From NCBI GenBank assembly GCA_016841745.1, contig JAENYO010000002.1:372001-436000 (forward strand): a stretch of 64,000 bases of DNA. The letters are read 5' to 3'. Each line of letters starts with the position of its first letter. Position 1 is the stretch's first letter. A model generated the notes under the pieces. It was given only the letters and a program-made list of their open reading frames with translations. It ran no database searches and had not been told where the DNA came from. The DNA comes from Acetomicrobium hydrogeniformans. Lineage in GTDB: Bacteria; Synergistota; Synergistia; Synergistales; JAFGMB01. The position numbers and the translations under genes are program-made. Below are positions 1 through 64,000 of the stretch, piece after piece.

Positions 1-37
1 CTAGAGTTTTTTCTATCAGGATATGGAGAACCCAGAC

Positions 38-796
38 ATGACGGATATGTTGATAAAAGAATTCCCGGTAAGGATATACGAGGTTGGGAAGGATGGAACA
101 TTATCGTTTCCGGGACTTATGAATCTTTTTCAGGATGCGGCAACGGATCATGCCTGCATCCTGGGAGTGGGACTTCCACAAATTATCCCAAGAGAAATGA
201 GCTGGTTCATAACAAGATGCCATTTGAAAATTATCCGGTACCCGGAATATGGAGATATTCTGAAGATAAGGACCTGGCCAAAAGGACGCAAAAGGGTCTT
301 CGCCTATCGAGATCTTGAACTGAGCCTGGGAAATGAAATTATCGGGATAGGAAGCAGTGTATGGTGCCTCATAGACCTGAAAACCAAGAAGGCCCTGTCT
401 CCTTCAATGGTCCTGCCAGCCTTTGCCGAGAGAGATGAGGATGCCCTTAAATCGGATTTTCCTTCCATTCCGCTGATAGGAACCTGTGATAGAGAGCTTG
501 AATTTTATCCTCGCAGATCTGAAATAGACCTCAATCAGCACGTAAATAACGTAGCCTACATGAATTGGGCCCTTGAAACAATTCCAGAAGGTTTAACTGA
601 TGGATATATTCCCACAGAAGTACAGATCTTTTTCAAAAAGGAAGCCAGAAGAGGGGACAGGATCCTGTCGAAGGTAAACATATTAAAGGGGAAAGATGTA
701 CTTGAAACTATTCATCTCCTGGTTAATGAAAGCATGGATACAGAAGTTTTCAGACAGAAGATCAGGTGGACCAGGGATAGTCACAGGCAGATATGA
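38..796 (+). CDS. acyl-ACP thioesterase (FatA/FatB-like, double hotdog)
   Basis: Predicted cytosolic thioesterase that releases fatty acids from acyl carrier protein. About 252 residues, the size of bacterial members of the family, made of two hotdog halves (roughly residues 5-130 and 145-245). The C-terminal half holds the conserved motif LNQHVNNVAYMNW near residue 165, typical of the catalytic/structural core. I chose ATG 38 because GGAG at 25-28 sits 9 bases upstream; an in-frame ATG at 23 has only AGG two bases away. It runs convergent to the PHP phosphatase, with only 12 bases between the two stops. The upstream end of the gene neighbourhood lies outside the window. Family assignment is solid; chain-length preference cannot be read from sequence. 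Confidence 0.9.
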   Translation: MTDMLIKEFPVRIYEVGKDGTLSFPGLMNLFQDAATDHACILGVGLPQIIPREMSWFITRCHLKIIRYPEYGDILKIRTWPKGRKRVFAYRDLELSLGNEIIGIGSSVWCLIDLKTKKALSPSMVLPAFAERDEDALKSDFPSIPLIGTCDRELEFYPRRSEIDLNQHVNNVAYMNWALETIPEGLTDGYIPTEVQIFFKKEARRGDRILSKVNILKGKDVLETIHLLVNESMDTEVFRQKIRWTRDSHRQI

Positions 797-808
797 GGTA
801 ATGTGTTT

Positions 809-1654
809 TCAGTCACCAGCCAGATGAACCCGAAGTCTGGCAAGGGGATAAAACAGAGGTTCTTTTTTCCTGAATCCACAGATGTATCTGAAACCAAGGT
901 TCTCTAGAAGTTCCCCTGCCCTGTCCAGATCTTTTCCAATATCTTCTGCCCTGTGAGCATCCGAGCCAAGGGTGATGATTTCTCCACCCAGTTCCCGGTA
1001 TCGGGAGAGGATGATGCTGTCAGGATGGGCATGTCCCAGGCCATACCTGTAGCCGGAGCTATTAACCTCCAGTCCTGTACCTTTTTCAACAGCCAGCCTG
1101 AGTATCTCATCGATAAGGTCCATGTGAAGGTTGTAATCGAGTTCGCAATGGTCTTTCCCGTAATGGTTCTTACCGTACCGTTTTATGAAGTCCATATGTC
1201 CAATTACTGAAAAACCGTCAAAAATTTTAAGATTCTCATAGAGGGACTGAAAATATATTCTATGGGCCTCATCCTTCTGTTTTCCGTCAAAATAGGTTTC
1301 GTCGAAGAAGTCCCCTCTGTCAGCGCAATGAATTGAGGCTATTATAAAATCCAGATGGGGATCGGACAGCACATGATCAAGGTCTTGGGCAAGATGCTGC
1401 TGTAATCCCAGTTCAAGACCTGTCAGGATAGATAGTTTTCCTTCCCATTCCTTCCTGTAAGTTTCAAGTATCTGAAAATAGCTGGGCAGGTCTATATCAA
1501 ATATTACACGTTCACTTGGGAAATCGGGGTCAAGATGGTCTGTGAGGGCTATTTCCTGAAGTCCCAGATCGAAGGCATGCTGGAATATCACATTAAGGGA
1601 TTCCCCCGAATCTCCTGAAAAAGAACTGTGTACGTGGTAATCAGCTTTGAACAT
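809..1654 (-). CDS. PHP-family histidinol-phosphatase (HisJ/HisK type)
   Basis: 281 residues, the usual length of PHP-type histidinol-phosphatases, which dephosphorylate L-histidinol phosphate in histidine synthesis. Metal ligands of the PHP fold are visible in order: HVHSSFSGDS at the N-terminus, LTDHLD near residue 38, an E in GLELGL near 80, IASIHCAD near 108, GHMDFIKRYG near 155 and GSDAHRAEDIG near 230. No other histidine-synthesis gene is adjacent, so a role as a general PHP phosphatase is possible. The start ATG at 1654 has an upstream AAGGAGG. Cytosolic, monocistronic. Confidence 0.85.
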   Translation of the reverse strand: MFKADYHVHSSFSGDSGESLNVIFQHAFDLGLQEIALTDHLDPDFPSERVIFDIDLPSYFQILETYRKEWEGKLSILTGLELGLQQHLAQDLDHVLSDPHLDFIIASIHCADRGDFFDETYFDGKQKDEAHRIYFQSLYENLKIFDGFSVIGHMDFIKRYGKNHYGKDHCELDYNLHMDLIDEILRLAVEKGTGLEVNSSGYRYGLGHAHPDSIILSRYRELGGEIITLGSDAHRAEDIGKDLDRAGELLENLGFRYICGFRKKEPLFYPLARLRVHLAGD

Positions 1655-1774
1655 GTTCGCCCTCCTTATTGACAGACCGATTGTAACAGAACTTGATTCC
1701 CGGAATGTTACCAGAGAGTGTTGGAAAAGTAAAATATAAGAGTTAGTGGAGAGGCAGGATCTTCTGAAGGATGG

Positions 1775-1810
1775 AAAGAAGGGAGTGTCGGGTTCAGCAC
1801 TCCCTTCTTT
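1775..1810 (-). terminator. terminator hairpin of the first ridA
   Basis: Perfect 13-bp inverted repeat, arms 1775-1787 and 1798-1810 with a 10-base loop, starting 17 bases after the RidA stop codon on the minus strand; the distal arm ends in TTT. Confidence 0.7.
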
Positions 1811-1826
1811 TAACTTACAGTACCGG

Positions 1827-2207
1827 TTAGCCTTTGTAAGCGATAACTTCGATCTCTACAAGGGCTCCAAGGGGAAGGGCGGCAACCTGGACGAAGGATC
1901 TTGCGGGGGGCTCGGAAGTGAAATAAGAGGCATAAACTTCGTTGACGGCCTTGAAATCATTCATGTCTGCTGCAAAAACCGTCGCCTTGATGATGTTCGT
2001 CATATCAAGCCCCTGGGAGGCAAGGACGGCTTTTACATTTTTCAGTACCTGTTCTGCCTGCGCTGCAGCATCTTCTCCAACAAGTTTGCCCACTGCCGGG
2101 TCAATGGCTACCTGTCCGGAGCAGAAGAGGAAATCTCCTGCCTCAATGGCCTGGCTGTAAGGTCCTACTGCTGAAGGTGCCTTGTCCGTGGCTATAACTT
2201 TTTTCAT
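1827..2207 (-). CDS. ridA: RidA family reactive intermediate/imine deaminase
   Basis: 126 residues, full length for RidA (YjgF/YER057c/UK114). RidA hydrolyses 2-aminoacrylate and related enamine/imine intermediates released by PLP enzymes, protecting other PLP enzymes. Family features seen: KAPSAVGPYSQAIEAG near the N-terminus, FCSGQVAIDP, the long helix DAAAQAEQVLKNVKAVLASQGL, a substrate-binding arginine in PPARSFVQVAALPLGALVEIEVIA at the C-terminus. Single gene with good ribosome site (GGAGGGA) and its own terminator. A second copy lies at 47717-48085, so the genome carries at least two. In an amino-acid fermenter with many PLP enzymes this fits well. Confidence 0.93.
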   Translation of the reverse strand: MKKVIATDKAPSAVGPYSQAIEAGDFLFCSGQVAIDPAVGKLVGEDAAAQAEQVLKNVKAVLASQGLDMTNIIKATVFAADMNDFKAVNEVYASYFTSEPPARSFVQVAALPLGALVEIEVIAYKG

Positions 2208-2277
2208 AAATATCCCTCCATTTACATATTAGGTTTGTTTATATTACTGGATGATCCTCATATCTGCAAAGCAGAAC

Positions 2278-3153
2278 TCAGAAAAGCTTACCCTGAGCTG
2301 TGAATACAACCTTTCCTCCAACGTTGACCTCCACTTCTTTCCCGGTGTCCATGGCTGTAAGAAGGAGCAGGGATGGACGGTTTACCTGGTAACCCTGTTC
2401 GACGCGGATATTCTCGATCCGGGAACTGCCAAGAACCCGGTGTTTTGCAAGATACCCGGCAAGACATCCGTTTCCGCTTCCCGTGGCGGGATCCTCTTCA
2501 ATTCCGTAACATGGAACAAGCACCCGGTCATGGATCTGGTTCTCAGGATAAAGGGTTTCTCTGCTGAATACCAGTATGAGGGCCTTGCCTGTTCTTTCTA
2601 TGAATGGGTTATAAAGATCCTTATTTATACGTACTTTACGAACACTTTCAAGGCTTTTAAGGGGAAATATAACTGTGGGCAAACCTGTGGAAACCCACTG
2701 GACGGGAAATGCAGGATCTATCTCGGATGCTTCCACCCCGATAATGGGTGCCACTTTTTCGGCACTAAAGACTTCGCCGAATTCGGGCGCAACCTGTTTC
2801 ATCCAGTATACGTCATCTTTAACCGTAACCGGAATTGCTCCTACTTTGAGATTCAGGATTATCCGGTCAGGGTTTCCTGGTGCAATTTCTTTACGTATAA
2901 GAGCAGCGGTCCCCAGGGTAGGATGTCCTGCAAATGGAACCTCTCCCCCGGGGGTAAAGATGCGGACGCCATATCCTTCATTTTCGGGAGTGTCCGAGAG
3001 AATGAAAGTGGTTTCCGAATAATTCATTTCTCTTGCGATGTCGAGCATTTCCTCAGAAGATAAATCCCGGGCATGTCTTATTATTCCCAGCTGATTACCT
3101 GCATATTTCTTTTCGGCAAATACGTCTGCGATGTAAAAGGGATGATTTTTCAT
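2278..3153 (-). CDS. PhzF family isomerase-like protein
   Basis: 291 residues, typical of the PhzF/YddE family (diaminopimelate-epimerase fold, two similar halves). Key signatures: FAEKKYAGNQLGII near the N-terminus, the conserved Glu in MNYSETTFIL near residue 45, FTPGGEVPFAGHPTLGTA near 68-85, and CYGIEEDPATGSGNGCLAGYL near 215-235. Substrates of most family members are unknown; PhzF itself isomerises a phenazine precursor, and no phenazine genes are seen here. ATG 3153 chosen because GGAGG lies 7 bases upstream; an ATG two codons earlier is too close. Downstream of the alpha/beta hydrolase on the same strand (30-base gap), so the two probably form an operon. Confidence 0.88.
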   Translation of the reverse strand: MKNHPFYIADVFAEKKYAGNQLGIIRHARDLSSEEMLDIAREMNYSETTFILSDTPENEGYGVRIFTPGGEVPFAGHPTLGTAALIRKEIAPGNPDRIILNLKVGAIPVTVKDDVYWMKQVAPEFGEVFSAEKVAPIIGVEASEIDPAFPVQWVSTGLPTVIFPLKSLESVRKVRINKDLYNPFIERTGKALILVFSRETLYPENQIHDRVLVPCYGIEEDPATGSGNGCLAGYLAKHRVLGSSRIENIRVEQGYQVNRPSLLLLTAMDTGKEVEVNVGGKVVFTAQGKLF

Positions 3154-3183
3154 ATCCATTCCTCCTTTATTATCCTGTTTTAT

Positions 3184-4032
3184 TTATTCGGGTAAGACCT
3201 TCTTTTCCTTAAGCCAGCTCAGGATAGTTTCTGCAAGTTCTATTCTTCTGCAATGAAAAGAATGACCTTCATTCAGAATGGCTTCTGTCGCTGTTGTTAC
3301 ATTGGCCTGGTTCAATGCTTTCATAAAAGGATAATGGTGTATTTCCGGATGGGATATATCGTCTCTGGCACCGGCTATGACAAGGAGATCTTTATCTCTG
3401 AAACCGGAAGCATGATTGGAAAAATCCCAGTCTTCAGAGTTCATGTCTATCTCTTTCAGAAGAGTTTCATGATCCGTTCCCTTGAGGGGCTGGCTGCAGT
3501 CGACGAACATTTCATGGGTAAGCTCGGCATATTCTTTGCTGATGCGGCGGTTCTTAGCGACAGCTCCAAGGTTATAAGGAGCAATGGCGACAATTCGGTT
3601 AATTTCTGAAAGCCGGTAACCGTTCATGAGGGCAGAAAATCCTCCCACACTATGACCCATAAGGATGAACCTGGATGGGTCTACAGAGTATCGCTCTCTA
3701 TTTGCTGGTTCCTGCAGATGTTGAATGACAGTCCTGGTATCTTCAAGGACGTTCTGAAAAGAATAATTGCCTTCACTTCCCCAGGAACCCCGGTAATGAA
3801 ATACCATTACGTTGAAACCGGCACGGCGGAATATCTGGGCCAGGTCAAAGTTACGTTCGTTTCCAGGGAAGCCATGGAGAAGTAAAATTGTAGGATGTGG
3901 GCCTTTTCCCTGCGGGGTGTACATTATGCTGAAAAGCCTGGAACCTTCGCTGGGGATAGCCAGTTCCAGACAGCCTGCAGGATGTTCCAGATCAAGAAAT
4001 TCCGGATCCTTTGAAATACATGTGAATGACAT
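3184..4032 (-). CDS. alpha/beta hydrolase
   Basis: 282 residues, a serine hydrolase of the alpha/beta fold (dienelactone hydrolase/acyl-peptidase-like group). Visible: oxyanion-hole strand LLLHGFPGNERNFD near residue 52, nucleophile elbow GHSVGG near 127, catalytic Asp in VIAGARDDISHP near 223 and catalytic His in NEGHSFHCRR near 260. No signal peptide, so cytosolic. The substrate (ester, thioester or acyl-peptide) cannot be read from sequence. First gene of a probable two-gene operon with the PhzF-like gene; about 280 AT-rich bases separate it from the GntR gene upstream. Confidence 0.85.
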   Translation of the reverse strand: MSFTCISKDPEFLDLEHPAGCLELAIPSEGSRLFSIMYTPQGKGPHPTILLLHGFPGNERNFDLAQIFRRAGFNVMVFHYRGSWGSEGNYSFQNVLEDTRTVIQHLQEPANRERYSVDPSRFILMGHSVGGFSALMNGYRLSEINRIVAIAPYNLGAVAKNRRISKEYAELTHEMFVDCSQPLKGTDHETLLKEIDMNSEDWDFSNHASGFRDKDLLVIAGARDDISHPEIHHYPFMKALNQANVTTATEAILNEGHSFHCRRIELAETILSWLKEKKVLPE

Positions 4033-4313
4033 GTTATCCCTCCTATTATTAATATTCAGACATCTATGAATATACTAAAAACCTGATATCTGTCAGGTGT
4101 TCTATCTTCCAAAGTGACAAAAAATCCATGAGGAGGTCGCTTGTCCAAATAGGTGTTAAATTAAAATTCAATACGAATTCTAATTAATGTTAAATATAAA
4201 ATCAGAAGGAATTATACTCCTCCATTAAATATCCAGTCCATTTAAACAAATATGAAATACATCGTATTAATAACCGAAAAGCGGTTACATGTGGAATAAA
4301 GTCCTGGTAGATT

Positions 4314-4973
4314 CTATTTTTCGTTCATTATGAGTATATGTTTTTTCAGACAGTCCCTGCTTTTTTCAAGGTTCCCTTCCTCCAGGGCATCAATAAGTTC
4401 ATAGTGCATCTTTGCGGATTTTTCCATGTTGTTTTCAAGGACAAGGTCCTGGAACATGGCCAGTCTCAGTTGGTAAAAAATATTTTTTAGCATGGTCAGG
4501 AACCATTTCTTGCCCGATTTCTCCCAGAGAAAGGAGTGAAACCTGATATCCCTGTCATTGAATTCCGTAAGTTTTTCCTGGAGGTTTTTTGACGAAGTAG
4601 TCAACTCCACCATCTTGTCTATCATCTTTCTCAGCATTGTAAGATCCTCCACAGAAAGGCGTTTTTCCTCAATAAGGACCTGGTAAATGTTTGTCTCAAG
4701 TAAATAGCGTATTTCGTATATCTCTACAAAGTCATGGTGGTCGAAATCGGAGACGAAGGTTCCTTTACGGGGAACAGAATGGACAAGACCCTGTTTTTCC
4801 AGTTCCTTAAGGGCTTCCCGGAGTGTTGATCTGCTTATCTTCAGCTTTTCAGCCAGTTCGACTTCCCGAAGATGTTCTCCTTTTTTGAAATCCTCTCCCA
4901 GGAGGATCTGTCTTCTTATAAAATCCGCTACCCGGTCACTCAGATTTTCATTCTTGAAAAAGTCCTTATCCAT
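4314..4973 (-). CDS. GntR family regulator, FadR/FCD subfamily
   Basis: 219-residue transcription factor. N-terminal winged helix (residues about 8-75) with the recognition helix in ISRSTLREALKELEKQGLV and the wing VPRKGTFVSDF; C-terminal all-helical FCD effector domain (about 85-210) with metal/ligand residues in NDRDIRFHSFLWEKSG and MHYELIDALEEG. Such regulators usually sense organic or amino acids and control neighbouring catabolic genes. Here the upstream gene is the glutamate-type dehydrogenase on the same strand, separated by a strong hairpin, so it has its own transcript or receives read-through. ATG 4973 has AGGAGA upstream. Confidence 0.9.
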   Translation of the reverse strand: MDKDFFKNENLSDRVADFIRRQILLGEDFKKGEHLREVELAEKLKISRSTLREALKELEKQGLVHSVPRKGTFVSDFDHHDFVEIYEIRYLLETNIYQVLIEEKRLSVEDLTMLRKMIDKMVELTTSSKNLQEKLTEFNDRDIRFHSFLWEKSGKKWFLTMLKNIFYQLRLAMFQDLVLENNMEKSAKMHYELIDALEEGNLEKSRDCLKKHILIMNEK

Positions 4974-5022
4974 AATGCAAATCTCCTCGTATAATTTTCT
5001 TGAACAATATCAGCGATCTCAA

Positions 5023-5057
5023 CACCGTAGGGTTGGCAAATACCCAACCCTACGGTG
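5023..5057 (-). terminator. hairpin after the glutamate-type dehydrogenase
   Basis: Perfect 14-bp inverted repeat, arms 5023-5036 and 5044-5057, loop 7 bases, starting 20 bases after the dehydrogenase stop. No clear T tract follows, so termination may be partial. Confidence 0.6.
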
Positions 5058-5076
5058 AAAACAGTTTCAGGGCCTA

Positions 5077-6318
5077 TCAGCTCCAGCCTCTTATTTCCAT
5101 GGCTTCAACGATCTTTTTAAGGGCGTTGACCCAGACAGCTGTTCTCATGGATATACTCTTTTTGTCCATAACGGTCTTGGCTTCTCCATAGGCGGTCATC
5201 ATACGTTTATCGAGGCGTCTGTGAACCTCTTCCTCATCCCAGTAATCTCCGCTAAGGCCCTGTATACGCTCGAAGTCGCATACTATACAGCCTCCTGCAT
5301 TTGCCAGAACATCAGGGATAACAGCTATTCCCTTTTCTTCCAGGATTCTGTCAGCTTCCGGTGTTGTTGGTGCGTTTGCTGCTTCTACTATCAGCTTTGT
5401 CCTGATACGGGGAGCATTATCCGCCGTTATAACGTCCTGTACGGCCGCAGGGATAAGTATATTGCATTCCTTTTCCAGGAGTAGTGCAGCATCCATGGGG
5501 TCTGTGCCGGGGAAATCTTTTATGGTTCCCGTTTTTTGAACGTGTTCCACAAGGCCATCTATATTGATCCCCTGGTCATTAAAAACAGCTCCATTTATAT
5601 CTGATACTGCTGTTATCTTAAATCCCCTGTCGAACAGGGTTTTCGCCGTAATAGACCCCACCTGACCAAAACCCTGTATTACAACAGTGCTTTTCTGCGG
5701 TTCCAGGCCCAGTTCTCTGGATGCTTCAACCGTGCACATGGCCACTCCCCAGCCGGTTGCTTCGAATCCTCCTTTGGAACCTCCGATACCCAGGATGGCA
5801 GGTTTATCGTTGATAGCAGCGGGGCAGTGCATGCCGGTTATCTGCTCGTATTCATCCAGCATCCACGCCATGGCCTGTTTCCCCGTTCCGATGTCTGCTC
5901 CGGGAACGTCCACCCATGCGCCTTTGGGCTTAAGTTTTCGAATGAATCCCCTTATGAGCCTTTCATATTCTCCTTCGCTCATTTTCGAAGGATCGGCCTT
6001 TATGCCGCCCTTACCTCCCCCTGCAGGAATGTTTCCTATACCATGTTTGATACTCATGAAGAGGGAAAGGGCTTTGATCTCTTCGGTTGTCAGATCGGGT
6101 TTGATTCGGGTGCCGTCCTTCGTGGGTCCTGTTGAATCCTGGTGATTTGATCTGTAGGCCATGAAGATCTTTCTGCTCCCGTCGTCCATGCGTACGGGGA
6201 TGGTGAATTCAGTGAATCGCATGGGAGTGCTGAGTCTTACAAGAAGGTCTTCCTTCATTCCCATTACCTCTGCTGCTTTCCTGAGGTTGTATTTTGCTTC
6301 TTCCCAGACGTTATTCAT
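5077..6318 (-). CDS. Glu/Leu/Phe/Val dehydrogenase
   Basis: 413 residues, cytosolic NAD(P)-dependent amino-acid dehydrogenase that oxidatively deaminates glutamate (or a related amino acid) to the 2-oxo acid and ammonia. N-terminal substrate domain contains YRSNHQDSTGPTKDGTR and the catalytic-lysine loop IPAGGGKGGIKADPSK near residue 100; the Rossmann domain has VVIQGFGQVGSITAK near 215, and PAAVQDVITADNAPRI plus ANAPTTPEADRIL follow. Length fits glutamate dehydrogenases of the gudB/rocG type. Fifteen bases downstream of the TIM-barrel gene, so very likely co-transcribed with it. Central to amino-acid fermentation; glutamate is the likeliest substrate but branched-chain amino acids cannot be excluded. 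Confidence 0.9.
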   Translation of the reverse strand: MNNVWEEAKYNLRKAAEVMGMKEDLLVRLSTPMRFTEFTIPVRMDDGSRKIFMAYRSNHQDSTGPTKDGTRIKPDLTTEEIKALSLFMSIKHGIGNIPAGGGKGGIKADPSKMSEGEYERLIRGFIRKLKPKGAWVDVPGADIGTGKQAMAWMLDEYEQITGMHCPAAINDKPAILGIGGSKGGFEATGWGVAMCTVEASRELGLEPQKSTVVIQGFGQVGSITAKTLFDRGFKITAVSDINGAVFNDQGINIDGLVEHVQKTGTIKDFPGTDPMDAALLLEKECNILIPAAVQDVITADNAPRIRTKLIVEAANAPTTPEADRILEEKGIAVIPDVLANAGGCIVCDFERIQGLSGDYWDEEEVHRRLDKRMMTAYGEAKTVMDKKSISMRTAVWVNALKKIVEAMEIRGWS

Positions 6319-6333
6319 AGATTCAGTTCTCCT

Positions 6334-7290
6334 TTAGTCTACTACAGGCAGGCTCAGGTCTTTCGGGCCTACCTCTGACATTCTGAGTTCCGGGGCTCTT
6401 CTTTCCATGATCTCCTGAAGGATGGATGCGATCTTTACCTTCTGACGGATGAATTCGTCATGCCAGCTCTCGGTAACCCAGGGCTTGTATATATCGGCTT
6501 CGGAGGTGCCGGGTTCAATTTTGAAGTAGACTGGTGCTGCGACCCGTACTATCTCCGGTACGTCGTAGGCACGGAACATTCCTCCGAAGGAATCGACAAT
6601 GATCATGTAGACATCCAGGGGAATGTCAACTGTGCTACGGATGCTTGAAAGAATGGGTAGACTTACGTCAGACAGGGGATTCATTGAGTTCGCTCCAAGT
6701 TCTTCAAGAAGCCGGGCTCCCGCAGGACTGCACTGTCCTCCGAAGACAGACCACTTGAATACGGTCTCTGGCGGGATGAATCCTTCTTCTCTCATTCCGT
6801 TGACTATTCGGAGGGCTCCTTCATCATAGACCAGAAATCCCCTGACACCGGCCTCCAGATTGCGCATCATATCCTCGATCCAGTAGGCCATGTTGTCCGA
6901 TCCCCTGTGCCTTGGTCCCTGAACAGTGCCTTCAGGATAACCCGACTCCTTGGAGCCCACGTCCCAGGCCTTACGGTGGCCTATGGTCATGATGATCTCG
7001 ATCTGCTCATCATGAGCAAGTTTTGCCATATCCTTCAATTCCTGGAAGTCACAATAGGTAGAACCTCCTACGGTACAGATGGCCCGGTGGACATTGAGGT
7101 TCCTCTTTTTGGCCTCATCCACCATGGCGACCATGGTGCTGTATCTTTCTACTCCTGCGATCTCTATCCTGTAGTGACAACCGTCGGGAAATGATTTCTT
7201 CGAATCGGGCAATGACCATCCGTCCCTGCCGGGAACTCCCATTGTTTCCATGAATTTACCTATCTCTGTAAAATGTTTTGCCTTGAACAT
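6334..7290 (-). CDS. TIM-barrel protein resembling U32 peptidase family
   Basis: 318 residues. I do not recognise a characterised enzyme with certainty. The pattern of alternating strands and helices (HYRIEIAGVERYSTMVAM, EIIMTIGHRKAWDVG, GVRGFLVYDEGALRIVNGM, FKWSVFGGQCSPAGARLLEELGANSMNP, IPLDVYMIIVDSFGGM) suggests a TIM barrel similar to the U32 peptidase/collagenase-like group, without the U32 signature in full. Conserved-looking charged and cysteine residues cluster at strand ends. It is immediately upstream of the amino-acid dehydrogenase (15 bases) and 53 bases downstream of an M20 hydrolase on the same strand, so a role in peptide or amino-acid breakdown is inferred from context only. 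Confidence 0.55.
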   Translation of the reverse strand: MFKAKHFTEIGKFMETMGVPGRDGWSLPDSKKSFPDGCHYRIEIAGVERYSTMVAMVDEAKKRNLNVHRAICTVGGSTYCDFQELKDMAKLAHDEQIEIIMTIGHRKAWDVGSKESGYPEGTVQGPRHRGSDNMAYWIEDMMRNLEAGVRGFLVYDEGALRIVNGMREEGFIPPETVFKWSVFGGQCSPAGARLLEELGANSMNPLSDVSLPILSSIRSTVDIPLDVYMIIVDSFGGMFRAYDVPEIVRVAAPVYFKIEPGTSEADIYKPWVTESWHDEFIRQKVKIASILQEIMERRAPELRMSEVGPKDLSLPVVD

Positions 7291-7343
7291 GTATTGTTCC
7301 TCCTTGTGGAAAATGTCTTCCTTTTTTGTTGTGTCTTCGCACC

Positions 7344-8516
7344 CTAAAAGTTTCGTAGATAAGAAAGAGCGGTGGCTATGTGAAACTCGACTCCCAGTGG
7401 AAGGGAATCCTCATCGATATTGAATTTCGGATGATGGTGGGAATAGGTAGTTCCCTTCCGGGCATTTCCGGTTCCCAGGAAATAAAAAGCGCTCTTTACC
7501 TTTCTGGCAAATTCAGCAAAGTCTTCCCCGACCATCATTCTCATGTTCGTGCAGATGTTTTCCGGTCCAAGGATCCTCCGGGCTTCATCCATAACAAGAT
7601 CAGTCATTTCCGGGTCATTGGAAAGAAGCCTGTTGCCGATGACTATTTTCAGTTCATATTCTGTTCCTGTCATATGACATACGTGGGATATGATCTCTTC
7701 AAACCGTTTTTCCACCATATCTCCACGGTCGTGAAGGAACCTTATCGATCCCTGGAGCTCCACCTGTTCCGGAACAATGATGGGTGATGTTCCACCATGG
7801 ATATTGCAGAACATTATCACCGTTGGTTCTTCCAGACAGTCCAACTCCCGGGTCTGAAGATGCTGTACACTTTCAATGATCTTTGAGGCGGTACTAATGG
7901 GATCGACTGCCTTGTGGGGTATGCCGGCATGGCCGCCCTTTCCCCTTATGGTCAGGTAAAAATAGTGGCTGGCTGCCATCAGGGGTCCAGCATTTATCCC
8001 TACGGAACCGGTGGGCAGGGGAGACCATAAGTGGAGTCCCATGGCTGCATCAACTTCAGGATCCTGCATAGCTCCATCGAGGATCATTTTTTCGGCACCT
8101 GCATCTTCTTCATTGGGTTGGAAGGCAAACTTGATATTTCCCTTTATCTCATCCTTATGTTCACTTAGTATTTTTGCCGTCATCAACAGCATTGCCATAT
8201 GTCCGTCATGTCCGCAGGCGTGCATGACCCCATGGTTTTCCGAAGAAAAGGGCAGCCCCGTATCTTCCGTGACGGGAAGAGCATCCATGTCGGAACGAAG
8301 AAGAAGGGTCCTTTCACCAGTTTTACCCCTCAGGAGTCCAGTTACACCCGTACCGGCAAAACCGGTCTTAACTTCCAGTCCAATCCCTTCGAGAAATCTG
8401 GAGATCCGTTCCGAGGTTCTGAACTCTCTGAAGCCAAGCTCCGGATGTGAATGAAAATCCCTCCTGAGTTCAATCAGTTCATGGAGGTAACTCTGAATTT
8501 CCTCTTTGATATTCAT
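7344..8516 (-). CDS. M20 family amidohydrolase (hippurate hydrolase/IAA-amino acid hydrolase type)
   Basis: 390 residues, the normal size for the M20D group that hydrolyses N-acyl or N-aryl-acyl amino acids. Metal site visible: MHACGHDGHMAML near residue 100, FAFQPNEEDAGAEKM near 135, a conserved His in GLHLWSPLPTG near 160, and a C-terminal His in YSHHHPKFNIDEDS near 365; the dimerisation (lid) domain spans about 185-295. Catalytic Asp in LRSDMDALPV near 78. No signal peptide. First gene of a minus-strand run that continues into the TIM-barrel protein and amino-acid dehydrogenase, consistent with release and deamination of amino acids. Confidence 0.88.
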   Translation of the reverse strand: MNIKEEIQSYLHELIELRRDFHSHPELGFREFRTSERISRFLEGIGLEVKTGFAGTGVTGLLRGKTGERTLLLRSDMDALPVTEDTGLPFSSENHGVMHACGHDGHMAMLLMTAKILSEHKDEIKGNIKFAFQPNEEDAGAEKMILDGAMQDPEVDAAMGLHLWSPLPTGSVGINAGPLMAASHYFYLTIRGKGGHAGIPHKAVDPISTASKIIESVQHLQTRELDCLEEPTVIMFCNIHGGTSPIIVPEQVELQGSIRFLHDRGDMVEKRFEEIISHVCHMTGTEYELKIVIGNRLLSNDPEMTDLVMDEARRILGPENICTNMRMMVGEDFAEFARKVKSAFYFLGTGNARKGTTYSHHHPKFNIDEDSLPLGVEFHIATALSYLRNF

Positions 8517-8689
8517 GTATTTCCCCCCTTTGTGAGCCGTATAGAATTACACTTGCATGTCTAATGTCGACAATCAGACAATACTATAATATTTTCCTGA
8601 ATTTTAATCAAGTGAGGATATGGTATTTCTTAATATTGGAGATCTTTTGAAAAGAATGGAGGTCCGCAACTTTTCCAATATGAAGCAGG

Positions 8690-8718
8690 AAAAAAGGGGA
8701 TGGATCCTGTCCACCCCC
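8690..8718 (-). terminator. rho-independent terminator of nudC
   Basis: Read on the minus strand: a 9-bp stem (one G-U pair) with a 5-base loop, arms 8710-8718 and 8696-8704, followed directly by a run of six T. Seventy-five bases after the nudC stop. Confidence 0.75.
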
Positions 8719-8793
8719 TGGAAGTGCAAAAAGGGTCTTTCACCTGGAATTTCAGTGAGAAAGAATGCTGTTCAGTGAAAAAAGATGGTTCTC

Positions 8794-9588
8794 TCAGTTT
8801 TTACGGTTCTTGAGAAAATGTCCTATAAGTTTTCCGGCGATACTGAGGGTTGTGGGGATTTCCGGAAATTCTTCCGGTGAAAACCACCCGGCATCCTCTA
8901 TTTCCTTTTCGTCGATACGGATTGCTCCGCTTTTCCATTTTGCAGTAAAGCCCAGCATAAGAGAGTGAGGGAAAGGCCAGGGTTGACTGCCAAAATATTC
9001 AATGTCATCAACTTCGATAGATACTTCCTCACGGATCTCGCGTTTGACTGTATCTTCAAGGCTTTCGCCTGGCTCAACAAATCCGGCCAGGACGCTGTAA
9101 CGGCCTTTTGGAAACCTGGGGCTTCTGCCAAGGAGGAGTTTGCCCTCCTTTTCAACTGCTACGATCACTGCTGGCGATATCGTAGGATACTCAACATGGT
9201 CGCAATGGGTACATATCCTGGATCTTTCAACTTCGGAATCTTTCATGGGTGATCCGCATCTTCCGCAGAAAAGGTTTTTTCGAGTCCAGTCCATGAAATG
9301 ATACGCCTTGCCCGATGAAGCAAAATTCTCTTCCCCAAGGACTTCAAGGACTTTTCTTCGCGGAGCAAACTTCATTCCTTCTGGAGGTTCTGTTTCTGCT
9401 GTAACTTCAGCCCACTTTATAACCTCTCCTTCAGGATATGCCGTTTCTCTGAACCTTATGGGTTCGATGCCAAGTATTTCCGGATTTTTCTCTTCGGGAA
9501 GATGGATCTGATCATCATCGTAGATCAGGATGTCATCTTCTCTGAATATATGCCAGATCAGGCATGTGTTCCGGGTTTTTGTTTCCAT
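8794..9588 (-). CDS. nudC: NAD(+)/NADH pyrophosphatase NudC
   Basis: 264 residues, the length of NudC, which cleaves NADH/NAD to NMN(H) and AMP and can remove NAD caps from RNA. Zinc ribbon with two Cys pairs (CGRCGSPM and CTHCDHVEYP, residues about 110-135); Nudix box GFVEPGESLEDTVKREIREEVSIEV split as G-x5-E-x7-REIREEV near 170-192 (written here only as the pattern); and the NudC-specific signature SQPWPFPHSLMLGF just after it, which separates NudC from other Nudix enzymes. Single gene with its own terminator. Confidence 0.95.
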   Translation of the reverse strand: METKTRNTCLIWHIFREDDILIYDDDQIHLPEEKNPEILGIEPIRFRETAYPEGEVIKWAEVTAETEPPEGMKFAPRRKVLEVLGEENFASSGKAYHFMDWTRKNLFCGRCGSPMKDSEVERSRICTHCDHVEYPTISPAVIVAVEKEGKLLLGRSPRFPKGRYSVLAGFVEPGESLEDTVKREIREEVSIEVDDIEYFGSQPWPFPHSLMLGFTAKWKSGAIRIDEKEIEDAGWFSPEEFPEIPTTLSIAGKLIGHFLKNRKN

Positions 9589-9664
9589 GGGATAGCCCTT
9601 CTTTCAGTGTCATTTTCAATTAAGCATTTTAGAGGTTCTTTCGCCCTTTGCCCAGTTTTTTAAA

Positions 9665-11110
9665 TTACTTCTGCAATTTACTCATGCTTTCCTGGGCTAT
9701 GGACATCAGATTCATGTAAGGATCCATAATGTCGTTATGATAGGGTGAATGGACGAAGTAATGGCCAAAAAGGTCATTTACAGTTTCTTTCCTGGAGATA
9801 ATGTCTATAAACCTTTCAACCAGAAAAAGAGGAGACTCGTGATCCAGAACTACCTGGAACCCGATTATCTGCCCTGGTCTGAAAGAATCTGAAATCCCTG
9901 TTGCAAGTACTATCTTCCAGGTTCCATGGTGGCCTTCCGGCATGGCTTCTTCCCTGGTCCTGTAGGGTATTGTGATACCCATAGTTTCTATTCCAGATCT
10001 CAGGGCAATTTCCTCAGACCATCCAACTCCTCCGAGATGAAGATCAAACACTGCTGTAAGCCCCCATACAGTGGCAGGAGGAAGGGTTGCCGGCATGCCG
10101 GCAATATTCATTACTGCGACCATGGCCTGTCTCATGGCAAGGGTTCCTATCAGTGGGAGAACAGGAAACCCGGTTGCTCCATCCAGGAGTTGGACCGCAT
10201 CTCCTACGGCGTAAATATCAGGGTGGGATGTTCTCATGGTTTCATCAACAATAATACCTTTTTCTGTCCCAAGACCGGATCCTTCTGCTATGGCTATATT
10301 GGGTTTAACCCCTGTCGCGAAAATTATGCCGTCAGTGTGGATCTTTTCTCCGTTATTCAGGGAAATTCCCTCTCTGAACACTTCCCTTACCTGAGTATCA
10401 GTAATAACTTTAATGTTCTTTGATTCAAGTCTTTCCAGCACAGTAGCGGTCATCTCGTTATCCAGGAAGGGTACTGCATGAGGAAGGGCCTCTATGAGGA
10501 TAACCTCAAGACCTCTATCATAAAGTGCTTCGGCCATTTCCAGGCCTATGGCTCCTGTACCGACGACCACGGCCTTCCTTTTATCTGAAGCGAATCTGTC
10601 AAGGGAAAAAGAGTCTTCCGCTCCCCGCATGACATATACATTTTCAGCAAGAGATGAACGAGGAATTATATCTTTGCCCACCATTACCCATGTAAGGCTT
10701 TTATCCAGAGGAGCTTCTTCTCTTGTAACTCCATTTACTGGAGGGATCCAGCTCATTGCTCCGGTGGCCAGAATGGCCTTTTTAAATGTTATTTCCACAT
10801 CTCCGGAAGATTGACGAATGGTTGCCGTTTTCTTTTCAAGTTCCAGGTCGATAACATTTCCCCGAACCACATCTTTTAATGTATCGGCCGGAAGTCTTTC
10901 CGGATTCTGCAGGTTCACCATCTCAGCCTCAGGGCCTGCAGGAACAAGCCTGCGTCCAACACTGTAGGGTAGACTGCATATTACTGTGGGGTCTTCGTTA
11001 ATTACCAATGTGATATCATCTATACCCATTTTCCTGGCCATCATGTATGAAACCCGACCACCAGGACCTCCTCCGATTATAAGAAGTGCGCAGCTGCTGT
11101 GGATCATCAA
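9665..11110 (-). CDS. FAD-dependent pyridine nucleotide-disulfide oxidoreductase (NADH oxidase/CoA-disulfide reductase-like)
   Basis: 481 residues. FAD-binding ADP motif LLIIGGGPGGRVSYM at the N-terminus, NAD-binding motif VVVGTGAIGLEMAEAL near residue 190, second FAD motif IYAVGDAVQL near 300 and a C-terminal dimerisation domain from about 345. A cysteine in VICSLPYSVG near residue 45 matches the single redox Cys of NADH oxidases, NADH peroxidases and CoA-disulfide reductases. Likely an oxygen or disulfide defence enzyme in an anaerobe; exact substrate unknown. A TTG (11110) directly precedes ATG 11107; GGGGG lies 7 bases before the TTG, so either may be used. The thiol-redox candidates at 12310 and 14274 lie close by. 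Confidence 0.85.
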   Translation of the reverse strand: MMIHSSCALLIIGGGPGGRVSYMMARKMGIDDITLVINEDPTVICSLPYSVGRRLVPAGPEAEMVNLQNPERLPADTLKDVVRGNVIDLELEKKTATIRQSSGDVEITFKKAILATGAMSWIPPVNGVTREEAPLDKSLTWVMVGKDIIPRSSLAENVYVMRGAEDSFSLDRFASDKRKAVVVGTGAIGLEMAEALYDRGLEVILIEALPHAVPFLDNEMTATVLERLESKNIKVITDTQVREVFREGISLNNGEKIHTDGIIFATGVKPNIAIAEGSGLGTEKGIIVDETMRTSHPDIYAVGDAVQLLDGATGFPVLPLIGTLAMRQAMVAVMNIAGMPATLPPATVWGLTAVFDLHLGGVGWSEEIALRSGIETMGITIPYRTREEAMPEGHHGTWKIVLATGISDSFRPGQIIGFQVVLDHESPLFLVERFIDIISRKETVNDLFGHYFVHSPYHNDIMDPYMNLMSIAQESMSKLQK

Positions 11111-11228
11111 TAAAATACCCCCTTGGATGAGAAATAAACGTCCATTAAGAATGTTCCTTGTAAAGTATACATCATTGAAAATGTCGGACGGAGCATATCT
11201 TTCTTTACTATGGCCTTATGTGATGTTG

Positions 11229-12179
11229 TCAGTACTCTGTCCCAATATCTATCAAGTTAACCATTTCTCCCTCGCCATCCAGGTAGACCTTCAGATTATG
11301 CCTTATTATCTCCAGAGCCTTTTCCAGGTACCTGACAGATTCTCCACAGATATGAGGAGTAATGAAGACATTCTCCATTTCCCATAGGGGGCTATCGTAA
11401 GGAAGGGGTTCCGTGTAGAAGACATCTGAAAAAAATGCCCTGAGTCTGCCAGTTCTGAGAGCCTCAACAAGATCATCCTCATTGACTGTCTTTCCCCTTC
11501 CCATATTAATAAAACAGCATGTTTTCCTCATAAGATCAAAGCACTTGCGATCAACGATCTTCTCTGTTTCTGGAGTGTGGGTTAGAAGATTTATCACATA
11601 TTGACTCTGACGGAAAATCTCTTCCATCTCCAAAGAAACATAGATCCTGTCAACATATTCTACTTTCTCTGCTGTCTGTTTTGTTCCTATTACCCTCATG
11701 CCCATAAGTTTGGCCTTTTTAGCAATTTCCCTGCCTATCGCTCCAAGGCCGAGGATGCCCACAGTAGCACCTTCTATCTGGTCCTGTGCAGGAGAACGAT
11801 CCCACTTCTTCTGCTGTTTGTTTCTTATTATTGCAGGGAAGTTTCTTGCCATCATTATCATTGCCGCAATTGCATATTCAGCCATATGTACCCGGTGAAT
11901 TCCCTTTCCGCTTGTAAGTATGATCCCCATATCCTTCATTTTTTCCAAGGGAAGGTCGTCGATCCCGGCTCTTATGGACTGAACCCATTTGAGGCGAGGG
12001 GCCACGTCGATCATTTTTTCTGTAAGTTTTATGGTTATGAATATTTCCGCATCCTTTATTTTTCCCTCTATATTCTCCAGGTCACTGCAAAACTCGAAAT
12101 GTATACCAGGAAACTCCTCGACCAGAGGCATGGCATCATTTTCAGTGTAATAGGCTGTATAAAATAAAACTTTCGTCAA
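11229..12179 (-). CDS. D-isomer-specific 2-hydroxyacid dehydrogenase
   Basis: 316 residues, normal for the family, which reduces 2-oxo acids to D-2-hydroxy acids with NAD(P)H. Rossmann motif TVGILGLGAIGREIAKKAK near residue 135-150, substrate-binding/catalytic Arg region FINMGRGKTVNEDDLVEAL near 225, catalytic Glu in DVFYTEPLPYDSPLW near 255 and catalytic His in VFITPHICGE near 275. I place the start at TTG 12179 because AAGGAG lies 8 bases upstream; a longer open frame to 12254 has no ribosome site. Substrate not predictable. Divergent from the UGA-containing thioredoxin-like gene. Confidence 0.88.
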   Translation of the reverse strand: MTKVLFYTAYYTENDAMPLVEEFPGIHFEFCSDLENIEGKIKDAEIFITIKLTEKMIDVAPRLKWVQSIRAGIDDLPLEKMKDMGIILTSGKGIHRVHMAEYAIAAMIMMARNFPAIIRNKQQKKWDRSPAQDQIEGATVGILGLGAIGREIAKKAKLMGMRVIGTKQTAEKVEYVDRIYVSLEMEEIFRQSQYVINLLTHTPETEKIVDRKCFDLMRKTCCFINMGRGKTVNEDDLVEALRTGRLRAFFSDVFYTEPLPYDSPLWEMENVFITPHICGESVRYLEKALEIIRHNLKVYLDGEGEMVNLIDIGTEY

Positions 12180-12309
12180 ATTGCTCACTCCTTCATCGTG
12201 ATATCTTTCAAACTGGTTCTCAATACATACTAAGGGTATAATTAATAATATCATTATCAGCCTGAAGACGAAACGTTTAATGAAGGATTCGAAGAAAGGA
12301 GATACAAGT

Positions 12310-12642
12310 GTGAGTGCTCATAAAATAAAGGTTTATATGGAGAAGGCAAGATCCGCTTCCAGCTGAGCTTCCATGCCTTATAGCAAAGAGGATAGAAGTA
12401 CCTCTCCTATGGAAGTGAACCGTGGGTTCGCGGCTGATCTGATGGGTAAGATACGGGAAAAATACGAGGATCGGATAAGGATAGACATATATGATCCCAG
12501 ATGTCCTTTATGGATCTTTGATCTCATAAGGTTCAATGTAAGAGCCACCGAAGTTGTCTGGGTGATGGATGGTAAATTTCTGGCCAGGGGGATTCCCTCC
12601 TGGAACGAACTGGATAACAGGATCGAAGAGTTGACAAAATAG
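12310..12642 (+). CDS. thioredoxin-like small selenoprotein (in-frame UGA at codon 19)
   Basis: Read through one in-frame TGA (12364-12366), the frame from GTG 12310 to 12642 gives 110 residues. AAGGAG lies 8 bases before the GTG, and the next in-frame ATG (12373) has no ribosome site, so translation should begin upstream of the TGA. The predicted order strand (HKIKVYMEKA), loop with Sec19 (SASS-U-ASMPYS), helix (VNRGFAADLMGKIREKY), strand (RIRIDIYDP), helix, strand (EVVWVMDGKFLARGIP) and helix (SWNELDNRIEEL) is that of a thioredoxin fold, with Sec at the active-site loop after the first strand. A bulged hairpin follows the TGA (separate entry). I recall thioredoxin-like selenoproteins such as SaoT of organometal-related systems as a family to compare; identity is not proven. 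The ArsB/NhaD-type transporter follows 207 bases downstream. Confidence 0.7.
12367..12416 (+). promoter_or_regulatory. SECIS-like hairpin after UGA of thioredoxin-like gene
   Basis: Outer stem 12368-12374 with 12409-12415 (7 bp perfect), inner stem 12387-12391 with 12401-12405, a bulged A at 12392, then T393-A400 and A394-T399, closing a GAAG loop at 12395-12398. A bulge below a small loop beginning with G, 29-32 bases after the UGA, fits known bacterial SECIS rules. Confidence 0.55.
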
Positions 12643-12849
12643 AAACAGGAGGCTGGACAAAGGAGTTTTATGCTCTGAATGCGATTAGGGAGGAGTAATC
12701 GACAGAGGAAGAGATTTATATTGCCAAAATGTAAGAATCTTATTGTAAAGGTTGAAATTTTCCAAATAAGTAGTACTATGTGATGCCTCGGTTTGCATAA
12801 GCCGATTATTGTATATTGTATATTAAATTTGTAAGGAGATGGCTCCGCC
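12643..12849 (+). other. gap between thioredoxin-like gene and transporter
   Basis: AT-rich 207 bases. A possible promoter (TTGCAT near 12794, TATATT or TTGTAT about 17-20 bases later) precedes the transporter start, whose GGAGATGG ribosome site is at 12836-12843. No terminator-like hairpin is seen, so read-through from the selenoprotein gene is possible. Confidence 0.4.
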
Positions 12850-14121
12850 ATGAACAGTTCACAATGGATAGGACTCCTGATATTTCTGGGAACATATATC
12901 CTGATAGTAAGCGAGAGGGTTCACAGACTTAAAGCCGCTCTTCTCGGAATATCTGCAGTCCTTCTGATCCAGCTTGTTGAACAGACAGATGCCTTCTCCT
13001 ACATAGACTTCAATACGATCGGTCTACTCATAGGCATGATGATACTGGTGGGGATCATCCGGAAAACGGGAATGATACAGTACATAGCAATAAAGGCAGT
13101 CAAGGTGAGTGCGGGTAATCCCTGGCTGCTTATGGTTATGCTGTCAGGACTTACTGCAATTATTTCTGCCCTGATTGATAATGTAACAACGGTTCTTCTT
13201 ATAGGTCCCATAGCTCTTGCAGTTGCTGAAGTTCTGAAAGTGGATCCCGTACCATTTATCTTTGCCGAGATATTCTCTTCCAACATTGGAGGGACTGCTA
13301 CTCTCATAGGAGATCCGCCAAATCTTCTCATAGGCTCTGCCGCCGGCCTTTCCTTCAATGACTTTGTGCTTAACCTTGGACCTGCTGTTCTTTTATCCCT
13401 TGCAGTAATGTACGGAATCCTCTATTTATGGTATGGAAAAGAACTTCGTCCTTCTGATCTTACAATCCACATAGCCGAAAATTTCAAAGAACCGAAGGGT
13501 CCGCAAAATATAGGGCTTACTAAAAGGGTTTTACTTGTAATGCTCCTTGTCCTTACTGGTTTTATGTTCCATGGAAGACTTGGTATCGAAGCAGCGACCA
13601 TTGCCCTTGCCGGAGCTACCCTTGGCCTTCTGGTATGTCCTGTGGATGTAGAGGAAATTTTAAAGGATGTGGACTGGGTAACAATTCTATTCTTTTCATC
13701 CCTCTTTATGCTTGTAGGGACCATAGAGCATCTTGGCCTTATCAGACTCCTGGCTGATCTTATGGTTACTGTAGTGGGCAGTCATCTGAAGATCCTGTCT
13801 GTCCTGCTGATATGGAGTTCCGGTATCATCTCTGCAATAGTGGATAATGTTCCATATACGGCAGCAATGATACCCCTCGTAAGGGATATAACTTCCCTTT
13901 CTGGTTTCCAGTCAGACTTTCTCTGGTGGTCTCTTGCTCTGGGTGCGTGTCTCGGAGGGAATGGAACGCTTGTCGGTGCGTCGGCAAATCTGGTAATGGC
14001 AGGTATCGCAGAAAAGGATGGCATAAAAATTGATTTCAAGGCCTTTCTTGGCCGAGGTTGTGTAATGCTCTTCTTCACCCTTCTGGTTTCAACCCTTTAT
14101 GTCTTTTTCCGTTACCTCTGA
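12850..14121 (+). CDS. ArsB/NhaD superfamily (SLC13-like) ion/anion transporter
   Basis: 423 residues, about 11-12 membrane helices. Family hallmarks: the repeated inverted halves each with a helix hairpin and an NVTT/NVPYTAAMIPL motif (SALIDNVTTVLLIGP near residue 105 and SAIVDNVPYTAAMIP near 335) and the GGTATLIGDPPNLLIG and GGNGTLVGASANLV segments near 150 and 375. These are typical of the ArsB/NhaD/YbiR group, which exports arsenite or exchanges Na+/H+; the actual ion is unknown. No ArsA, ArsC or ArsR is near. Its position between two candidate selenoproteins suggests a redox-linked export task; this is inference from context. Confidence 0.85.
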   Translation: MNSSQWIGLLIFLGTYILIVSERVHRLKAALLGISAVLLIQLVEQTDAFSYIDFNTIGLLIGMMILVGIIRKTGMIQYIAIKAVKVSAGNPWLLMVMLSGLTAIISALIDNVTTVLLIGPIALAVAEVLKVDPVPFIFAEIFSSNIGGTATLIGDPPNLLIGSAAGLSFNDFVLNLGPAVLLSLAVMYGILYLWYGKELRPSDLTIHIAENFKEPKGPQNIGLTKRVLLVMLLVLTGFMFHGRLGIEAATIALAGATLGLLVCPVDVEEILKDVDWVTILFFSSLFMLVGTIEHLGLIRLLADLMVTVVGSHLKILSVLLIWSSGIISAIVDNVPYTAAMIPLVRDITSLSGFQSDFLWWSLALGACLGGNGTLVGASANLVMAGIAEKDGIKIDFKAFLGRGCVMLFFTLLVSTLYVFFRYL

Positions 14122-14273
14122 TCTTACCCTTTAGCAATATTTGAAAGCTTACTCTCTTTGTTTCTGAAGATCGTTGATCAATTTTTTGAAAACGACATTC
14201 TGATTCTTTCCGAAAAAACGATAGTGATGTACAATTCTAGTGAGTTAAAGTATTGCGAAAAGGAGGAGTGTTG

Positions 14274-14963
14274 ATGAGTTTGCAGGATAAACTTGATGTA
14301 ATAGCGGCAGAATCAAAAAAGAGATTCCCTGAGAATGCACTGAGGGTGCTTGGTGAATTTCGAAAAGAGCTTGGTGATAGTGGGCTTAAGGAGAGAATTC
14401 CTGGAGAAAACAGACTTCTCCCCCCCTTTGAACTGGAAGATGAGGAAGGCAGATCCGTTTCCTCTGAAGATTTTCTTGCCAAGGGCCCGATGGTCCTGAC
14501 ATTTTACAGAGGGAGATGGTGACCCTATTGCCGCCTGCAGTTGCAGGCTTACGAAGAGATATATCTCAGCATAAAGGAGCTTGGTGCAAGCCTCGTAGCT
14601 GTTTCTCCCATGCTTTCTGGTTTTATCAGTGACTTCAGGGAGGAACTTGGTCTTACATTTCCCATACTCTGTGACAGGTCGAACGGGTATTCCTCAAAGC
14701 TGGATCTGACCTATATCATTTCTAACAATGTTCGGGAGGTTTATAAACAATCGGGTATAGATCTTCCATTCTATAATGGTAATGAAAGCTGGGATCTACC
14801 TGTTACTGCGACTTTTATCGTTGATATTGAGGGTATTATCAGGTTTGCATGGAAGGAAACGGATCATACAAAAAGGCCTGAACCGCAGGATATTGTCGAC
14901 TTTCTTAAAGAAATGAAAACCAATGGGTTCTTCCCAGGCCAGACACATTTGCACAAACCCTGA
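14274..14963 (+). CDS. peroxiredoxin-like selenoprotein (AhpC/TSA family, UGA at codon 83)
   Basis: One in-frame TGA (14520-14522) interrupts an otherwise continuous frame of 229 residues. The surrounding peptide FYRGRW-U-PYCRLQLQAY aligns exactly with the FYRGxWCPYC active site of Prx-like AhpC/TSA proteins, so the UGA stands where the peroxidatic Cys is expected, giving a UxxC motif. Downstream sequence keeps family features (SPMLSGFISDFREELGLTFPILCDRSN, and the strand VTATFIVDIEGIIRFAW, quoted as segments). Predicted to reduce peroxides or other electrophiles in the cytosol using the Sec. ATG 14274 chosen over an earlier TTG because AAAGGAGGAG is 5-8 bases upstream. A SECIS-like hairpin follows the UGA. 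The alternative, two broken halves, is unlikely because no frameshift or decay is visible. Confidence 0.88.
14533..14548 (+). promoter_or_regulatory. SECIS-like hairpin after UGA of peroxiredoxin gene
   Basis: Perfect 6-bp stem GCCTGC/GCAGGC around loop AGTT (14539-14542). The loop starts 17 bases after the UGA and has G at its second position, as in bacterial SECIS elements. Confidence 0.65.
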
Positions 14964-15124
14964 TGATATTGACCCGTTTGATCAAATATCATGTTTAGTT
15001 GTTAATGTAACTGATTTAGCGGTCTTTTCTTCGTACTGGTCTCCAAAGAACCTGCCCTATAAAGCGAGAGATGTGCAATATAAAGAAATTCATAGATAAA
15101 GGTTGAATGTGATGGATCTTTCAA

Positions 15125-15415
15125 TTAGCTGTAAGTCCTGCATTCAGCCATGGTCTCCGTCTTCCTGTTACGGAAAAAGAGGAAGATGTCGATGGATATC
15201 ATCAGGATGTTTACGAGATATAATGCAGTCAGATAGCTGAAACCCGGATAATCAAGGATCACATGGATCATACCTGCAACATAACCTGTAAGTACTATTA
15301 AGAGAAAAAGGAAACTTTTCCCTTTTGTGCTTTTAGATACATATGATTTATAGACCGAAACCGGCCAGGCAAGGCCAAAACATGCTATCATCGCAGCTTA
15401 GAGTATTTGTCCCAT
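15125..15415 (-). pseudogene. PQ-loop/SemiSWEET-like small membrane protein with nonsense codon near start
   Basis: From ATG 15415, preceded by the good site AGGAAGGTGA, the frame reads five codons (MGQIL) and then TAA (15398-15400), followed by AAMIACFGLAWPVSVYKSY and the rest of a three-helix protein of about 96 residues with a basic C-terminus. Homologous small PQ-loop proteins begin with an uninterrupted hydrophobic helix of this kind, often with Gln at the stop position, so CAA to TAA is the simplest explanation. The remainder (15125-15391) stays fully open, implying a very recent mutation, a sequencing error or re-initiation at ATG 15391, which has no ribosome site. Sugar or small-molecule transport is suggested by family only. 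Confidence 0.6.
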
Positions 15416-15736
15416 ATTGATCACCTTCCTGTGTTGAAACTGAAACATATTATCCTGTTTTAAGATAATCCTGTCTTTTAAGGCGATATTATACGCTTTT
15501 TACAGTAAAAACAAAATATTACTTTTCTTGCAATAAAAATAACTACAATATTATGTAAATTCTATAAGAACTGAGATATTTCCCAGCAAATAATGTCATT
15601 TTAATGGTTTAAATCCTTGTTTAAAGATGTATTTTATTCCCCTGGCTTTAATGATATAATAAAATGTCTGTTTAATTATCTAAATTAAAGCCGTAAAGCA
15701 ACCTAAGAAGATCGCTTCCTGGAAGGAAGTGGTTAT
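15416..15736. other. AT-rich intergenic region before the GGDEF gene
   Basis: Holds the ribosome site of the PQ-loop gene at its left edge and, at 15652-15657, a TATAAT that could be the -10 of the GGDEF gene, though no good -35 is at 17 bases. GGAAGGAAGTGG at 15721-15732 is the ribosome site. No other recognisable element. Confidence 0.4.
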
Positions 15737-17065
15737 ATGTTGTTGTTCAGAAAAAATGAAATCAATACGGGTAGACTGGTAGGGATACTTTTATTGGTGG
15801 TTTTGGGTATTCCCATTGTTTCGTGGCAGAACTTCCTTTTAGCACATGTACTGGCTGAGGGATGGTCTATAATAATTGCCATCCTTATATACGTTCTTTC
15901 CACACAAACCTATCGTTTCTCCAGAAGAGATTATCTACTGTTCATAGGGAAAGCTTTTCTTGCAGTTGCAATAATTGATTTTTTCCACACCCTTGCCTAT
16001 AAGGGGATGGGTGTTTTTCCTGATCTTGGTCCGGATCTCTCCACACAGCTGTGGGTGGCAGCCCGCTATCTTCAGGCTATTTCCTTTCTGCTTGCACCCT
16101 TTGTTGCAAAACTTAAACTGTCTTCCAGCTTGTTACTTTCCATTTACCTTACTATCACCGGAGCTGTCCTTTTATCTGTTTTTGGTCTGGAGATTTTCCC
16201 AACCTGTTTTATCGAGGGTGAGGGGTTAACCCCATTCAAGATAATCAGTGAGTATGTTATATGTCTGATCCTGCTTTTGGCAATAATCTACCTGCTCATT
16301 CATAAAGATGCTGTGAGCGACCTTATGAGAAAGGTCCTTATCCTTTCCATGATTCTAACCATATTTTCGGAATTCTTGTTTACACTCTACTATGATGTTT
16401 ATGGGGTAACGAACATGGCAGGTCATGTCCTGAAAGTTGCAGCCTTTTACATTATATATGAAGGTGTTGTTGCAAGGGGGCTTAACAAACCTTACGAAGA
16501 AATATTTCAGGAGCTGAAAAGATCTTCCATACTTGATACCCTGACAGATCTTTACAACAGAACCGGATATATGGAATTATCCCGCAAGCTTTGGGAATAT
16601 GCATCCAGGGAGGGTGGATCTTTAAGCCTCATGATGATAGACCTTGATAATTTCAAGCAGGTCAATGACAGTATGGGACACAGAGAAGGGGATAAAGTTC
16701 TCAAAAGAGTGGGTGGAATAATTGCCCGCAATACCAGGGCCACTGATATTGTTTCAAGAATAGGAGGAGATGAATTCCTGGTTGTAGCCAAGGGAGGCCC
16801 TTCCAATCTCAGACTTGTTCAGGGAAGGATACAGGCTGATTTTTCCCATTATATTGACGTGGAGGAACTTCCGTCCTTCATAGGTGTAAGTTTCGGCATA
16901 AGCACTCTGAAGCCTTCAGGAGGCTTTATCAGGGACATCGAAGTTCTTTTTCATGATGCGGACCAGGCCATGTATCTCAACAAGGTCCTTAAGAGAAGTA
17001 GGCCCTTTGCCTCTATTGCAGAGAGAGAACGGGATATAACCAAGTTCAACGAAGAGGAGGAATGA
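15737..17065 (+). CDS. MASE3-GGDEF diguanylate cyclase
   Basis: 442 residues. The N-terminal part (about 10-250) has seven or eight hydrophobic helices and motifs typical of the MASE3 membrane sensor (DFFHTLAYKGMGVFPD, QLWVAARYLQAISFLLAPF). The C-terminal GGDEF domain (about 270-425) has DTLTDLYNRTGYME, LMMIDLDNFKQVNDSMGHREGD and an intact RIGGDEFLVV active site, so it should make cyclic di-GMP at the inner face of the membrane in response to an unknown signal. No RxxD inhibitory site is obvious just before GGDEF (TRATD precedes it). An HD-GYP protein, the counter-enzyme, is at 48633-49346. Confidence 0.92.
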   Translation: MLLFRKNEINTGRLVGILLLVVLGIPIVSWQNFLLAHVLAEGWSIIIAILIYVLSTQTYRFSRRDYLLFIGKAFLAVAIIDFFHTLAYKGMGVFPDLGPDLSTQLWVAARYLQAISFLLAPFVAKLKLSSSLLLSIYLTITGAVLLSVFGLEIFPTCFIEGEGLTPFKIISEYVICLILLLAIIYLLIHKDAVSDLMRKVLILSMILTIFSEFLFTLYYDVYGVTNMAGHVLKVAAFYIIYEGVVARGLNKPYEEIFQELKRSSILDTLTDLYNRTGYMELSRKLWEYASREGGSLSLMMIDLDNFKQVNDSMGHREGDKVLKRVGGIIARNTRATDIVSRIGGDEFLVVAKGGPSNLRLVQGRIQADFSHYIDVEELPSFIGVSFGISTLKPSGGFIRDIEVLFHDADQAMYLNKVLKRSRPFASIAERERDITKFNEEEE

Positions 17066-17092
17066 TCATGGTATCCTTCCCCCTCTTTCCTT

Positions 17093-18046
17093 TTATTTGT
17101 AGAGGTCAGTGCTCAGGTATTTCAGACCCGAATCACATGCAATGAAGACTACGGTTTTCCCTTTTTCCGGGCCTTTCAGCAGATTTTTAGCAGCGGCAAG
17201 GTGAGCTCCGCTGGAAAAACCTCCGAAAATGCCTTCAATTCTGGCCAGGTCCCTGGCCCCTTCGATTGCTTCATCATCCGAGACCTGAAGAAATCCATCT
17301 ACCAGGTCCTGTTTCAGGAGCGGCAGGTTCCTGGAGTATCCGCATCCCTGGATCCGGTGTTTTCCCGTTCCTGGTAAACCTGCAAGCCAGGCGGCATTGG
17401 CTGGTTCTACCAGGTAGCACCTGATAAGGGGTTTATGCCTTTTCAGTGCACTGGAAATACCGGTAAAGGAACCTCCCGAGCCAGCTATATCAAGGTAAAC
17501 ATCTACCAGACCCTCGGTGTCTTTCCAGATCTCTTCTCCGGCTAATTCTTCTCCGTGTGCATTACCCTGCATCTTGAACTGGTCGGCCCTGAAGGCCTTT
17601 CTGTCCCTTACGATTTTCTGAGCAGCCTTTTCGACAAGTTCCAGGTCTTTGCCCGATACCTGGCCAGATACGGAGTCAGGATCCTGTTCTACCAGAACGA
17701 CCTCGGCGCCAAGAGCCTGCATCATTCTGGCCCTTTCCATGGAGTTGCCCTTCGACATCACTGCTACGAACCGGTATCCCTTTATGCTGCAGGCCAGTGA
17801 AAGGCCTGTTCCGGTATTTCCGCTGGTCAGTTCGACCACGGTGTCACCCTTTTGAATAAGTCCTGCTTCTTCAGCCTCGAGAATCATATGCAGCCCAACT
17901 CTGTCCTTTTTGCTGAAGCCGGGGTTAAGGTATTCAAGTTTTGCAAGTATCCTTCCGTCGAGTCCGTAATACTCCACAAGTCTTGAACAATCCACTAGTG
18001 GCGTGTTGCCTATTGTTTCGAGAATGCTGCTGGATATATTGTTCAT
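17093..18046 (-). CDS. PLP-dependent cysteine synthase family protein
   Basis: 317 residues of fold-type II PLP enzyme, like O-acetylserine sulfhydrylase (CysK/CysM). PLP lysine in NPGFSKKDRVGLHM near residue 45 (variant of PGGSVKDR), substrate loop VELTSGNTGTGLSLA near 70, phosphate cup GSGGSFTGISSAL near 190 and SSGAHLAAAKN near 280. Catalyses beta-replacement or beta-elimination on serine/cysteine derivatives; the altered lysine loop leaves open a different substrate, for example cysteine desulfhydration. Twenty-one bases downstream of the HD-domain gene, so likely an operon. Its own ribosome site is poor; a hairpin over the upstream stop codon lies in the usual position. Confidence 0.85.
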   Translation of the reverse strand: MNNISSSILETIGNTPLVDCSRLVEYYGLDGRILAKLEYLNPGFSKKDRVGLHMILEAEEAGLIQKGDTVVELTSGNTGTGLSLACSIKGYRFVAVMSKGNSMERARMMQALGAEVVLVEQDPDSVSGQVSGKDLELVEKAAQKIVRDRKAFRADQFKMQGNAHGEELAGEEIWKDTEGLVDVYLDIAGSGGSFTGISSALKRHKPLIRCYLVEPANAAWLAGLPGTGKHRIQGCGYSRNLPLLKQDLVDGFLQVSDDEAIEGARDLARIEGIFGGFSSGAHLAAAKNLLKGPEKGKTVVFIACDSGLKYLSTDLYK

Positions 18047-18060
18047 GGCATATATCAGCG

Positions 18061-18077
18061 GGGAGAACTATTCTCCC
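18061..18077 (-). promoter_or_regulatory. hairpin spanning the HD-gene stop, upstream of the cysteine synthase start
   Basis: GGGAGAA and TTCTCCC flank the stop codon (18068-18070) in a 7-bp perfect stem with a 3-base loop. It lies 15 bases before the next start and could couple or damp translation. Confidence 0.35.
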
Positions 18078-18640
18078 AGTCCCAGTTCTTTTTCTACCGG
18101 CTTCATGGCTTCGATGGTGCCGTCGATGAGATCTTCAATGGTTACCCCGAGCATTTCGGCTCCCTTGATTATTATCTCCCTGTCCACACCTGCTGCGAAT
18201 CTCTTATCCTTCCATTTTTTCTTCACCGATTTTACCTTAAGATCCTGAAGTGATTTCCCCGGCCGTACAAGTGCTGTTGTGATAATAAGACCTGTAAGTT
18301 CATCGATGGCGAAAAGAGTTTTTTCCATTTCGGTAAGGGGTTCAACATCAGAACATATACTCCAGCCATGAGCCTGGACAGCTCTAATGATCTCATCAGA
18401 ATATCCTGCATCTTTAAGCCATTGGGGGGCCAGGCTGCAGTGTTTTTCCGGTGTTTCCTGAGTTTCCTCCCAATCGATATCATGAAGGAGACCCACAAGC
18501 CCCCAGAGTTCAGGATCTTCCCCTTTCTTTTCTCCGAAATAGCGCATAGTTGCTTCCACTGCAAAGGCGTGCTGGATATGGCCTTCTTCTCTGTTATGCT
18601 CTTTTACCAGTGCAAGTGCCTTTTCTCTTGCTTCGGACAT
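18068..18640 (-). CDS. HD domain hydrolase (COG2316-like)
   Basis: 190 residues. HD-superfamily metal phosphohydrolase of the small hypothetical group: metal ligands in HIQHAFAVE near residue 22, VGLLHDIDWEE near 55, AVQAHGW near 95 and FAIDELTGLI near 115. Acts on an unknown nucleotide or phosphate ester. ATG 18640 chosen for the GGAGG 8 bases upstream; the frame continues open further 5' but crosses into the divergent promoter. Co-directional and close to the cysteine synthase gene; divergent from the XRE-cupin regulator (110 bases), which may control it. Confidence 0.82.
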   Translation of the reverse strand: MSEAREKALALVKEHNREEGHIQHAFAVEATMRYFGEKKGEDPELWGLVGLLHDIDWEETQETPEKHCSLAPQWLKDAGYSDEIIRAVQAHGWSICSDVEPLTEMEKTLFAIDELTGLIITTALVRPGKSLQDLKVKSVKKKWKDKRFAAGVDREIIIKGAEMLGVTIEDLIDGTIEAMKPVEKELGLGE

Positions 18641-18749
18641 ATGATCTACCTCCCTGTACATTCTGATATTCCAATTATTGACCTGAATGGAAGAAATGGT
18701 ACAATATATTGCACTAAAGGTCAATATAAAGGACAATTGGAGATCGCTA
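18641..18749. promoter_or_regulatory. divergent promoter region (HD gene / XRE-cupin regulator)
   Basis: On the minus strand, TTGACC at 18719-18724 (reverse complement) with a 17-base spacer before TACCAT is a plausible promoter for the HD gene. The regulator's GGAG site is at 18739-18742. Shared regulation is likely. Confidence 0.4.
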
Positions 18750-19307
18750 ATGGAATCAGTAACATCTATCATAAGCCAGAATCTGAAAAAAATACGAAAA
18801 GAAAGAGAAATTTCCCTTCAGCAGCTTTCTGAGTTGTCCGGGGTAAGCAAGAGCATGCTTGGGGAAATCGATAGAGGTATGGCAAATCCCACCATAACGG
18901 TTATGTGGAAGATAGCCCGGGGACTTCAGATCCCTTTTACTGCCCTTCTCCATGAAAACAAAAGACCTGTTGAAGTTGTTTTGCGAAGAAATATGGAAGG
19001 AATAGTTAAAGGTGAAGGATATGATGTTTATTCCTTATTCCGTTTCGAAGAGGACAGAAAATTCGAGATATTCATGGAAGAGATTGGTCCTGGTTCCAGC
19101 TATGAAACACAGGGTCATAATCCAGGGGTGGAGGAGTACGTAATGGTGGGTAGGGGAGAACTGGAGATATTATTCCAGAAATCTTCTTACCTGTTGGGAG
19201 AAGGGGAAAGCATGTGCTTTAAGTCGGATCGGCCTCATGGTTATAAAAACATGGGAAATAATCTTGCCAGGGTCTTTTTCATTCTTTTTTATTCTGGAAA
19301 ACAGTGA
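18750..19307 (+). CDS. XRE family regulator with C-terminal cupin
   Basis: 185 residues. HTH_3 domain (about 8-62) with LSELSGVSKSMLGEIDRGMANPTI as helix-turn-helix, then a cupin-2 sensor domain (about 110-180) with SSYETQGHNPGVEEYVMVGRG and GESMCFKSDRPHGYKNMG, quoted in parts. This architecture is common in regulators of amino-acid or polyamine metabolism and transport. ATG 18750 has GGAG 8 bases upstream; an open extension to 18687 lacks one. It precedes the YfcC carrier gene by 398 bases, a region with three related palindrome-like sites, making it a candidate controller of that transporter. Confidence 0.88.
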   Translation: MESVTSIISQNLKKIRKEREISLQQLSELSGVSKSMLGEIDRGMANPTITVMWKIARGLQIPFTALLHENKRPVEVVLRRNMEGIVKGEGYDVYSLFRFEEDRKFEIFMEEIGPGSSYETQGHNPGVEEYVMVGRGELEILFQKSSYLLGEGESMCFKSDRPHGYKNMGNNLARVFFILFYSGKQ

Positions 19308-19354
19308 TAATTTCTGCATGCTGATTTAAAAAATCTTTACAGTCCGTTAATTTT

Positions 19355-19391
19355 GAAGGCAGGAATCTCAGGACAGGATTTTCCTGCCTTC
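19355..19391 (+). terminator. hairpin after XRE-cupin gene
   Basis: Perfect 11-bp inverted repeat, arms 19355-19365 and 19381-19391, loop 15 bases; no T tract follows. Confidence 0.5.
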
Positions 19392-19423
19392 AGTTGTAAT
19401 TGATACTATCCCGATTCAGGTAT

Positions 19424-19567
19424 AAAAGATCTTTTATCAGATTTATCCTGTTTCCAGGCAGGTGGAAATTACCCATCTCATATGAAAAATCTTTTAAATG
19501 AAACTACCACACCTCTTTGATAAATTGTTATCATAATTGACCCGACATGAAATATCTTTTATAATTT
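19424..19567 (+). promoter_or_regulatory. three repeated operator-like sites and promoter upstream of the YfcC gene
   Basis: Three related sites occur at about 19424-19439 (ATAAAAGATCTTTTAT, a perfect palindrome), 19483-19498 and 19548-19563, all with ATCTTTTA cores spaced 60 and 65 bases. The third overlaps a strong promoter: TTGACC 19537-19542, 17-base spacer, TATAAT 19560-19565. The rest of the 19308-19705 gap holds one hairpin and the ribosome site. Confidence 0.55.
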
Positions 19568-19705
19568 TCAGTAATTTGAACATGTTTTTTTAATATAAAG
19601 CATTAAAGAAAGAATATTAGGGTAGGGAGGTGATGGTTTTCAGGTCGGGCAGGTACTGTAAACAGGTTTTATTGTTTTTAATAATCTTTAACGGGAGGTA
19701 AAAAT

Positions 19706-21097
19706 ATGTCTTCGTTGAGAAAGTCCAAGGTTCCCCATACTTATGTTCTTCTGTTTTCACTCATAATCCTGGCTGTAATTGGCAGCTATGTCCTTCCAGC
19801 CGGTCAGTTCGACCGGGTGAAGGATGAGGTAACTCACAAAACTATCGTTGTTCCCGGAAGTTTCAAACAAGTAGAACAGACACCTGTCTCTTTCTTCAAT
19901 ACCTTTATTGCCATTCAGAAAGGTATGATAGATGCGGGTTCGGTTGTATTCTTCGTTTTCCTTGTCTATGCCTCTTTCTTTGTTGTTATGCAAACCCATG
20001 CCCTGCATGCTTTCATAGGATGGCTGTTACGAGTCATGGAAGGTAAGGAGATACTCATAATACCTGTTTTCATGTATCTCTTTGCCCTTGGCGGATCCAT
20101 TTTCGGTATGTTTGAGGAAACCTTTGGTTTCATCCCGCTGTTTGTCGGTCTTGCAATTGCAATGGGTTATGATGCCATCGTAGGTATGAGCATGGTCTCT
20201 TTCGGAGTAGCCATGGGTTTTGCCGCAGCTTTCATGAACCCCTTCACTGTAGGCCTTGCCCAGAAGTTCGCCGAGCTCCCGCTTTTCTCAGCCATGGGCT
20301 TCCGTATTATAAGCTGGTTTGTTCTTGTAACCATGGCAGTTCTCTGGACCATGCGCTATGCAAAAAAGATCAAAGCTGATCCCACAAAGAGCCTTATGTA
20401 TGGTGTGGACATGGGGAGTCTGGCTCTTGACCATGATGAACTTCTTGAATCCAAGTTCACAGGCAGGGATAAACTGGTCCTTATCTTCGTCGTAGCAATT
20501 ATTGGACTCCTTGTCTGGGGTGTTATAAAGAAAGGCTGGTACTTCAACGAGATCGCTGGTTTATTCCTCATCATGGGTGTATTTGCAGGTTTCATCTCTG
20601 GTATGAAACCCAGCCAGCTGGCCAGCTGTTATGTGGAAGGACTCAAGGATATTACATTCGGGGCCCTTGTCATAGGCCTCTCGAGAGGTATCCTTATTGT
20701 TATGCGCGAAGGTAACATAATCGATACAGTTATCTACGGTCTCGCTCAGCCCCTTTCCCTTTTCCCCAAGTGGGTTGCTGCTGAGGGAATGCTTTTTATC
20801 CAGACCCTGATCAACTTCTTCATTCCTTCAGGTTCAGGACAGGCAGCAACGACTATGCCTATCATGGCTCCTCTTTCAGATCTGCTGGGAATCACCCGTC
20901 AGACGGCAGTGCTTGCCTACCAGTATGGAGATGGTTTCTCCAACATCCTCTGGCCAACTACCCTTCTACCGGTCATGTGCGGTATCGCTAGAGTACCCAT
21001 TGAAAAATGGTGGAGGTACTTTGTTCCCTTCTTCCTCCTTCTTCTTCCTGTGCAGATGATATTCATGGCTGTAGCGGTTGCCATGAACCTCCAGTAA
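19706..21097 (+). CDS. YfcC family (C4-dicarboxylate/basic amino acid) carrier
   Basis: 463 residues, about 12 membrane helices. The opening KVPHTYVLLFSLIILAVIGSYVLPAGQF followed by a periplasmic segment and the central FGMFEETFGFIPLFVGLAIAMGYD are hallmarks of the YfcC/DcuC-related secondary transporters; the end contains QTLINFFIPSGSGQAATTMPIMAPL. Substrates of related proteins include dicarboxylates, arginine/ornithine and peptides; here it is followed by a D-aminoacylase-like enzyme and two M20 hydrolases, so import of an acylated or peptide-like amino acid is inferred. Ribosome site GGGAGG upstream; followed by a terminator, so the enzymes have a separate or attenuated transcript. Confidence 0.88.
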   Translation: MSSLRKSKVPHTYVLLFSLIILAVIGSYVLPAGQFDRVKDEVTHKTIVVPGSFKQVEQTPVSFFNTFIAIQKGMIDAGSVVFFVFLVYASFFVVMQTHALHAFIGWLLRVMEGKEILIIPVFMYLFALGGSIFGMFEETFGFIPLFVGLAIAMGYDAIVGMSMVSFGVAMGFAAAFMNPFTVGLAQKFAELPLFSAMGFRIISWFVLVTMAVLWTMRYAKKIKADPTKSLMYGVDMGSLALDHDELLESKFTGRDKLVLIFVVAIIGLLVWGVIKKGWYFNEIAGLFLIMGVFAGFISGMKPSQLASCYVEGLKDITFGALVIGLSRGILIVMREGNIIDTVIYGLAQPLSLFPKWVAAEGMLFIQTLINFFIPSGSGQAATTMPIMAPLSDLLGITRQTAVLAYQYGDGFSNILWPTTLLPVMCGIARVPIEKWWRYFVPFFLLLLPVQMIFMAVAVAMNLQ

Positions 21098-21141
21098 TTG
21101 GCAGAAATTTCTTGTAGAAGTTACTGTTCGGGGTCATAATT

Positions 21142-21175
21142 CATGGATGGCAGGGTATTAACCCTGCCATCCATG
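21142..21175 (+). terminator. hairpin after YfcC gene
   Basis: Perfect 15-bp inverted repeat, arms 21142-21156 and 21161-21175, ATTA loop, followed by a T-rich stretch. Confidence 0.7.
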
Positions 21176-21204
21176 GTATTTTAAGTTTTAAGGAGGTGAA
21201 AAGT

Positions 21205-22548
21205 ATGGCAGATTACGATCTTCTCATAGTTGATTCAGTTGTTATAGATCCTTTAAAAAACCAGGAAAAAAAGGTCAATGTTGCCATCAGGGATGGTTTT
21301 ATAGCCTGGATTGGAAAGGATACACCTCACGCGGAAAGAATTCTGGATGGGGAAGGTTGTATGGTTTGTCCCGGTTTTATAGACACCCATATGCATGATG
21401 AAGAAATAGATGATCCAGATACGACACAGATGGCTCTTCTCAGCCAGGGTGTAACCACCTGTATAGCTGGTAACTGTGGTTCAGGACCTTTACAGGAGAG
21501 GATAAGACCTTCAAGATCCAATCCCTGGCTGAACATCGGTTTCATGACGGGACACACTGCCTTGAGGGGCGAAGTGGGTATTACCGACAAGGATCGTTAC
21601 AGGCCTGCCACTGAAGGTGAAACCTGGAAAATGAAAGATCTTCTTTTCGGGGAACTGAAAAAGGGTTCCTTCGGTCTATCCTTTGGGCTGGAATATAATC
21701 CTGAAACGAGCTGGGAAGAGATAATTGCCTTGAGCGAAGTGATCCCGCGATTTGAAAAAAGATGGATATCTTCACATATCAGGCACGATGGTCCCCGTTG
21801 TCTTGAAGGAGTTAAAGAGATGGTAACCCTTGCTGCCTCAGTCAGGGCAAGAGTCCAGTTATCCCACCTTGGCAGTATGACATCCTTCGGTTTTGCTGCA
21901 GATGCTCTGGAGATCCTTCACAAGGGAAAGGAAAATGGTCTTGATCTCAACTGGGACAGCTATCCATACGCTGCTTTCTGTACTTATCTGGGTTCCGCAG
22001 TATTTGATCCGGGTTTTGAAGAAAGGTTCAATAAGCCTATCAGTGCTCTCGAAGTCGGCAGTGGTAACCATGCAGGGAAAAGACTGGATCGCACCCTTTT
22101 TGAAGAACTTCGAAAAGAGTTTCCGAAGACCCTTATAATTGCCCACGTTATGAATGAAGATGAAATGAAACTGATATTGAAGGATCCTTACTGTGCCATA
22201 GCTTCAGATGCAGTTCTTTTTGAAGGACGGGGACATCCCCGGGTAGCCGGAGCATTCCCCAGGGGGATAAACTGGCTCAGGGAAGAAGGGCTATCCTGGG
22301 CCGGGGCAATACGTCATGCTACTTCTGTACCCGCAGACATGGCGTGGCTTGATACTGGACGCATGGAGGAAGGTTCTCCTGCTGATCTGGTAATCTTTGA
22401 ACCGGAAAACTTCAGAGATAAGGCCACCTTTGCGGAACCCCTTCTTCCTCCTGAAGGTATCAGATATGTGATAGTTAACGGTAAGGTCGCAGTGGATGAA
22501 GGTTTGCTCAATGCCAGCCCATGTGGAAGATTCCTTACAAGGGATTGA
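21205..22548 (+). CDS. amidohydrolase, N-acyl-D-amino-acid deacylase-like
   Basis: 447 residues. Amidohydrolase-superfamily enzyme with the beta-sandwich/TIM-barrel layout: N-terminal LLIVDSVVIDPLKN and GEGCMVCPGFIDTHMHDEE (metal-binding HxH near residue 65), ISSHIRHDG near 190, VQLSHLGSM near 220 (metal His), the acid in AIASDAVLFEGRGHPR near 335 and the C-terminal GRMEEGSPADLVIFEPENF. Similar to D-aminoacylases and dihydroorotase-like hydrolases that cleave N-acyl groups. ATG 21205 behind AGGAGG. Lies between the YfcC carrier and the tandem M20 genes and is probably co-transcribed with the latter (48-base gap). Confidence 0.85.
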   Translation: MADYDLLIVDSVVIDPLKNQEKKVNVAIRDGFIAWIGKDTPHAERILDGEGCMVCPGFIDTHMHDEEIDDPDTTQMALLSQGVTTCIAGNCGSGPLQERIRPSRSNPWLNIGFMTGHTALRGEVGITDKDRYRPATEGETWKMKDLLFGELKKGSFGLSFGLEYNPETSWEEIIALSEVIPRFEKRWISSHIRHDGPRCLEGVKEMVTLAASVRARVQLSHLGSMTSFGFAADALEILHKGKENGLDLNWDSYPYAAFCTYLGSAVFDPGFEERFNKPISALEVGSGNHAGKRLDRTLFEELRKEFPKTLIIAHVMNEDEMKLILKDPYCAIASDAVLFEGRGHPRVAGAFPRGINWLREEGLSWAGAIRHATSVPADMAWLDTGRMEEGSPADLVIFEPENFRDKATFAEPLLPPEGIRYVIVNGKVAVDEGLLNASPCGRFLTRD

Positions 22549-22596
22549 TGCTGATAAAGAATATGGAACACAACCTGGATCGAATGGAGGAGTTTT

Positions 22597-23772
22597 ATGA
22601 AAAACTATGAAGATCTGGTCAAGAAAATTGATAAGGGAATAGATGTTTTTAAGAAAAGAGCAGTGGAGCTTAACGATTTTATGGCAGCCAATCCTGAGCT
22701 TGGCGATGGTGAATTTGAAGCCAGCAGAAAAATAGTGGATATTCTGACCGACCTTGGTTTCGAGGTGGAATACCCGTTTCTTGGAATCCCGACATCATTC
22801 CGGGGGATCATGGGTAGTGGTAATGGGCCTGTAGTTGCTCTAATGGTGGAGTATGATGCCCTTCCCGAGATCGGCCATGCCTGCGGTCATTGTCTGCATG
22901 GAAGCATGTCCATCCTTGCCGCAGCAGGTCTGGCAGAGGTTATGAAAGATATTGAAGGAACTCTTATGGTAATAGGAACTCCTGCGGAGGAAACCAATGG
23001 AGCAAAAGTTCCCATGGCTGAGCAGGGAGTATTTGACGGAGTTGATCTGGCTCTTATGATACATTGCAACGATGATAAGAGCTTTGTGAGGTATAGATCT
23101 CTTGCCATGGATGCCATCCAGTTCGAGTTTACCGGAAAACCGGCACATGCAGCAGGCGCTCCCTGGGATGGTATTAATGCCCTTAATGGCGTTCAGCTTC
23201 TTTTCCATGGAATAGACATGCTTAGACAGCATGTCAGGCCTGAGGCCAGGATGCACGGTATTGTTAGCCAGGGCGGGCTTGCTCCTAACATTGTTCCTGA
23301 AAGAGCTGTTGCCAGTTTTTATTTCAGAGCTCCAGCCCGCAAATACCTTAATGAAATACTTGAAAAAGTATATAACTGTGCACGAGGAGCGGCCCTTGCT
23401 ACCGGTACCGAAGTGAAGTGGGATAAGTTCGAGGTGAGTTTTGACAATATGGTTCCAAATGATGCGGCGGAGTCCATGATGGAAGACGTTTACCGTGAAC
23501 TGAATATTCCACTGAGCGAATCTCCCGGTTGCCTGGGTTCTTCGGATGTGGGAAATGTCAGCCAGAGATGTACAGCTATTCAGCCTATGCTTTCTATAAC
23601 TGATCATCCGGTTGCAGCTCATACTCATGAATTTGCCCGTGCGGTTACTACATCCCTGGGTTATCAAGCCCTTGAGAAAGGTGCCAGAGCACTGGCCCGA
23701 GCTTCGGTTAAAACATTTATTGATACTGATCTGAGGAATAGAATGCAGAAGGCCTTCAAGGAAAATATCTAG
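22597..23772 (+). CDS. M20 family peptidase/amidohydrolase (AbgB/PM20D2-like), copy 1
   Basis: 391 residues. Metal-dependent hydrolase: catalytic Asp in VEYDALPEIGHACGHCLHG (quoted motif, residues about 85-105), catalytic and metal Glu in VIGTPAEETNGAKVPM near 130, metal His in LMIHCNDDKS near 158 and C-terminal His in VAAHTHEFAR near 345; lid domain about 175-290. Resembles p-aminobenzoyl-glutamate hydrolase subunit B and PM20D2 dipeptidases, which act on small N-acyl amino acids or dipeptides. Strongly similar to the next gene throughout, evidence of tandem duplication. The metal loop reads HACGHCLHG here against HACGHNLHG in copy 2. Confidence 0.88.
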   Translation: MKNYEDLVKKIDKGIDVFKKRAVELNDFMAANPELGDGEFEASRKIVDILTDLGFEVEYPFLGIPTSFRGIMGSGNGPVVALMVEYDALPEIGHACGHCLHGSMSILAAAGLAEVMKDIEGTLMVIGTPAEETNGAKVPMAEQGVFDGVDLALMIHCNDDKSFVRYRSLAMDAIQFEFTGKPAHAAGAPWDGINALNGVQLLFHGIDMLRQHVRPEARMHGIVSQGGLAPNIVPERAVASFYFRAPARKYLNEILEKVYNCARGAALATGTEVKWDKFEVSFDNMVPNDAAESMMEDVYRELNIPLSESPGCLGSSDVGNVSQRCTAIQPMLSITDHPVAAHTHEFARAVTTSLGYQALEKGARALARASVKTFIDTDLRNRMQKAFKENI

Positions 23773-23826
23773 TAGACAGTTTTTCTGTAGAACCTAAATA
23801 TCTGTTTCACACAGGGAGAAATATAC

Positions 23827-25008
23827 ATGGATAAATTTGAAATTCTCAAGGAAAAAATACTGGAAGGGATAGCAGCAGATACATCCAGGGCAATTGAACT
23901 GAGTGATATCATGGCGGATAACCCTGAGCTTGCCTATGAAGAGTATGAATCAAGCAGAAGGATGGTTGAAATTCTCAAGGATAAAGGATTCGATGTGGAA
24001 TATCCTTTTATGGGTCTGGCCACAGCTTTCCGAGGGATCATGGGTATAGGAAAAGGTCCGCTGGTAGCCCTGCTGGTTGAATATGATGCCCTTCCCGGTC
24101 TGGGTCACGCATGTGGTCACAATCTTCATGGAAACATGTCGATCCTTGCCGCTGCTGGACTTTCTGAAGTCATGAAAGAAATAGAAGGTACTTTATGGGT
24201 GATAGGTACTCCGGGGGAAGAGGCAAGCGGCGCAAAGACCTTAATGGCTGACACCGGTCTTTTCGACGGTGTTGACCTTGCCCTGATGATCCACTGCGGG
24301 AGCGATAAAAGCTATGCCGATTACCGTTGCCTGGCTATGGACGGGTATGACTTTACCTTTACCGGAAGGGCTGCCCATGCTGCCGCGGCTCCCTGGGAAG
24401 GTCTGAATGCCCTCAACGCGGTACAGTTCTTCGGGCATGCCATAGATATGCTGAGACAGCATGTACGTCCGGAAAGCCGCATCCACGGTATAGTAAGGGA
24501 AGGCGGTAACGCCCCCAATATCGTTCCCGAGAAGGCCGTTACGCGGTTTGAGTTTCGGCATACACAGAGGCACTATCTTAATGAAATAATGGAAAAGGTA
24601 TTCGACTGTGCGAGAGGAGCTGCTATTGCTACGGGTACAGAAGTATCCTGGGAAAAGTTCGAGTCCAGCTTTGATGATCTTTTGCCCAATAGACCTGCAG
24701 AGATTCTTGTGGAGGAAGTATTTGGGACCCTTGGGATTCCTGTCAGTCCTTCACCCGGTCCCGGCGGTTCCACGGATGTGGGTAACGTAAGCCACCGATG
24801 TCCGGCCATTCAGCCTGTCCTTGCCATTTCTGACCGGGAAATCCCCCTTCACACCAGAGAATTGGAGCAGGCTACCCGGATGAAAATGGGACACCAGGCC
24901 CTGGTTAAGGGAGCAGAGATTCTTGCCCTGTCTTCCTTGAGAACTTTTCTGGATAAAGAGCTGAGGAGTAGAATGGCTGAAGAATTTAAAAGAATACAAA
25001 AAGATTAA
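23827..25008 (+). CDS. M20 family peptidase/amidohydrolase (AbgB/PM20D2-like), copy 2
   Basis: 393 residues, same architecture as its neighbour: VEYDALPGLGHACGHNLHG near residue 85-105, VIGTPGEEASGAKTLM near 130, LMIHCGSDKS near 158 and PLHTRELEQATRM near 345. Differences are clustered in the lid domain and around the metal loop, so the copies may have divided substrates. Starts at ATG 23827 with GGGAGA upstream, 54 bases after copy 1. Ends convergent with the MFS pair, sharing a terminator. Function inferred as hydrolysis of imported acyl-amino acids or dipeptides. Confidence 0.88.
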   Translation: MDKFEILKEKILEGIAADTSRAIELSDIMADNPELAYEEYESSRRMVEILKDKGFDVEYPFMGLATAFRGIMGIGKGPLVALLVEYDALPGLGHACGHNLHGNMSILAAAGLSEVMKEIEGTLWVIGTPGEEASGAKTLMADTGLFDGVDLALMIHCGSDKSYADYRCLAMDGYDFTFTGRAAHAAAAPWEGLNALNAVQFFGHAIDMLRQHVRPESRIHGIVREGGNAPNIVPEKAVTRFEFRHTQRHYLNEIMEKVFDCARGAAIATGTEVSWEKFESSFDDLLPNRPAEILVEEVFGTLGIPVSPSPGPGGSTDVGNVSHRCPAIQPVLAISDREIPLHTRELEQATRMKMGHQALVKGAEILALSSLRTFLDKELRSRMAEEFKRIQKD

Positions 25009-25022
25009 AGAACTTTAATATC

Positions 25023-25067
25023 AAAGAGAGGAGAGGCTGGGTGTTTATCCTCCCCTCTCCTCTCTTT
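25023..25067 (+). terminator. bidirectional terminator between M20 and MFS genes
   Basis: Perfect 14-bp inverted repeat, arms 25023-25036 and 25054-25067, A-rich on one side and TTT on the other, lying between convergent stops. Confidence 0.75.
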
Positions 25068-25070
25068 GTT

Positions 25071-26411
25071 TTATGATACCCGCTGTTTTTCTTGGTTTTT
25101 ATCAAAATAAATATTTCTGCAGCCTGTCTCGGGTAGGAGCATGGTGCATATTAAACCGATAAGGGAGCCTGCGAAACAAAGCATGAAAGCTCTGTGATAC
25201 TGGACAATGGGTTGGGTCTTTACTGAGAGATCAATAACCAGACCCATAAGGGTTATCAAAAGTGCTGTTCCGATAAAGCAACCGGTGTTTAACACAGAGA
25301 TAGCAATTCCTGTGAATCTGGGAGAATTGGTTTCTTTTACTATTGCCAGGGACAAGATGAAACTTGTAGAAGTAAATCCTATCAGAAAGAATGTGGGTTT
25401 TAGAATAGAAAGAGGAGGTTTGCCTCCATTCATAAATACAAGCAATCCCCAGAGTAGAGTTACCATAGCAGTAGTTCCTACCAGTGGCATTTTCCTCTTT
25501 CTGAGTCTGTCGGAGAACCAGCCTATGATAAGACCTCCTGCCATGGCCCCGTATATCGCAACGGAAACATAGTTTGAAGCTGCAGTTTTATCAAGGTCGT
25601 AGACATCACGAAGGAACGACACTCCCCATGCTCCTGCAAAGGCAAGATAAGCTCCAGAAACAAGGCCAAAGTATATAAAAGCAGGCCAGATCTGCCATTT
25701 GCTAATTACTTCCCTGAGAGCAAGACCCAGGTTGAGCTTCCCACCTTGAGGATCTCTGGCTTTCTCGTGGAGGATCTGAGCTTCATTTATGGCAGATAAC
25801 CCCATATCCTGTGGCCGGTTGCGTATCAACAGGTAGCAGGCACCGGCCAGGATGATTGAAAACATTCCAATACCGGCAAAGGTCATCCGCCATGTGAACA
25901 TGGTCACCATAAAAGCAAGGGGAGCCTGTGCAAGTATCCCGCCCATGTTGCCAATAAGGGCCGTCATACCCGACATGGTGGCGAACTCCCTCTCACGAAA
26001 CCACTGTGACTGTATTTTAAGGATAGAAACAAATACTGTAGAAACGCCTATTCCAACCAGAAATCTTCCAAGGAAAATTACAGAGATTGTCGGGGCAAGG
26101 CCGAATATTACTGATCCTATGCCAGCAAGGAATATCCCTACAGAAATTGTTTTTCTTGCTCCCAGGGAGTCTGCCATAATACCCACTGGTATCTGCATGA
26201 TCATGTAGGCGTAAAAGTATGTGGAGGCAAGGGTCCCGAATGCAGATGCACTAAGTCCGAAAGCATGAACAAGGTCTTCTCTGACAACCCCGGCAGCAAG
26301 TCTGTGGAAGAACACTACCATGTAAGCAAGGACAGCTATTCCCCACACTATCCACCTGTATGAAAGGGTTTTTCTTTCCAGGTTTTTCTTATCATTCATC
26401 TCATTCATCAT
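25071..26411 (-). CDS. MFS transporter, copy 2 of tandem pair
   Basis: 446 residues with 12 predicted helices. Major facilitator signatures: AAGVVREDLVHAFGLSASAF near residue 40, the GxxaDrxGrR-type loop GIMADSLGARKT near 78, and WFSDRLRKRKMPLVG in the second half. Very similar to the 26563-27885 gene across its length. Group resembles anion:cation symporters and oxalate/formate-type carriers of sugar or organic acids; substrate unknown. ATG 26411 chosen, with GGAGG 8 bases upstream. It has its own promoter (26451-26479) and is preceded by the terminator of the other copy, so the two are separate units. Confidence 0.85.
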   Translation of the reverse strand: MMNEMNDKKNLERKTLSYRWIVWGIAVLAYMVVFFHRLAAGVVREDLVHAFGLSASAFGTLASTYFYAYMIMQIPVGIMADSLGARKTISVGIFLAGIGSVIFGLAPTISVIFLGRFLVGIGVSTVFVSILKIQSQWFREREFATMSGMTALIGNMGGILAQAPLAFMVTMFTWRMTFAGIGMFSIILAGACYLLIRNRPQDMGLSAINEAQILHEKARDPQGGKLNLGLALREVISKWQIWPAFIYFGLVSGAYLAFAGAWGVSFLRDVYDLDKTAASNYVSVAIYGAMAGGLIIGWFSDRLRKRKMPLVGTTAMVTLLWGLLVFMNGGKPPLSILKPTFFLIGFTSTSFILSLAIVKETNSPRFTGIAISVLNTGCFIGTALLITLMGLVIDLSVKTQPIVQYHRAFMLCFAGSLIGLICTMLLPETGCRNIYFDKNQEKQRVS

Positions 26412-26450
26412 TTTATTTTCCTCCATGGAAGTTCTAGATAACAAACAGAT

Positions 26451-26479
26451 ATTATCGCAACAGATAGATACATCGACAA
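26451..26479 (-). promoter_or_regulatory. promoter of MFS copy 2
   Basis: Minus strand: TTGTCG (26474-26479), 17-base spacer, GATAAT (26451-26456), 40 bases before the start codon. Confidence 0.55.
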
Positions 26480-26494
26480 TTTTTTGTTTTATGA

Positions 26495-26524
26495 AAAGCC
26501 GGGCAAAATATTTTGCCCGGCTTT
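26495..26524 (-). terminator. terminator of MFS copy 1
   Basis: Perfect 30-base palindrome (15-bp arms, A/T centre forming the loop) followed on the minus strand by TTTTC and T-rich sequence. Confidence 0.75.
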
Positions 26525-26562
26525 AATGTTGTGAGTTGGCTAAGATTGTTACGTGTTCTCTT

Positions 26563-27885
26563 TCATGGTATTTGTTTTTTCTTATGGAAATACATGTTCT
26601 TGCAATTTGTTTCCGGGAGAAAGAGGGTGCAGATCAAGCCGAAAAACGCGCCTGCAAAACAAAGCATGAAAGCTCTGTGATACTGAACGATCCCTGGTTC
26701 TGTGGCGGAAATATCAATAATAAGACCAATGAATGTTGTCACGAGAGCGGTACCGAGAAAACATCCGGTATTAACAACAGAAATTGCGATCCCTGTAAAC
26801 TTTGGGGAATTGGTTTCTTTTACTATTGCCAAAGCCAGGATAAATCCTGTAGAACAGAAACCGATGAGAAAGAATAAGGGCTTAAGCAGGGGAACGGGCG
26901 GTTTCCCTCCATTCAAAAATACCAGCAATCCCCAGAGAAGAGTTGATATAGCTGTCATTCCAACGAGTGGTAATTTCCTTGTTCCCAGTCTGTCCGAGAA
27001 CCAGCCACTGAAAAAACTCCCTGCCATTGTCCCGTAGATAATAAAGGAAACATAAGCTGAAGCTGAACCCTTGTTAAAACCGTATACGGCCCTCAGGAAT
27101 GATACTCCCCATGCTCCTGCAAAGGCCTGGTAGGAGCCAGCAACAAGGCCAAAAAATAAAAAAGCAGGCCAGATCTGCCATTTTTTAACTACTTCCCTGA
27201 GAGCAAGGCCCAGGTCGAGCTTTTCACCCGGAGGAATCCTTATCCTTTCCCGGAGGATCTCTGCTTCGTTGATAGCTGGTAGATCCATGTCCTGTGGCCG
27301 GTTGCGTATCAAAAAGTAGCAGGCACATGCCAGAATAAGGGAAAATATTCCGATGCCAGCAAAGGTAATTCTCCATGTGAAAAGGGCCACCATCAAAGCA
27401 AGAGGATTCTGTGCAAGCACCCCCCCGAGGTTACCCATAAGGGCTGTCATACCCGACATGGTAGCGAATTCCCTCTCACGAAACCACTGTGACTGGATCT
27501 TGAGGATGGAAACAAAAACGGTAGAAACACCTATTCCCACAACAAATCTTCCCAGGAAAATTACGGAGGTTGTCGGGGCAAGCCCGAATATCACTGATCC
27601 CATCCCCGCCAGAAACATGCCGGCAGTAACCGTCTTTCTGGCCCCGAGGGAATCTGCCATAATACCAACAGGGATCTGCATTACCATATAGGCATAAAAA
27701 TACATGGATGCCAGAGTCCCGAATGCTGAAGCGCTTAATCCGAAGGCCTCAACAAGATCTTCTCTTACAACTCCTGCAGCCAGACGATGAAAGAACACAA
27801 TCATGAATGCCGCTATCATTATTCCCCAGACTATCCATCTATATGAAAGGGCTTGTTTTTCCAGGTCTTTCTGATCTTTCATCAC
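26563..27885 (-). CDS. MFS transporter, copy 1 of tandem pair
   Basis: 440 residues, 12 helices, with the same motifs as its neighbour: HRLAAGVVREDLVEAFGL, PVGIMADSLGARKT and GWFSDRLGTRKLPLVG. GTG 27885 is placed 8 bases after GGAGG, the same geometry as the ATG start in the paralogue; the next codon is ATG (27882) and could also serve. Divergent from the YheO-like regulator with overlapping promoters, so this regulator is its likely controller. Transport of an amino-acid-derived acid is possible given the neighbouring aminotransferase and iorAB genes, but not shown by sequence. Confidence 0.85.
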   Translation of the reverse strand: MMKDQKDLEKQALSYRWIVWGIMIAAFMIVFFHRLAAGVVREDLVEAFGLSASAFGTLASMYFYAYMVMQIPVGIMADSLGARKTVTAGMFLAGMGSVIFGLAPTTSVIFLGRFVVGIGVSTVFVSILKIQSQWFREREFATMSGMTALMGNLGGVLAQNPLALMVALFTWRITFAGIGIFSLILACACYFLIRNRPQDMDLPAINEAEILRERIRIPPGEKLDLGLALREVVKKWQIWPAFLFFGLVAGSYQAFAGAWGVSFLRAVYGFNKGSASAYVSFIIYGTMAGSFFSGWFSDRLGTRKLPLVGMTAISTLLWGLLVFLNGGKPPVPLLKPLFFLIGFCSTGFILALAIVKETNSPKFTGIAISVVNTGCFLGTALVTTFIGLIIDISATEPGIVQYHRAFMLCFAGAFFGLICTLFLPETNCKNMYFHKKKQIP

Positions 27886-27937
27886 TTTATATTCCTCCCG
27901 GCACCCTTTCGACAATAAATTGATGTTGAATGACAAA

Positions 27938-28000
27938 ATATTGACATAGGCAGTAAAATTCTGCTATAAATATAGCGCAAAAAATTGTTATGTCAACAAT
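27938..28000. promoter_or_regulatory. overlapping divergent promoters with inverted operator halves
   Basis: Plus: TTGACA 27941-27946, 18-base spacer, TATAAA 27965-27970. Minus: TTGACA 27991-27996, 16-base spacer, TATATT 27969-27974. The two -35 regions (ATATTGACATA and TATGTCAACAATAT) are inverted copies, so one regulator could bind both. Confidence 0.6.
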
Positions 28001-28029
28001 ATCTTGTTGTATGTAAGGGGGTAGACTCA

Positions 28030-28719
28030 TTGGAACCACATCCGGTACTTAAGGCTTTCAAGCCTGTGATAAAGGGACTTGCCCTTGCCCTGGGCGCGGA
28101 TTACGAGATAGTGCTCCACGATATCAACGATCCTGAAAATTCCATTATTGCCATTGAGAATCCACAGGTCACAGGCAGGAAAATCGGAGATCCATTGACG
28201 GATTATGCCATGTATCTTCTGAAAAACAGCGACCAGAAAAAAGAGGATTACGTAGCCAATTTCCTTACCAGGACAAATAATGGTAAAAGGATCCGTTCCT
28301 CAACTCTATATCTCAGAGATGAGAAGGGAAAGCTCATCGGATACCTGTGCATCAATTATGACATGTCAAGGGCAGAAATAATAAAGAACATGGTAGATCA
28401 GCTGGTTTCTGTAACAGGAGGAGCCAGTACAGCCGAAATACCCAGGGAAGAGGAGATGCCTGCAACACTGGAGGGGCTCATGGAAAGGAATCTCAAGCTT
28501 ATTCGAAAGCTTGTAGGTAAACCCCTTTATATGTCGAACAAACAGGAAAAACTTCAGGCTATTAAGGTACTCGACGATGAAGGGTTCTTTCTTCTCAAGG
28601 GTGCCGTAGAAGCCCTTGCCGAAGAAACGGGCAATACGAAGTACACCATTTATTCATATCTTCGTGAACTAAGGGGAGAAAGATCAGGTTCCCCTTCTGA
28701 TTTTAAAGTAACTCAATAA
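28030..28719 (+). CDS. YheO/DauR-like PAS-HTH transcriptional regulator
   Basis: 229 residues. N-terminal YheO PAS-like domain (about 1-115) beginning HPVLKAFKPVIKGLALALG with VLHDINDPENSIIAIEN, ending in LIGYLCINYDMS; C-terminal HTH_22 domain (about 170-222) with ALAEETGNTKYTIYSYLREL. This architecture is that of DauR and its relatives, which regulate amino-acid catabolism (for example D-arginine use). TTG 28030 chosen for GGGGG 8 bases upstream; earlier open codons lie in the promoter. Its gene is 19 bases upstream of iorA, so it probably controls and is co-transcribed with iorAB, and it is divergent from the MFS gene. Confidence 0.88.
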   Translation: MEPHPVLKAFKPVIKGLALALGADYEIVLHDINDPENSIIAIENPQVTGRKIGDPLTDYAMYLLKNSDQKKEDYVANFLTRTNNGKRIRSSTLYLRDEKGKLIGYLCINYDMSRAEIIKNMVDQLVSVTGGASTAEIPREEEMPATLEGLMERNLKLIRKLVGKPLYMSNKQEKLQAIKVLDDEGFFLLKGAVEALAEETGNTKYTIYSYLRELRGERSGSPSDFKVTQ

Positions 28720-28738
28720 AGGACAGGAGGAATCCAGA

Positions 28739-30613
28739 TTGAGTAAAAAAGCTATTTTAATGGGCAATGAGGCAATTGCCAGAGGTGTGGTAGAGGCCGG
28801 ATGTGAAGTGGCAAGTGCATATCCGGGTACACCCTCCTCAGAAATACTTCCAGCTATTGCAAAATATTCAGATGAACTGGAAACGAATACCCAGGTTGAA
28901 TGGGGTGCGAATGAGAAAGTGGCCTACGAGATCGCCCTCGGAGCTACCTTTGCGGGGAAAAGATCCTGTGCTGTAATGAAACAGGTAGGGCTGGATGTAG
29001 CAGCTGATCCATTTATGACCTCAGCTAACTTTGAACTGAATGGCGGATTTCTCGTGATTGTATCCGATGATCCCGGATGTCATGCTTCCCAGACCGACCA
29101 GGACTGCCGTTATTTTGCCATGTATGCCAGGATACCCTGTTTTGATCCCAGCGATGCAAGAGAGGCCAGGGAGATGGTTTTCGATGCATATGATGTATCT
29201 GAGAAATACAAGGTGGTTACCATGCTCAGGCCAACCACGAGGGTGGATCACTGCAGGCAGGATGTGGAACTCGGAGAGGTGCGGAAACTTGACAACCCTG
29301 CTCATTTTGAAAGGAAGCCCTACGCTGGGATGATCCATTTCCCTGCAAGGCTTGACCGGGAATCTATTCCCATGAGGAATACCCGTTACTCGAAGATTCA
29401 GGAAGATTTTGAAACAGCCTTCCCGAAATATAACTATGAAGTACCGGCAAAGGGTAAGGCCTCTCTCGGTGTTATTGCCGCAGGAATCTGTTTCTCTACG
29501 GTAATGGATAGTCTGAAGAGCCTTGACCGGGAAGACATCTCTGTCCTTAAAATAGGTACTCCCGTACCATTGCCGCTGAAAATGGTGGAAGATTTCATTG
29601 CACGACATGATAAAGTTATTGTTTTTGAGGAAACCTATCCTGTAATAGAAATGCAGATATCTGACAGGAACAGCATTATGGGGCGCTGGAATGGTCATGT
29701 GCCTATGGAAAGGGAATTGACCATAGATGTGATAAGAACCTATCTTCTAAAGGCTTTGGGAGAAGATGAAGCATCTTCAGATTCCATTGAAAAACTTCAA
29801 CAGGCACAGAAAGAACTGGGACTTTTTGTCCGGCCTCCGCGCCTGTGTCCGGGATGCGGCCACAGACCCAGTTATTCATCTATCAGAAAAGCCTATCCGA
29901 ACGCTATTGTCTGTAGTGACATCGGATGCTACAGCCTCTCCAAGCAACAGAATGCCATTGATACCATCATAAGCATGGGAGCGTCAATAACAGTGGCTTC
30001 AGGTATGTACCTGGCTCATAAGGCGGATGGTATAGGTACCGATCGCCCCATCTTTGCTACACTTGGTGATTCAACATTCTATCACAATGGTATGACCGGC
30101 CTTACCACTGCTGTATATAACAGGCATGCTTTTGTCCTGGGTATTATGGATAACAGTATTACTGCTATGACCGGAGGCCAGGATCATCCTGGAACCGGAA
30201 GCAAGATGAGAAAAGATGAAGAAGGCGTTATTGTTCCCCTGGAGGATGCAGTGAAAGGCTGTGGCGTGAAATATGTCAAAGTGGTGGAAGCCTATGAGCT
30301 GAAGAATAATGTGCAAGTGGTCAAGGAAGCCTGGGAATATGCAAAATCCGATGAGGAACCTGCGGTCATAATCTTCCGTCATCCCTGCCTGACCAAATTG
30401 AAAGTAAAACAGGAGCAGCATCTGGTGAAAGTGGATCAGGATAAGTGTGTTGGATGCCGCTACTGTATCGATTTCTTCAACTGCCCCGGCCTCGCATTTG
30501 ATGAGGAAAAGAAAAAGGCCTACATCGATGAGAGATTCTGTATCAGTTGTGGCGTCTGTGTCGAGATCTGTCCTGTGGGAGCAATTGTACCTGTAAAGGA
30601 GGATGATGAGTAA
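28739..30613 (+). CDS. iorA: indolepyruvate ferredoxin oxidoreductase subunit alpha
   Basis: 624 residues, full length. Oxidatively decarboxylates arylpyruvates from aromatic amino acids to aryl-acetyl-CoA, reducing ferredoxin. N-terminal pyrimidine-like domain begins KAILMGNEAIARGVVEAG and GAYPGTPSSE-like ASAYPGTPSSEILPAI; C-terminal TPP-binding domain has CPGCGHRPSY near residue 375, the metal/TPP motif LGDSTFYHNGMTGL near 445 and MDNSITAMTGGQDHPG near 470; two [4Fe-4S] clusters at the end (CVGCRYCIDFFNCP and CISCGVCVEICP, about 575-615). TTG 28739 follows GGAGG. Its stop overlaps the iorB start by one base. Confidence 0.95.
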   Translation: MSKKAILMGNEAIARGVVEAGCEVASAYPGTPSSEILPAIAKYSDELETNTQVEWGANEKVAYEIALGATFAGKRSCAVMKQVGLDVAADPFMTSANFELNGGFLVIVSDDPGCHASQTDQDCRYFAMYARIPCFDPSDAREAREMVFDAYDVSEKYKVVTMLRPTTRVDHCRQDVELGEVRKLDNPAHFERKPYAGMIHFPARLDRESIPMRNTRYSKIQEDFETAFPKYNYEVPAKGKASLGVIAAGICFSTVMDSLKSLDREDISVLKIGTPVPLPLKMVEDFIARHDKVIVFEETYPVIEMQISDRNSIMGRWNGHVPMERELTIDVIRTYLLKALGEDEASSDSIEKLQQAQKELGLFVRPPRLCPGCGHRPSYSSIRKAYPNAIVCSDIGCYSLSKQQNAIDTIISMGASITVASGMYLAHKADGIGTDRPIFATLGDSTFYHNGMTGLTTAVYNRHAFVLGIMDNSITAMTGGQDHPGTGSKMRKDEEGVIVPLEDAVKGCGVKYVKVVEAYELKNNVQVVKEAWEYAKSDEEPAVIIFRHPCLTKLKVKQEQHLVKVDQDKCVGCRYCIDFFNCPGLAFDEEKKKAYIDERFCISCGVCVEICPVGAIVPVKEDDE

Positions 30614-31173
30614 TGCAGTTCATCATAGTCGGTATTGGTGGTCAGGGAATCCTTTTTACAAGCAAGGTTCTTGGTCATATTGCCCTGAAAAAAGGACAGA
30701 AAATAGTCGGAAGTGAAGTTCATGGAATGTCACAGAGAGGCGGTTCAGTGATCAGTCATTACAAGATAGGAGACTATAGAGCTCCTCTTGTCCTGAAGGG
30801 ACAGGCAGATATTCTTCTGGCTTTCGATCAGATGGAGGCATTCAGAAACTTTGATTTCCTCAGGGAAGGCGGCCAGGCCATTGTCAATGTCCATGAGGCC
30901 AGATCTTTTGAGAACGATAGTCTGAAAACATACTTGAGCGAGAGGGAAATAATAGTCCATAAGATCAAGGGATATGATATCCTCAAAAAACATATGAATG
31001 GGAACTTCCTTTTCCTCAATGTGCTGATCCTTGGTGCAATGTGTGGTGCAGGACTTGGAAATGTAACGATAGATGAAGTTAAAGAGGCAATAACAGAACT
31101 TGCTCCTGCCAGATTCCGTGATGCGAATCTTAAGGTAGTCGACTTGGGATATGAAGCACTTATAAAAGCCTAA
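30613..31173 (+). CDS. iorB: indolepyruvate ferredoxin oxidoreductase subunit beta
   Basis: 186 residues, gamma-type domain of 2-oxoacid:ferredoxin oxidoreductases. N-terminus FIIVGIGGQGILFTSKVLG and SEVHGMSQRGGSVISHYKIG are the classic POR-gamma motifs. Translationally coupled to iorA (TAATG junction). Together they form the complex that converts indolepyruvate, phenylpyruvate or hydroxyphenylpyruvate to the CoA thioester; the thioester can drive ATP formation through the acyl transferase genes downstream. Confidence 0.95.
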   Translation: MQFIIVGIGGQGILFTSKVLGHIALKKGQKIVGSEVHGMSQRGGSVISHYKIGDYRAPLVLKGQADILLAFDQMEAFRNFDFLREGGQAIVNVHEARSFENDSLKTYLSEREIIVHKIKGYDILKKHMNGNFLFLNVLILGAMCGAGLGNVTIDEVKEAITELAPARFRDANLKVVDLGYEALIKA

Positions 31174-31188
31174 AAAACCGGATCTCTG

Positions 31189-31216
31189 AAGGGGGAGTAT
31201 GCTGCTCCCCCTTTTT
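31189..31216 (+). terminator. rho-independent terminator of iorAB
   Basis: 9-bp GC-rich stem, arms 31189-31197 and 31205-31213, 7-base loop, ending in TTTTT. Confidence 0.85.
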
Positions 31217-31273
31217 GCTATACTCTAAAACCAGGATGGATTTTTTTAAAATACTAAAATGGAGGCTTGAAAA

Positions 31274-32479
31274 ATGAATGAACCCTGGAAAGATCTATTA
31301 AGTATTGGAGCAAAGAACATAAAAACTTCACCAATAAGAGAAATGGTAAAACTTATCCGACAGCCGGGGATGATATCGTTTGCCGGCGGAATGCCTGACC
31401 CTGCTATCTTTCCCGTTGATCAATTTTATGAGTGTGCCGAGATCCTCAGGGAAAAGGGCACAGATGTTCTTCAGTACGGAGCAACTGACGGGTATGCTCC
31501 CCTTAAGGAATTTCTTGCTGGGTGGACCGGTACCAGAATGGGAAGAAAGGTTCTGACAGATGAAATTCTTATTACATCCGGTTCCATTCAGGTAGTTGAT
31601 CTTCTTAATCTTGCCCTGATAGACAGAGAAGACTATATCATAATAGAAGAACCGACTTTTATGGGAACAACTGCCAATATGCTTAATCAGGGAGCTAATT
31701 TTCTGTCCATTTCCTGCGATGAGAATGGAATGGAAGTTGATAAACTTCCCGGAATTATCGAAAAGGCCAGATCCGAAGGAAAAAAGATAAAGTATATATA
31801 TACCATTCCCAACTTCCAGAATCCTCTTGGCTGTACCATGACCCTTGAAAGGCGGAAAAAGCTTATTGAGGTGGCCCACAGATACGATCTGGTGATCCTT
31901 GAAGATGACCCTTACGGCTATGTTCGTTTTGACGGAGAGCATGAGCCCACACTTTTTTCCCTTGACGAAAGAGGAATAGTCCTTTATGCCGGTTCTTTTT
32001 CCAAGATCCTTGCTCCTGGAACCCGGGTCGGCTGGTGTACTGGGCCGGCAGCTTTAATAAAACTGATGCAGGGCTTTAAACAGGGTGTTGATGTATCGAC
32101 AAGCGTCGTTTCCCAGGCTCTTGTTTCAGAATATTGCAGAAAAGGATATCTGGAATCATTCCTCCCCAAAATAATAGGTCATTACCGTAGGAAGAGAGAT
32201 GCCATGGAAGAAGGATTCAGAAAGTATCTTCCCCTCGAAAAGGTTAAGTATGTAACCCCCCAGGGTGGTTTCTTTTACTGGATCGAGACTCCTGATATTT
32301 CCACTAAAGCTCTTTTCGACAGGGCCATAAAGAAAAAGGTGGTATTTGTTCCGGGAGATGCGTTTTATCCTGGTGGAGGTCCTGACCGTAATTTCAGGGT
32401 CTGTTATACCTTTGCTTCATCGGAAGATATAGATGAAGGCATCAGAAGACTTGCCGAAGCCATGGCGGAACTGCTCTGA
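31274..32479 (+). CDS. PLP-dependent aminotransferase (aromatic/2-aminoadipate type)
   Basis: 401 residues, class I/II fold-type I aminotransferase of the LysN/AraT/MocR-like subgroup. Conserved features: MISFAGGMPDPAIFP near residue 35, LQYGATDGYAPLKEFLAGW near 68, YTIPNFQNPLGCTM near 175 (Asn/Pro for cofactor), EDDPYGYVRF near 215, PLP lysine in YAGSFSKILAPGTRVGW near 240 and the substrate-binding Arg near 378 in NFRVCYTFASSEDI. Removes amino groups from aromatic or branched amino acids to give the 2-oxo acids used by IorAB just upstream; separated by a terminator, so co-regulation rather than co-transcription. Confidence 0.88.
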   Translation: MNEPWKDLLSIGAKNIKTSPIREMVKLIRQPGMISFAGGMPDPAIFPVDQFYECAEILREKGTDVLQYGATDGYAPLKEFLAGWTGTRMGRKVLTDEILITSGSIQVVDLLNLALIDREDYIIIEEPTFMGTTANMLNQGANFLSISCDENGMEVDKLPGIIEKARSEGKKIKYIYTIPNFQNPLGCTMTLERRKKLIEVAHRYDLVILEDDPYGYVRFDGEHEPTLFSLDERGIVLYAGSFSKILAPGTRVGWCTGPAALIKLMQGFKQGVDVSTSVVSQALVSEYCRKGYLESFLPKIIGHYRRKRDAMEEGFRKYLPLEKVKYVTPQGGFFYWIETPDISTKALFDRAIKKKVVFVPGDAFYPGGGPDRNFRVCYTFASSEDIDEGIRRLAEAMAELL

Positions 32480-32579
32480 TTTCTGATATGGGGATCACTT
32501 TTACAAGAGGTCATGCAGTTGTTATAAACTGAAAAGGATGCAGTTATTTTAAGTTCTTTTCTCCAGAGGAGGTTATGTT

Positions 32580-33296
32580 TTGAAATATGAGATCGAAAAG
32601 GAAGTCTTTGCGCGTTACCCGGGGTATTGCAGGGCAGTGCTTCTTTGCAAAGGTGTTGATAATACCGGTGAAGATGAATCTCTTCTCGAGCTGCTCAGAA
32701 AGAGTGAATATGATATAAGAAATAACCAGGCTATGGCCGAATATAAGGACAATCCAAATATTGCTTCATGGAGGGTAACCTTCCAGTCCATGGGACTTAA
32801 TCCCAATAAATATCCTCCCTCAATTGCCAATCTTATCAAGAGGACTTACGGAGGGAAGGATCTTCCTTTCATAAATAAACTTGTGACCGTTTTCAATATA
32901 ATAAGCTTGAAGTACATTACTCCATGTGGAGGAGATGACCTCGATGTGGTTACAGGTTCAATAAGGCTCGGTATTGCTTCGGGTGAAGAGGAATATGTCC
33001 CTCTTGGACAGCCGGATAAAATAGAACATCCTTCTGAAGGGGAAGTCATATACTATGATACAGGGAATAATGACGTATTCTGCAGGGGCTGGTGCTGGAA
33101 AAATGGTGACAGAAGCAAGATCGTGCCGGAAACAGTTAATGTGGCCATTAACATAGAAGGGATGCCTCCTGTTACTAAGGCTGATTTAACGAATATTTCA
33201 AAAGAACTGGCTCAAATGGTAGAGAGTCATTGTGGTGGTTCAGCTGAGGTCTATCTTTTAACAGAGAATGATCCCTCTTTTGAAATAGATGTTTAA
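32580..33296 (+). CDS. B3/B4 tRNA-binding domain protein
   Basis: 238 residues. Free-standing B3/B4 domain as found in the phenylalanyl-tRNA synthetase beta subunit (editing site): SWRVTFQSMGLNPNKYPPSI, LINLIKRTYGGKDLPFINKLVTVFNI (quoted in parts) and CWKNGDRSKIVPETVNVAINIEG. Family members are thought to edit mischarged tRNA or bind free amino acids; experimental roles are few. Starts at TTG 32580 behind AGAGGAGG. Located between aminotransferase and ptb; a link to aromatic amino-acid metabolism is suggestive but unproven. No signal peptide. Confidence 0.82.
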   Translation: MKYEIEKEVFARYPGYCRAVLLCKGVDNTGEDESLLELLRKSEYDIRNNQAMAEYKDNPNIASWRVTFQSMGLNPNKYPPSIANLIKRTYGGKDLPFINKLVTVFNIISLKYITPCGGDDLDVVTGSIRLGIASGEEEYVPLGQPDKIEHPSEGEVIYYDTGNNDVFCRGWCWKNGDRSKIVPETVNVAINIEGMPPVTKADLTNISKELAQMVESHCGGSAEVYLLTENDPSFEIDV

Positions 33297-33313
33297 GAAA
33301 TCCAGGAAGGGGT

Positions 33314-34225
33314 GTGGATAGGTTGTTTCGAAATTACCAGGAGATGATCGAAAAGGCAAGATCCTTTGGTCCGGTAAGCATGAGCGTTGCCGTTGCCCAG
33401 GACAGGGATGTGCTTGAGGCCGTAAAAATGGCTGAAGATGCAGGCATAGCAAGGGCCATTCTTGTGGGAAACGAGGACGCCATTCGCTCCAGGGCTGATG
33501 AAGTTGGCCTTAGAAGGGACATGGAAATAATCCATGAAGGGGATGATTTCAAGGCCGCTCTCAAGGCTGTGGAACTTGTCTCTACAGGCAAAGCCAGGAT
33601 CCTTATGAAGGGGCTTGTTAACACCAGTGTTTTCATGAAAGCAGTTCTGAATAAGGAAGTGGGACTGAGGACGGGTGGTCTTTTGAGTCATCTGGCTGTG
33701 TTTGAGATCCCCAATGCGAAAAAACTTCTCTTTCATACTGATGGGGGTATCAATGTAGCCCCTGATCTCGAACAGAAAAAACAGATACTCATAAATGCCC
33801 TTTATGCTCTTAAGGAGATGGGGGTTATCAATCCAAAGGTGGCAGTGCTTACAGCAAACGAAAAGGTGAGTGAAAAAATGCCTGCTACGGTGGATGCTTC
33901 GAAATTGACAATGATGAATAATGAAGGGCTTATCCCCGTATCCTGTGTTCTGGAAGGACCCATAGCCCTTGATGTTGCCACTGATCCACATGCTGCTGAG
34001 CATAAGGGCATTACCAGCAGGATCACTGGCGAAGTGGATCTTCTCCTTTTCCCGAATATTGAAGCCGGTAACATTATGGGTAAGACCCTAATGCATTACG
34101 CCGGAGCCAAGATGGCGGGAATAGTTCTTGGAACTTCCCATCCAGTTGTCCTGGCTTCCAGGGCTGAAACAGCCGAGGGAAAACTCAATTCCATAGCTCT
34201 TGCGGCTCTTGCCGTTAAAAGATAA
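33314..34225 (+). CDS. ptb: phosphate butyryltransferase
   Basis: 303 residues. Phosphate acyltransferase of the Ptb group, which converts butyryl-CoA or other short/branched acyl-CoA and phosphate to acyl phosphate. Visible: VSMSVAVAQDRDVLEAVKMAEDAGI near residue 17, KARILMKGLVNTSVFMKAVL near 95, LLFPNIEAGNIMGKTLMHYAG near 237 and VLGTSHPVVLASRAETAE near 270. No butyrate kinase gene follows in this window. GTG 33314 has AGGA 6 bases upstream; TTG 33323, 10 bases after GGAAGGGG, is an alternative. Starts 17 bases after the B3/B4 gene. Confidence 0.9.
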   Translation: MDRLFRNYQEMIEKARSFGPVSMSVAVAQDRDVLEAVKMAEDAGIARAILVGNEDAIRSRADEVGLRRDMEIIHEGDDFKAALKAVELVSTGKARILMKGLVNTSVFMKAVLNKEVGLRTGGLLSHLAVFEIPNAKKLLFHTDGGINVAPDLEQKKQILINALYALKEMGVINPKVAVLTANEKVSEKMPATVDASKLTMMNNEGLIPVSCVLEGPIALDVATDPHAAEHKGITSRITGEVDLLLFPNIEAGNIMGKTLMHYAGAKMAGIVLGTSHPVVLASRAETAEGKLNSIALAALAVKR

Positions 34226-34235
34226 TTTTATTGAG

Positions 34236-34286
34236 TTCCAGACAGAAAAGGAGGGAAAGATAATTTCCCTCCTTTTCTGTCTGGAA
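34236..34286 (+). terminator. strong hairpin after ptb
   Basis: Perfect 23-bp inverted repeat, arms 34236-34258 and 34264-34286, 5-base loop. Confidence 0.7.
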
Positions 34287-34325
34287 TCCCTTCCTTTTCG
34301 TAAATGTACAGGAGGTCCAATCTAT

Positions 34326-35648
34326 ATGACTGACTATCAGGCAGAATATGTGAAAAAGAAAAGAAGCGTTGAAGGTGCCCTCTCTCTGCTTAAAAATGGA
34401 GATCTCTGCTTCGTGAATTCCGGGGTGGGAGTTCCTCGCAGAATCCTGTCGGAGCTCCATAAAGTGAGAGGAAATGGTATTGACAGGATAGAACTCCAGG
34501 TGTCCAATCTTCTTGGAAATTATCCGTTTATCGATGAACTGGAATACAGGGACACTTTTTTTGTAAATTCATGGTTCCATTCACCATGTCTGAGAGGGGC
34601 AGATAATGTTTCCTATACTCCCCAGAATATACGAAATTCTTTTTATCGGAGAGCTTCATCCCTTTCGAATGGATGCAGAAAAATTCTTTTTGCAACCTGC
34701 TCTTCCATGGACAGACATGGATACTTCTCAATTTCCGTAAGTAATGTTTTTGAAAGGGAACTGGTCGATAGCGGAGCTATTGTTATAGTTGAAGCCAGTC
34801 CCAATTATCCACGTACTTTCGGAGATAATCTTCTTCATATCAGTGAGGTCTCGGCAGTTATAGAGACAGAGGATCATCCTCCGGAGCTCATATCTCAGGC
34901 CTGTTCGGAAAAAGATCTGAAGATAGGCTGGCAGATTGCAGATCTGGTTGAAGATGGTTCCACCCTTCAGCTTGGTATCGGAAGAATACCTAATGCGGTG
35001 GGAGAAGCCCTCAAAACCCGAAAGAATCTTGGTATTCATACAGAAATGTTCACCGAATCAATGATGGAACTGATCGAGTGCGGGGCAGTCAATAACAGTT
35101 GTAAATCTATCTACAGAGGTAAATCGGTCTGCTGTTTTGTCTGGGGTACGAAAAGGCTATATGATTTTCTTGATAATAACCCTTCTGTGGTTATGGAGAA
35201 GGGTATCTGGACAAATGATCCATATAATATTGCACAGAATCCCAAGATGGTTTCGATCAACACTACTATAGAGATGGATCTGACAGGGCAGTGTTGTTCT
35301 GAAAGCATAGGTTCAAGACAATACTCGGGAACTGGAGGGCAGACAGATACTTCTCTTGGTGCCCAGCTTTCAAGGGGAGGAAAGTCGATCCTTGCTTTTC
35401 CTTCAGTGGCGGAAATAGATGATGGCAATGGAGGCAGAAAAAAAACTTCAAAGATAGTTCCGGCATTAAAGAGAGGAGCTGCAGTTACCCTTTCAAGGAA
35501 CGATGTGGACTATGTAGTAACGGAATATGGAGTGGCATGGCTTCGGGGACTCCCTGTAAGGGAGAGGGCTGAGGCTCTAATCGGTATCGCCCATCCTGAT
35601 TTTCGGGATGATCTTTTCCGGGAGGCCCGGGAAATGGATTATCTCTAG
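34326..35648 (+). CDS. acetyl-CoA hydrolase/CoA-transferase family (4-hydroxybutyrate CoA-transferase-like)
   Basis: 440 residues, standard for the family, which moves CoA between acyl groups through a glutamyl-CoA intermediate. N-terminal half VGVPRRILSELHKV and LQVSNLLGNYPFIDELEY; C-terminal half contains LQLGIGRIPNAVGEAL near residue 222, EMFTESMMELIECGAV near 248, the SRQYSGTGGQTDTSLGAQLSRGGK-type loop near 335-355 (in parts) and the end motif VVTEYGVAWLRGLPVRERA. The catalytic Glu probably lies in TEMFTE. ATG 34326 follows AGGAGG. Preceded by a strong hairpin, so separate from ptb. Provides an alternative route from acyl-CoA to free acids. Confidence 0.85.
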   Translation: MTDYQAEYVKKKRSVEGALSLLKNGDLCFVNSGVGVPRRILSELHKVRGNGIDRIELQVSNLLGNYPFIDELEYRDTFFVNSWFHSPCLRGADNVSYTPQNIRNSFYRRASSLSNGCRKILFATCSSMDRHGYFSISVSNVFERELVDSGAIVIVEASPNYPRTFGDNLLHISEVSAVIETEDHPPELISQACSEKDLKIGWQIADLVEDGSTLQLGIGRIPNAVGEALKTRKNLGIHTEMFTESMMELIECGAVNNSCKSIYRGKSVCCFVWGTKRLYDFLDNNPSVVMEKGIWTNDPYNIAQNPKMVSINTTIEMDLTGQCCSESIGSRQYSGTGGQTDTSLGAQLSRGGKSILAFPSVAEIDDGNGGRKKTSKIVPALKRGAAVTLSRNDVDYVVTEYGVAWLRGLPVRERAEALIGIAHPDFRDDLFREAREMDYL

Positions 35649-35738
35649 GCATATCAAGAGTCAATTTCTGTAGCTATTCTTCAGGTATCAGGGACCGGTT
35701 ACAATAATTTCTAAATTCGGAGGCGTTACTTAATTGAG

Positions 35739-36150
35739 GTGATCCATATTCTGGTTGAAAAGGCTAAGGATTATTATCTGAATCATGAACTCAACTGCTC
35801 AGAGTCTCCGGAATGTAGCTAATGATATTTATGACCTTGATATCAATAAAAGGGGTTTAAGGATAATGGCAGCCTTCGGTGGCTGAATGGGTATAGAGAG
35901 TGTCTGCGGAGCTATAACGGGGGCTCTGGCAGCACTGTCAGTTATGTTCTGTAAGAACAAGGTCCACGAAAGTCCAGAACTTAAAGAACTCTGCAGAGGC
36001 TACTTTGCGGATTTCGAAGAAAAATACCGTACCAGTATCTGTTCAGAACTGAAGAAAAATTACAGGACCGAAGATGAGAAATGTCTGAAAGTAATAGAGA
36101 TGGCTGCTGAATTGCTTGAAAAAGTGGCAAATGAAGAAAAGATCCGGTGA
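35739..36150 (+). pseudogene. frameshifted C-GCAxxG-C-C family (seleno)protein with in-frame UGA
   Basis: Two frames together make one protein of the C-GCAxxG-C-C redox family. The first frame (about 35739-35810) reads VEKAKDYYLNHELNCSES, the usual N-terminal helix with its Cys; the second, open from about 35785, reads LRNVANDIYDLDINKRGLRIMAAFGG then TGA (35884-35886), then MGIESVCGAITGALAALS, with further Cys in FCKNK, ELCRGY, SICSEL and EKCLKV (quoted in parts). The join near 35805 is short by a non-multiple of three bases. The UGA stands in the FGG-x-MG loop before the CGA motif, and homologues of this family are known as selenoproteins. A weak hairpin (35907-35928) follows. Start uncertain (GTG 35739 or ATT 35733). 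Either a decayed gene or a sequencing indel. Confidence 0.65.
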
Positions 36151-36187
36151 AAAACAAAGAAGTCTGAGAGATATAAATAGGATACAA

Positions 36188-36219
36188 AAGAGGGTCGTCC
36201 AAAATTGGGCGACCCTCTT
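36188..36219. terminator. bidirectional terminator
   Basis: 13-bp stem with one G-T pair, arms 36188-36200 and 36207-36219, 6-base loop, between convergent genes. Confidence 0.7.
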
Positions 36220-36254
36220 GAATTATTTTATTCAGAATTTTAATTTACCGATGC

Positions 36255-36512
36255 TTATTTCTCGTTCTCTTCCTCCTTCCATTCCATATCATCCATTTCT
36301 TCCCCGAGAGGGACCATTTTCAAGTCGAGTGCTATCGCATCGGTGCCCTCAAAAAACGATTTTTCAAGTCTGATCTTCTCCTTTTCGGTTTGAAAGAACT
36401 CTGATATTGCATCCTGAAGTTCCAGGATCTGGTCCTGGGTGAGTGATTTTCGAAAAGCGGATATCCTTCCTTTTTCCTCATATTTGCCAGAATGAGATCT
36501 GGTTTTTCCCAT
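36255..36512 (-). CDS. small hypothetical protein, charged, helical
   Basis: 85 residues; not recognised. Basic N-terminus (MGKTRSHSGKYEEKGRISAFRKS, in parts), a central amphipathic helix QILELQDAISEFFQTEKEKIRLE and an acidic tail ending EEMDDMEWKEEENEK. No signal peptide, membrane segment or Cys. The GGAGG is 11 bases before ATG 36512. Codon use looks like its neighbours. Single gene with a shared terminator. Function unknown. Confidence 0.6.
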   Translation of the reverse strand: MGKTRSHSGKYEEKGRISAFRKSLTQDQILELQDAISEFFQTEKEKIRLEKSFFEGTDAIALDLKMVPLGEEMDDMEWKEEENEK

Positions 36513-36776
36513 GTTAGAATCACCCTCCGAATCAAGAGTTTATTTTGATTCGAATTATAGGAATTTGAGAGTAAAAAAACAAGTGGGTAAAGATATTTTT
36601 GCCAATTTTCCGAAAAAGCTCTAATCCCAGTGACCAAGGTGTTTTACAAGTTGTTCACGTTGCATAAAAGATAGTTCTTTAGAACCATAAAAGAGGTATT
36701 CTCAAAAGGGTATTTTGGGACTATAATCCGTTAGTTTCTAAAATTTTATGCTCCAGGGCAAGGAGGACAAATAGAA

Positions 36777-37310
36777 ATGGACCCTCTGGGTCTTACATTG
36801 ATTTTCGGTGCTCGAATTCTTGACGTCAGTTGCGGTACTTTTCGGATATTGCTGCTTGTGAGGGGGAAACGGATTCAGGCTGCCTTTATGGGATCTTGTG
36901 AAGTAAGCATTTACATGATCGTTTTGGGCTATATTCTTGGTGGAGGCGGAGCCCTTAACCTGCCTCAGCTTATGGCATACGCAGGCGGATACGCCGCAGG
37001 TAACTTCATTGGGGCTTTCCTTGAAGAAAAACTTCTGAATGCTTACGTGATGCTTGAGATCATTGCAGAGAGGAAGGGCAATACCCTGGATCTTGTCGGG
37101 ATACTCAGACAGGAAGGCTTTGGAGCAACGGTTATCAATGGTAAGGGTAGAAATGGCATAAGAAATATCATTAAGGTAGTTTGCCGAAGAAGCGATATTT
37201 CGAGAGTTTCCAGGATAATTGGGGATGACACCTGTGTCTTCCTGTCAGACGTCAAGGCATGCTGGGGAGGTCAGTTTCCTGTTAACAAGAGTATCACCAT
37301 GAAAGTCTGA
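36777..37310 (+). CDS. UPF0316 membrane protein (DUF5698-DUF2179)
   Basis: 177 residues. Three N-terminal membrane helices (about 5-85) with ARILDVSCGTFRILLLVRGK, matching the UPF0316/DUF5698 domain, then a cytoplasmic DUF2179 domain (about 95-170) with GILRQEGFGATVINGKGRNG and RRSDISRVSRIIG, a fold thought to bind nucleotides or small ligands. Family function unknown. Ribosome site AAGGAGG; own terminator. Confidence 0.88.
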   Translation: MDPLGLTLIFGARILDVSCGTFRILLLVRGKRIQAAFMGSCEVSIYMIVLGYILGGGGALNLPQLMAYAGGYAAGNFIGAFLEEKLLNAYVMLEIIAERKGNTLDLVGILRQEGFGATVINGKGRNGIRNIIKVVCRRSDISRVSRIIGDDTCVFLSDVKACWGGQFPVNKSITMKV

Positions 37311-37397
37311 TAAGATCTTTTTCTTCAGGGTCTCGTTATTTTCCCATTGTGTAAGTAAAATATAATTGTTCATCCATAACTATTTCAGATATTATTT

Positions 37398-37432
37398 AAA
37401 AGGGCTTTCCAAATCAGGGAAAGCCCTTTTTT
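37398..37432 (+). terminator. rho-independent terminator of UPF0316 gene
   Basis: 13-bp stem, arms 37398-37410 and 37418-37430, short loop, ending in a run of six T. Confidence 0.85.
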
Positions 37433-37451
37433 ACGGATAATTTCTAAATTT

Positions 37452-37466
37452 TGCAATTCAGTTGCA
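37452..37466 (+). promoter_or_regulatory. candidate operator of the zinc operon
   Basis: Inverted repeat TGCAA-N5-TTGCA directly upstream of the Fur-type regulator start, as expected for autoregulation. Short, so only suggestive. Confidence 0.35.
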
Positions 37467-37485
37467 TAAAGAGTATTATCTGCCT

Positions 37486-37941
37486 ATGGAAAGAAGCAGA
37501 GTAATCGCTCTACTAAAGCAGCTAAATATCAATAAAACGAATCAAAGGGTGGAAATACTTCGGTGCATAAATGAAATGGATAACCCCTTCTCAGCCAGGA
37601 TCCTTCATGAATCGCTTCTGATATCCGACATAGACAGAACTACTGTTTACCGAACCCTGGCCTGTTTTAAAGAAAAGGGGCTTGTGCAGTTTGTATTTAA
37701 GTCGGGAAGGACAGAATATTTCTCTTCTGCATGCAAAGAAACATCCATTCATGCCCATTTTCAATGTGAAATATGTGGAAAGAGGTTCTGCATGAAACCA
37801 TTTTCCTCTGCAGATCTAAGCAGTATTCAGAAAATGGCCGAACCTGGATTTGAGATTCAGGGTTTTAAGTTGCTTTTTACAGGATTGTGTCCCGGATGTA
37901 AAAAGGAAGAAGATAGAAGGGAGCAGGATTTTACTAAATGA
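37486..37941 (+). CDS. Fur family metalloregulator, probably Zur
   Basis: About 151 residues. Winged helix (about 5-80) with SDIDRTTVYRTLACFKEKGLVQ as recognition region, then the metal-binding/dimer domain with HAHFQCEICGKRFC and CPGCKK, the two CxxC pairs of a structural zinc site. Genetic context (first of an operon with znuACB, overlapping znuA by four bases) makes zinc the likely signal. ATG 37486 is preferred because an in-frame TTG at 37462 lies inside a palindrome; neither has a strong ribosome site, so the start is uncertain. Confidence 0.85.
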   Translation: MERSRVIALLKQLNINKTNQRVEILRCINEMDNPFSARILHESLLISDIDRTTVYRTLACFKEKGLVQFVFKSGRTEYFSSACKETSIHAHFQCEICGKRFCMKPFSSADLSSIQKMAEPGFEIQGFKLLFTGLCPGCKKEEDRREQDFTK

Positions 37942-38840
37942 GTAAAATTACAAAAATGATGATTTTAATTTTGGGATTTATTGTTGTAATGTTTACTACC
38001 CCTTTGCATGCTTTCCAGAAACTCCCTGTTGTCGTTTCTATCTTACCTGAAAAATATCTTGTTGGGAGAGTTGGGGGAGATCTTGTGAATGTAGATGTTC
38101 TTATCCAACCAGGGGCTGATCCTCATGTATTTGAGCCAAAGCCAAGTCAGATGAAGATCCTTGCAAAAGCAAAAATATTTTTTGCTTTAGGTCTTCCCTT
38201 CGAAGATTCACTGCTTCCCCGGTTGAAAACTCTAAATCCAGATCTGAATCTGATTCATGTTGATGAAGGGATATTCATATATCCCATGGAAACCCGTTCC
38301 GGGATCCATGATCATGAAAGGTCGGAACAAGAGAATAATGATAATAAACGCCTTCCCGGAGATACCCATATATGGAATTCTCCAGGGAATGTGAACAGGA
38401 TAGTTCGTAATGTTACCAGTGCTCTTGTAAGACTTGATCCTTTAAATAGAGATATCTATCTGGACAACTGTTTTTCTTTTCTTTTTGAAGTGGACGAAAT
38501 TGATTTTTCTTTGAGGGAAATGCTTTTTGAAAAAAGAGGATCAAAATTTCTGGTTTTTCACCCTGCCTGGGGTTACTTTGCAAGGGAATACGGATTGGTC
38601 CAGGTTCCTGTGGAGATCGAGGGAAAGGAAGCCAAGCCGTCAGATATTCAGGCTCTGATCGAACTTGCCAAAAAAGATAAAATTGAAGTGGTGCTGGTTT
38701 CTCCCCAGTTTTCTGATAAAAGCGCCCAGGTCCTCGCTCGCGAGATCAAGGGAAGGGTGGTAAAGATAGACCCTCTTGCGGAAAATTGGTTGGAGAATAT
38801 GAAAAAAGTAGGGCAGATCATAAGAGAGGCGGCAAAATAG
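37938..38840 (+). CDS. znuA: zinc ABC transporter substrate-binding protein
   Basis: 300 residues. Sec signal peptide (about 1-25, MILILGFIVVMFTTPLHAF), then cluster A-I/9 binding protein: VVVSILPEKYLVGRVGGD, PGADPHVFEPKPSQM with a metal His near residue 62, a short His-containing insertion GIHDHERSEQENN near 115, GDTHIWNSPGNV near 140 with metal His, VFHPAWGYFAREYGL near 210 and a metal acid in KIDPLAENW near 280. Captures zinc (or manganese) outside the membrane for ZnuBC. ATGA overlap with the regulator gene. Confidence 0.9.
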   Translation: MSKITKMMILILGFIVVMFTTPLHAFQKLPVVVSILPEKYLVGRVGGDLVNVDVLIQPGADPHVFEPKPSQMKILAKAKIFFALGLPFEDSLLPRLKTLNPDLNLIHVDEGIFIYPMETRSGIHDHERSEQENNDNKRLPGDTHIWNSPGNVNRIVRNVTSALVRLDPLNRDIYLDNCFSFLFEVDEIDFSLREMLFEKRGSKFLVFHPAWGYFAREYGLVQVPVEIEGKEAKPSDIQALIELAKKDKIEVVLVSPQFSDKSAQVLAREIKGRVVKIDPLAENWLENMKKVGQIIREAAK

Positions 38841-38846
38841 AATAAA

Positions 38847-39623
38847 ATGAAGATGGATATAGTAATGGAGAATGTAAGTTTCAGTTATGGAAACAAAACT
38901 ATTCTTGAAGATGTATCCCTTCATATCCCGGAAAGAGAATTTCTGGCTGTCATAGGTCCTAATGGTGGTGGTAAAACCACCCTGCTCAAACTGATCCTGG
39001 GTTTGCTGAAACCTGATAAAGGTCAAATATCAATACTCGGAAAGGTTCCAGAGAAGGCTGTACACAGACTGGGCTATGTACCTCAGGACACCAGCAATTA
39101 TGTTCAATTTCCCATTACCGTGATGGACACGGTACTAATGGGATGCCTGGGAGAAAAGTATTCTATTTCTCCCACAATGAAACATCGGTTACAGGCCATT
39201 AACTCTCTCGAAAAGGTCGGTATCCTTGATCTGAAGAACGAACTGACCGGAAGCCTTTCCCAGGGGCAGAGACAACGGGTTTTTATTGCCAGAGCACTGA
39301 CCACGGATCCTGAGATACTCCTTCTCGACGAACCTACATCAAGCGTTGACCTGGATACCCAGAAGGCTTTTTATGATACTCTTCTGGAACTGAACAGCAG
39401 AATGACAATTGTTATAGTAAGCCACGATCTATTTGCTGTAACCAGCCATGCGACTGCTGTGGCATGCGTGAACAGAAAGATATGTTATCACAGTGAGGGT
39501 GAAATCAAACCGGAGATGCTTGAACTTGCCTATGGTACCTGTCCTGTTGAATTGATCGCTCACGGAATTCCTCACAGGGTTCTTGGTGTTCACGGAGAAA
39601 GGGAGAAACTCTCCCATGATTGA
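38847..39623 (+). CDS. znuC: zinc ABC transporter ATP-binding protein
   Basis: 258 residues. ABC ATPase with Walker A GPNGGGKTTLLKLILGLL near residue 37, Q-loop YVPQDTS near 78, signature GSLSQGQRQRVFIARAL near 135, Walker B ILLLDEPTSSVD near 158 and switch His in IVSHDLFAV near 192. The signature reads LSQGQ, as in metal importers. Six bases after znuA and overlapping znuB by 8 bases, so one operon. Confidence 0.92.
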   Translation: MKMDIVMENVSFSYGNKTILEDVSLHIPEREFLAVIGPNGGGKTTLLKLILGLLKPDKGQISILGKVPEKAVHRLGYVPQDTSNYVQFPITVMDTVLMGCLGEKYSISPTMKHRLQAINSLEKVGILDLKNELTGSLSQGQRQRVFIARALTTDPEILLLDEPTSSVDLDTQKAFYDTLLELNSRMTIVIVSHDLFAVTSHATAVACVNRKICYHSEGEIKPEMLELAYGTCPVELIAHGIPHRVLGVHGEREKLSHD

Positions 39624-40419
39624 GATCCTTCAGTATGAGTTTATGCGTAATGCTATTATGGCGGCGGTACTTTCCAGTCTTATCTGTGGGCTGATAGGGA
39701 CCCTTATTGTTTTAAAAAGACTTGTTATCCTCGCTGGGGGAATTGCCCATGCTGCTTATGGCGGAGTCGGTCTTGCAGCCTTTATGGGAATTCCTCTGAG
39801 GGCAGGGGCTTTATTTTTTTCACTTTTCCTTTCTCTGATAATGGGCAGGATAACCCTCCAGAAGAAAGCCCGTGCCGATACCGCCATAGGGGTCATATGG
39901 GCGGTAGGTATGGCTACAGGAGTTATCTGCATCGATCTTACTCCAGGATATGGTGTAGATCTTATGAGTTATCTTTTTGGCAGTATTCTGTCCGTATCGA
40001 AAATTGACCTCTCTATGATGGGAACTATTGCAATACTTGGAATCCTGATGTGCTTCAGGTACTACAGGCTTATTCTTGTGTATACCTATGATGAAGATTT
40101 TGCCCGTACAAGGGGTATCAATGTAACACTGATCCACTATCTACTCATCATTTTTATTTCTGTATCAGTAGTTCTTATCATCAGGGTGGTGGGTTTGATC
40201 CTTGTCATAGCCCTTCTGACCATTCCCCCCTCTATTGCAGAGGGTTATTCCAGATCATTGGCAGGGATGATCTGTTTATCTTCGGTTCTGAGCCTTCTTT
40301 TTTCTCTTTGCGGTCTGTGGGTTTCATACACCTATGATCTCACTTCGGGTGCTTCCATCATCATGGTAGCAGCAGCAGGATATCTCCTTTCGAAGCTGTT
40401 GCACCTTCCATGTCAGTGA
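39616..40419 (+). CDS. znuB: zinc ABC transporter permease
   Basis: 267 residues, eight or nine membrane helices, ABC-3 (ZnuB/MntB) family. Conserved GIAHAAYGGVGLAAFMGIPL near residue 40, DLTPGYGVDLMSYLFGSILSVSK near 107 (in parts) and the C-terminal VVGLILVIALLTIPPSIAEGYS. ATG 39616 gives the usual N-terminus and overlaps znuC. Confidence 0.92.
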   Translation: MIEILQYEFMRNAIMAAVLSSLICGLIGTLIVLKRLVILAGGIAHAAYGGVGLAAFMGIPLRAGALFFSLFLSLIMGRITLQKKARADTAIGVIWAVGMATGVICIDLTPGYGVDLMSYLFGSILSVSKIDLSMMGTIAILGILMCFRYYRLILVYTYDEDFARTRGINVTLIHYLLIIFISVSVVLIIRVVGLILVIALLTIPPSIAEGYSRSLAGMICLSSVLSLLFSLCGLWVSYTYDLTSGASIIMVAAAGYLLSKLLHLPCQ

Positions 40420-40549
40420 AGGTGAAGAATCCTGAGAGAATTGCTATAATATTATCTGATGGACAATATTATCATATTGCTCTGTTATTCCCTTCATTGT
40501 GCCTTGCGCTCCTTCTTATGATATTGTTGTAACAATCAGGAGGTGAATG

Positions 40550-41026
40550 ATGAGAGACAGGTATTTATCTGAACACAGAAGAAAAGATGTTTATCCTATC
40601 AACCTGTGGGATTCAAATGTGGACAGATTATTTCAGGAAATGTCCAGGATGTTCGATGAATTTTTTGCCCCTACTTCCTCCAAATGTATGACAAGAGCCC
40701 CGCGAATAGATTTTTATCGAAGAGAAGGGAAAGTTATTGCGGAAATAGAGCTCCCCGGAATCGACCCTGAAAATGTGGATATAAAGATATACAGGGATAG
40801 GCTGGTGTTAAACGCAGTAAAAAACCAGGAAAGTGATTATGATGAAGATTTTTTCTTATGTTCAGAGAGGTATTTTGGAAATATCTCCAGAGTAGTACAG
40901 TTTCCTGTAGAGGTAGATCCTGATACTGCGAAGGCTTCCTACAGGAAGGGTGTTCTCAGGATAGAAGTAGAAGAGATGGAAGAATCCGAACTGTGCAAAA
41001 GCGTAGATATTCTTGTTGAAGACTGA
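40550..41026 (+). CDS. Hsp20/alpha-crystallin small heat shock protein
   Basis: 158 residues. Alpha-crystallin domain about 50-145 with IDFYRREGKVIAEIELPGIDPENVDIKIYRDRLVL (in parts) and the C-terminal A-x-Y-x-x-G-V-L motif as KASYRKGVLRIEV. ATP-independent holdase that prevents aggregation. ATG 40550 has GGAGG 6 bases upstream. Single gene with terminator. Confidence 0.93.
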   Translation: MRDRYLSEHRRKDVYPINLWDSNVDRLFQEMSRMFDEFFAPTSSKCMTRAPRIDFYRREGKVIAEIELPGIDPENVDIKIYRDRLVLNAVKNQESDYDEDFFLCSERYFGNISRVVQFPVEVDPDTAKASYRKGVLRIEVEEMEESELCKSVDILVED

Positions 41027-41060
41027 CAGGAGACGGACATAAGATCCGCCTCCTGTTTTA
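41026..41060 (+). terminator. terminator of hsp20
   Basis: Stem ACAGGAG-A-CGGA with TCCG-C-CTCCTGT (one mismatch) followed by TTTTA; convergent with the OtsB-like gene. Confidence 0.75.
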
Positions 41061-41855
41061 ATCCCTGCAATCTGAGTTCCTGTTTTGAAGGGCCCATATC
41101 CACTCATCAAGAAAATCATTAAGTTCTCCCGGAGGAGATAACCATATCTGGGCTGCTGTTTCTCTGTATGCTTTATTTATAAGGACAGCCAATCCCCTTC
41201 CCCAAAGAGCTTTGAATGCTTCTTCATCGCTAAAGTCATCTCCGAGATAGCAATAAGAAGAAGAGTAGGGATGAAAATCAAGAATCCTTTTTACCAGCGA
41301 ACCTTTGTCGAATCCCCTGGCGACAAGTTCCATTCCACCTTCAAATATGACGGCTTTAAGGTTAAACCTCGTATCAAGACTCTTCCATCCATCTTCAAGT
41401 TTCTGTTTCAGTTCGGTAATTTCTGATTTATCGAGATCTCTCCAGGAAACCGCTACGGATACGGATCTGACAGTTATTCTGTCGGGAGTTGTGAAATCTT
41501 TTGCCTTTTGCTCTGCCATGTGGAGACCTTCAGCCTGGTTAAAATCAACATCTCTGGTTTTTATGGTTCCATCTGTTGACAATAATTCAACTCCAGAGGA
41601 CCCCCAAATTTCAAGAGGTGATCTTAATCCCATGAGATCCTTTGTTTTCAAGGCGGGGATACCGCTGATGACTATGACCTCACAACCAAGGGAGATCATT
41701 TTCTCGAGCCTTCCGGCAAAAGTTAGCATGGTAAGGTTACGATTTTTATTTATGGTGGAAGGTGTAAGGGGACCTTCATAGTTGCATATTAGAATACCTT
41801 TACCGTTTTTACGTATCTGATCGAAAAAGACACTTGTTATTTCTGGTCTTTCCAC
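41058..41855 (-). CDS. OtsB-like HAD protein with altered catalytic motif
   Basis: 265 residues, the length of trehalose-6-phosphate phosphatase. HAD motif IV YLGDDFSDEEAF near residue 200 and the cap region keep OtsB character, and IVISGIPALKTKDLMGL matches motif II. However motif I, normally DYDGTL, reads NYEGPL (ILICNYEGPLTPS near residue 20), so the nucleophile Asp is Asn and the acid/base Asp is Glu. It may be inactive, regulatory or of changed activity. No trehalose-phosphate synthase is in the window. GTG 41855 has GGAGG upstream. Confidence 0.7.
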   Translation of the reverse strand: MERPEITSVFFDQIRKNGKGILICNYEGPLTPSTINKNRNLTMLTFAGRLEKMISLGCEVIVISGIPALKTKDLMGLRSPLEIWGSSGVELLSTDGTIKTRDVDFNQAEGLHMAEQKAKDFTTPDRITVRSVSVAVSWRDLDKSEITELKQKLEDGWKSLDTRFNLKAVIFEGGMELVARGFDKGSLVKRILDFHPYSSSYCYLGDDFSDEEAFKALWGRGLAVLINKAYRETAAQIWLSPPGELNDFLDEWIWALQNRNSDCRD

Positions 41856-42006
41856 TGATCAAACACCTCCTGAATAGCGGATATGGATTTCGTGTAAGAG
41901 GGTTGTAGGGGGAATATAGAGTAAGAAATATTTATCGATAGTCCAATATCCATCTGTAAATTCTGAATAAGAATAAACTCCACACCAAAATCTATTATAA
42001 CCTTAA

Positions 42007-42048
42007 AAAAAGGAGAAAACCTCGTTTTAAGGAGGTTTTCTCCTTTTT
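42007..42048 (-). terminator. terminator of ogt
   Basis: Perfect 17-bp inverted repeat, arms 42007-42023 and 42032-42048, A/T tails suit termination on the minus strand. Confidence 0.8.
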
Positions 42049-42051
42049 GAT

Positions 42052-42543
42052 TTACAGGATCTTTTTTCCAGATATTTTTTTCTCGTGGTCAAGAAGCCAT
42101 TTTTTTCTCCACAACCCGCCTCCATAGCCGGTAAGGCTTCCATCTTTTCCTATGATCCTGTGGCAGGGAATAATTATTCCTATAGGGTTGCTATGGTTAG
42201 CACCTCCCACAGCTCTTACTGCTCGAGGGTTTCCCGTTGCTTCAGCGATATCTATGTAGGCTGCAGTCTCTCCATAGGGGATCAGTATCAATTGATCCCA
42301 AACGTTTTTCTGAAAAGGGGTTCCCAGTGGTTTCAGGGGCAGATTGAAACTTTTTCTCAGACCGTTGAAATATTCGTCCAGCTGGCGGGCACAAAGAAGA
42401 ATAACTTCAGAGGATGAATCTTTTGCATCTATTCCCCTTTTTTCTTCAACAAAACTGACCCGGAAAATATGTGTATCATCTCCTTTGATCTCAAGGTTTC
42501 CTATGGGTGATCTCAAGATCAGTGATGAAAGTTTCTTTTCCAT
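42052..42543 (-). CDS. ogt: methylated-DNA-protein-cysteine methyltransferase
   Basis: 163 residues. Alkyl transfer domain (about 75-155) with the acceptor-cysteine motif IIIPCHRIIG near residue 125, helix-turn-helix ETAAYIDIAEATGNPRAVRAVG and GGLWRKKWLLDHE at the end. Repairs O6-alkylguanine in DNA by irreversible self-alkylation. Single gene with terminator directly after the stop. Confidence 0.93.
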   Translation of the reverse strand: MEKKLSSLILRSPIGNLEIKGDDTHIFRVSFVEEKRGIDAKDSSSEVILLCARQLDEYFNGLRKSFNLPLKPLGTPFQKNVWDQLILIPYGETAAYIDIAEATGNPRAVRAVGGANHSNPIGIIIPCHRIIGKDGSLTGYGGGLWRKKWLLDHEKKISGKKIL

Positions 42544-42678
42544 CTGAAAACCTGCCCCCTTCTGAAAAATATTCTAATATAAGAATTCTATCAGAATATT
42601 AATTCCATCAGTAAGAATAAGGGCTTCCTGCAATATAATGTTCTTGATAGATCAGTTTTTCCGCTGCTGTCTTTGAGT

Positions 42679-43845
42679 TCATTTATTCATTGTAGAAATT
42701 GTCCGGATATCTGTTTCTATAATGGATGATACCGGTCTTCGCCTGCTTACTGGTTCAAAAGGGGTGTCAATGTAACCTGTTCTAAGCATCATCTGGGGTA
42801 AAGTATCCAGTTCCAGCTTTCCCACTAATTCGCTTTTCCAGGGATATTCCTCGATCATCTGACTCATAGGATGGATAACAAGTCCCAGTTGAGAAGCCTT
42901 TAACCAGAGTCTTTCAAGCTCCATCCCGGATCTTATCAGAGAGGCTGCATCCTTACCACTATCTGTCAGAACGATGAAACCGGAGCAGTTCTCCACCTGT
43001 TTTCTTACGGTGGTTACGGTCTGTTTTCTGAAGGAGTCTTTCATAACCGTATCTGAATTGAAAAAATGAGAAACGAACCAGCCTGCAATTCCTTTAATGC
43101 CCATCATTTGAGGAGTTAAACCATCTTCTGTTTTTTCGGCTTCACGTTTTGAAAAACGTATCCATTGGGAAAGTTCTTTCTGGACATTATCCCTGTTCGC
43201 CTGTTTTTCATTGGACGCTATAAGCCCTTCGAGAAGATATTGCCCCTTTGGAGATCCAAGTGGATAATAATGAACTTTTCCGGGAACAGTCATCAACAGC
43301 GATGAAAGATGTTCTTCCTTGAGGGGTTCATTTTTGAAGCCTCTTCGCGAAGTCCCACGAAGTGAAAGGTTCCTCCGAAGCTCGGCTGCGTCTTTGGAAG
43401 TTATCATGCCGGATCTTTCAAGACGTATATGGGCTACCCTTTCGTCGAAAGAGGATTCAGCAACAATAGTTATCTCTGCATGTAATCCATGTATCCGGGC
43501 TGCCTGGGATAGATTTTCAATAAAAGCTCCGAGGGAGATCATAGCTTCCCGGTTTAGGGGATCCACCTCCGATAGGGTACGTTTGCTATCCAGGAGAACT
43601 TCAATAATTTCCGGAGACACTATTCGGATCTTCCACATCTGTGCATTGTGACTACTTGGTGCAAGGGTTGCGTAGTACAATATTTCCTCTATTTCTTCAG
43701 ATATATTAATACCCTTTTCCTTGGCATCCATTGCTATCACCTTATTTCTTGAATTATGCCTTCCCGATGAACCCAATAAGACCACAAAAACTGTAACCAA
43801 TGCAGCTAATGAAATAAAAAAGATCGATTTACTCCTTGTTTTCAC
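42679..43845 (-). CDS. membrane-anchored Acg-type nitroreductase-like protein
   Basis: 388 residues. An N-terminal membrane segment (about 8-26, IFFISLAALVTVFVVLLG) is followed by two nitroreductase-like halves: IEEILYYATLAPSSHNAQMWK near residue 53 is the FMN-binding motif of the Acg/nitroreductase superfamily, with SLRGTSRRGFKNEPLKEEHL near 165 and RKQVENCSGFIVLTDSG near 285. Acg-type proteins are FMN-binding but often lack reductase activity; function here unknown. GTG 43845 has GGAGG 8 bases upstream. Follows the TetR gene by three bases, so co-expressed and TetR-controlled. Confidence 0.8.
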   Translation of the reverse strand: MKTRSKSIFFISLAALVTVFVVLLGSSGRHNSRNKVIAMDAKEKGINISEEIEEILYYATLAPSSHNAQMWKIRIVSPEIIEVLLDSKRTLSEVDPLNREAMISLGAFIENLSQAARIHGLHAEITIVAESSFDERVAHIRLERSGMITSKDAAELRRNLSLRGTSRRGFKNEPLKEEHLSSLLMTVPGKVHYYPLGSPKGQYLLEGLIASNEKQANRDNVQKELSQWIRFSKREAEKTEDGLTPQMMGIKGIAGWFVSHFFNSDTVMKDSFRKQTVTTVRKQVENCSGFIVLTDSGKDAASLIRSGMELERLWLKASQLGLVIHPMSQMIEEYPWKSELVGKLELDTLPQMMLRTGYIDTPFEPVSRRRPVSSIIETDIRTISTMNK

Positions 43846-43848
43846 TAC

Positions 43849-44460
43849 TTATTCCTCCTGTTTAAAAACTTTATTCATGATCATGTCTACAGTCTTTTCA
43901 ATCCTCTCCCATCCTTCTTCCTCCCTGATGGGAATTCCGAGAAAAACATGGGAAGTTCTGCTCCTGAGTATAAGATAAGAGATCCCTGCAGAGAGGATGG
44001 CAGATAATGCCTTGATATCCAGTCTGTTTTCCAATCCCTTTTCTTTTGCGAAGATCTCGATCATTTCCATGCCCTGTTTTTCCCTGGTTGCCGCGAATGC
44101 TTCTGTTATCTCGTTATTATGAGATAGTTCCCATCTTAGTACTTCCTGAGTGGCCGGTCGTTTCCGAAGTTCTCTGAGGAAATGTTTCATCAACGCTGAG
44201 GCAATATCTGCCATATCAGTATCCTTGTGAGATCCATATATCTGTTCCATTTCAGACTGTTGTGCCGGCCAGAAATTTCTGCTTCCTGCGTAGGTTTCAA
44301 GAAGTCCTTCCATCCCGCCGAAATACCTGTAGATCAGTATTTTACTGACTCCGGCTTCCCTGGCAACTGCATTTACCCCTATTGCCTCAAATCCATCCCT
44401 CTTCAGGATAACCTCTACCGCTTCAAGTAGTTTATGGATGGTCCTGTCCTTATCTTTCAT
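43849..44460 (-). CDS. TetR family repressor
   Basis: 203 residues. N-terminal HTH (about 8-55) GFEAIGVNAVAREAGVSKILIYRYFGG, C-terminal ligand domain all helical. Likely represses its own operon with the nitroreductase-like gene, using the two palindromes just upstream. Inducer unknown; the target suggests a redox-active or toxic organic compound. Confidence 0.92.
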   Translation of the reverse strand: MKDKDRTIHKLLEAVEVILKRDGFEAIGVNAVAREAGVSKILIYRYFGGMEGLLETYAGSRNFWPAQQSEMEQIYGSHKDTDMADIASALMKHFLRELRKRPATQEVLRWELSHNNEITEAFAATREKQGMEMIEIFAKEKGLENRLDIKALSAILSAGISYLILRSRTSHVFLGIPIREEEGWERIEKTVDMIMNKVFKQEE

Positions 44461-44476
44461 GATGAGCCTCCTTAAT

Positions 44477-44526
44477 GTTACCAGTAGGTAACGTTGCTGT
44501 CGAATTATATGTTACCTACTGGTAAC
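44477..44526. promoter_or_regulatory. two palindromic TetR-type operators
   Basis: GTTACC-AGTA-GGTAAC (44477-44492) and GTTACC-TACT-GGTAAC (44511-44526) are near-identical palindromes 34 bases apart, in the promoter region of the tetR operon and the divergent M20 gene. Confidence 0.75.
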
Positions 44527-44616
44527 TTGTCAAGTTATTTATGATAAAGAACTTTAGTGAAAGTCAAACGAATGTTAATATTAACCAACAGTCCTATCCA
44601 AATGGGAGGGGGTCCA

Positions 44617-45786
44617 GTGAAAAGAAGATTAATAAATCCTGACAGTAAAAAACTCCTTGACGATCTTCAGAAGTTGATAAGCATTAATTCGGTTAACCCG
44701 GATCTTGATCAAGATGGCCCAGGGGAGCGGGAAATCGCCATTTTTATCAAAGATCTTGTTTCTAAAATTGGTTTTGAAATCACCCTTCAGGATCTTGGCG
44801 ACAACAGGATTAACCTTACGGCTCTTTTAAAGGGAACAGGAGGCGGCAGGACCCTTATGTTGAACGGACATATGGATACAGTTGATACCAGGGGTATGAC
44901 CATTGATCCTTTCGATCCTGTTTTTATTGATGGGAAGGTCTATGGCAGAGGGAGTCTTGATATGAAAGCCGGGATAGCCGCCATCCTTTCAGCTTCAAGG
45001 GCGATAGTTAATTCAGGAACAAAACTCAAGGGAGACCTTCTGCTTACTTTTGTGGCGGATGAGGAATATAAGAGTATCGGTACTGAAGCAGCGGCAGAAA
45101 CCTGTCATGCCGATGGGGCAATTATATGTGAACCTACAGATATGAAGCTTGTACTGGCTCATAAAGGTTTTACCTGGGAAAGGATTGTTTTTCATGGGAA
45201 AGCAGCACATGGAAGCAGACCTGATGAAGGGGTAGATGCCATAACCCATTCAGGTATATTTTTAGCTGCCCTCGATGATTTTCAGAGGAAGGTACTGGCG
45301 GAGAGAAAACATCCTCTTTTGGGTTCTCCTTCGGTACATGCTTCCCTCATAGCTGGCGGAATTGGAATAAGTACCTATCCTGACAGTTGTATACTTGAGT
45401 TTGAAAGACGGACTATTCCAGGAGAAACTCCGGAGGGAGTAAAGGAAGAGATCGAATCAATACTGTTAGAGCTCGGAAGAAAATATCCAGATTTCATGGC
45501 TGATCATGAACAATATTTTGTCAGGAATCCCCTGGAAATTGATGAAGGGGACAGGCTCGTAAAGTGCCTGGGAGGATCATGGGAAAATGTCATGGGTTTT
45601 CCCGCAGAGGTAGGAGGTTTCAGCGGATGGGCCGATTCTGCCATACTTAACGACAAGGGAATACCTGCTGTCAATTTCGGTCCGGCAGGAAAGGGCCTTC
45701 ATGCAGCAGAAGAGTACGTGGAATTCCAATCTGTAATTGATTGCACAAAGGTGCTTGCCGATACTATAATTACTTACTGCTCGTGA
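44617..45786 (+). CDS. M20 family metallopeptidase (ArgE/DapE-like)
   Basis: 389 residues. Zinc ligands in LMLNGHMDTVDT near residue 80, RGSLDMKAGIA near 115, VADEEYKSIGTEAA near 148 with the catalytic Glu pair, AIICEPTDMKL near 175 and the final His in GPAGKGLHAAEEYVEF near 362. Deacylates N-acyl amino acids or cleaves dipeptides, like acetylornithine deacetylase or succinyl-diaminopimelate desuccinylase; substrate not predictable. GTG 44617 sits 7 bases after GGGAGG; an extension to 44557 would cover the operator-flanking region. May fall under the TetR. Confidence 0.85.
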   Translation: MKRRLINPDSKKLLDDLQKLISINSVNPDLDQDGPGEREIAIFIKDLVSKIGFEITLQDLGDNRINLTALLKGTGGGRTLMLNGHMDTVDTRGMTIDPFDPVFIDGKVYGRGSLDMKAGIAAILSASRAIVNSGTKLKGDLLLTFVADEEYKSIGTEAAAETCHADGAIICEPTDMKLVLAHKGFTWERIVFHGKAAHGSRPDEGVDAITHSGIFLAALDDFQRKVLAERKHPLLGSPSVHASLIAGGIGISTYPDSCILEFERRTIPGETPEGVKEEIESILLELGRKYPDFMADHEQYFVRNPLEIDEGDRLVKCLGGSWENVMGFPAEVGGFSGWADSAILNDKGIPAVNFGPAGKGLHAAEEYVEFQSVIDCTKVLADTIITYCS

Positions 45787-45940
45787 AGTTTTTTAAAATA
45801 GTATTTACCCGTTCTGAAGATCTTGATTATCTATCCATAACAAACTTCTACAGGTAGAGTTCCGAATAGATACAGAGTCTTGTTCAGTTTTTCTGAGCCT
45901 GGAAAATTTGTTAATTATGAAGTACTGGAGGATTAAAATT

Positions 45941-47188
45941 ATGCTGAAGTTTACCCTTGATCAGGACCAGGAAATGGTTCAGATCATAAACAATGAAGCA
46001 AAACGGCAGGAAGAATGTCTTGACCTTATTGCCTCACAGAGTCTGGCTCCCAAGGCCATTATGGATGTCAGCGGCAGTATCCTTACAAACAGGACCATTG
46101 AGGGTTATCCTGGAAAGAGATATTACGCTGGAGGCAGATATCTTGACGAGATGGAGCTTCTCGCCATAAACAGGGCAAAAGAGCTCTTTGGCGCAGAGCA
46201 TGTGAATGTTCAGCCCCACTGTGGCACTAACACCAATATGGCTGTCTATCATGCTGTACTTCAACCGGGTGACAAGGTCCTTGCGATGAATCTCGCGGCA
46301 GGAGGCCATCTATCCCATGGACATCCCCTTAATTCCGGAACCAGGATATATGAATTTATTCATTACGGTGTGGATAAAGACACTTCTCTCATAGATTATG
46401 ATGAACTGCGGAACCTTGCACTTGAGCATAAACCCAGGATCATTGTGGGTGGGACCAGCAGTTATCCCCGGGAGATAGACTGGAAAAGGTTAAGAGAGAT
46501 CGCAGATGAAATTTCTGCTTATGTTGTGGCGGATGTAGCACATACAATTGGCTTCATAGCAGCAGGCATCCATGTCAATCCTGTGCCATATGCAGAGTTC
46601 GTTAATTTTTCTCTTTATAAGACTCTTCCTGGACCAAGAGGGGGATGCATCCTCTGCAGAAAGGAATTTGCAGCAGATATTGACCGTGCTGTATTTCCCG
46701 GATACCAGGGCTCCATGCTTACCCAGTTAATTGCTGCCAAGGCAGTCTGTTTCAAGATCGCCGCAACGGAAGAGTTTAAAGATATTGCAAGACAGATAAT
46801 TGCAAATTCCCGAACCCTGGCAAGGGACCTGGAGGAAAAGGGAATGACCCTTGTTACTGGAGGAACTGATAGTCACATAATCCTTCTTGATGTTCGAGGG
46901 AAAGGTCTTACAGGCAAGATTGCCGAAAAAACTCTTGAAAAGGTGGGTCTGATTGTCAACAGGAACGTTATACCCTTTGATCCGGAAAAACCATGGATCG
47001 CCAGCGGCGTGCGAATAGGTACCACTGTGGCTACAATGCGAGACATGAAAGAAACTGAAATGCATCAACTTGCATCATTTATTGATAAGGCTCTTTCACA
47101 TTCCGAGAATGAAATGATGCTTTCTGAACTAAAGTCACAGGTTAAGGATCTTTGCGAAAGGTTCCCGATTCTTAGAAGAAGAGTTTAA
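45941..47188 (+). CDS. serine hydroxymethyltransferase-like PLP enzyme
   Basis: 415 residues, the length of GlyA. Family features: CLDLIASQSLAPKAIMDVSG near residue 25, GYPGKRYYAGGRYLDEMELLAINRAKELFGAEHVNVQPHCG-type region near 50-95 (in parts), VADVAHTIGFIAAGIHVNPVPYAEFVNFS near 200-225 and PLP lysine in SLYKTLPGPRGG. In true GlyA this is TTTHKTLRGPRGG, so the active-site Thr-His is replaced by Leu-Tyr. Could act on serine/glycine/threonine or alpha-methylserine with changed specificity. GGAGG is 10 bases before ATG 45941. Confidence 0.8.
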   Translation: MLKFTLDQDQEMVQIINNEAKRQEECLDLIASQSLAPKAIMDVSGSILTNRTIEGYPGKRYYAGGRYLDEMELLAINRAKELFGAEHVNVQPHCGTNTNMAVYHAVLQPGDKVLAMNLAAGGHLSHGHPLNSGTRIYEFIHYGVDKDTSLIDYDELRNLALEHKPRIIVGGTSSYPREIDWKRLREIADEISAYVVADVAHTIGFIAAGIHVNPVPYAEFVNFSLYKTLPGPRGGCILCRKEFAADIDRAVFPGYQGSMLTQLIAAKAVCFKIAATEEFKDIARQIIANSRTLARDLEEKGMTLVTGGTDSHIILLDVRGKGLTGKIAEKTLEKVGLIVNRNVIPFDPEKPWIASGVRIGTTVATMRDMKETEMHQLASFIDKALSHSENEMMLSELKSQVKDLCERFPILRRRV

Positions 47189-47228
47189 TTTTTAAAGGAT
47201 GATCAGTGTTTACCCTTTTCACATTTCA

Positions 47229-47260
47229 GATCCCGGCAGAAAAGCCGGGATCTTTTTTTT
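47229..47260 (+). terminator. rho-independent terminator of SHMT-like gene
   Basis: 9-bp GC-rich stem, arms 47229-47237 and 47244-47252, followed by eight T. Confidence 0.9.
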
Positions 47261-47383
47261 TAAAGATGTAATATTTTTCTGTGTTGTTATCTTTATCCGG
47301 AATTCTGTTTAAGATGCCTTCCCCAGAGCAGGATAATAAAGTAGTATAGGTATTATCTGGCAGATGGAGGTGGAGTAGGAATT

Positions 47384-47701
47384 ATGGAAAGCTTCGAAAA
47401 TTGTAAGGTTATAACAAAGGCAAATATCTATTTTGATGGTAATGTCCAGAGCAGGACCATTTATCTACCCAATGGAGAAAGAAAGACTCTTGGCGTAATA
47501 TTGCCGGGGGAATATGAATTTGGGACAGGTGTTCCTGAAATAATGGATATAATTTCAGGAATGGCACAGATCCTTATAGCTGGGACGGAAGACTGGAAAA
47601 GTTACGCACAGGGTGTAAGTTTCCCACTCCCCGCCAACACAAAGTTCAAGATGAAGTGCAATGAAGTTACAGAGTATGTCTGTTCTTACATTTCAGAATA
47701 A
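47384..47701 (+). CDS. ppnP: pyrimidine/purine nucleoside phosphorylase (PpnP)
   Basis: 105 residues, cupin-fold DUF1255 protein. FENCKVITKANIYFDGNVQSRTIYLPNGERKTLGVILPGEYEF (in parts), MAQILIAGTEDWKSYAQGVSFPLPANTKFKMKC match the family. Phosphorolyses several nucleosides to base and ribose-1-phosphate. Precedes the second RidA gene by 15 bases (possible operon). Confidence 0.92.
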   Translation: MESFENCKVITKANIYFDGNVQSRTIYLPNGERKTLGVILPGEYEFGTGVPEIMDIISGMAQILIAGTEDWKSYAQGVSFPLPANTKFKMKCNEVTEYVCSYISE

Positions 47702-47716
47702 GGAGAGCAGGACGTA

Positions 47717-48085
47717 ATGAAAAAGCAAATACGAACAGAAAAGGCACCCATGCCCATAGGTCCGTATTCCCAGGGACTTGTTGTAGGCAGCCGGATATAT
47801 GTTGCAGGACAGGGTCCTCTTGATGTGGAATCCGGCAAGGTTCCGGAAGGAGTGTCGTCGCAGACCAGGCAGGTCCTTACGAATATCAGAACCATTCTTG
47901 AGGCAGGTGGATCTTCCATGGATGAAGTTGTAAAGACTACGGTCCATCTTGCAGATCTCAAGGATTTTGAAGCTTTTAATGCGGTATATAAAGAGTTCTT
48001 TACAGAGCCGTATCCTGTGAGAACTACAGTAGGCAGCCAGTTATATGGTATCCTGGTGGAGATTGATGTTATCGCTGAAAAATAA
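47717..48085 (+). CDS. RidA family protein, second copy
   Basis: 122 residues. KAPMPIGPYSQGLVVGSRI at the N-terminus, AGQGPLDVESG, MDEVVKTTVHLADLKDF, and the binding arginine in PYPVRTTVGSQLYGILVEIDV. Less typical than the copy at 1827-2207 (GQGPLD against SGQVAID), so possibly another Rid subgroup acting on different imines. Shares transcription with ppnP and has its own terminator. Confidence 0.9.
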   Translation: MKKQIRTEKAPMPIGPYSQGLVVGSRIYVAGQGPLDVESGKVPEGVSSQTRQVLTNIRTILEAGGSSMDEVVKTTVHLADLKDFEAFNAVYKEFFTEPYPVRTTVGSQLYGILVEIDVIAEK

Positions 48086-48111
48086 TGTTGTCTTTTCTGT
48101 TTTATATCTTC

Positions 48112-48144
48112 AAGGACCTTGGAATATTCCGAGGTCCTTTTTTT
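48112..48144 (+). terminator. rho-independent terminator of ppnP-ridA2
   Basis: Stem of 14 bp with one G-T pair between 48112-48125 and 48126-48139, followed by TTTTT. Confidence 0.8.
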
Positions 48145-48265
48145 GATTTTTTAAACTACTGATCCGAAATAGCAATATATTCTTGCGTTAAGGTAAATTT
48201 TTTGCAAATCACAAGGATATTGCCCTTTGGAAGAAAGTTGGGGAAAAATTGAATCGAATTGGGAA

Positions 48266-48421
48266 TAAAATGAGAAACCTGACGAGATCATGACAAGTAT
48301 TCATAAGAGGAACTGGGAGGCTTCTATGGAATATGGTACCCCCGGAAATTATGTTAATGGAGCCAATATTGCAGGTTTCCTGAGGGTTGCCAGGGCCATG
48401 AATGACCAGGGACTCGTCTAG
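48266..48421 (+). pseudogene. remnant of NADP-specific glutamate dehydrogenase (C-terminal end)
   Basis: Reading from 48266: NEKPDEIMTSIHKRNWEASME, YGTPGNYVNGANIAGFL, RVARAMNDQGLV then TAG. The piece YVNGANIAGFLRVARAM matches the closing helix of GdhA (hexameric NADP-glutamate dehydrogenase) almost residue for residue, ending at the family's natural C-terminus, and NEKPDEIM resembles the preceding helix. Upstream the frame has a TAA at 48263 and loses homology. A 43-residue open frame (ATG 48290) remains but has no useful domain. Decay of an ancestral gdhA is the best reading; the full enzyme at 5077-6318 is of another subtype. Confidence 0.75.
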
Positions 48422-48632
48422 AGCTGGATAACAACTAACCATAAGAAAGGGGAAAATGGTTCCCTGACTTTATAGTACTTTAGTCCTAATAGAGATAGTT
48501 CCATAGGCCCCCATAAAGGGGGAAACAGGACACAGACCGAGTAAATTGAAAGTCACGGATTATCCCTTATGGAGTATGTTAACTTGAATCTGTAGAGAAA
48601 AACAGTTGAGCCTGCTCCTGGAGGGATATTCT
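48422..48632. other. intergenic region before HD-GYP gene
   Basis: About 210 bases with short inverted pieces (GGCCCCCATAAAGGGGG near 48508) but no recognised riboswitch, RNA or coding homology. Ribosome site CTGGAGGG precedes ATG 48633. Confidence 0.35.
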
Positions 48633-49346
48633 ATGAAAAATATGGAGAGATGCAAAGATACCCCCATTGATCTTCATTTATTATCGGGTGGTTTTACTTT
48701 TCTGGAAAAAGAGAAACCTGATCTCTGTTTTGATTTTATGGACAGTCTTCTTCGTCAGGATAGAATGGAGATAGAAAGTTATGACCATGCCCTCAGGGTA
48801 GGTATGCTCACCAGGATGTTGTCTGAAAGGCTTGGTCTTCCTGGGGAGTATCAGGAACTACTTGCTAATGCTGCTCCTCTTCACGATATAGGAAAAATGT
48901 ATATTCCAGAAGCCATCCTTTTCAAATCTGCCAAACTTAATCTGATGGAATGGGTTGTAATGACAAACCATACAATCCGGGGATGGGATCTCTTTAAGGA
49001 TAGTGAATCCAGGATACTTAAAATGGCTGCCAGGATATGCCTGTCCCACCATGAGAGGTGGGATGGGTACGGATATCCCAATGGGATATCCAGGGAAGAT
49101 ATACCCCTTCCAGGTCAGATCGTTGCAGTGGCAGACAGTTTCGATTCAATAGTTTCTTCCCGTCCCTACAGAAAAGCTTTTGCCCTGGAAGAAGGTATTG
49201 CGGAAATAAAAAGCCTCAAGGGAATCCAGTTTGCTCCACTGGTGGTTCTTGCTTTCTCCAGTCTTGAAAATGAGATAATAGAATATTATTCCGCGGAAGA
49301 AATAATGTTTCAGGATCGAGTGGTTCCTGAGCATCTTGTAAGTTAA
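48633..49346 (+). CDS. HD-GYP domain phosphodiesterase
   Basis: 237 residues, essentially one HD-GYP domain (about 45-200). Metal residues: YDHALRVGMLTRML near residue 50, APLHDIGKMYIPEAIL near 82, TNHTIRGWDLF near 112, CLSHHERWDGYGYPNG near 140 (the GYP motif) and VAVADSFDSIVSSRPYRKA near 170. Predicted to degrade cyclic di-GMP, opposing the GGDEF protein at 15737-17065. No sensor domain or membrane segment. ATG 48633 has CTGGAGGG upstream. Confidence 0.9.
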   Translation: MKNMERCKDTPIDLHLLSGGFTFLEKEKPDLCFDFMDSLLRQDRMEIESYDHALRVGMLTRMLSERLGLPGEYQELLANAAPLHDIGKMYIPEAILFKSAKLNLMEWVVMTNHTIRGWDLFKDSESRILKMAARICLSHHERWDGYGYPNGISREDIPLPGQIVAVADSFDSIVSSRPYRKAFALEEGIAEIKSLKGIQFAPLVVLAFSSLENEIIEYYSAEEIMFQDRVVPEHLVS

Positions 49347-49363
49347 GACCTCTAATGATCGGT

Positions 49364-49417
49364 GTTTCCATAAAGAAGCCCCCTGAACCACGGTTCAGGG
49401 GGCTTCTTTATGGAAAC
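49364..49417 (+). terminator. long perfect hairpin after HD-GYP gene
   Basis: 26-bp perfect inverted repeat, arms 49364-49389 and 49392-49417, core GC-rich with A/T outer parts. Acts as terminator in either direction; unusually long. Confidence 0.65.
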
Positions 49418-49439
49418 ATGGTATTAAAATGACGGTTAT

Positions 49440-49468
49440 TTGACAGTGAGACAGGAAAAAGATATTCT
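49440..49468 (+). promoter_or_regulatory. promoter of iclR-eda
   Basis: TTGACA 49440-49445, 17-base spacer, TATTCT 49463-49468, 46 bases before the TTG start. A repeated GTTCCGA motif (about 49475 and 49495) may be the operator. Confidence 0.6.
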
Positions 49469-49513
49469 AGAATCGTTCCGATATAAGAAATATTGTTCCG
49501 AGGAGTGGTATAT

Positions 49514-50299
49514 TTGTCAGAAAAAAGGGGAATCAGAGTGCTTGAGAGGGCTTTTTCAATCCTGAACTGTATTACGATAGCGAATGTGTCTCTGGGAGTA
49601 ACTGAGATAGCAAAGTTCACTGGACTTTCCAAAACTACTGTTCACAGAATACTGTCAACACTTTTGGATTCCAATGTCCTGATAAGAAATTCTGCCGGTA
49701 CATACCAGGTTGGTCCTTCCGTACTTGTCTGGGGTGACGGGTACCGTCACAAGTCAAGTCTTATTCAAATTTCCCGTCCTTTTATGGAGGAACTCTGTTC
49801 CAGTTCTCAGGAAACAGTTCATCTCTTCTCTTATGAAAACGGAACAGGCTATTATATAGACAAGAGGGAGAGCCCTCAGCCCGTCGGAATGAAATCAAGG
49901 ATCGGAGCCCGAATAGATCCTTACTGTACATCTTCCGGCAGAGCCATCCTTGCAGGTCTTCCAAAGGGTGAACTGAACCAGTATCTTGCAGTTTTCGAAA
50001 TGGAGAAGAAGACACCCTCAACTATTATCGACAGGGAAGAGTTGATCCATATTCTTGAAGGTGTGAGAGAACTGGGTTTTGCTGAAGAGAATCAGGAAAA
50101 TGAAGAGGGAATAAGGTGCGTGGGTGCAGCTATTCTCAATCATAACGGATACCCGGTTGGTGCCATAAGCATATCCGCGCCAGCCTACAGGTTTTCCTCG
50201 GAGAAGATAAATATCTTTGGTCCACATCTCAGGGATAAGGCAAGGGAGATATCTATTCAACTTGGATGGAGGAATAATAATTTTCAGGAGGGGAAATAA
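49514..50299 (+). CDS. IclR family transcriptional regulator
   Basis: 261 residues. N-terminal winged HTH (about 5-65) LGVTEIAKFTGLSKTTVHRIL, then the IclR effector domain (about 85-255) with ETVHLFSYENGTGYYIDKRES, DPYCTSSGRAILAGLP and GAAILNHNGYPVGAISISAP. Controls sugar-acid or aromatic catabolism in many bacteria; here coupled to the KDPG aldolase (TAATG overlap), so a sugar-acid or 2-oxo-acid effector is likely. TTG 49514 has AGGAG 8 bases upstream. Confidence 0.92.
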   Translation: MSEKRGIRVLERAFSILNCITIANVSLGVTEIAKFTGLSKTTVHRILSTLLDSNVLIRNSAGTYQVGPSVLVWGDGYRHKSSLIQISRPFMEELCSSSQETVHLFSYENGTGYYIDKRESPQPVGMKSRIGARIDPYCTSSGRAILAGLPKGELNQYLAVFEMEKKTPSTIIDREELIHILEGVRELGFAEENQENEEGIRCVGAAILNHNGYPVGAISISAPAYRFSSEKINIFGPHLRDKAREISIQLGWRNNNFQEGK

Positions 50300-50961
50300 T
50301 GGTATATATAAAAAAATTCGAAATTCTGGAGAAGATCCATGCCAGAGGTATAGTTGCCGTAATCAGGGCAAAGGATGCTGAGACCGGGAAGGGTATTGCA
50401 GATGCTGTTTTCGAAGGCGGTATTCCTGCCATAGAAATGACCATGACTGTTCCCGGGGCCATTAATATTATTGAGACCATGGCTGAATATTACAAAGGTA
50501 GTGACATTATCCTTGGTGCCGGTACTGTCATGGATGGGGAAACTGCCCGTATGTGTATTCTTGCCGGAGCAGAATACATTATTTCTCCCTTTTTCAGCCC
50601 GGAGGTCATTCGTATGTGCAACCGCTACTCAGTCCCATGTATGCCTGGAGTAGGCACAGTCACAGAGCTTGTGCATGCAATGGAAATGGGTGTAGATGTA
50701 GTAAAAGCCTTTCCAGGTAACGTGCTTGGCCCCGGATTTATAAAGGCGATCCATGGGCCTGTCCCCCATGCCAACATAATGCCCACTGGGGGCGTCTCTC
50801 CCTCCAATGTGGAGGAATGGCTTAAGGCAGGAGCCTTTGCTCTCGGGATGGGTGGAGCCCTCACCAAGCCGGAGGGAAAAGAAGGAGACTATGAGGCTGT
50901 CAGAAAAACATCAGAGCTTGTTGTCAGCAAAATTGCCGCCTTCAGGGCAGACAACAGTTAA
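50299..50961 (+). CDS. eda: KDPG/KHG aldolase
   Basis: 220 residues. Bifunctional 2-keto-3-deoxy-6-phosphogluconate / 2-keto-4-hydroxyglutarate aldolase family: GIVAVIRAKDAETGKGIADA near residue 17, GGIPAIEMTMTVPGAI near 40, ILGAGTVMDGETARMCILAGA near 72 and Schiff-base lysine in VDVVKAFPGNVLGPGFI near 135, then MPTGGVSPSNVEEWLKAGAFALG. Forms pyruvate and glyceraldehyde 3-phosphate or glyoxylate. No kdgK or edd follows, so the pathway is incomplete here. Confidence 0.9.
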   Translation: MVYIKKFEILEKIHARGIVAVIRAKDAETGKGIADAVFEGGIPAIEMTMTVPGAINIIETMAEYYKGSDIILGAGTVMDGETARMCILAGAEYIISPFFSPEVIRMCNRYSVPCMPGVGTVTELVHAMEMGVDVVKAFPGNVLGPGFIKAIHGPVPHANIMPTGGVSPSNVEEWLKAGAFALGMGGALTKPEGKEGDYEAVRKTSELVVSKIAAFRADNS

Positions 50962-51077
50962 TGAAGGGAAAAGATATGCCGAAGCATGTAACCTCTGGGA
51001 TCATAAAGATAAATGGTGAGGGAGAAAGAGAGCTTTTTGACTCCCTTTTCTCCATACCGGAGGACGAAAGTCTCTGA
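50961..51077 (+). CDS. short open frame after eda, uncertain
   Basis: 38 codons starting on the stop of eda (TAATG), reading KDMPKHVTSGIIKINGEGER and ending at PEDESL. No homology recognised. Could be a small translated peptide, or the head of a lost gene, since the region to the right carries another remnant. Weak support. Confidence 0.2.
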   Translation: MKGKDMPKHVTSGIIKINGEGERELFDSLFSIPEDESL

Positions 51078-51098
51078 TTTGAAAATTGCCATGGTACT

Positions 51099-51310
51099 TT
51101 AAAAGGGGCTCCCCGTGAAGGGAAGCCCCTTTGCTTTGGTAATTATTCCGACTTTCCGTCCATAAATCACAACGACAAGTATGAAGTAGAGCAGTATAAG
51201 TGGAACCATCCCCTTGCTAAAGGGGGAGGGGATAATACTATTCTTGATCGGGTCGCGAAGGGGACCGATGGGAATGATTTTTTCTGTCAATAAAAATGAA
51301 CTCTAAGATT
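51099..51310 (-). pseudogene. remnant of AbgT-type p-aminobenzoyl-glutamate transporter
   Basis: Minus strand from 51308: the frame SSFLLTEKIIP resembles the conserved cytoplasmic motif of AbgT transporters (TEKIVEPRLG), then jumps to GPLRDPIKNSIIPSPFSKG and MVPLILLYFILVVVIYG, which match the later LRDP-SPF segment and following helix of the same family. The intervening hundred or so residues are missing, and the frame stops about 60 residues on. Directly downstream of the AbgA-like gene on the same strand, where abgT is usually found. Decay by internal deletion is the best explanation. Confidence 0.6.
51102..51132. terminator. bidirectional hairpin
   Basis: 12 bp stem with one mismatch (arms about 51102-51114 and 51120-51132, loop about 5 bases), T-rich on both sides, at the end of the AbgT remnant and beyond the eda operon. 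Confidence 0.6.
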
Positions 51311-51311
51311 C

Positions 51312-52586
51312 TTAATGGTTCGAAAGAAGTTCTCCTATAACCTGGCTCAGAAGTTTTACTCCTTTTAAAAGAGCGGTCTCGTCGAAATCAAAATATTCGT
51401 TATGATGACCAGCGGTAATATCAGCACCCAGCATTATGTATGTAGCCTTGCCTCCTTTTTCCTGGACCCGCTTCATCATCCAGGCAGCGTCATCGCTGCC
51501 TCCGAGTTCGGCAGACTTTTCAACTTCATTGAAATCGTCCATCCTGGAAGCTGTTTCCACTACAATGTCTACCAGTTCTTCATCACTTGCGGTTGTGATG
51601 GATTCACCTTTTTTGTATATTCTAAATTCGACTTCGTACATGGAAGCACTGGATTTCGCAATGGTTGATGCTCTTTTGAACATATAGGTAGCAATAGTTT
51701 CAGTTTCTCCCCTTGTTTCAGCTTTCAGCAGGGCATTGGGAGGGATTACGTTCCGACCTTCTCCGGCTTTGAGGATACCCACATTGATCCTGGAAACCCC
51801 GTCCCGGTGGGGAGCGATGGCATGCATGTTCAGAGCTGCATTTGCTGCGGCGAGAAGGGCGTTATGCCCTTCATTCGGAGCTGCCCCGGCATGGGCTGAA
51901 CGGCCATGATATTCAACATCGAACTTGGTAGTGCAAAGAAAACCCGAGGAACCTCCCACAACCTTCCCAGTGGGGAATCCCATCCCAAGATGGATGGCCA
52001 GGAAGTAATCTGAATCATCAAGTATTCCCTTTTCAACTATGGCTTTTGCCCCGCGGACACCCTCTTCGGCAGGCTGGAATATCAGTTTTATGATACCCTT
52101 CAAGGTTTCTTTCTTGTTAACGAGAACTTCAGCTAGGCCCAGCCCCATGGCGGTATGTCCATCATGGCCGCATGAATGCATGGCCCCGGGATTAACGGAT
52201 GAAAAGCCTTCTTTAAAGGGACGGTGTTTTTCATCCTTTACCTCATTGACTTCTACTGCGTCAATGTCAAACCTCAATGAAATTACTGGGCCCGGTTTTC
52301 CGGTATCGAGAATTCCAAGAACTCCCGGAAAACCATTCATTCTATCGATCCATTCCTTTCTAGCTCCCTGTTTTAATGCTCGGTCGGTCTGTTCGGGTAT
52401 GGAGTTTTCATCCCGTCCCATAACGGCAGATTCCTCAATAATCTCTCTTCCTGTCATAACGGCATAGCCCAGTTCAGAGAGCCTTTCTGCGATCAGTGAA
52501 CTGGTTCTGAACTCGAACCAGCCCGGTTCGGCATGTTTATGAAGATCCCGTCTTAAAGCTGTCATCCAGTTCTGTAATTTTTCCAT
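51312..52586 (-). CDS. abgA: AbgA-like aminobenzoyl-glutamate/M20 amidohydrolase
   Basis: 424 residues, slightly shorter than E. coli AbgA and similar along its length. Family-specific pieces: HKHAEPGWFEFRTSSLIAERL near residue 17, GREIIEESAVMGRDE near 45, RFDIDAVEVNEVKDEKHRPF near 105, MHSCGHDGHTAMGLGLAE near 130, FQPAEEGVRGAKAIV near 160, AHAGAAPNEGHNALLAA near 225 and AGHHNEYFDFDETALL near 400. Hydrolyses p-aminobenzoyl-glutamate or similar aroyl/acyl-amino acids; in E. coli it works with AbgB. Four-base spacing to the next M20 gene upstream, so one operon. Confidence 0.85.
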   Translation of the reverse strand: MEKLQNWMTALRRDLHKHAEPGWFEFRTSSLIAERLSELGYAVMTGREIIEESAVMGRDENSIPEQTDRALKQGARKEWIDRMNGFPGVLGILDTGKPGPVISLRFDIDAVEVNEVKDEKHRPFKEGFSSVNPGAMHSCGHDGHTAMGLGLAEVLVNKKETLKGIIKLIFQPAEEGVRGAKAIVEKGILDDSDYFLAIHLGMGFPTGKVVGGSSGFLCTTKFDVEYHGRSAHAGAAPNEGHNALLAAANAALNMHAIAPHRDGVSRINVGILKAGEGRNVIPPNALLKAETRGETETIATYMFKRASTIAKSSASMYEVEFRIYKKGESITTASDEELVDIVVETASRMDDFNEVEKSAELGGSDDAAWMMKRVQEKGGKATYIMLGADITAGHHNEYFDFDETALLKGVKLLSQVIGELLSNH

Positions 52587-52588
52587 GT

Positions 52589-53794
52589 TTATTCTCCAAC
52601 CTCCTCCAGAACATCCAGGGCTACCTGGCAGAGATATTTCACTCCAAAGGGAAGAGCTCTTTTATCCGGGAGAAACCTGTTGTTATGAAGTTTCGGGAAT
52701 TCTTCCGCGGGTTTATCCTGAGGTCTGCAGCCTACCCATACGAAGGCAGAAGGGATCTTTTCGCTGAAGAATGCGAAATCCTCTCCTCCTGGATTGGGCA
52801 TGTCGATTTCATATAACCCCTTTTCTCCAACTATCTTTTTGATCGTATTTCGAGCTATGGCAGTAATTTTCGGATTGTTCATTACCGAGGGGTATCCCCA
52901 GCGGTAATTGACTTCACATGTACCTCCCATCGCTCTGACCGTGCCTTCAACTGTCTCTTCTATTCTCCGGGCAAGCAACTTTCTTGTTTCTGGAGCAAAA
53001 GTACGAACTGTACCATCCAGTTCAACCCTGTCTGCAACTATGTTATAGCGTGTTCCTCCTGTTATTTTTCCGATGGTGATCACTGCAGAATCCAGGGGAC
53101 TTACATTTCTTGATATGAGGGTCTGTAGCGAAGATATAGCCTGTGCTGCTATTACCACAGCATCTATGCCGAATTCTGGAGTAGCTGCATGGGTGCTTTT
53201 CCCGGATATGGATATCTGTAGCCTGTCGGATGCAGCTGACATTATCCCTTCCCGGATACCCAGTTCGCCTGTTTTAAGGGTTGGCCAGATATGGACACCA
53301 AGAATGGCAGAGACTTTTGGGTTTTCAAGGACACCGTCTCTTATCATTCCCGGCGCACCTCCGGTGGGACTGCTTTCCTCAGCCGGCTGAAAAATGAATT
53401 TTATGGATCCCTTTATCTGGTCTTTAATTTCAGAAAGGATATGAGCTGCCCCTAGAAGCATTGCAGTATGGGTGTCATGTCCGCAGGCGTGCATCACACC
53501 CTCATTTTCAGAGGCAAAACTGCAACCAGTTTCTTCCTGAATCTGCAAAGCATCCATGTCTGCTCTCAATGCTATGACAGGACCAGGATTATTTCCCTTG
53601 AGAACACCTACGATTCCTGTTCCTCCAATACCTGTTTTGACTTCCAGGTCCAGGGATTTAAGAATATCTCTCACTTTTCCGGATGTCCTGACCTCTTCAT
53701 AACTTGGTTCCGGGTGGCGATGGAGATCTTTCCAGTATTCCAGGTATGTGTTCCGGTACTTCTGTTCAAGGGTTTCTATCAGGTCTTGAAGCAC
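52589..53794 (-). CDS. M20 family amidohydrolase (hippurate/IAA-amino acid hydrolase type)
   Basis: 401 residues. LHRHPEPSYEEVRTS near residue 23, ALRADMDALQIQEETGCSF near 75, MHACGHDTHTAMLLGAA near 100, FIFQPAEESSPTGGAPGMI near 132, ILGVHIWPTLKTG near 160 and the C-terminal PNFGGEDF-like NPGGEDFAFFSEKIPSAFVWVG near 330. GTG 53794 behind AAGGAGG. Operon with the AbgA-like gene; too short to be AbgB and not alike at the N-terminus, so a second acyl-amino-acid hydrolase. Confidence 0.88.
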   Translation of the reverse strand: MLQDLIETLEQKYRNTYLEYWKDLHRHPEPSYEEVRTSGKVRDILKSLDLEVKTGIGGTGIVGVLKGNNPGPVIALRADMDALQIQEETGCSFASENEGVMHACGHDTHTAMLLGAAHILSEIKDQIKGSIKFIFQPAEESSPTGGAPGMIRDGVLENPKVSAILGVHIWPTLKTGELGIREGIMSAASDRLQISISGKSTHAATPEFGIDAVVIAAQAISSLQTLISRNVSPLDSAVITIGKITGGTRYNIVADRVELDGTVRTFAPETRKLLARRIEETVEGTVRAMGGTCEVNYRWGYPSVMNNPKITAIARNTIKKIVGEKGLYEIDMPNPGGEDFAFFSEKIPSAFVWVGCRPQDKPAEEFPKLHNNRFLPDKRALPFGVKYLCQVALDVLEEVGE

Positions 53795-53997
53795 GTTGAA
53801 ACCTCCTTAATAAATGCCCTCTGAAAAAAATTCAATGCAGATATTGTGATAGACAGAACGCTCTATTAATCAATTCTAACGACTATCATCTGAAGGGCCA
53901 ACCTTACAGGTTGTTCAAGGAGACATACAGAAGATGTATAACAATTTTTAATGGGAAAACATGTTAAAGAGTTAAGATAAGATTCGTGCCCAGCAGG

Positions 53998-54708
53998 TCA
54001 TTTTTTGACCTTCTTGATGATTTTTTCCAACCCGTACATAAGATGGGCTTTCATTGTTTCTGCAGCTTCCCTGGGTTTGTGTTTTTTGACCAGGTCCACT
54101 ATCTGGCGGTGTTCTACCATCATCTTATCCCAGTCCTCATCCTTGAGGTCCAGATATTCGTGTCTTTGAGCATCTATCTCGCTCCTTATGGAACGGAGAA
54201 GTCTCAATGCAAGCTTGTTGCCTCCTATCCTTGCTATGGTTTCATGAAAATCGGAATGGTATTTGAGGTTTTCTTCATTCTTGGGATGGATTTTTTCTTC
54301 ACTATCGGTACTTCGGAGAAGGACTTCTTCCAGCTCCATTATGTCATCGGGGGTAGCTCTCTCGGCAGCCCAGTAGACATTCTGGCTTTCCAGCATGATA
54401 CGTATCTGCATGAGTTCCACCCACGAAGAGTTATCGAAAAGGTAGTTCATAAGTTCAGTGTTGGTGATCTTTCTCAGAGCATCTTCGGAGATAAATGTTC
54501 CCTGGCCGGGTCTGGAATCTACAATACCAAAAACAGCAAGAGATTTAGTTGCTTCTCTTATGCTGTTTCTTCCGACTTCGAACTGCTCGGCCAGTTCCAT
54601 TTCACTGGGTATCTTTTCTCCAGGAGTCCATGTTCCGTCTTTAACGGCTTCAAGCATCTGTTTCAGAACTTCCTGGTAGAGGGTTGTTCTGCTAGCTGGT
54701 TTAATCAT
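53998..54708 (-). CDS. GntR family regulator, FadR/FCD subfamily
   Basis: 236 residues. Winged HTH (about 5-75) with GRNSIREATKSLAVFGIVDSRPGQGTFI, FCD domain (about 95-230) with RIMLESQNVYWAAERA, KYHSDFHETIARIGGNKLALRLL and EHRQIVDLVKKHKPREAAE as metal-binding helices. ATG 54708 has AAGGTGA upstream. Divergent from the TRAP transporter genes (about 320 bases); it is the likely controller of the TRAP/dehydrogenase region, and perhaps of the M20 operon downstream. Confidence 0.9.
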   Translation of the reverse strand: MIKPASRTTLYQEVLKQMLEAVKDGTWTPGEKIPSEMELAEQFEVGRNSIREATKSLAVFGIVDSRPGQGTFISEDALRKITNTELMNYLFDNSSWVELMQIRIMLESQNVYWAAERATPDDIMELEEVLLRSTDSEEKIHPKNEENLKYHSDFHETIARIGGNKLALRLLRSIRSEIDAQRHEYLDLKDEDWDKMMVEHRQIVDLVKKHKPREAAETMKAHLMYGLEKIIKKVKK

Positions 54709-55027
54709 TGAGATCACCTTTTCTGACTTTTAACTAAGATAATATATAAAAAGATTAAAAAAAGAAAGCAAAAAATCTAACAGGTCAATATCTGCCGCCT
54801 CAAGAGAGTATACAGTATCCATTGTTTATGTTGTTGACACTCTCTTCTGACTTGGATATTATAACAGATAATCCAAACATCCTACATTAGGATTATTTGA
54901 ATACAGTATATTCTTATCTCGGGCACAAAGTCTATCCTCAGGGACTTTTTGATTTTGATAAGACCCTTTTCAGCTAACCAGATAGCGGAAGATTTAAAAT
55001 CCATGTAATTTAAAGGAGGGAGTAGTT
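54709..55027 (+). promoter_or_regulatory. divergent GntR/TRAP regulatory region
   Basis: Plus-strand promoter TTGACA (54834-54839), 17-base spacer, TATTAT (54857-54862) for the TRAP genes. The motif ATACAGTAT occurs at 54810-54818 and 54901-54909, flanking it; within GTATACAGTAT and GAATACAGTATATTC these are palindromic and are candidate GntR sites. GGAGG at 55016-55020 is the ribosome site. Confidence 0.55.
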
Positions 55028-55573
55028 TTGCTGGGAGATAGCAATGGTTCAGGCTTACTGGACAAGGTAGAGACAATCCAGCATGTTCTTTTGTTTTTCC
55101 TGATGATGCTGGTAGCCATTCTTGTTTTTATCCAGGTTCTTCTGAGATATGTTTTTAAAGCCCCGTTGATGGGGATAGAGGAAGTTCTTCTATTTCCTAC
55201 GGTATGGCTTTATTTCATTGGAGGAATGAACGCTTCATGCGAGAGAAGCCAGATCGTCGCTCGTGTACTTGAGGTTTTCGTAAAAAAAGAAAAAACCATA
55301 TTTTTTATCCGCACCATAGCATCAATTCTTGCTTTCGGGGTAGTTTTCTGGCTCACTTACTGGGGTTGGGATTTCTTCAAATATTCCATGAAAATGCAGA
55401 AAGAAAGCGCGACCCTTTACATCCCCCTTATTTATTCGGAGTCATGTGTTTTCATAGGTCTTGTGGTGATGTCCTTCTATACCTTCCTGGAGATCTTCCA
55501 TAACCTGAGAATCTTTAAGTATGGCGGAGGTCATGAAGTGCTCGAAAAAGAACTGGAAGGAGGAGAGATCTAA
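55028..55573 (+). CDS. TRAP transporter small permease (DctQ)
   Basis: 181 residues, four membrane helices as in DctQ. LLRYVFKAPLMGIEEVLLFPTVWLYFIGG (in parts) with W and E in the first periplasmic part is the family signature. TTG 55028 behind GGAGGG. One base before the DctM start. Substrate unknown. Confidence 0.9.
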   Translation: MLGDSNGSGLLDKVETIQHVLLFFLMMLVAILVFIQVLLRYVFKAPLMGIEEVLLFPTVWLYFIGGMNASCERSQIVARVLEVFVKKEKTIFFIRTIASILAFGVVFWLTYWGWDFFKYSMKMQKESATLYIPLIYSESCVFIGLVVMSFYTFLEIFHNLRIFKYGGGHEVLEKELEGGEI

Positions 55574-55574
55574 A

Positions 55575-56879
55575 ATGATGGGTACAGTCGCACTTGCACT
55601 GCTTGTTCTTGTTGTCCTTCTGACCCTTGGTGTTCCCCTTCCTTTCTGTTTCGGAGGAGGCCTCATGTTCATGAGTATTGTCGGCGGGGCTACAATGAAG
55701 GGCATGATGCTCTGGGGCCTGGGTCAGATAACCAACCCGGTGCTGCTCTGCGTTCCTCTTTTTATCTTTGCCGGGACCCTTATGAGTGAGAGCGGTATAG
55801 CGAAATACCTTCTGGATTTTGTCAATGTTTTTGTGGGAAGTAAAAGAGGAGGCCTTGGTGTCGTTGCCTCCATCAGTTGTGCCATAATAGGAGCCATTTC
55901 AGGAAGCGGTTTTACAGGGGTAGCAGCTACAGGACCGATCCTCATTCCCAGGATGGAACAGGAAGGTTATCCTCGTGGCTATGCAACGGCTCTTGTAACA
56001 AATTCCTCAATTCTTGGTCTTCTCATCCCTCCCAGTGTTGTCATGATAGTCTATGGCTGGGTTACTGAGACATCCATCCTGGCCTGTTTTCTTGCAACCG
56101 TGGGGCCAGGTATCCTTGTGACTTTCCTCTTTGCTGTTATCAACCTTGTATGGTCCAGGAAGTTTGACCTGACCATAGAGCCCAAACTGCCGATGAAGGA
56201 GAAACTGGTCCAGATAAGGACACGTACCTGGATGGCTCTTCCTGCCCTTATGATGCCCTTCATTATCCTTGGCGGGATTTACGGCGGAATAATGACTCCT
56301 ACTGAAGCTGCTGCTGTAGCTGTTATATACTCGATCCCCGTTGGATTCTTTGTATATAAGGGACTTAATGCCAGGAACTTTTTCAAGATCGCCTGGAGTT
56401 CTGCCACTTCTGTCGGAGCCATCATGGTGATGATCTTTTTCTGCCTGATGCTAAGTCAGACCTTTGTAATGATGAGGGCACCACAGGCAATAGTCCAGCT
56501 TCTCTTCGGAGTGACCCAGAACAAGATAATTCTTCTTATACTCATAAATCTTCTTCTTTTCTTTGTGGGTATGATCGTCAATGATATAACTGGAATTATC
56601 CTCGTAGCGCCTTTACTGTTGCCCCTGGTTCAGGCTATAGGAATAAGTCCCATACATTTTGCTGCGATCATGGGTGTAAACCTTGCCATGGGTGGTGTTA
56701 CCCCGCCCTATGCGAGCATTCTGTATCTTGGAATGAGAATCGGGAACGTGGAATTCATGGATATTATAAAACCTGCCATGGTTCTCCTACTGCTGGGCTA
56801 TGTTCCGGTAGTATTCCTGACATCTTTCTGGCCTGGACTCTCAATGTTCCTTCCCACTCTTCTCGGATTTGTCCATTAG
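55575..56879 (+). CDS. TRAP transporter large permease (DctM)
   Basis: 434 residues, about 12 helices. LGVPLPFCFGGGLMFM at the start, FAGTLMSESGIAKYLLDFVN near residue 65, AIIGAISGSGFTGVAATGPILIP near 97, LIPPSVVMIVYGWVTETSI near 145, and GVNLAMGGVTPPYAS near 375, all typical DctM motifs. ATG 55575 has GGAGGAGAG upstream. Followed 160 bases later by the binding protein gene. Confidence 0.93.
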   Translation: MMGTVALALLVLVVLLTLGVPLPFCFGGGLMFMSIVGGATMKGMMLWGLGQITNPVLLCVPLFIFAGTLMSESGIAKYLLDFVNVFVGSKRGGLGVVASISCAIIGAISGSGFTGVAATGPILIPRMEQEGYPRGYATALVTNSSILGLLIPPSVVMIVYGWVTETSILACFLATVGPGILVTFLFAVINLVWSRKFDLTIEPKLPMKEKLVQIRTRTWMALPALMMPFIILGGIYGGIMTPTEAAAVAVIYSIPVGFFVYKGLNARNFFKIAWSSATSVGAIMVMIFFCLMLSQTFVMMRAPQAIVQLLFGVTQNKIILLILINLLLFFVGMIVNDITGIILVAPLLLPLVQAIGISPIHFAAIMGVNLAMGGVTPPYASILYLGMRIGNVEFMDIIKPAMVLLLLGYVPVVFLTSFWPGLSMFLPTLLGFVH

Positions 56880-57039
56880 TTCCCAGCTCAGAGCAAGCTG
56901 AAATACCTGAAAGTAATGTGTAGCATCGGAGTTTCTGTTTTTAAGAAAATACCTTTTTGTTTAGAAAAGTTCATACAGTTCTTCTTTCAGGAGAACTATG
57001 AAAAAAAGATAGTACCAAATCAAAAGGAGGCGACAAGAA

Positions 57040-58047
57040 GTGAAAAAGTTTGTTCTGTTTCTGACCATCATTGCCCTGGTCTTCACCATGGGAGCCGCAG
57101 GCACCGCTGATGCAAAACCGAAGTATGTCTGGAAACTTTCCCATGTCCGTCCCCAGGGGACAACCATTGACAACGACCTTACCTGGTTCGCTGACAAGGT
57201 TATGAAAGATTCTGAAGGCAAGATCAAGATCGATATTTTCGCCGCCAGCCAGCTTGGAGACTATACAGTGGTCCATGAGAGGATCAGTGTAGGAGCAGTA
57301 GATATGGCCTGCCAGCCCCCAGGAGTTGCCGCTGACAAAAGGATTCAGATCCTGAACCTCCCCTCACTTGTGACAAACTGGGAAGAGGCCAAGACTGTCT
57401 ATGCTACAGGCAGCGTGCTTATGGATACAGCGGCTGAACTTTTTGCCAAACAGGATATCAAGTATCTTGCTGCTTATCCCGTGTATTTCGGCGGTATAGC
57501 CCTCAAAGCAGATCCTGTTTCTCCCGGAGATCCCGATGTCAAGAAGGGCATAAAAGTCCGTGTTCCTCCGATGAAGTCCTTCCAGCTTCTCGCTAACGCT
57601 CAGGGTTACCAGGCTACCCCCATACCCTTTTCAGAGGCCTTTACAGCCATTCAGACTGGTATTGTCGACGGAGTCATAGGTTCCGGAGCAGAAGGTTATT
57701 ATGCTAACTTCAGAGATGTCATCAAATATTACATTCCCGCCAATACCCACTTTGAGCAGTGGTATCTGTACATGAACATGGAAACATTCAATAAACTCCC
57801 GGATGATCTCAAGAAGGTAGTCCTTGATGTTGCTGCTGAGTTTGAAGCCCGCAGAATGGTGCAGGCAGAAAAAGATCAGTCTGCAAATGAAAAACGCCTT
57901 GAGGATTATGGTGTGAAGGTTGTAACCCTCAGCAACGAAGAGCTTGCTGCCATAGGTAAAAAGGTCCGAGCAGAAGTATGGCCCGAAATGGAGAAGGATC
58001 TTGGTGAAGAATGGGCCAAATCCATTCTCGACAAAGTAGTTCAATAG
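57040..58047 (+). CDS. TRAP transporter substrate-binding protein (DctP), copy 1
   Basis: 335 residues. Signal peptide about 1-26 (MKKFVLFLTIIALVFTMGAA then GTADA), DctP fold with the conserved Arg in GIKVRVPPMKSFQLLANAQGY near residue 170, the ligand region PFSEAFTAIQTGIVDGVIG near 195-210 and FEQWYLYMNMETFNKLPDDL near 245. GTG 57040 behind AAGGAGG. Delivers an organic or amino-acid-derived acid to DctQM. A close relative lies at 61883-62887. Confidence 0.92.
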   Translation: MKKFVLFLTIIALVFTMGAAGTADAKPKYVWKLSHVRPQGTTIDNDLTWFADKVMKDSEGKIKIDIFAASQLGDYTVVHERISVGAVDMACQPPGVAADKRIQILNLPSLVTNWEEAKTVYATGSVLMDTAAELFAKQDIKYLAAYPVYFGGIALKADPVSPGDPDVKKGIKVRVPPMKSFQLLANAQGYQATPIPFSEAFTAIQTGIVDGVIGSGAEGYYANFRDVIKYYIPANTHFEQWYLYMNMETFNKLPDDLKKVVLDVAAEFEARRMVQAEKDQSANEKRLEDYGVKVVTLSNEELAAIGKKVRAEVWPEMEKDLGEEWAKSILDKVVQ

Positions 58048-58062
58048 AGTCCTGAAATCCGA

Positions 58063-58092
58063 GAAGGGGAGCAGATCTGACTGCTCCCCTTC
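58063..58092 (+). terminator. terminator of TRAP operon
   Basis: Perfect 12-bp stem, arms 58063-58074 and 58081-58092, 6-base loop. Confidence 0.75.
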
Positions 58093-58243
58093 ATATATGG
58101 AAGGTAATGGTATTTTCTCAAAAATTTTTTCTTCGAAACAAATCTAGGATCTTCGGAAATTAGGATAAGAAAACTTTTATAATTCCAGTATTTTAATGAG
58201 AAGTACAAAATCGGGCCTTATTTATCGGAAGGAGGAAGTCAAA

Positions 58244-59329
58244 TTGAAATTTGCAGTTCTCGGAAGTGGTAATGGAGCCAGAGCCTGGTGTGCCCAGATA
58301 GCAGCCAAGGGTCATCCTGTAATGATGTGGGAACCCCTTGAGTCTACGGAAGATTATCTGAAACTGAGGGAAGAAAAGGAAATGTACCTTGAAGGTGATA
58401 TTCAGATAGGCGGTAAACTTGCCGGAGTTACCATGGATATCGAAGAGGCCATGGATGGAGCCGATTTTCTTCTGGTGATTGTTCCTTCCTTTGCCCATGA
58501 ACCTATTTTCAGGAAAATGATCCCCCATCTCAAGGACGGACAGAATATTGTTGTAGTACCAGGAAACTTTGCCGGGTTCCGTTTAAGGAAAATGATGAAA
58601 GATGCAGGAGTAGTAAAGGATATCACCATATCTGAAACTGCTTCCATGCCCTATGCCTGCAGGATAGATACCTATAATACAGTCATGATCTTCAAGAGAA
58701 AATTTGAGATGAAGATGGGAACTTCTCCCCAGTCCAAAAATGCAGAGATGTGCGGAGTCCTTAATGATGTTTTTGAGGGTTACGTGAAATATCTTCCTGC
58801 TGAAAACCTTCTCGAAGTAGACCTTGATAATGTCAACTATATACTTCATCCATTCCCGGTCCTTTTCAACTACGGCGAAATAGAGAAGAACGGAAAGACC
58901 TATATGCACTATATGGATGGAATTACTCCGGTTCTTTCTGAAAAGATGATGAAGATGGATGAGGAGCGCATGGCCATAGGAGCAAAGCTTGGGCTCAAAC
59001 TGCAGGATTGCCTTTCCCAACTCAAGATGTATTATGGACATAATGATACTGAAACCATCTATGATTTTGTAAACAGCGATGATTCACCCTATAAAGATCT
59101 TGTTGGTCAGAATATCAAAGGCCGTTACATTACGGAGGATGTTCCCGGTGTTGTTGTTCCTGCCCTTCAGCTTGCAAAGAAAGCTGGTATGGAAGTTCCA
59201 ATAGCCGAACTTGCAGTGAAAGTAGCTTCTTTCCTCCATGATACGGATTATGTAGAAAAAGGGACTAACCTTGAAAGCCTTGATATAGCGAACCTCTCTA
59301 TCGAAGAGATCGTAAAAATGGTTTCGTAG
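58244..59329 (+). CDS. NAD/NADP octopine/nopaline dehydrogenase family protein
   Basis: 361 residues. N-terminal Rossmann domain with FAVLGSGNGARAWCAQIAAKG (residues 4-23), VVPGNFAGFRLRKMMKD near 107 and SETASMPYACRIDTY near 130; the C-terminal NAD_Gly3P_dh/ODH helical domain contains the conserved His/Asp pairs in ILHPFPVLFNYGEIEKNGKT and YYGHNDTETIYDF near 198 and 268. Family members make or break opines (N-carboxyalkyl amino acids), releasing an amino acid and a 2-oxo acid. TTG 58244 sits 8 bases after GGAGG. Lies with TRAP transporter and two cyclodeaminase-family genes; substrate by inference an opine-like compound. Confidence 0.85.
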   Translation: MKFAVLGSGNGARAWCAQIAAKGHPVMMWEPLESTEDYLKLREEKEMYLEGDIQIGGKLAGVTMDIEEAMDGADFLLVIVPSFAHEPIFRKMIPHLKDGQNIVVVPGNFAGFRLRKMMKDAGVVKDITISETASMPYACRIDTYNTVMIFKRKFEMKMGTSPQSKNAEMCGVLNDVFEGYVKYLPAENLLEVDLDNVNYILHPFPVLFNYGEIEKNGKTYMHYMDGITPVLSEKMMKMDEERMAIGAKLGLKLQDCLSQLKMYYGHNDTETIYDFVNSDDSPYKDLVGQNIKGRYITEDVPGVVVPALQLAKKAGMEVPIAELAVKVASFLHDTDYVEKGTNLESLDIANLSIEEIVKMVS

Positions 59330-59384
59330 GAGTTATTCCAAGGCTACGTATCCAGAAATACAATAATTTTCGGACTCAATGTGT

Positions 59385-59437
59385 AATAAGGTCTCGCCTG
59401 GATTTATCGCTCAGATAAATCCAGGCGAGACCTTATT
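59385..59437 (+). terminator. long perfect hairpin after ODH gene
   Basis: 24-bp perfect inverted repeat, arms 59385-59408 and 59414-59437, 5-base loop, then TCTTGTTC. Confidence 0.75.
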
Positions 59438-59561
59438 TCTTGTTCGTACAATGCGGCTTTGAATGTCTTTCAAAAACTGATTTTATTAAGAGTATCCAGG
59501 GGTAAGTATTTATGGATAATTATCCAGAGTTCAGTTATATTTGTTCAAGGAGGGTGATGAA

Positions 59562-60440
59562 ATGAAAAAACATTTTTTGAATCATCTTAGAATTATTACG
59601 GTTGCAGAAGACTCGGTTACTTATGGCAGTGACCTATGGGGGCAGCATGGAATATCATTTTTTCTGGAAGCTACAAATGAATCCAGCACACAGAACATTA
59701 TTTTTGATGTTGGGCAGAATTACCAGGCTCTTAAACACAATATGGATGTCCTCGGAATAAACGTCCAGAAAATAGATGCCGTTGTTTTAAGTCATTCTCA
59801 TCGGGATCATACAACCGGACTTGTTCCTCTTTTGCAAGATGTTGGAAAAACTAATGTTCCTATTATCGCGCATCCGGATATTTTTCATAGTAGCTTTATA
59901 ATAGAGCCCTCTTTAAAATATGCGGGAATGAGAGAAAGGAAAGATCTTATTGGTTTGAATGAGGGGAGGTTCATCCTGACCTCAGATCCGCTTTCCATAT
60001 TGCCAGGACTCTCTACCAGTGGTGAGATTCCAAGGATAACTGATTTTGAGGACCCAGGTCTTGCTCTTTATATGATTCGAAATGGAAAACTTGTTCAAGA
60101 TAAAGTCTTTGACGATATGTCTCTTGTCGCGAACGTAAGAGGAAAAGGGATAATTATTCTTACAGGTTGCAGCCATGCAGGAGTGGTAAATATCGTAAAA
60201 CAGGCTTTAACCCTCTTTCCAGGAGCTCCTTTAGAGGGAATTGTAGGAGGTTTTCATTTGGTAGATGCTTCAAGAGATAAGATCAACAAAGTTATTGATG
60301 CCCTGACGGAATTTCATCCACAATGGATTTCAGCCGGGCACTGCACGGGTTTTGAGGCGCAAATGGCTTTGGTTGAAAAGTTTGGTTCCCGGTTCACTCC
60401 TTTACATTCGGGAAGCATTTTTGATATTCAAAGTCAATGA
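59562..60440 (+). CDS. MBL-fold metallo-hydrolase
   Basis: 292 residues. Metallo-beta-lactamase fold with the zinc motif VVLSHSHRDHTTGLVPLL near residue 75, downstream metal ligands in ILTGCSHAGVVNIV near 205 and ISAGHCTGFEA near 260. The group is like 7,8-dihydropterin-6-yl-methyl-aminobenzene phosphate synthase proteins; activity unknown. ATG 59562 has AGGAGGGTGA upstream. Codon use seems slightly more AT-rich than its neighbours (impression only). Confidence 0.88.
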   Translation: MKKHFLNHLRIITVAEDSVTYGSDLWGQHGISFFLEATNESSTQNIIFDVGQNYQALKHNMDVLGINVQKIDAVVLSHSHRDHTTGLVPLLQDVGKTNVPIIAHPDIFHSSFIIEPSLKYAGMRERKDLIGLNEGRFILTSDPLSILPGLSTSGEIPRITDFEDPGLALYMIRNGKLVQDKVFDDMSLVANVRGKGIIILTGCSHAGVVNIVKQALTLFPGAPLEGIVGGFHLVDASRDKINKVIDALTEFHPQWISAGHCTGFEAQMALVEKFGSRFTPLHSGSIFDIQSQ

Positions 60441-60538
60441 CCAGACAAATATTTTAAGGTGGTAATGGAAAGGTCTATTCGAATTGTCCATAGAAATATG
60501 ATCATGAAAAACAACTTGTCACTTCTCTCTTGAGAAAA

Positions 60539-60576
60539 AAGAAGGAAGGAAACAAACATTTCCCTCCTTCTTGAAT
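60539..60576 (+). terminator. hairpin after MBL-fold gene
   Basis: 14-bp stem with one mismatch, arms about 60539-60552 and 60559-60572, T-rich 3' side; convergent with the next gene. Confidence 0.5.
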
Positions 60577-60649
60577 GTGCTTACCTTAATGTTCCCTTTG
60601 TGTTGGGTCGAAATTGGAAAACTATCATTACAAACCGTGTTTGGCCTTT

Positions 60650-61708
60650 TTACATTCTAATAAATTCCTGGATATTTGGATGGTTAAATATCATTGTCTC
60701 CTGAAGCGGAAGTTTTTTTCCTGCACCAGCTGCTATTGCTCGAGTATACATATCGTAAGCTAACTTAACGTCTATGTAAGAAAGTCCTACCGCGTTAAAG
60801 TAAGTTCGTTCCGAGCTTGATTCACGGCCTGCTTTTTCCCCAGAGACTAGATCTGCAAGATTTCCATGGATGTCATCATCTGTCAGTTCTCCAGCCTGAT
60901 ACATGTCTGCCAGAGTCTGATCACGGTGTTTAACAGCTTCCCAGTCATCACATACGATCTTTTCGCATTGTTTTGCAACGGCATATTCATCTTCCCACCC
61001 GCCAATGTGGCTGTAAAATGCGCCAGGTTTCATCCACGAAGCTTTCAGCAGAGGTCCATAAGCGGTTGTTGCAGTTACAAGAATATCCGCTCCATCCATG
61101 GCTTTTTTTGAATCTGTATCAGCTGAAAGGAAGGTCATGTCCGGGAATATGGGACTCATCTCCTGGATAAAACGCTCCTCTTCTTTTGCATATTTAGCCG
61201 CAACCCTGCATTCTTTCAGTCCTGGAAAAACCGTTTTCATTCCAACAAGATGCATTTTAGATTGCTCTCCAGCTCCGATGAAACCAATACTCTCCGAATC
61301 CTTTCTGGCAAGATATTTGGCTGCAGTTGCTCCAACAGAGGCCACTCTCATATTGGATGCAAGTGTTCCATCCATTACCGCAATAGGAAAACCTTTTTCT
61401 ATTTCAGACAGGACCAGGAGAGCGGAAAGATTCTGAACGCCATATTTTTGTGGATTTGGAGGAAACACGGAAACCCATTTCATGCCGCAGATCTTCTGAG
61501 GGAGCAGGGTAGCAGGTAGGCAGTTTATCCTTTCCTGGGTTTGATCGTTGAATACCTGAACTATTTTGTCAGGGAATAGTATTTCATTATTTGTAAACGC
61601 CAGTAGCCCTTCTTCAGTTGATCGGATGGCCATCTTCATGTCGAAACATCCTGCATTAAGCAGGTCTTCCTGAGATAAAAAAGTAAGTTGAATTTCACTC
61701 GTTGTCAT
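60650..61708 (-). CDS. ornithine cyclodeaminase/mu-crystallin family protein, copy 1
   Basis: 352 residues. Family markers: a conserved Arg in SNMRVASVGATAAKYLARKD near residue 120, NAD motif IGFIGAGEQSKMHLVGMKTV near 145, SADTDSKKAMDGADILVTAT near 205 and the conserved Asp in IVCDDWEAVKHRDQ near 258. Related enzymes include ornithine cyclodeaminase, alanine dehydrogenase and ketimine/opine-like reductases, all acting on C-N bonds next to a carboxylate. ATG 61708 behind GGAAGGGG. Confidence 0.88.
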   Translation of the reverse strand: MTTSEIQLTFLSQEDLLNAGCFDMKMAIRSTEEGLLAFTNNEILFPDKIVQVFNDQTQERINCLPATLLPQKICGMKWVSVFPPNPQKYGVQNLSALLVLSEIEKGFPIAVMDGTLASNMRVASVGATAAKYLARKDSESIGFIGAGEQSKMHLVGMKTVFPGLKECRVAAKYAKEEERFIQEMSPIFPDMTFLSADTDSKKAMDGADILVTATTAYGPLLKASWMKPGAFYSHIGGWEDEYAVAKQCEKIVCDDWEAVKHRDQTLADMYQAGELTDDDIHGNLADLVSGEKAGRESSSERTYFNAVGLSYIDVKLAYDMYTRAIAAGAGKKLPLQETMIFNHPNIQEFIRM

Positions 61709-61801
61709 TTTTTCCCCTTCCTTTTTAAACATTAAATTATTGCACTAATCAGATTTTAAGAGGGATATTTCCATGGGGGAATTAACGTGGTTTGATTGTT
61801 T

Positions 61802-61842
61802 GATGACCCAATGGAGAAGGTAAAACCTCTCCACTGGGTCAT
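61802..61842 (-). terminator. terminator of second DctP gene
   Basis: Imperfect 18-bp stem, arms about 61802-61819 and 61825-61842 with two mismatched positions, loop T-A-rich; 40 bases after the stop. Confidence 0.65.
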
Positions 61843-61882
61843 CGGATGTAGAAAATCGGATCTTACGTTACGTTATTACTTA

Positions 61883-62887
61883 TTACTTGAGGTCTTTAGT
61901 AACTTCGTCGAAAACTTCTGGTCCGACATCTTCTCTCAATGTAGGCCATACTTCTGCTCTTGCCTTATCGGACATTTTCTGCAGTTCTTCGTTGTTAAAG
62001 GTAATGACTTTAACGCCATAATCCTCAAGCTTCTTCATGTTCATCTTTTCATCTTCTTCAGCGTTCTTCCAACGGCGAGTTTCCATCTCATTGGCGGCAT
62101 TCTGTATAATCGCCTTGTCTTCATCGGATATCTTATCCCAGAGTTCAAGATTCATATAAAGATACCAGAATTCAAGGTGGTCATTTACAGCAAGGAAATA
62201 TTTTGCAAGATCTCTGAAGTTCGCATAATATCCTTCGGCTCCGGCACCTATAGCGCCGTCTACGATTCCTGTCTGCATTGATGTAAAGGCATCAGACCAA
62301 GCGATAGGAGTCGAAATGTATCCCAGGGCCTGACCAGACAATTCATAAGCTTTCATTGGGGGTACACGGATCTTGATCTTTTTGGGAACATAGGGATCTC
62401 CGGGTGCGGGTGGTTCTTTGAGGGTGATAATACCACCGAAATATACTGGCCAACCGGAAATCATTTTGATATTCTGCTCGGACAGGAATTTGTCTACAGC
62501 GTTCTGGAGAGTGCTTCCTTTGGCGTAAACGGTGCGGGCCTCTTCCCAATTCTTAACGAGATAGGGAGTAACATAAATTCCTACCCGTTTGTCAACAGTT
62601 GTTCCCAGACAAGCGAGATACATATCGACATCACCCATACTGCATCTTTCCTGGACTACTGTGTAGTCTCCAAGCTGATTAGTCGGGTAAATGTCAAAAG
62701 TGATACGTCCACCTGAATCTTTAGTGACCTTTTCTACGAACCATTTCACATCTTTATCAATGGCGGTTCCTTCCGGACGAATATGTCCTATCTTCCAATG
62801 GTATTTCTTTGGAGCTGCCGCACACACCCCTGCTCCCAACACTACTACAAATGCTACCAATATCGCGAGTGCCAATAACCTTTTCAT
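61883..62887 (-). CDS. TRAP transporter substrate-binding protein (DctP), copy 2
   Basis: 334 residues. Signal peptide about 1-24 (MKRLLALAILVAFVVVLGAG then VCAAA). DctP family: HIRPEGTAIDKDVKWFVEKV, QLGDYTVVQERCSMGDVDM, the Arg in KIRVPPMKAYELSGQALGY near residue 170 and WSDAFTSMQTGIVDGAIGAG near 195. Parallel to copy 1 in length and motif spacing. No permease genes adjoin it, so it must use DctQM at 55028-56879 or another system. Sixty bases downstream of the cyclodeaminase-family gene, so likely in one operon. Confidence 0.92.
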   Translation of the reverse strand: MKRLLALAILVAFVVVLGAGVCAAAPKKYHWKIGHIRPEGTAIDKDVKWFVEKVTKDSGGRITFDIYPTNQLGDYTVVQERCSMGDVDMYLACLGTTVDKRVGIYVTPYLVKNWEEARTVYAKGSTLQNAVDKFLSEQNIKMISGWPVYFGGIITLKEPPAPGDPYVPKKIKIRVPPMKAYELSGQALGYISTPIAWSDAFTSMQTGIVDGAIGAGAEGYYANFRDLAKYFLAVNDHLEFWYLYMNLELWDKISDEDKAIIQNAANEMETRRWKNAEEDEKMNMKKLEDYGVKVITFNNEELQKMSDKARAEVWPTLREDVGPEVFDEVTKDLK

Positions 62888-62947
62888 ATTATTTTGTTCC
62901 TCCTCTCGTATTGTGAATCTTTTTCTGCTGTATTTTGTACCAGTTCC

Positions 62948-63943
62948 CTATACAAAAGAGAACGTACTGCCAAGACCTTTTTCTTTTGCTCTCTCAAGAA
63001 CTACTGTGGCTACAGCAACATCCATGGCTCCTGTGCCGATGGGGATGCAGAGGATCCTTTCCTTTGTAAGGTCGGGTGCTGGTTTCTTTCCTGCAGCCAG
63101 TTCACCTATAGTGCAATAGATGTTATCTTCCGTGATCTTACCCATTTCGTTGAGCTCTTTGAGGGCACCTCTATGGAGGCACTGACCTATATGGTCAACA
63201 ATTATCTTATCTGCACCGAGGATAAATTCATTATCACATTCCTGGTATGACCCCATGGGGAAGAGGGCAGTTCCAGGCTTGATCCACTCATTTTTGACGA
63301 ACCTATCTTTGGACTGGGTAACACAGATAACAGCATCTGCATCAGAGGCCTCTTTTGGTTCAGATGCGATCTTTATTTCACCTTTGACGTAGTCCTTCAT
63401 ATCTTCCTTGAATTTTCTGGAGGCTTCAGGGTAAACATCATATACGGTCAGTTCTTCAATATCGAAAACTTCTGATATAGCCATTGTCTGGGTGTGGCCC
63501 TGCATGCCAGCACCATAGAGACCTATCTTGATCGTTTTCTTTTTATGCATGTATTTCAAAGCAACGGCAGTCTGTGCGCCTGTTCTCCAATTGGTTATAA
63601 GCGCACCGTCCATAACGGCCCTGAAATTACCTATCTTGGGATCAATGAGCATTGTAAGAGATGTAATGTAGGGCAAACCCATCTTTTTGCGTTCTCCCAG
63701 AAAACCTCCGGCCCATTTAATACCGGCTGAATCGAGCCATCCCACATATGCGGGCATAGCGTTCATGAAACCTTCGTAGGGGGGATATGATGCAGTTTCT
63801 CCTAAATCCAGACCAACCTTGGTGGGATTAATGGTTGTACCTTCACCAAAACCCTTGAAGGTTTTGTCTACTACCTCAACTACGTCTTTCATGGAAATGA
63901 CACTTTCAATATCTTTCTGACTTAACAACACTGTTTCAAACAT
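62948..63943 (-). CDS. ornithine cyclodeaminase/mu-crystallin family protein, copy 2
   Basis: 331 residues. Markers: DGALITNWRTGAQTAVALKYM near residue 115 with conserved WRTGA, NAD motif IKIGLYGAGMQGHTQTMAI near 140, ASDADAVICVTQSKDRFV near 205 and IIVDHIGQCLHRGAL near 255. Differs clearly from copy 1, so not a recent duplicate. Possible roles: cyclodeamination or reductive/oxidative chemistry on an amino acid. ATG 63943 behind GGGAGATGAAGGA; its regulatory region runs off the window. Confidence 0.88.
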   Translation of the reverse strand: MFETVLLSQKDIESVISMKDVVEVVDKTFKGFGEGTTINPTKVGLDLGETASYPPYEGFMNAMPAYVGWLDSAGIKWAGGFLGERKKMGLPYITSLTMLIDPKIGNFRAVMDGALITNWRTGAQTAVALKYMHKKKTIKIGLYGAGMQGHTQTMAISEVFDIEELTVYDVYPEASRKFKEDMKDYVKGEIKIASEPKEASDADAVICVTQSKDRFVKNEWIKPGTALFPMGSYQECDNEFILGADKIIVDHIGQCLHRGALKELNEMGKITEDNIYCTIGELAAGKKPAPDLTKERILCIPIGTGAMDVAVATVVLERAKEKGLGSTFSFV

Positions 63944-64000
63944 ACTTCCTTCATCTCCCTCGAATGCTATATGAGTTTATTGCTTATAAAGCGGATATAC

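Follow-up and report, generated by a model that had tools for sequence, protein, structure and literature searches.

A GTG-initiated reading frame in the window, the whole 64,000-nt stretch of Acetomicrobium hydrogeniformans DNA analyzed here, starts at 12310 and runs through a single in-frame TGA at codon 19 to a TAG stop at 12640-12642. The question raised by this locus is whether the UGA ends translation, is read as a standard amino acid or is decoded as selenocysteine (Sec), and what the function of a full-length protein would be. The features that bear on the answer are the following, all on the forward strand:

12310..12642 (+): predicted selenoprotein gene encoding 110 aa with a thioredoxin-like fold and Sec at position 19; neither NCBIfam nor Pfam names the family

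12295..12301 (+): ribosome binding site AAAGGAG, identified by sequence 8 nt ahead of the GTG

12364..12366 (+): UGA codon, predicted Sec19; UGA or Cys in 50/50 aligned homologues

12367..12416 (+): putative bacterial SECIS from folding, with an upper hairpin at 12387-12405 above an outer stem in which 12367-12374 pairs with 12409-12416

12493..12501 (+): Asp-Pro-Arg (residues 62-64), invariant in the alignment, where the second core strand ends

12502..12504 (+): Cys65, the sole Cys in the window copy and the proposed resolving thiol for Sec19

12595..12597 (+): Pro96, invariant in the alignment, in the RG(I/V)P motif ahead of the last helix

The sequence agrees with the preliminary description of a GTG start with a strong ribosome site, one in-frame UGA at codon 19 and a natural stop. 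That description also held that no start with a ribosome site gives the protein without read-through. The contexts of the in-frame starts at 12337, 12373, 12409 and 12415 were inspected and a comparable ribosome site was absent from each, including the starts past the UGA. Mechanical annotation would most likely call the 89-aa ORF from ATG 12373, which leaves out the active residue together with strand 1. ORFs antisense to the gene (window 12378-12851, with similar ones in relatives) were discounted as shadows of the coding strand.

A translated search of 297 genomes with the read-through protein gave relatives in 62, many of them with exactly one in-frame TGA. Fifty family sequences were aligned, and the column of codon 19 contains UGA in 30, Cys in 20 and no other residue, which bears out the expectation of Cys or Sec homologues at this position. 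Beyond this column, invariance is confined to D-P-R and one Pro. A family alignment of 11 rows used as the query found 12 Synergistales loci, and the single window protein used as a direct query recovered zero relatives in the viral or genome contig collections. The loci bearing taxon names belong to the Synergistales or Synergistaceae. Outside the phylum, matches were found in five of nine genomes from a single small phylum, with Cys at the column wherever the sequence was read. Comparison of the window gene with its nearest relative gave a dN of 0.28 and a dS of about 3.0, which is near saturation, and dN was far below dS upstream and downstream of the UGA alike. The frame far exceeds what chance would give, because all 50 homologues have UGA or Cys at the column and dN is low on either side of the UGA. 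The window copy is diverging rapidly, with a branch of 1.21 on the family tree, and it lacks the Cys that adjoins the site in its closest relatives. A subclade within the Cys forms (L057, L059 and L060) has a separate Sec in the motif GUGCG, and the tree therefore contains at least two Sec/Cys exchanges.

The source genome encodes tRNA-Sec (77.9 bits), SelB (361.8), SelA (556) and SelD (327.6), all scoring above their cut-offs, so each of the four components of the Sec machinery named in the preliminary description was found. The selA gene adjoins selB, and selD carries an in-frame TGA of its own. SelB scored above the cut-off in 24 of the 28 Sec-form genomes tested, and the 4 misses are assemblies that are 65-86% complete. 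The presence of SelB has no power to separate Sec from Cys forms because most Cys-form genomes have SelB too.

The same genome contains a second family copy (L046:4004-4330; G000:C2:56605-56925) that also has UGA in the Sec position, plus an additional in-frame TGA in a column that is Trp in nearly all members. Decay, an error in the sequence or a second Sec would each account for the extra TGA. A D-2-hydroxyacid dehydrogenase gene adjoins both copies (window 11229-12254, - strand; L046:2491-3462, + strand); it is divergent at one copy and upstream at the other, an arrangement that could be due to chance. An assembly error at 12364 was considered and is excluded because independent genomes and the second copy carry UGA at that column.

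The possible decay of one of the two genome copies (C2:56605-56925), marked by its second in-frame TGA, and the rapid evolution of the window copy would suit a UGA that is an ordinary stop or a nonsense mutation, leaving a pseudogene or an 89-aa protein from 12373. This reading is very improbable given that UGA occupies the same column in 30 of the 50 family sequences with Cys in the rest, and that dN stays far below dS on either side of it. Initiation at ATG 12373 would also proceed without a ribosome site and would drop strand 1 and the active residue. Recoding of UGA to Trp or some other standard amino acid takes its support from the UGA at the Trp column of the second copy. We give this reading almost no credence, since the homologues have Cys or UGA and never Trp at codon 19, and the genome contains complete Sec machinery with a selD that itself has an in-frame TGA. 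The comparative sequence evidence indicates that 12310-12642 almost certainly encodes a selenoprotein, and SelB and tRNA-Sec would decode UGA 12364-12366 as Sec.

A hairpin directly downstream of the UGA may help Sec decoding. In the bacterial SECIS model, a hairpin with a G early in the apical loop lies about 16-37 nt after the UGA. The bulged hairpin with a G-starting loop noted earlier is present in the window copy; its apical loop, GAAG at 12395-12398, begins 28 nt past the UGA. The folding energy compared to shuffled sequences gave z = -1.47, and 14 of 200 shuffles fold equally well. The hairpin by itself is no evidence because its energy is only mildly better than that of the shuffles. 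The best G-loop hairpin averaged -11.9 kcal/mol at the expected place in 30 Sec genes, and the means were -8.3 and -5.8 kcal/mol in windows 60 and 120 nt further along the same genes. The Cys genes averaged -10.4 kcal/mol at the matching place, which is not clearly weaker than the Sec genes and attributes much of the hairpin signal to shared coding sequence. Convincing covariation was not found by RNAalifold and pair counts in 16 Sec sequences, and no SECIS family in Rfam matched. The hairpin is compatible with a SECIS and is neither distinctive nor proof of one.

Two AlphaFold models (pLDDT 85.2 and 87.7) have a beta-alpha-beta-alpha-beta-beta-alpha core, and their Foldseek neighbors are mostly thioredoxins (probability about 0.93-1.0, best E = 1.4e-3, TM about 0.5-0.55). 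A thioredoxin-like fold is supported by these predictions, as is the placement of Sec after strand 1. The residue is not part of a UxxC motif at the start of helix 1: AlphaFold places it in an inserted beta-hairpin that links strand 1 to helix 1, where the local pLDDT is about 60-75. A CxxC or UxxC motif is absent from the 50-sequence alignment, which contains a single invariant U/C. A profile search of PDB sequences gave only weak matches, mainly to RNA-free RNase P (E = 3e-4) over 38 columns that exclude the Sec, and this was judged to be a chance match.

No model in NCBIfam or Pfam names the family, and the searches gave weak thioredoxin matches only. At E <= 0.01, TIGR00411 is the sole NCBIfam model to match any of the 50 members, and Pfam gives nothing for the window protein at E <= 0.1. 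The MJ0307-type thioredoxins of TIGR00411 share the fold, and six of the 50 members match this model weakly (best E = 0.0011), but these thioredoxins carry CxxC and the window family has none. Classical thioredoxins have CxxC or UxxC, whereas this family has only the one invariant U/C. Brachyspira Sec.1 and Sec.2 are small thioredoxin-like selenoproteins described as redox-active disulfide protein 2, PF13192 (PMC5330540). They resemble the window family in small size and thioredoxin-like fold, in having Cys homologues, and in a Sec that is not part of a CxxC motif. The Sec of the Brachyspira proteins lies in a short N-terminal extension before the thioredoxin domain, in contrast to its location after strand 1 inside the domain in the window family. 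PF13192 (Thioredoxin_3) matches two of the 50 members weakly (E = 0.0026), and by this Pfam model the window protein falls outside the Brachyspira group. The table of 119 selenoprotein families in a 2026 review contains no match among the entries that could be compared (PMC13188914). The tabulated proteins are alike in having Sec in place of a catalytic Cys, and an adjacent CU pair is given for other families such as SaoC, SaoL and MbdU (PMC13188914). Aminobacterium sp. MB27-C1 was included in the deep-Sep study (PMC12013277). The family appears to be uncatalogued in NCBIfam, Pfam and the 2026 review table, and single members may already be annotated in RefSeq. The kind of protein, a thioredoxin-fold selenoprotein with Cys homologues, is already known.

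Membership in SaoT (NF040730), the Sao-cluster selenoprotein with a thioredoxin-like fold, had been raised as an open point. SaoT is given as a UxxC selenoprotein (PMC13188914). Both proteins are small thioredoxin-like domains, and both families are single-domain selenoproteins with Cys forms. A diverged SaoT is nevertheless an extremely improbable identity for the window protein. The SaoT model has no match in the source genome at E <= 0.1 (curated cut-off 65 bits) and scores 112-127 bits at other genes in five relatives; G004 has both families as separate genes. The SaoT of those relatives bears the motif N-T-C-P-C-C, which is missing from the window protein with its lone U/C and DPR. BLASTP produced no alignment between the window protein and SaoT, the hhalign probability was 6%, and a Sao-type ABC transporter gene was not recognized among the adjacent genes scanned. 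By model score, motif, BLASTP and hhalign, the protein is not SaoT. The SaoT genes of the five Synergistales relatives (L066-L070) are stop-free, and the L066 gene lies beside a permease-like ORF.

The possible partner thiol of Sec varies among clades, occurring as CU, UC, UGC or a Cys after DPR. In roughly half of the Sec forms, a Cys and the Sec stand side by side as a pair. The adjacent Cys is replaced by Ser in the window copy, and Cys65 (DPRC) is the only Cys left. Of the 30 Sec rows in the alignment 24 have DPRC, and none of the 20 Cys rows does; this association may be due to shared ancestry because there are only two changes on the tree.

The proposed mechanism starts with Sec19 as a single nucleophilic selenol near the conserved Asp-Pro-Arg, which may lower the Sec19 pKa or bind an anionic substrate. 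Oxidized Sec19 would then be resolved by a nearby thiol. The resolver in the window copy would have to be Cys65 or an external thiol because Cys65 is the sole Cys, and we put the chance that it is Cys65 at somewhat under even. A redox enzyme with a selenol nucleophile is the likely identity of the protein, and our best guess is that it acts in the cytosol as a peroxide or disulfide reductase. The absence of UxxC and the adjacent Cys-Sec pair in about half of the Sec forms would also suit a selenoprotein that does not undergo redox cycling and instead acts as a carrier or sensor, its Sec or Cys binding a soft metal, metalloid or selenium species. A CitMHS/ArsB-like transporter is the next gene downstream in the window; however, a 207 bp gap with a terminator-like site separates the two genes and the pairing is not conserved. 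In the Cys forms the site frequently offers just one Cys, which is poor for metal binding, and the window copy has lost the adjacent Cys. We consider a carrier or sensor unlikely. The redox explanation taken as a whole, in which a Sec-decoded UGA lies in a small thioredoxin-like domain that acts through a selenol mechanism, is quite likely to be correct.

A broader and more tentative proposal is that the one catalytic selenol of this uncatalogued family sits in a hairpin inserted into the thioredoxin fold and has no fixed resolving partner. The partner thiol would have moved among the CU, UC, UGC and post-DPR Cys positions, and Sec/Cys exchange would have taken place at least twice. If this were true, the family would be a natural series for the rewiring of a selenol active site. 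With paired Sec and Cys lineages and a shifting partner Cys, the family makes it possible to test why Sec is retained. Because annotation systematically truncates or misses selenoprotein genes, this unlisted family, with its dozens of Sec and Cys members, genuinely enlarges the bacterial selenoproteome. The Synergistota are a selenoprotein-rich phylum, and annotation errors in many of its genomes would be put right by a model of this family.

Neighborhood clustering found no conserved operon across the family. An EFR1-type ferredoxin gene lies upstream of the family gene at six loci of one Synergistaceae subgroup (L087, L089, L090, L091, L093 and L095), where another neighbor resembles a Fur-family regulator. 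A different Synergistaceae subgroup has AFOR and phosphate-transport neighbors. A second selenoprotein gene occurs 1.6 kb downstream in the window (14253-14963, + strand), with a likely start at ATG 14274 and a UGA at 14520-14522. Its peroxiredoxin-like product matches a SelL-related redox model weakly (38 bits, cut-off 120). The motif is RWUPYC (UxxC), and four relatives of this gene also have one in-frame TGA.
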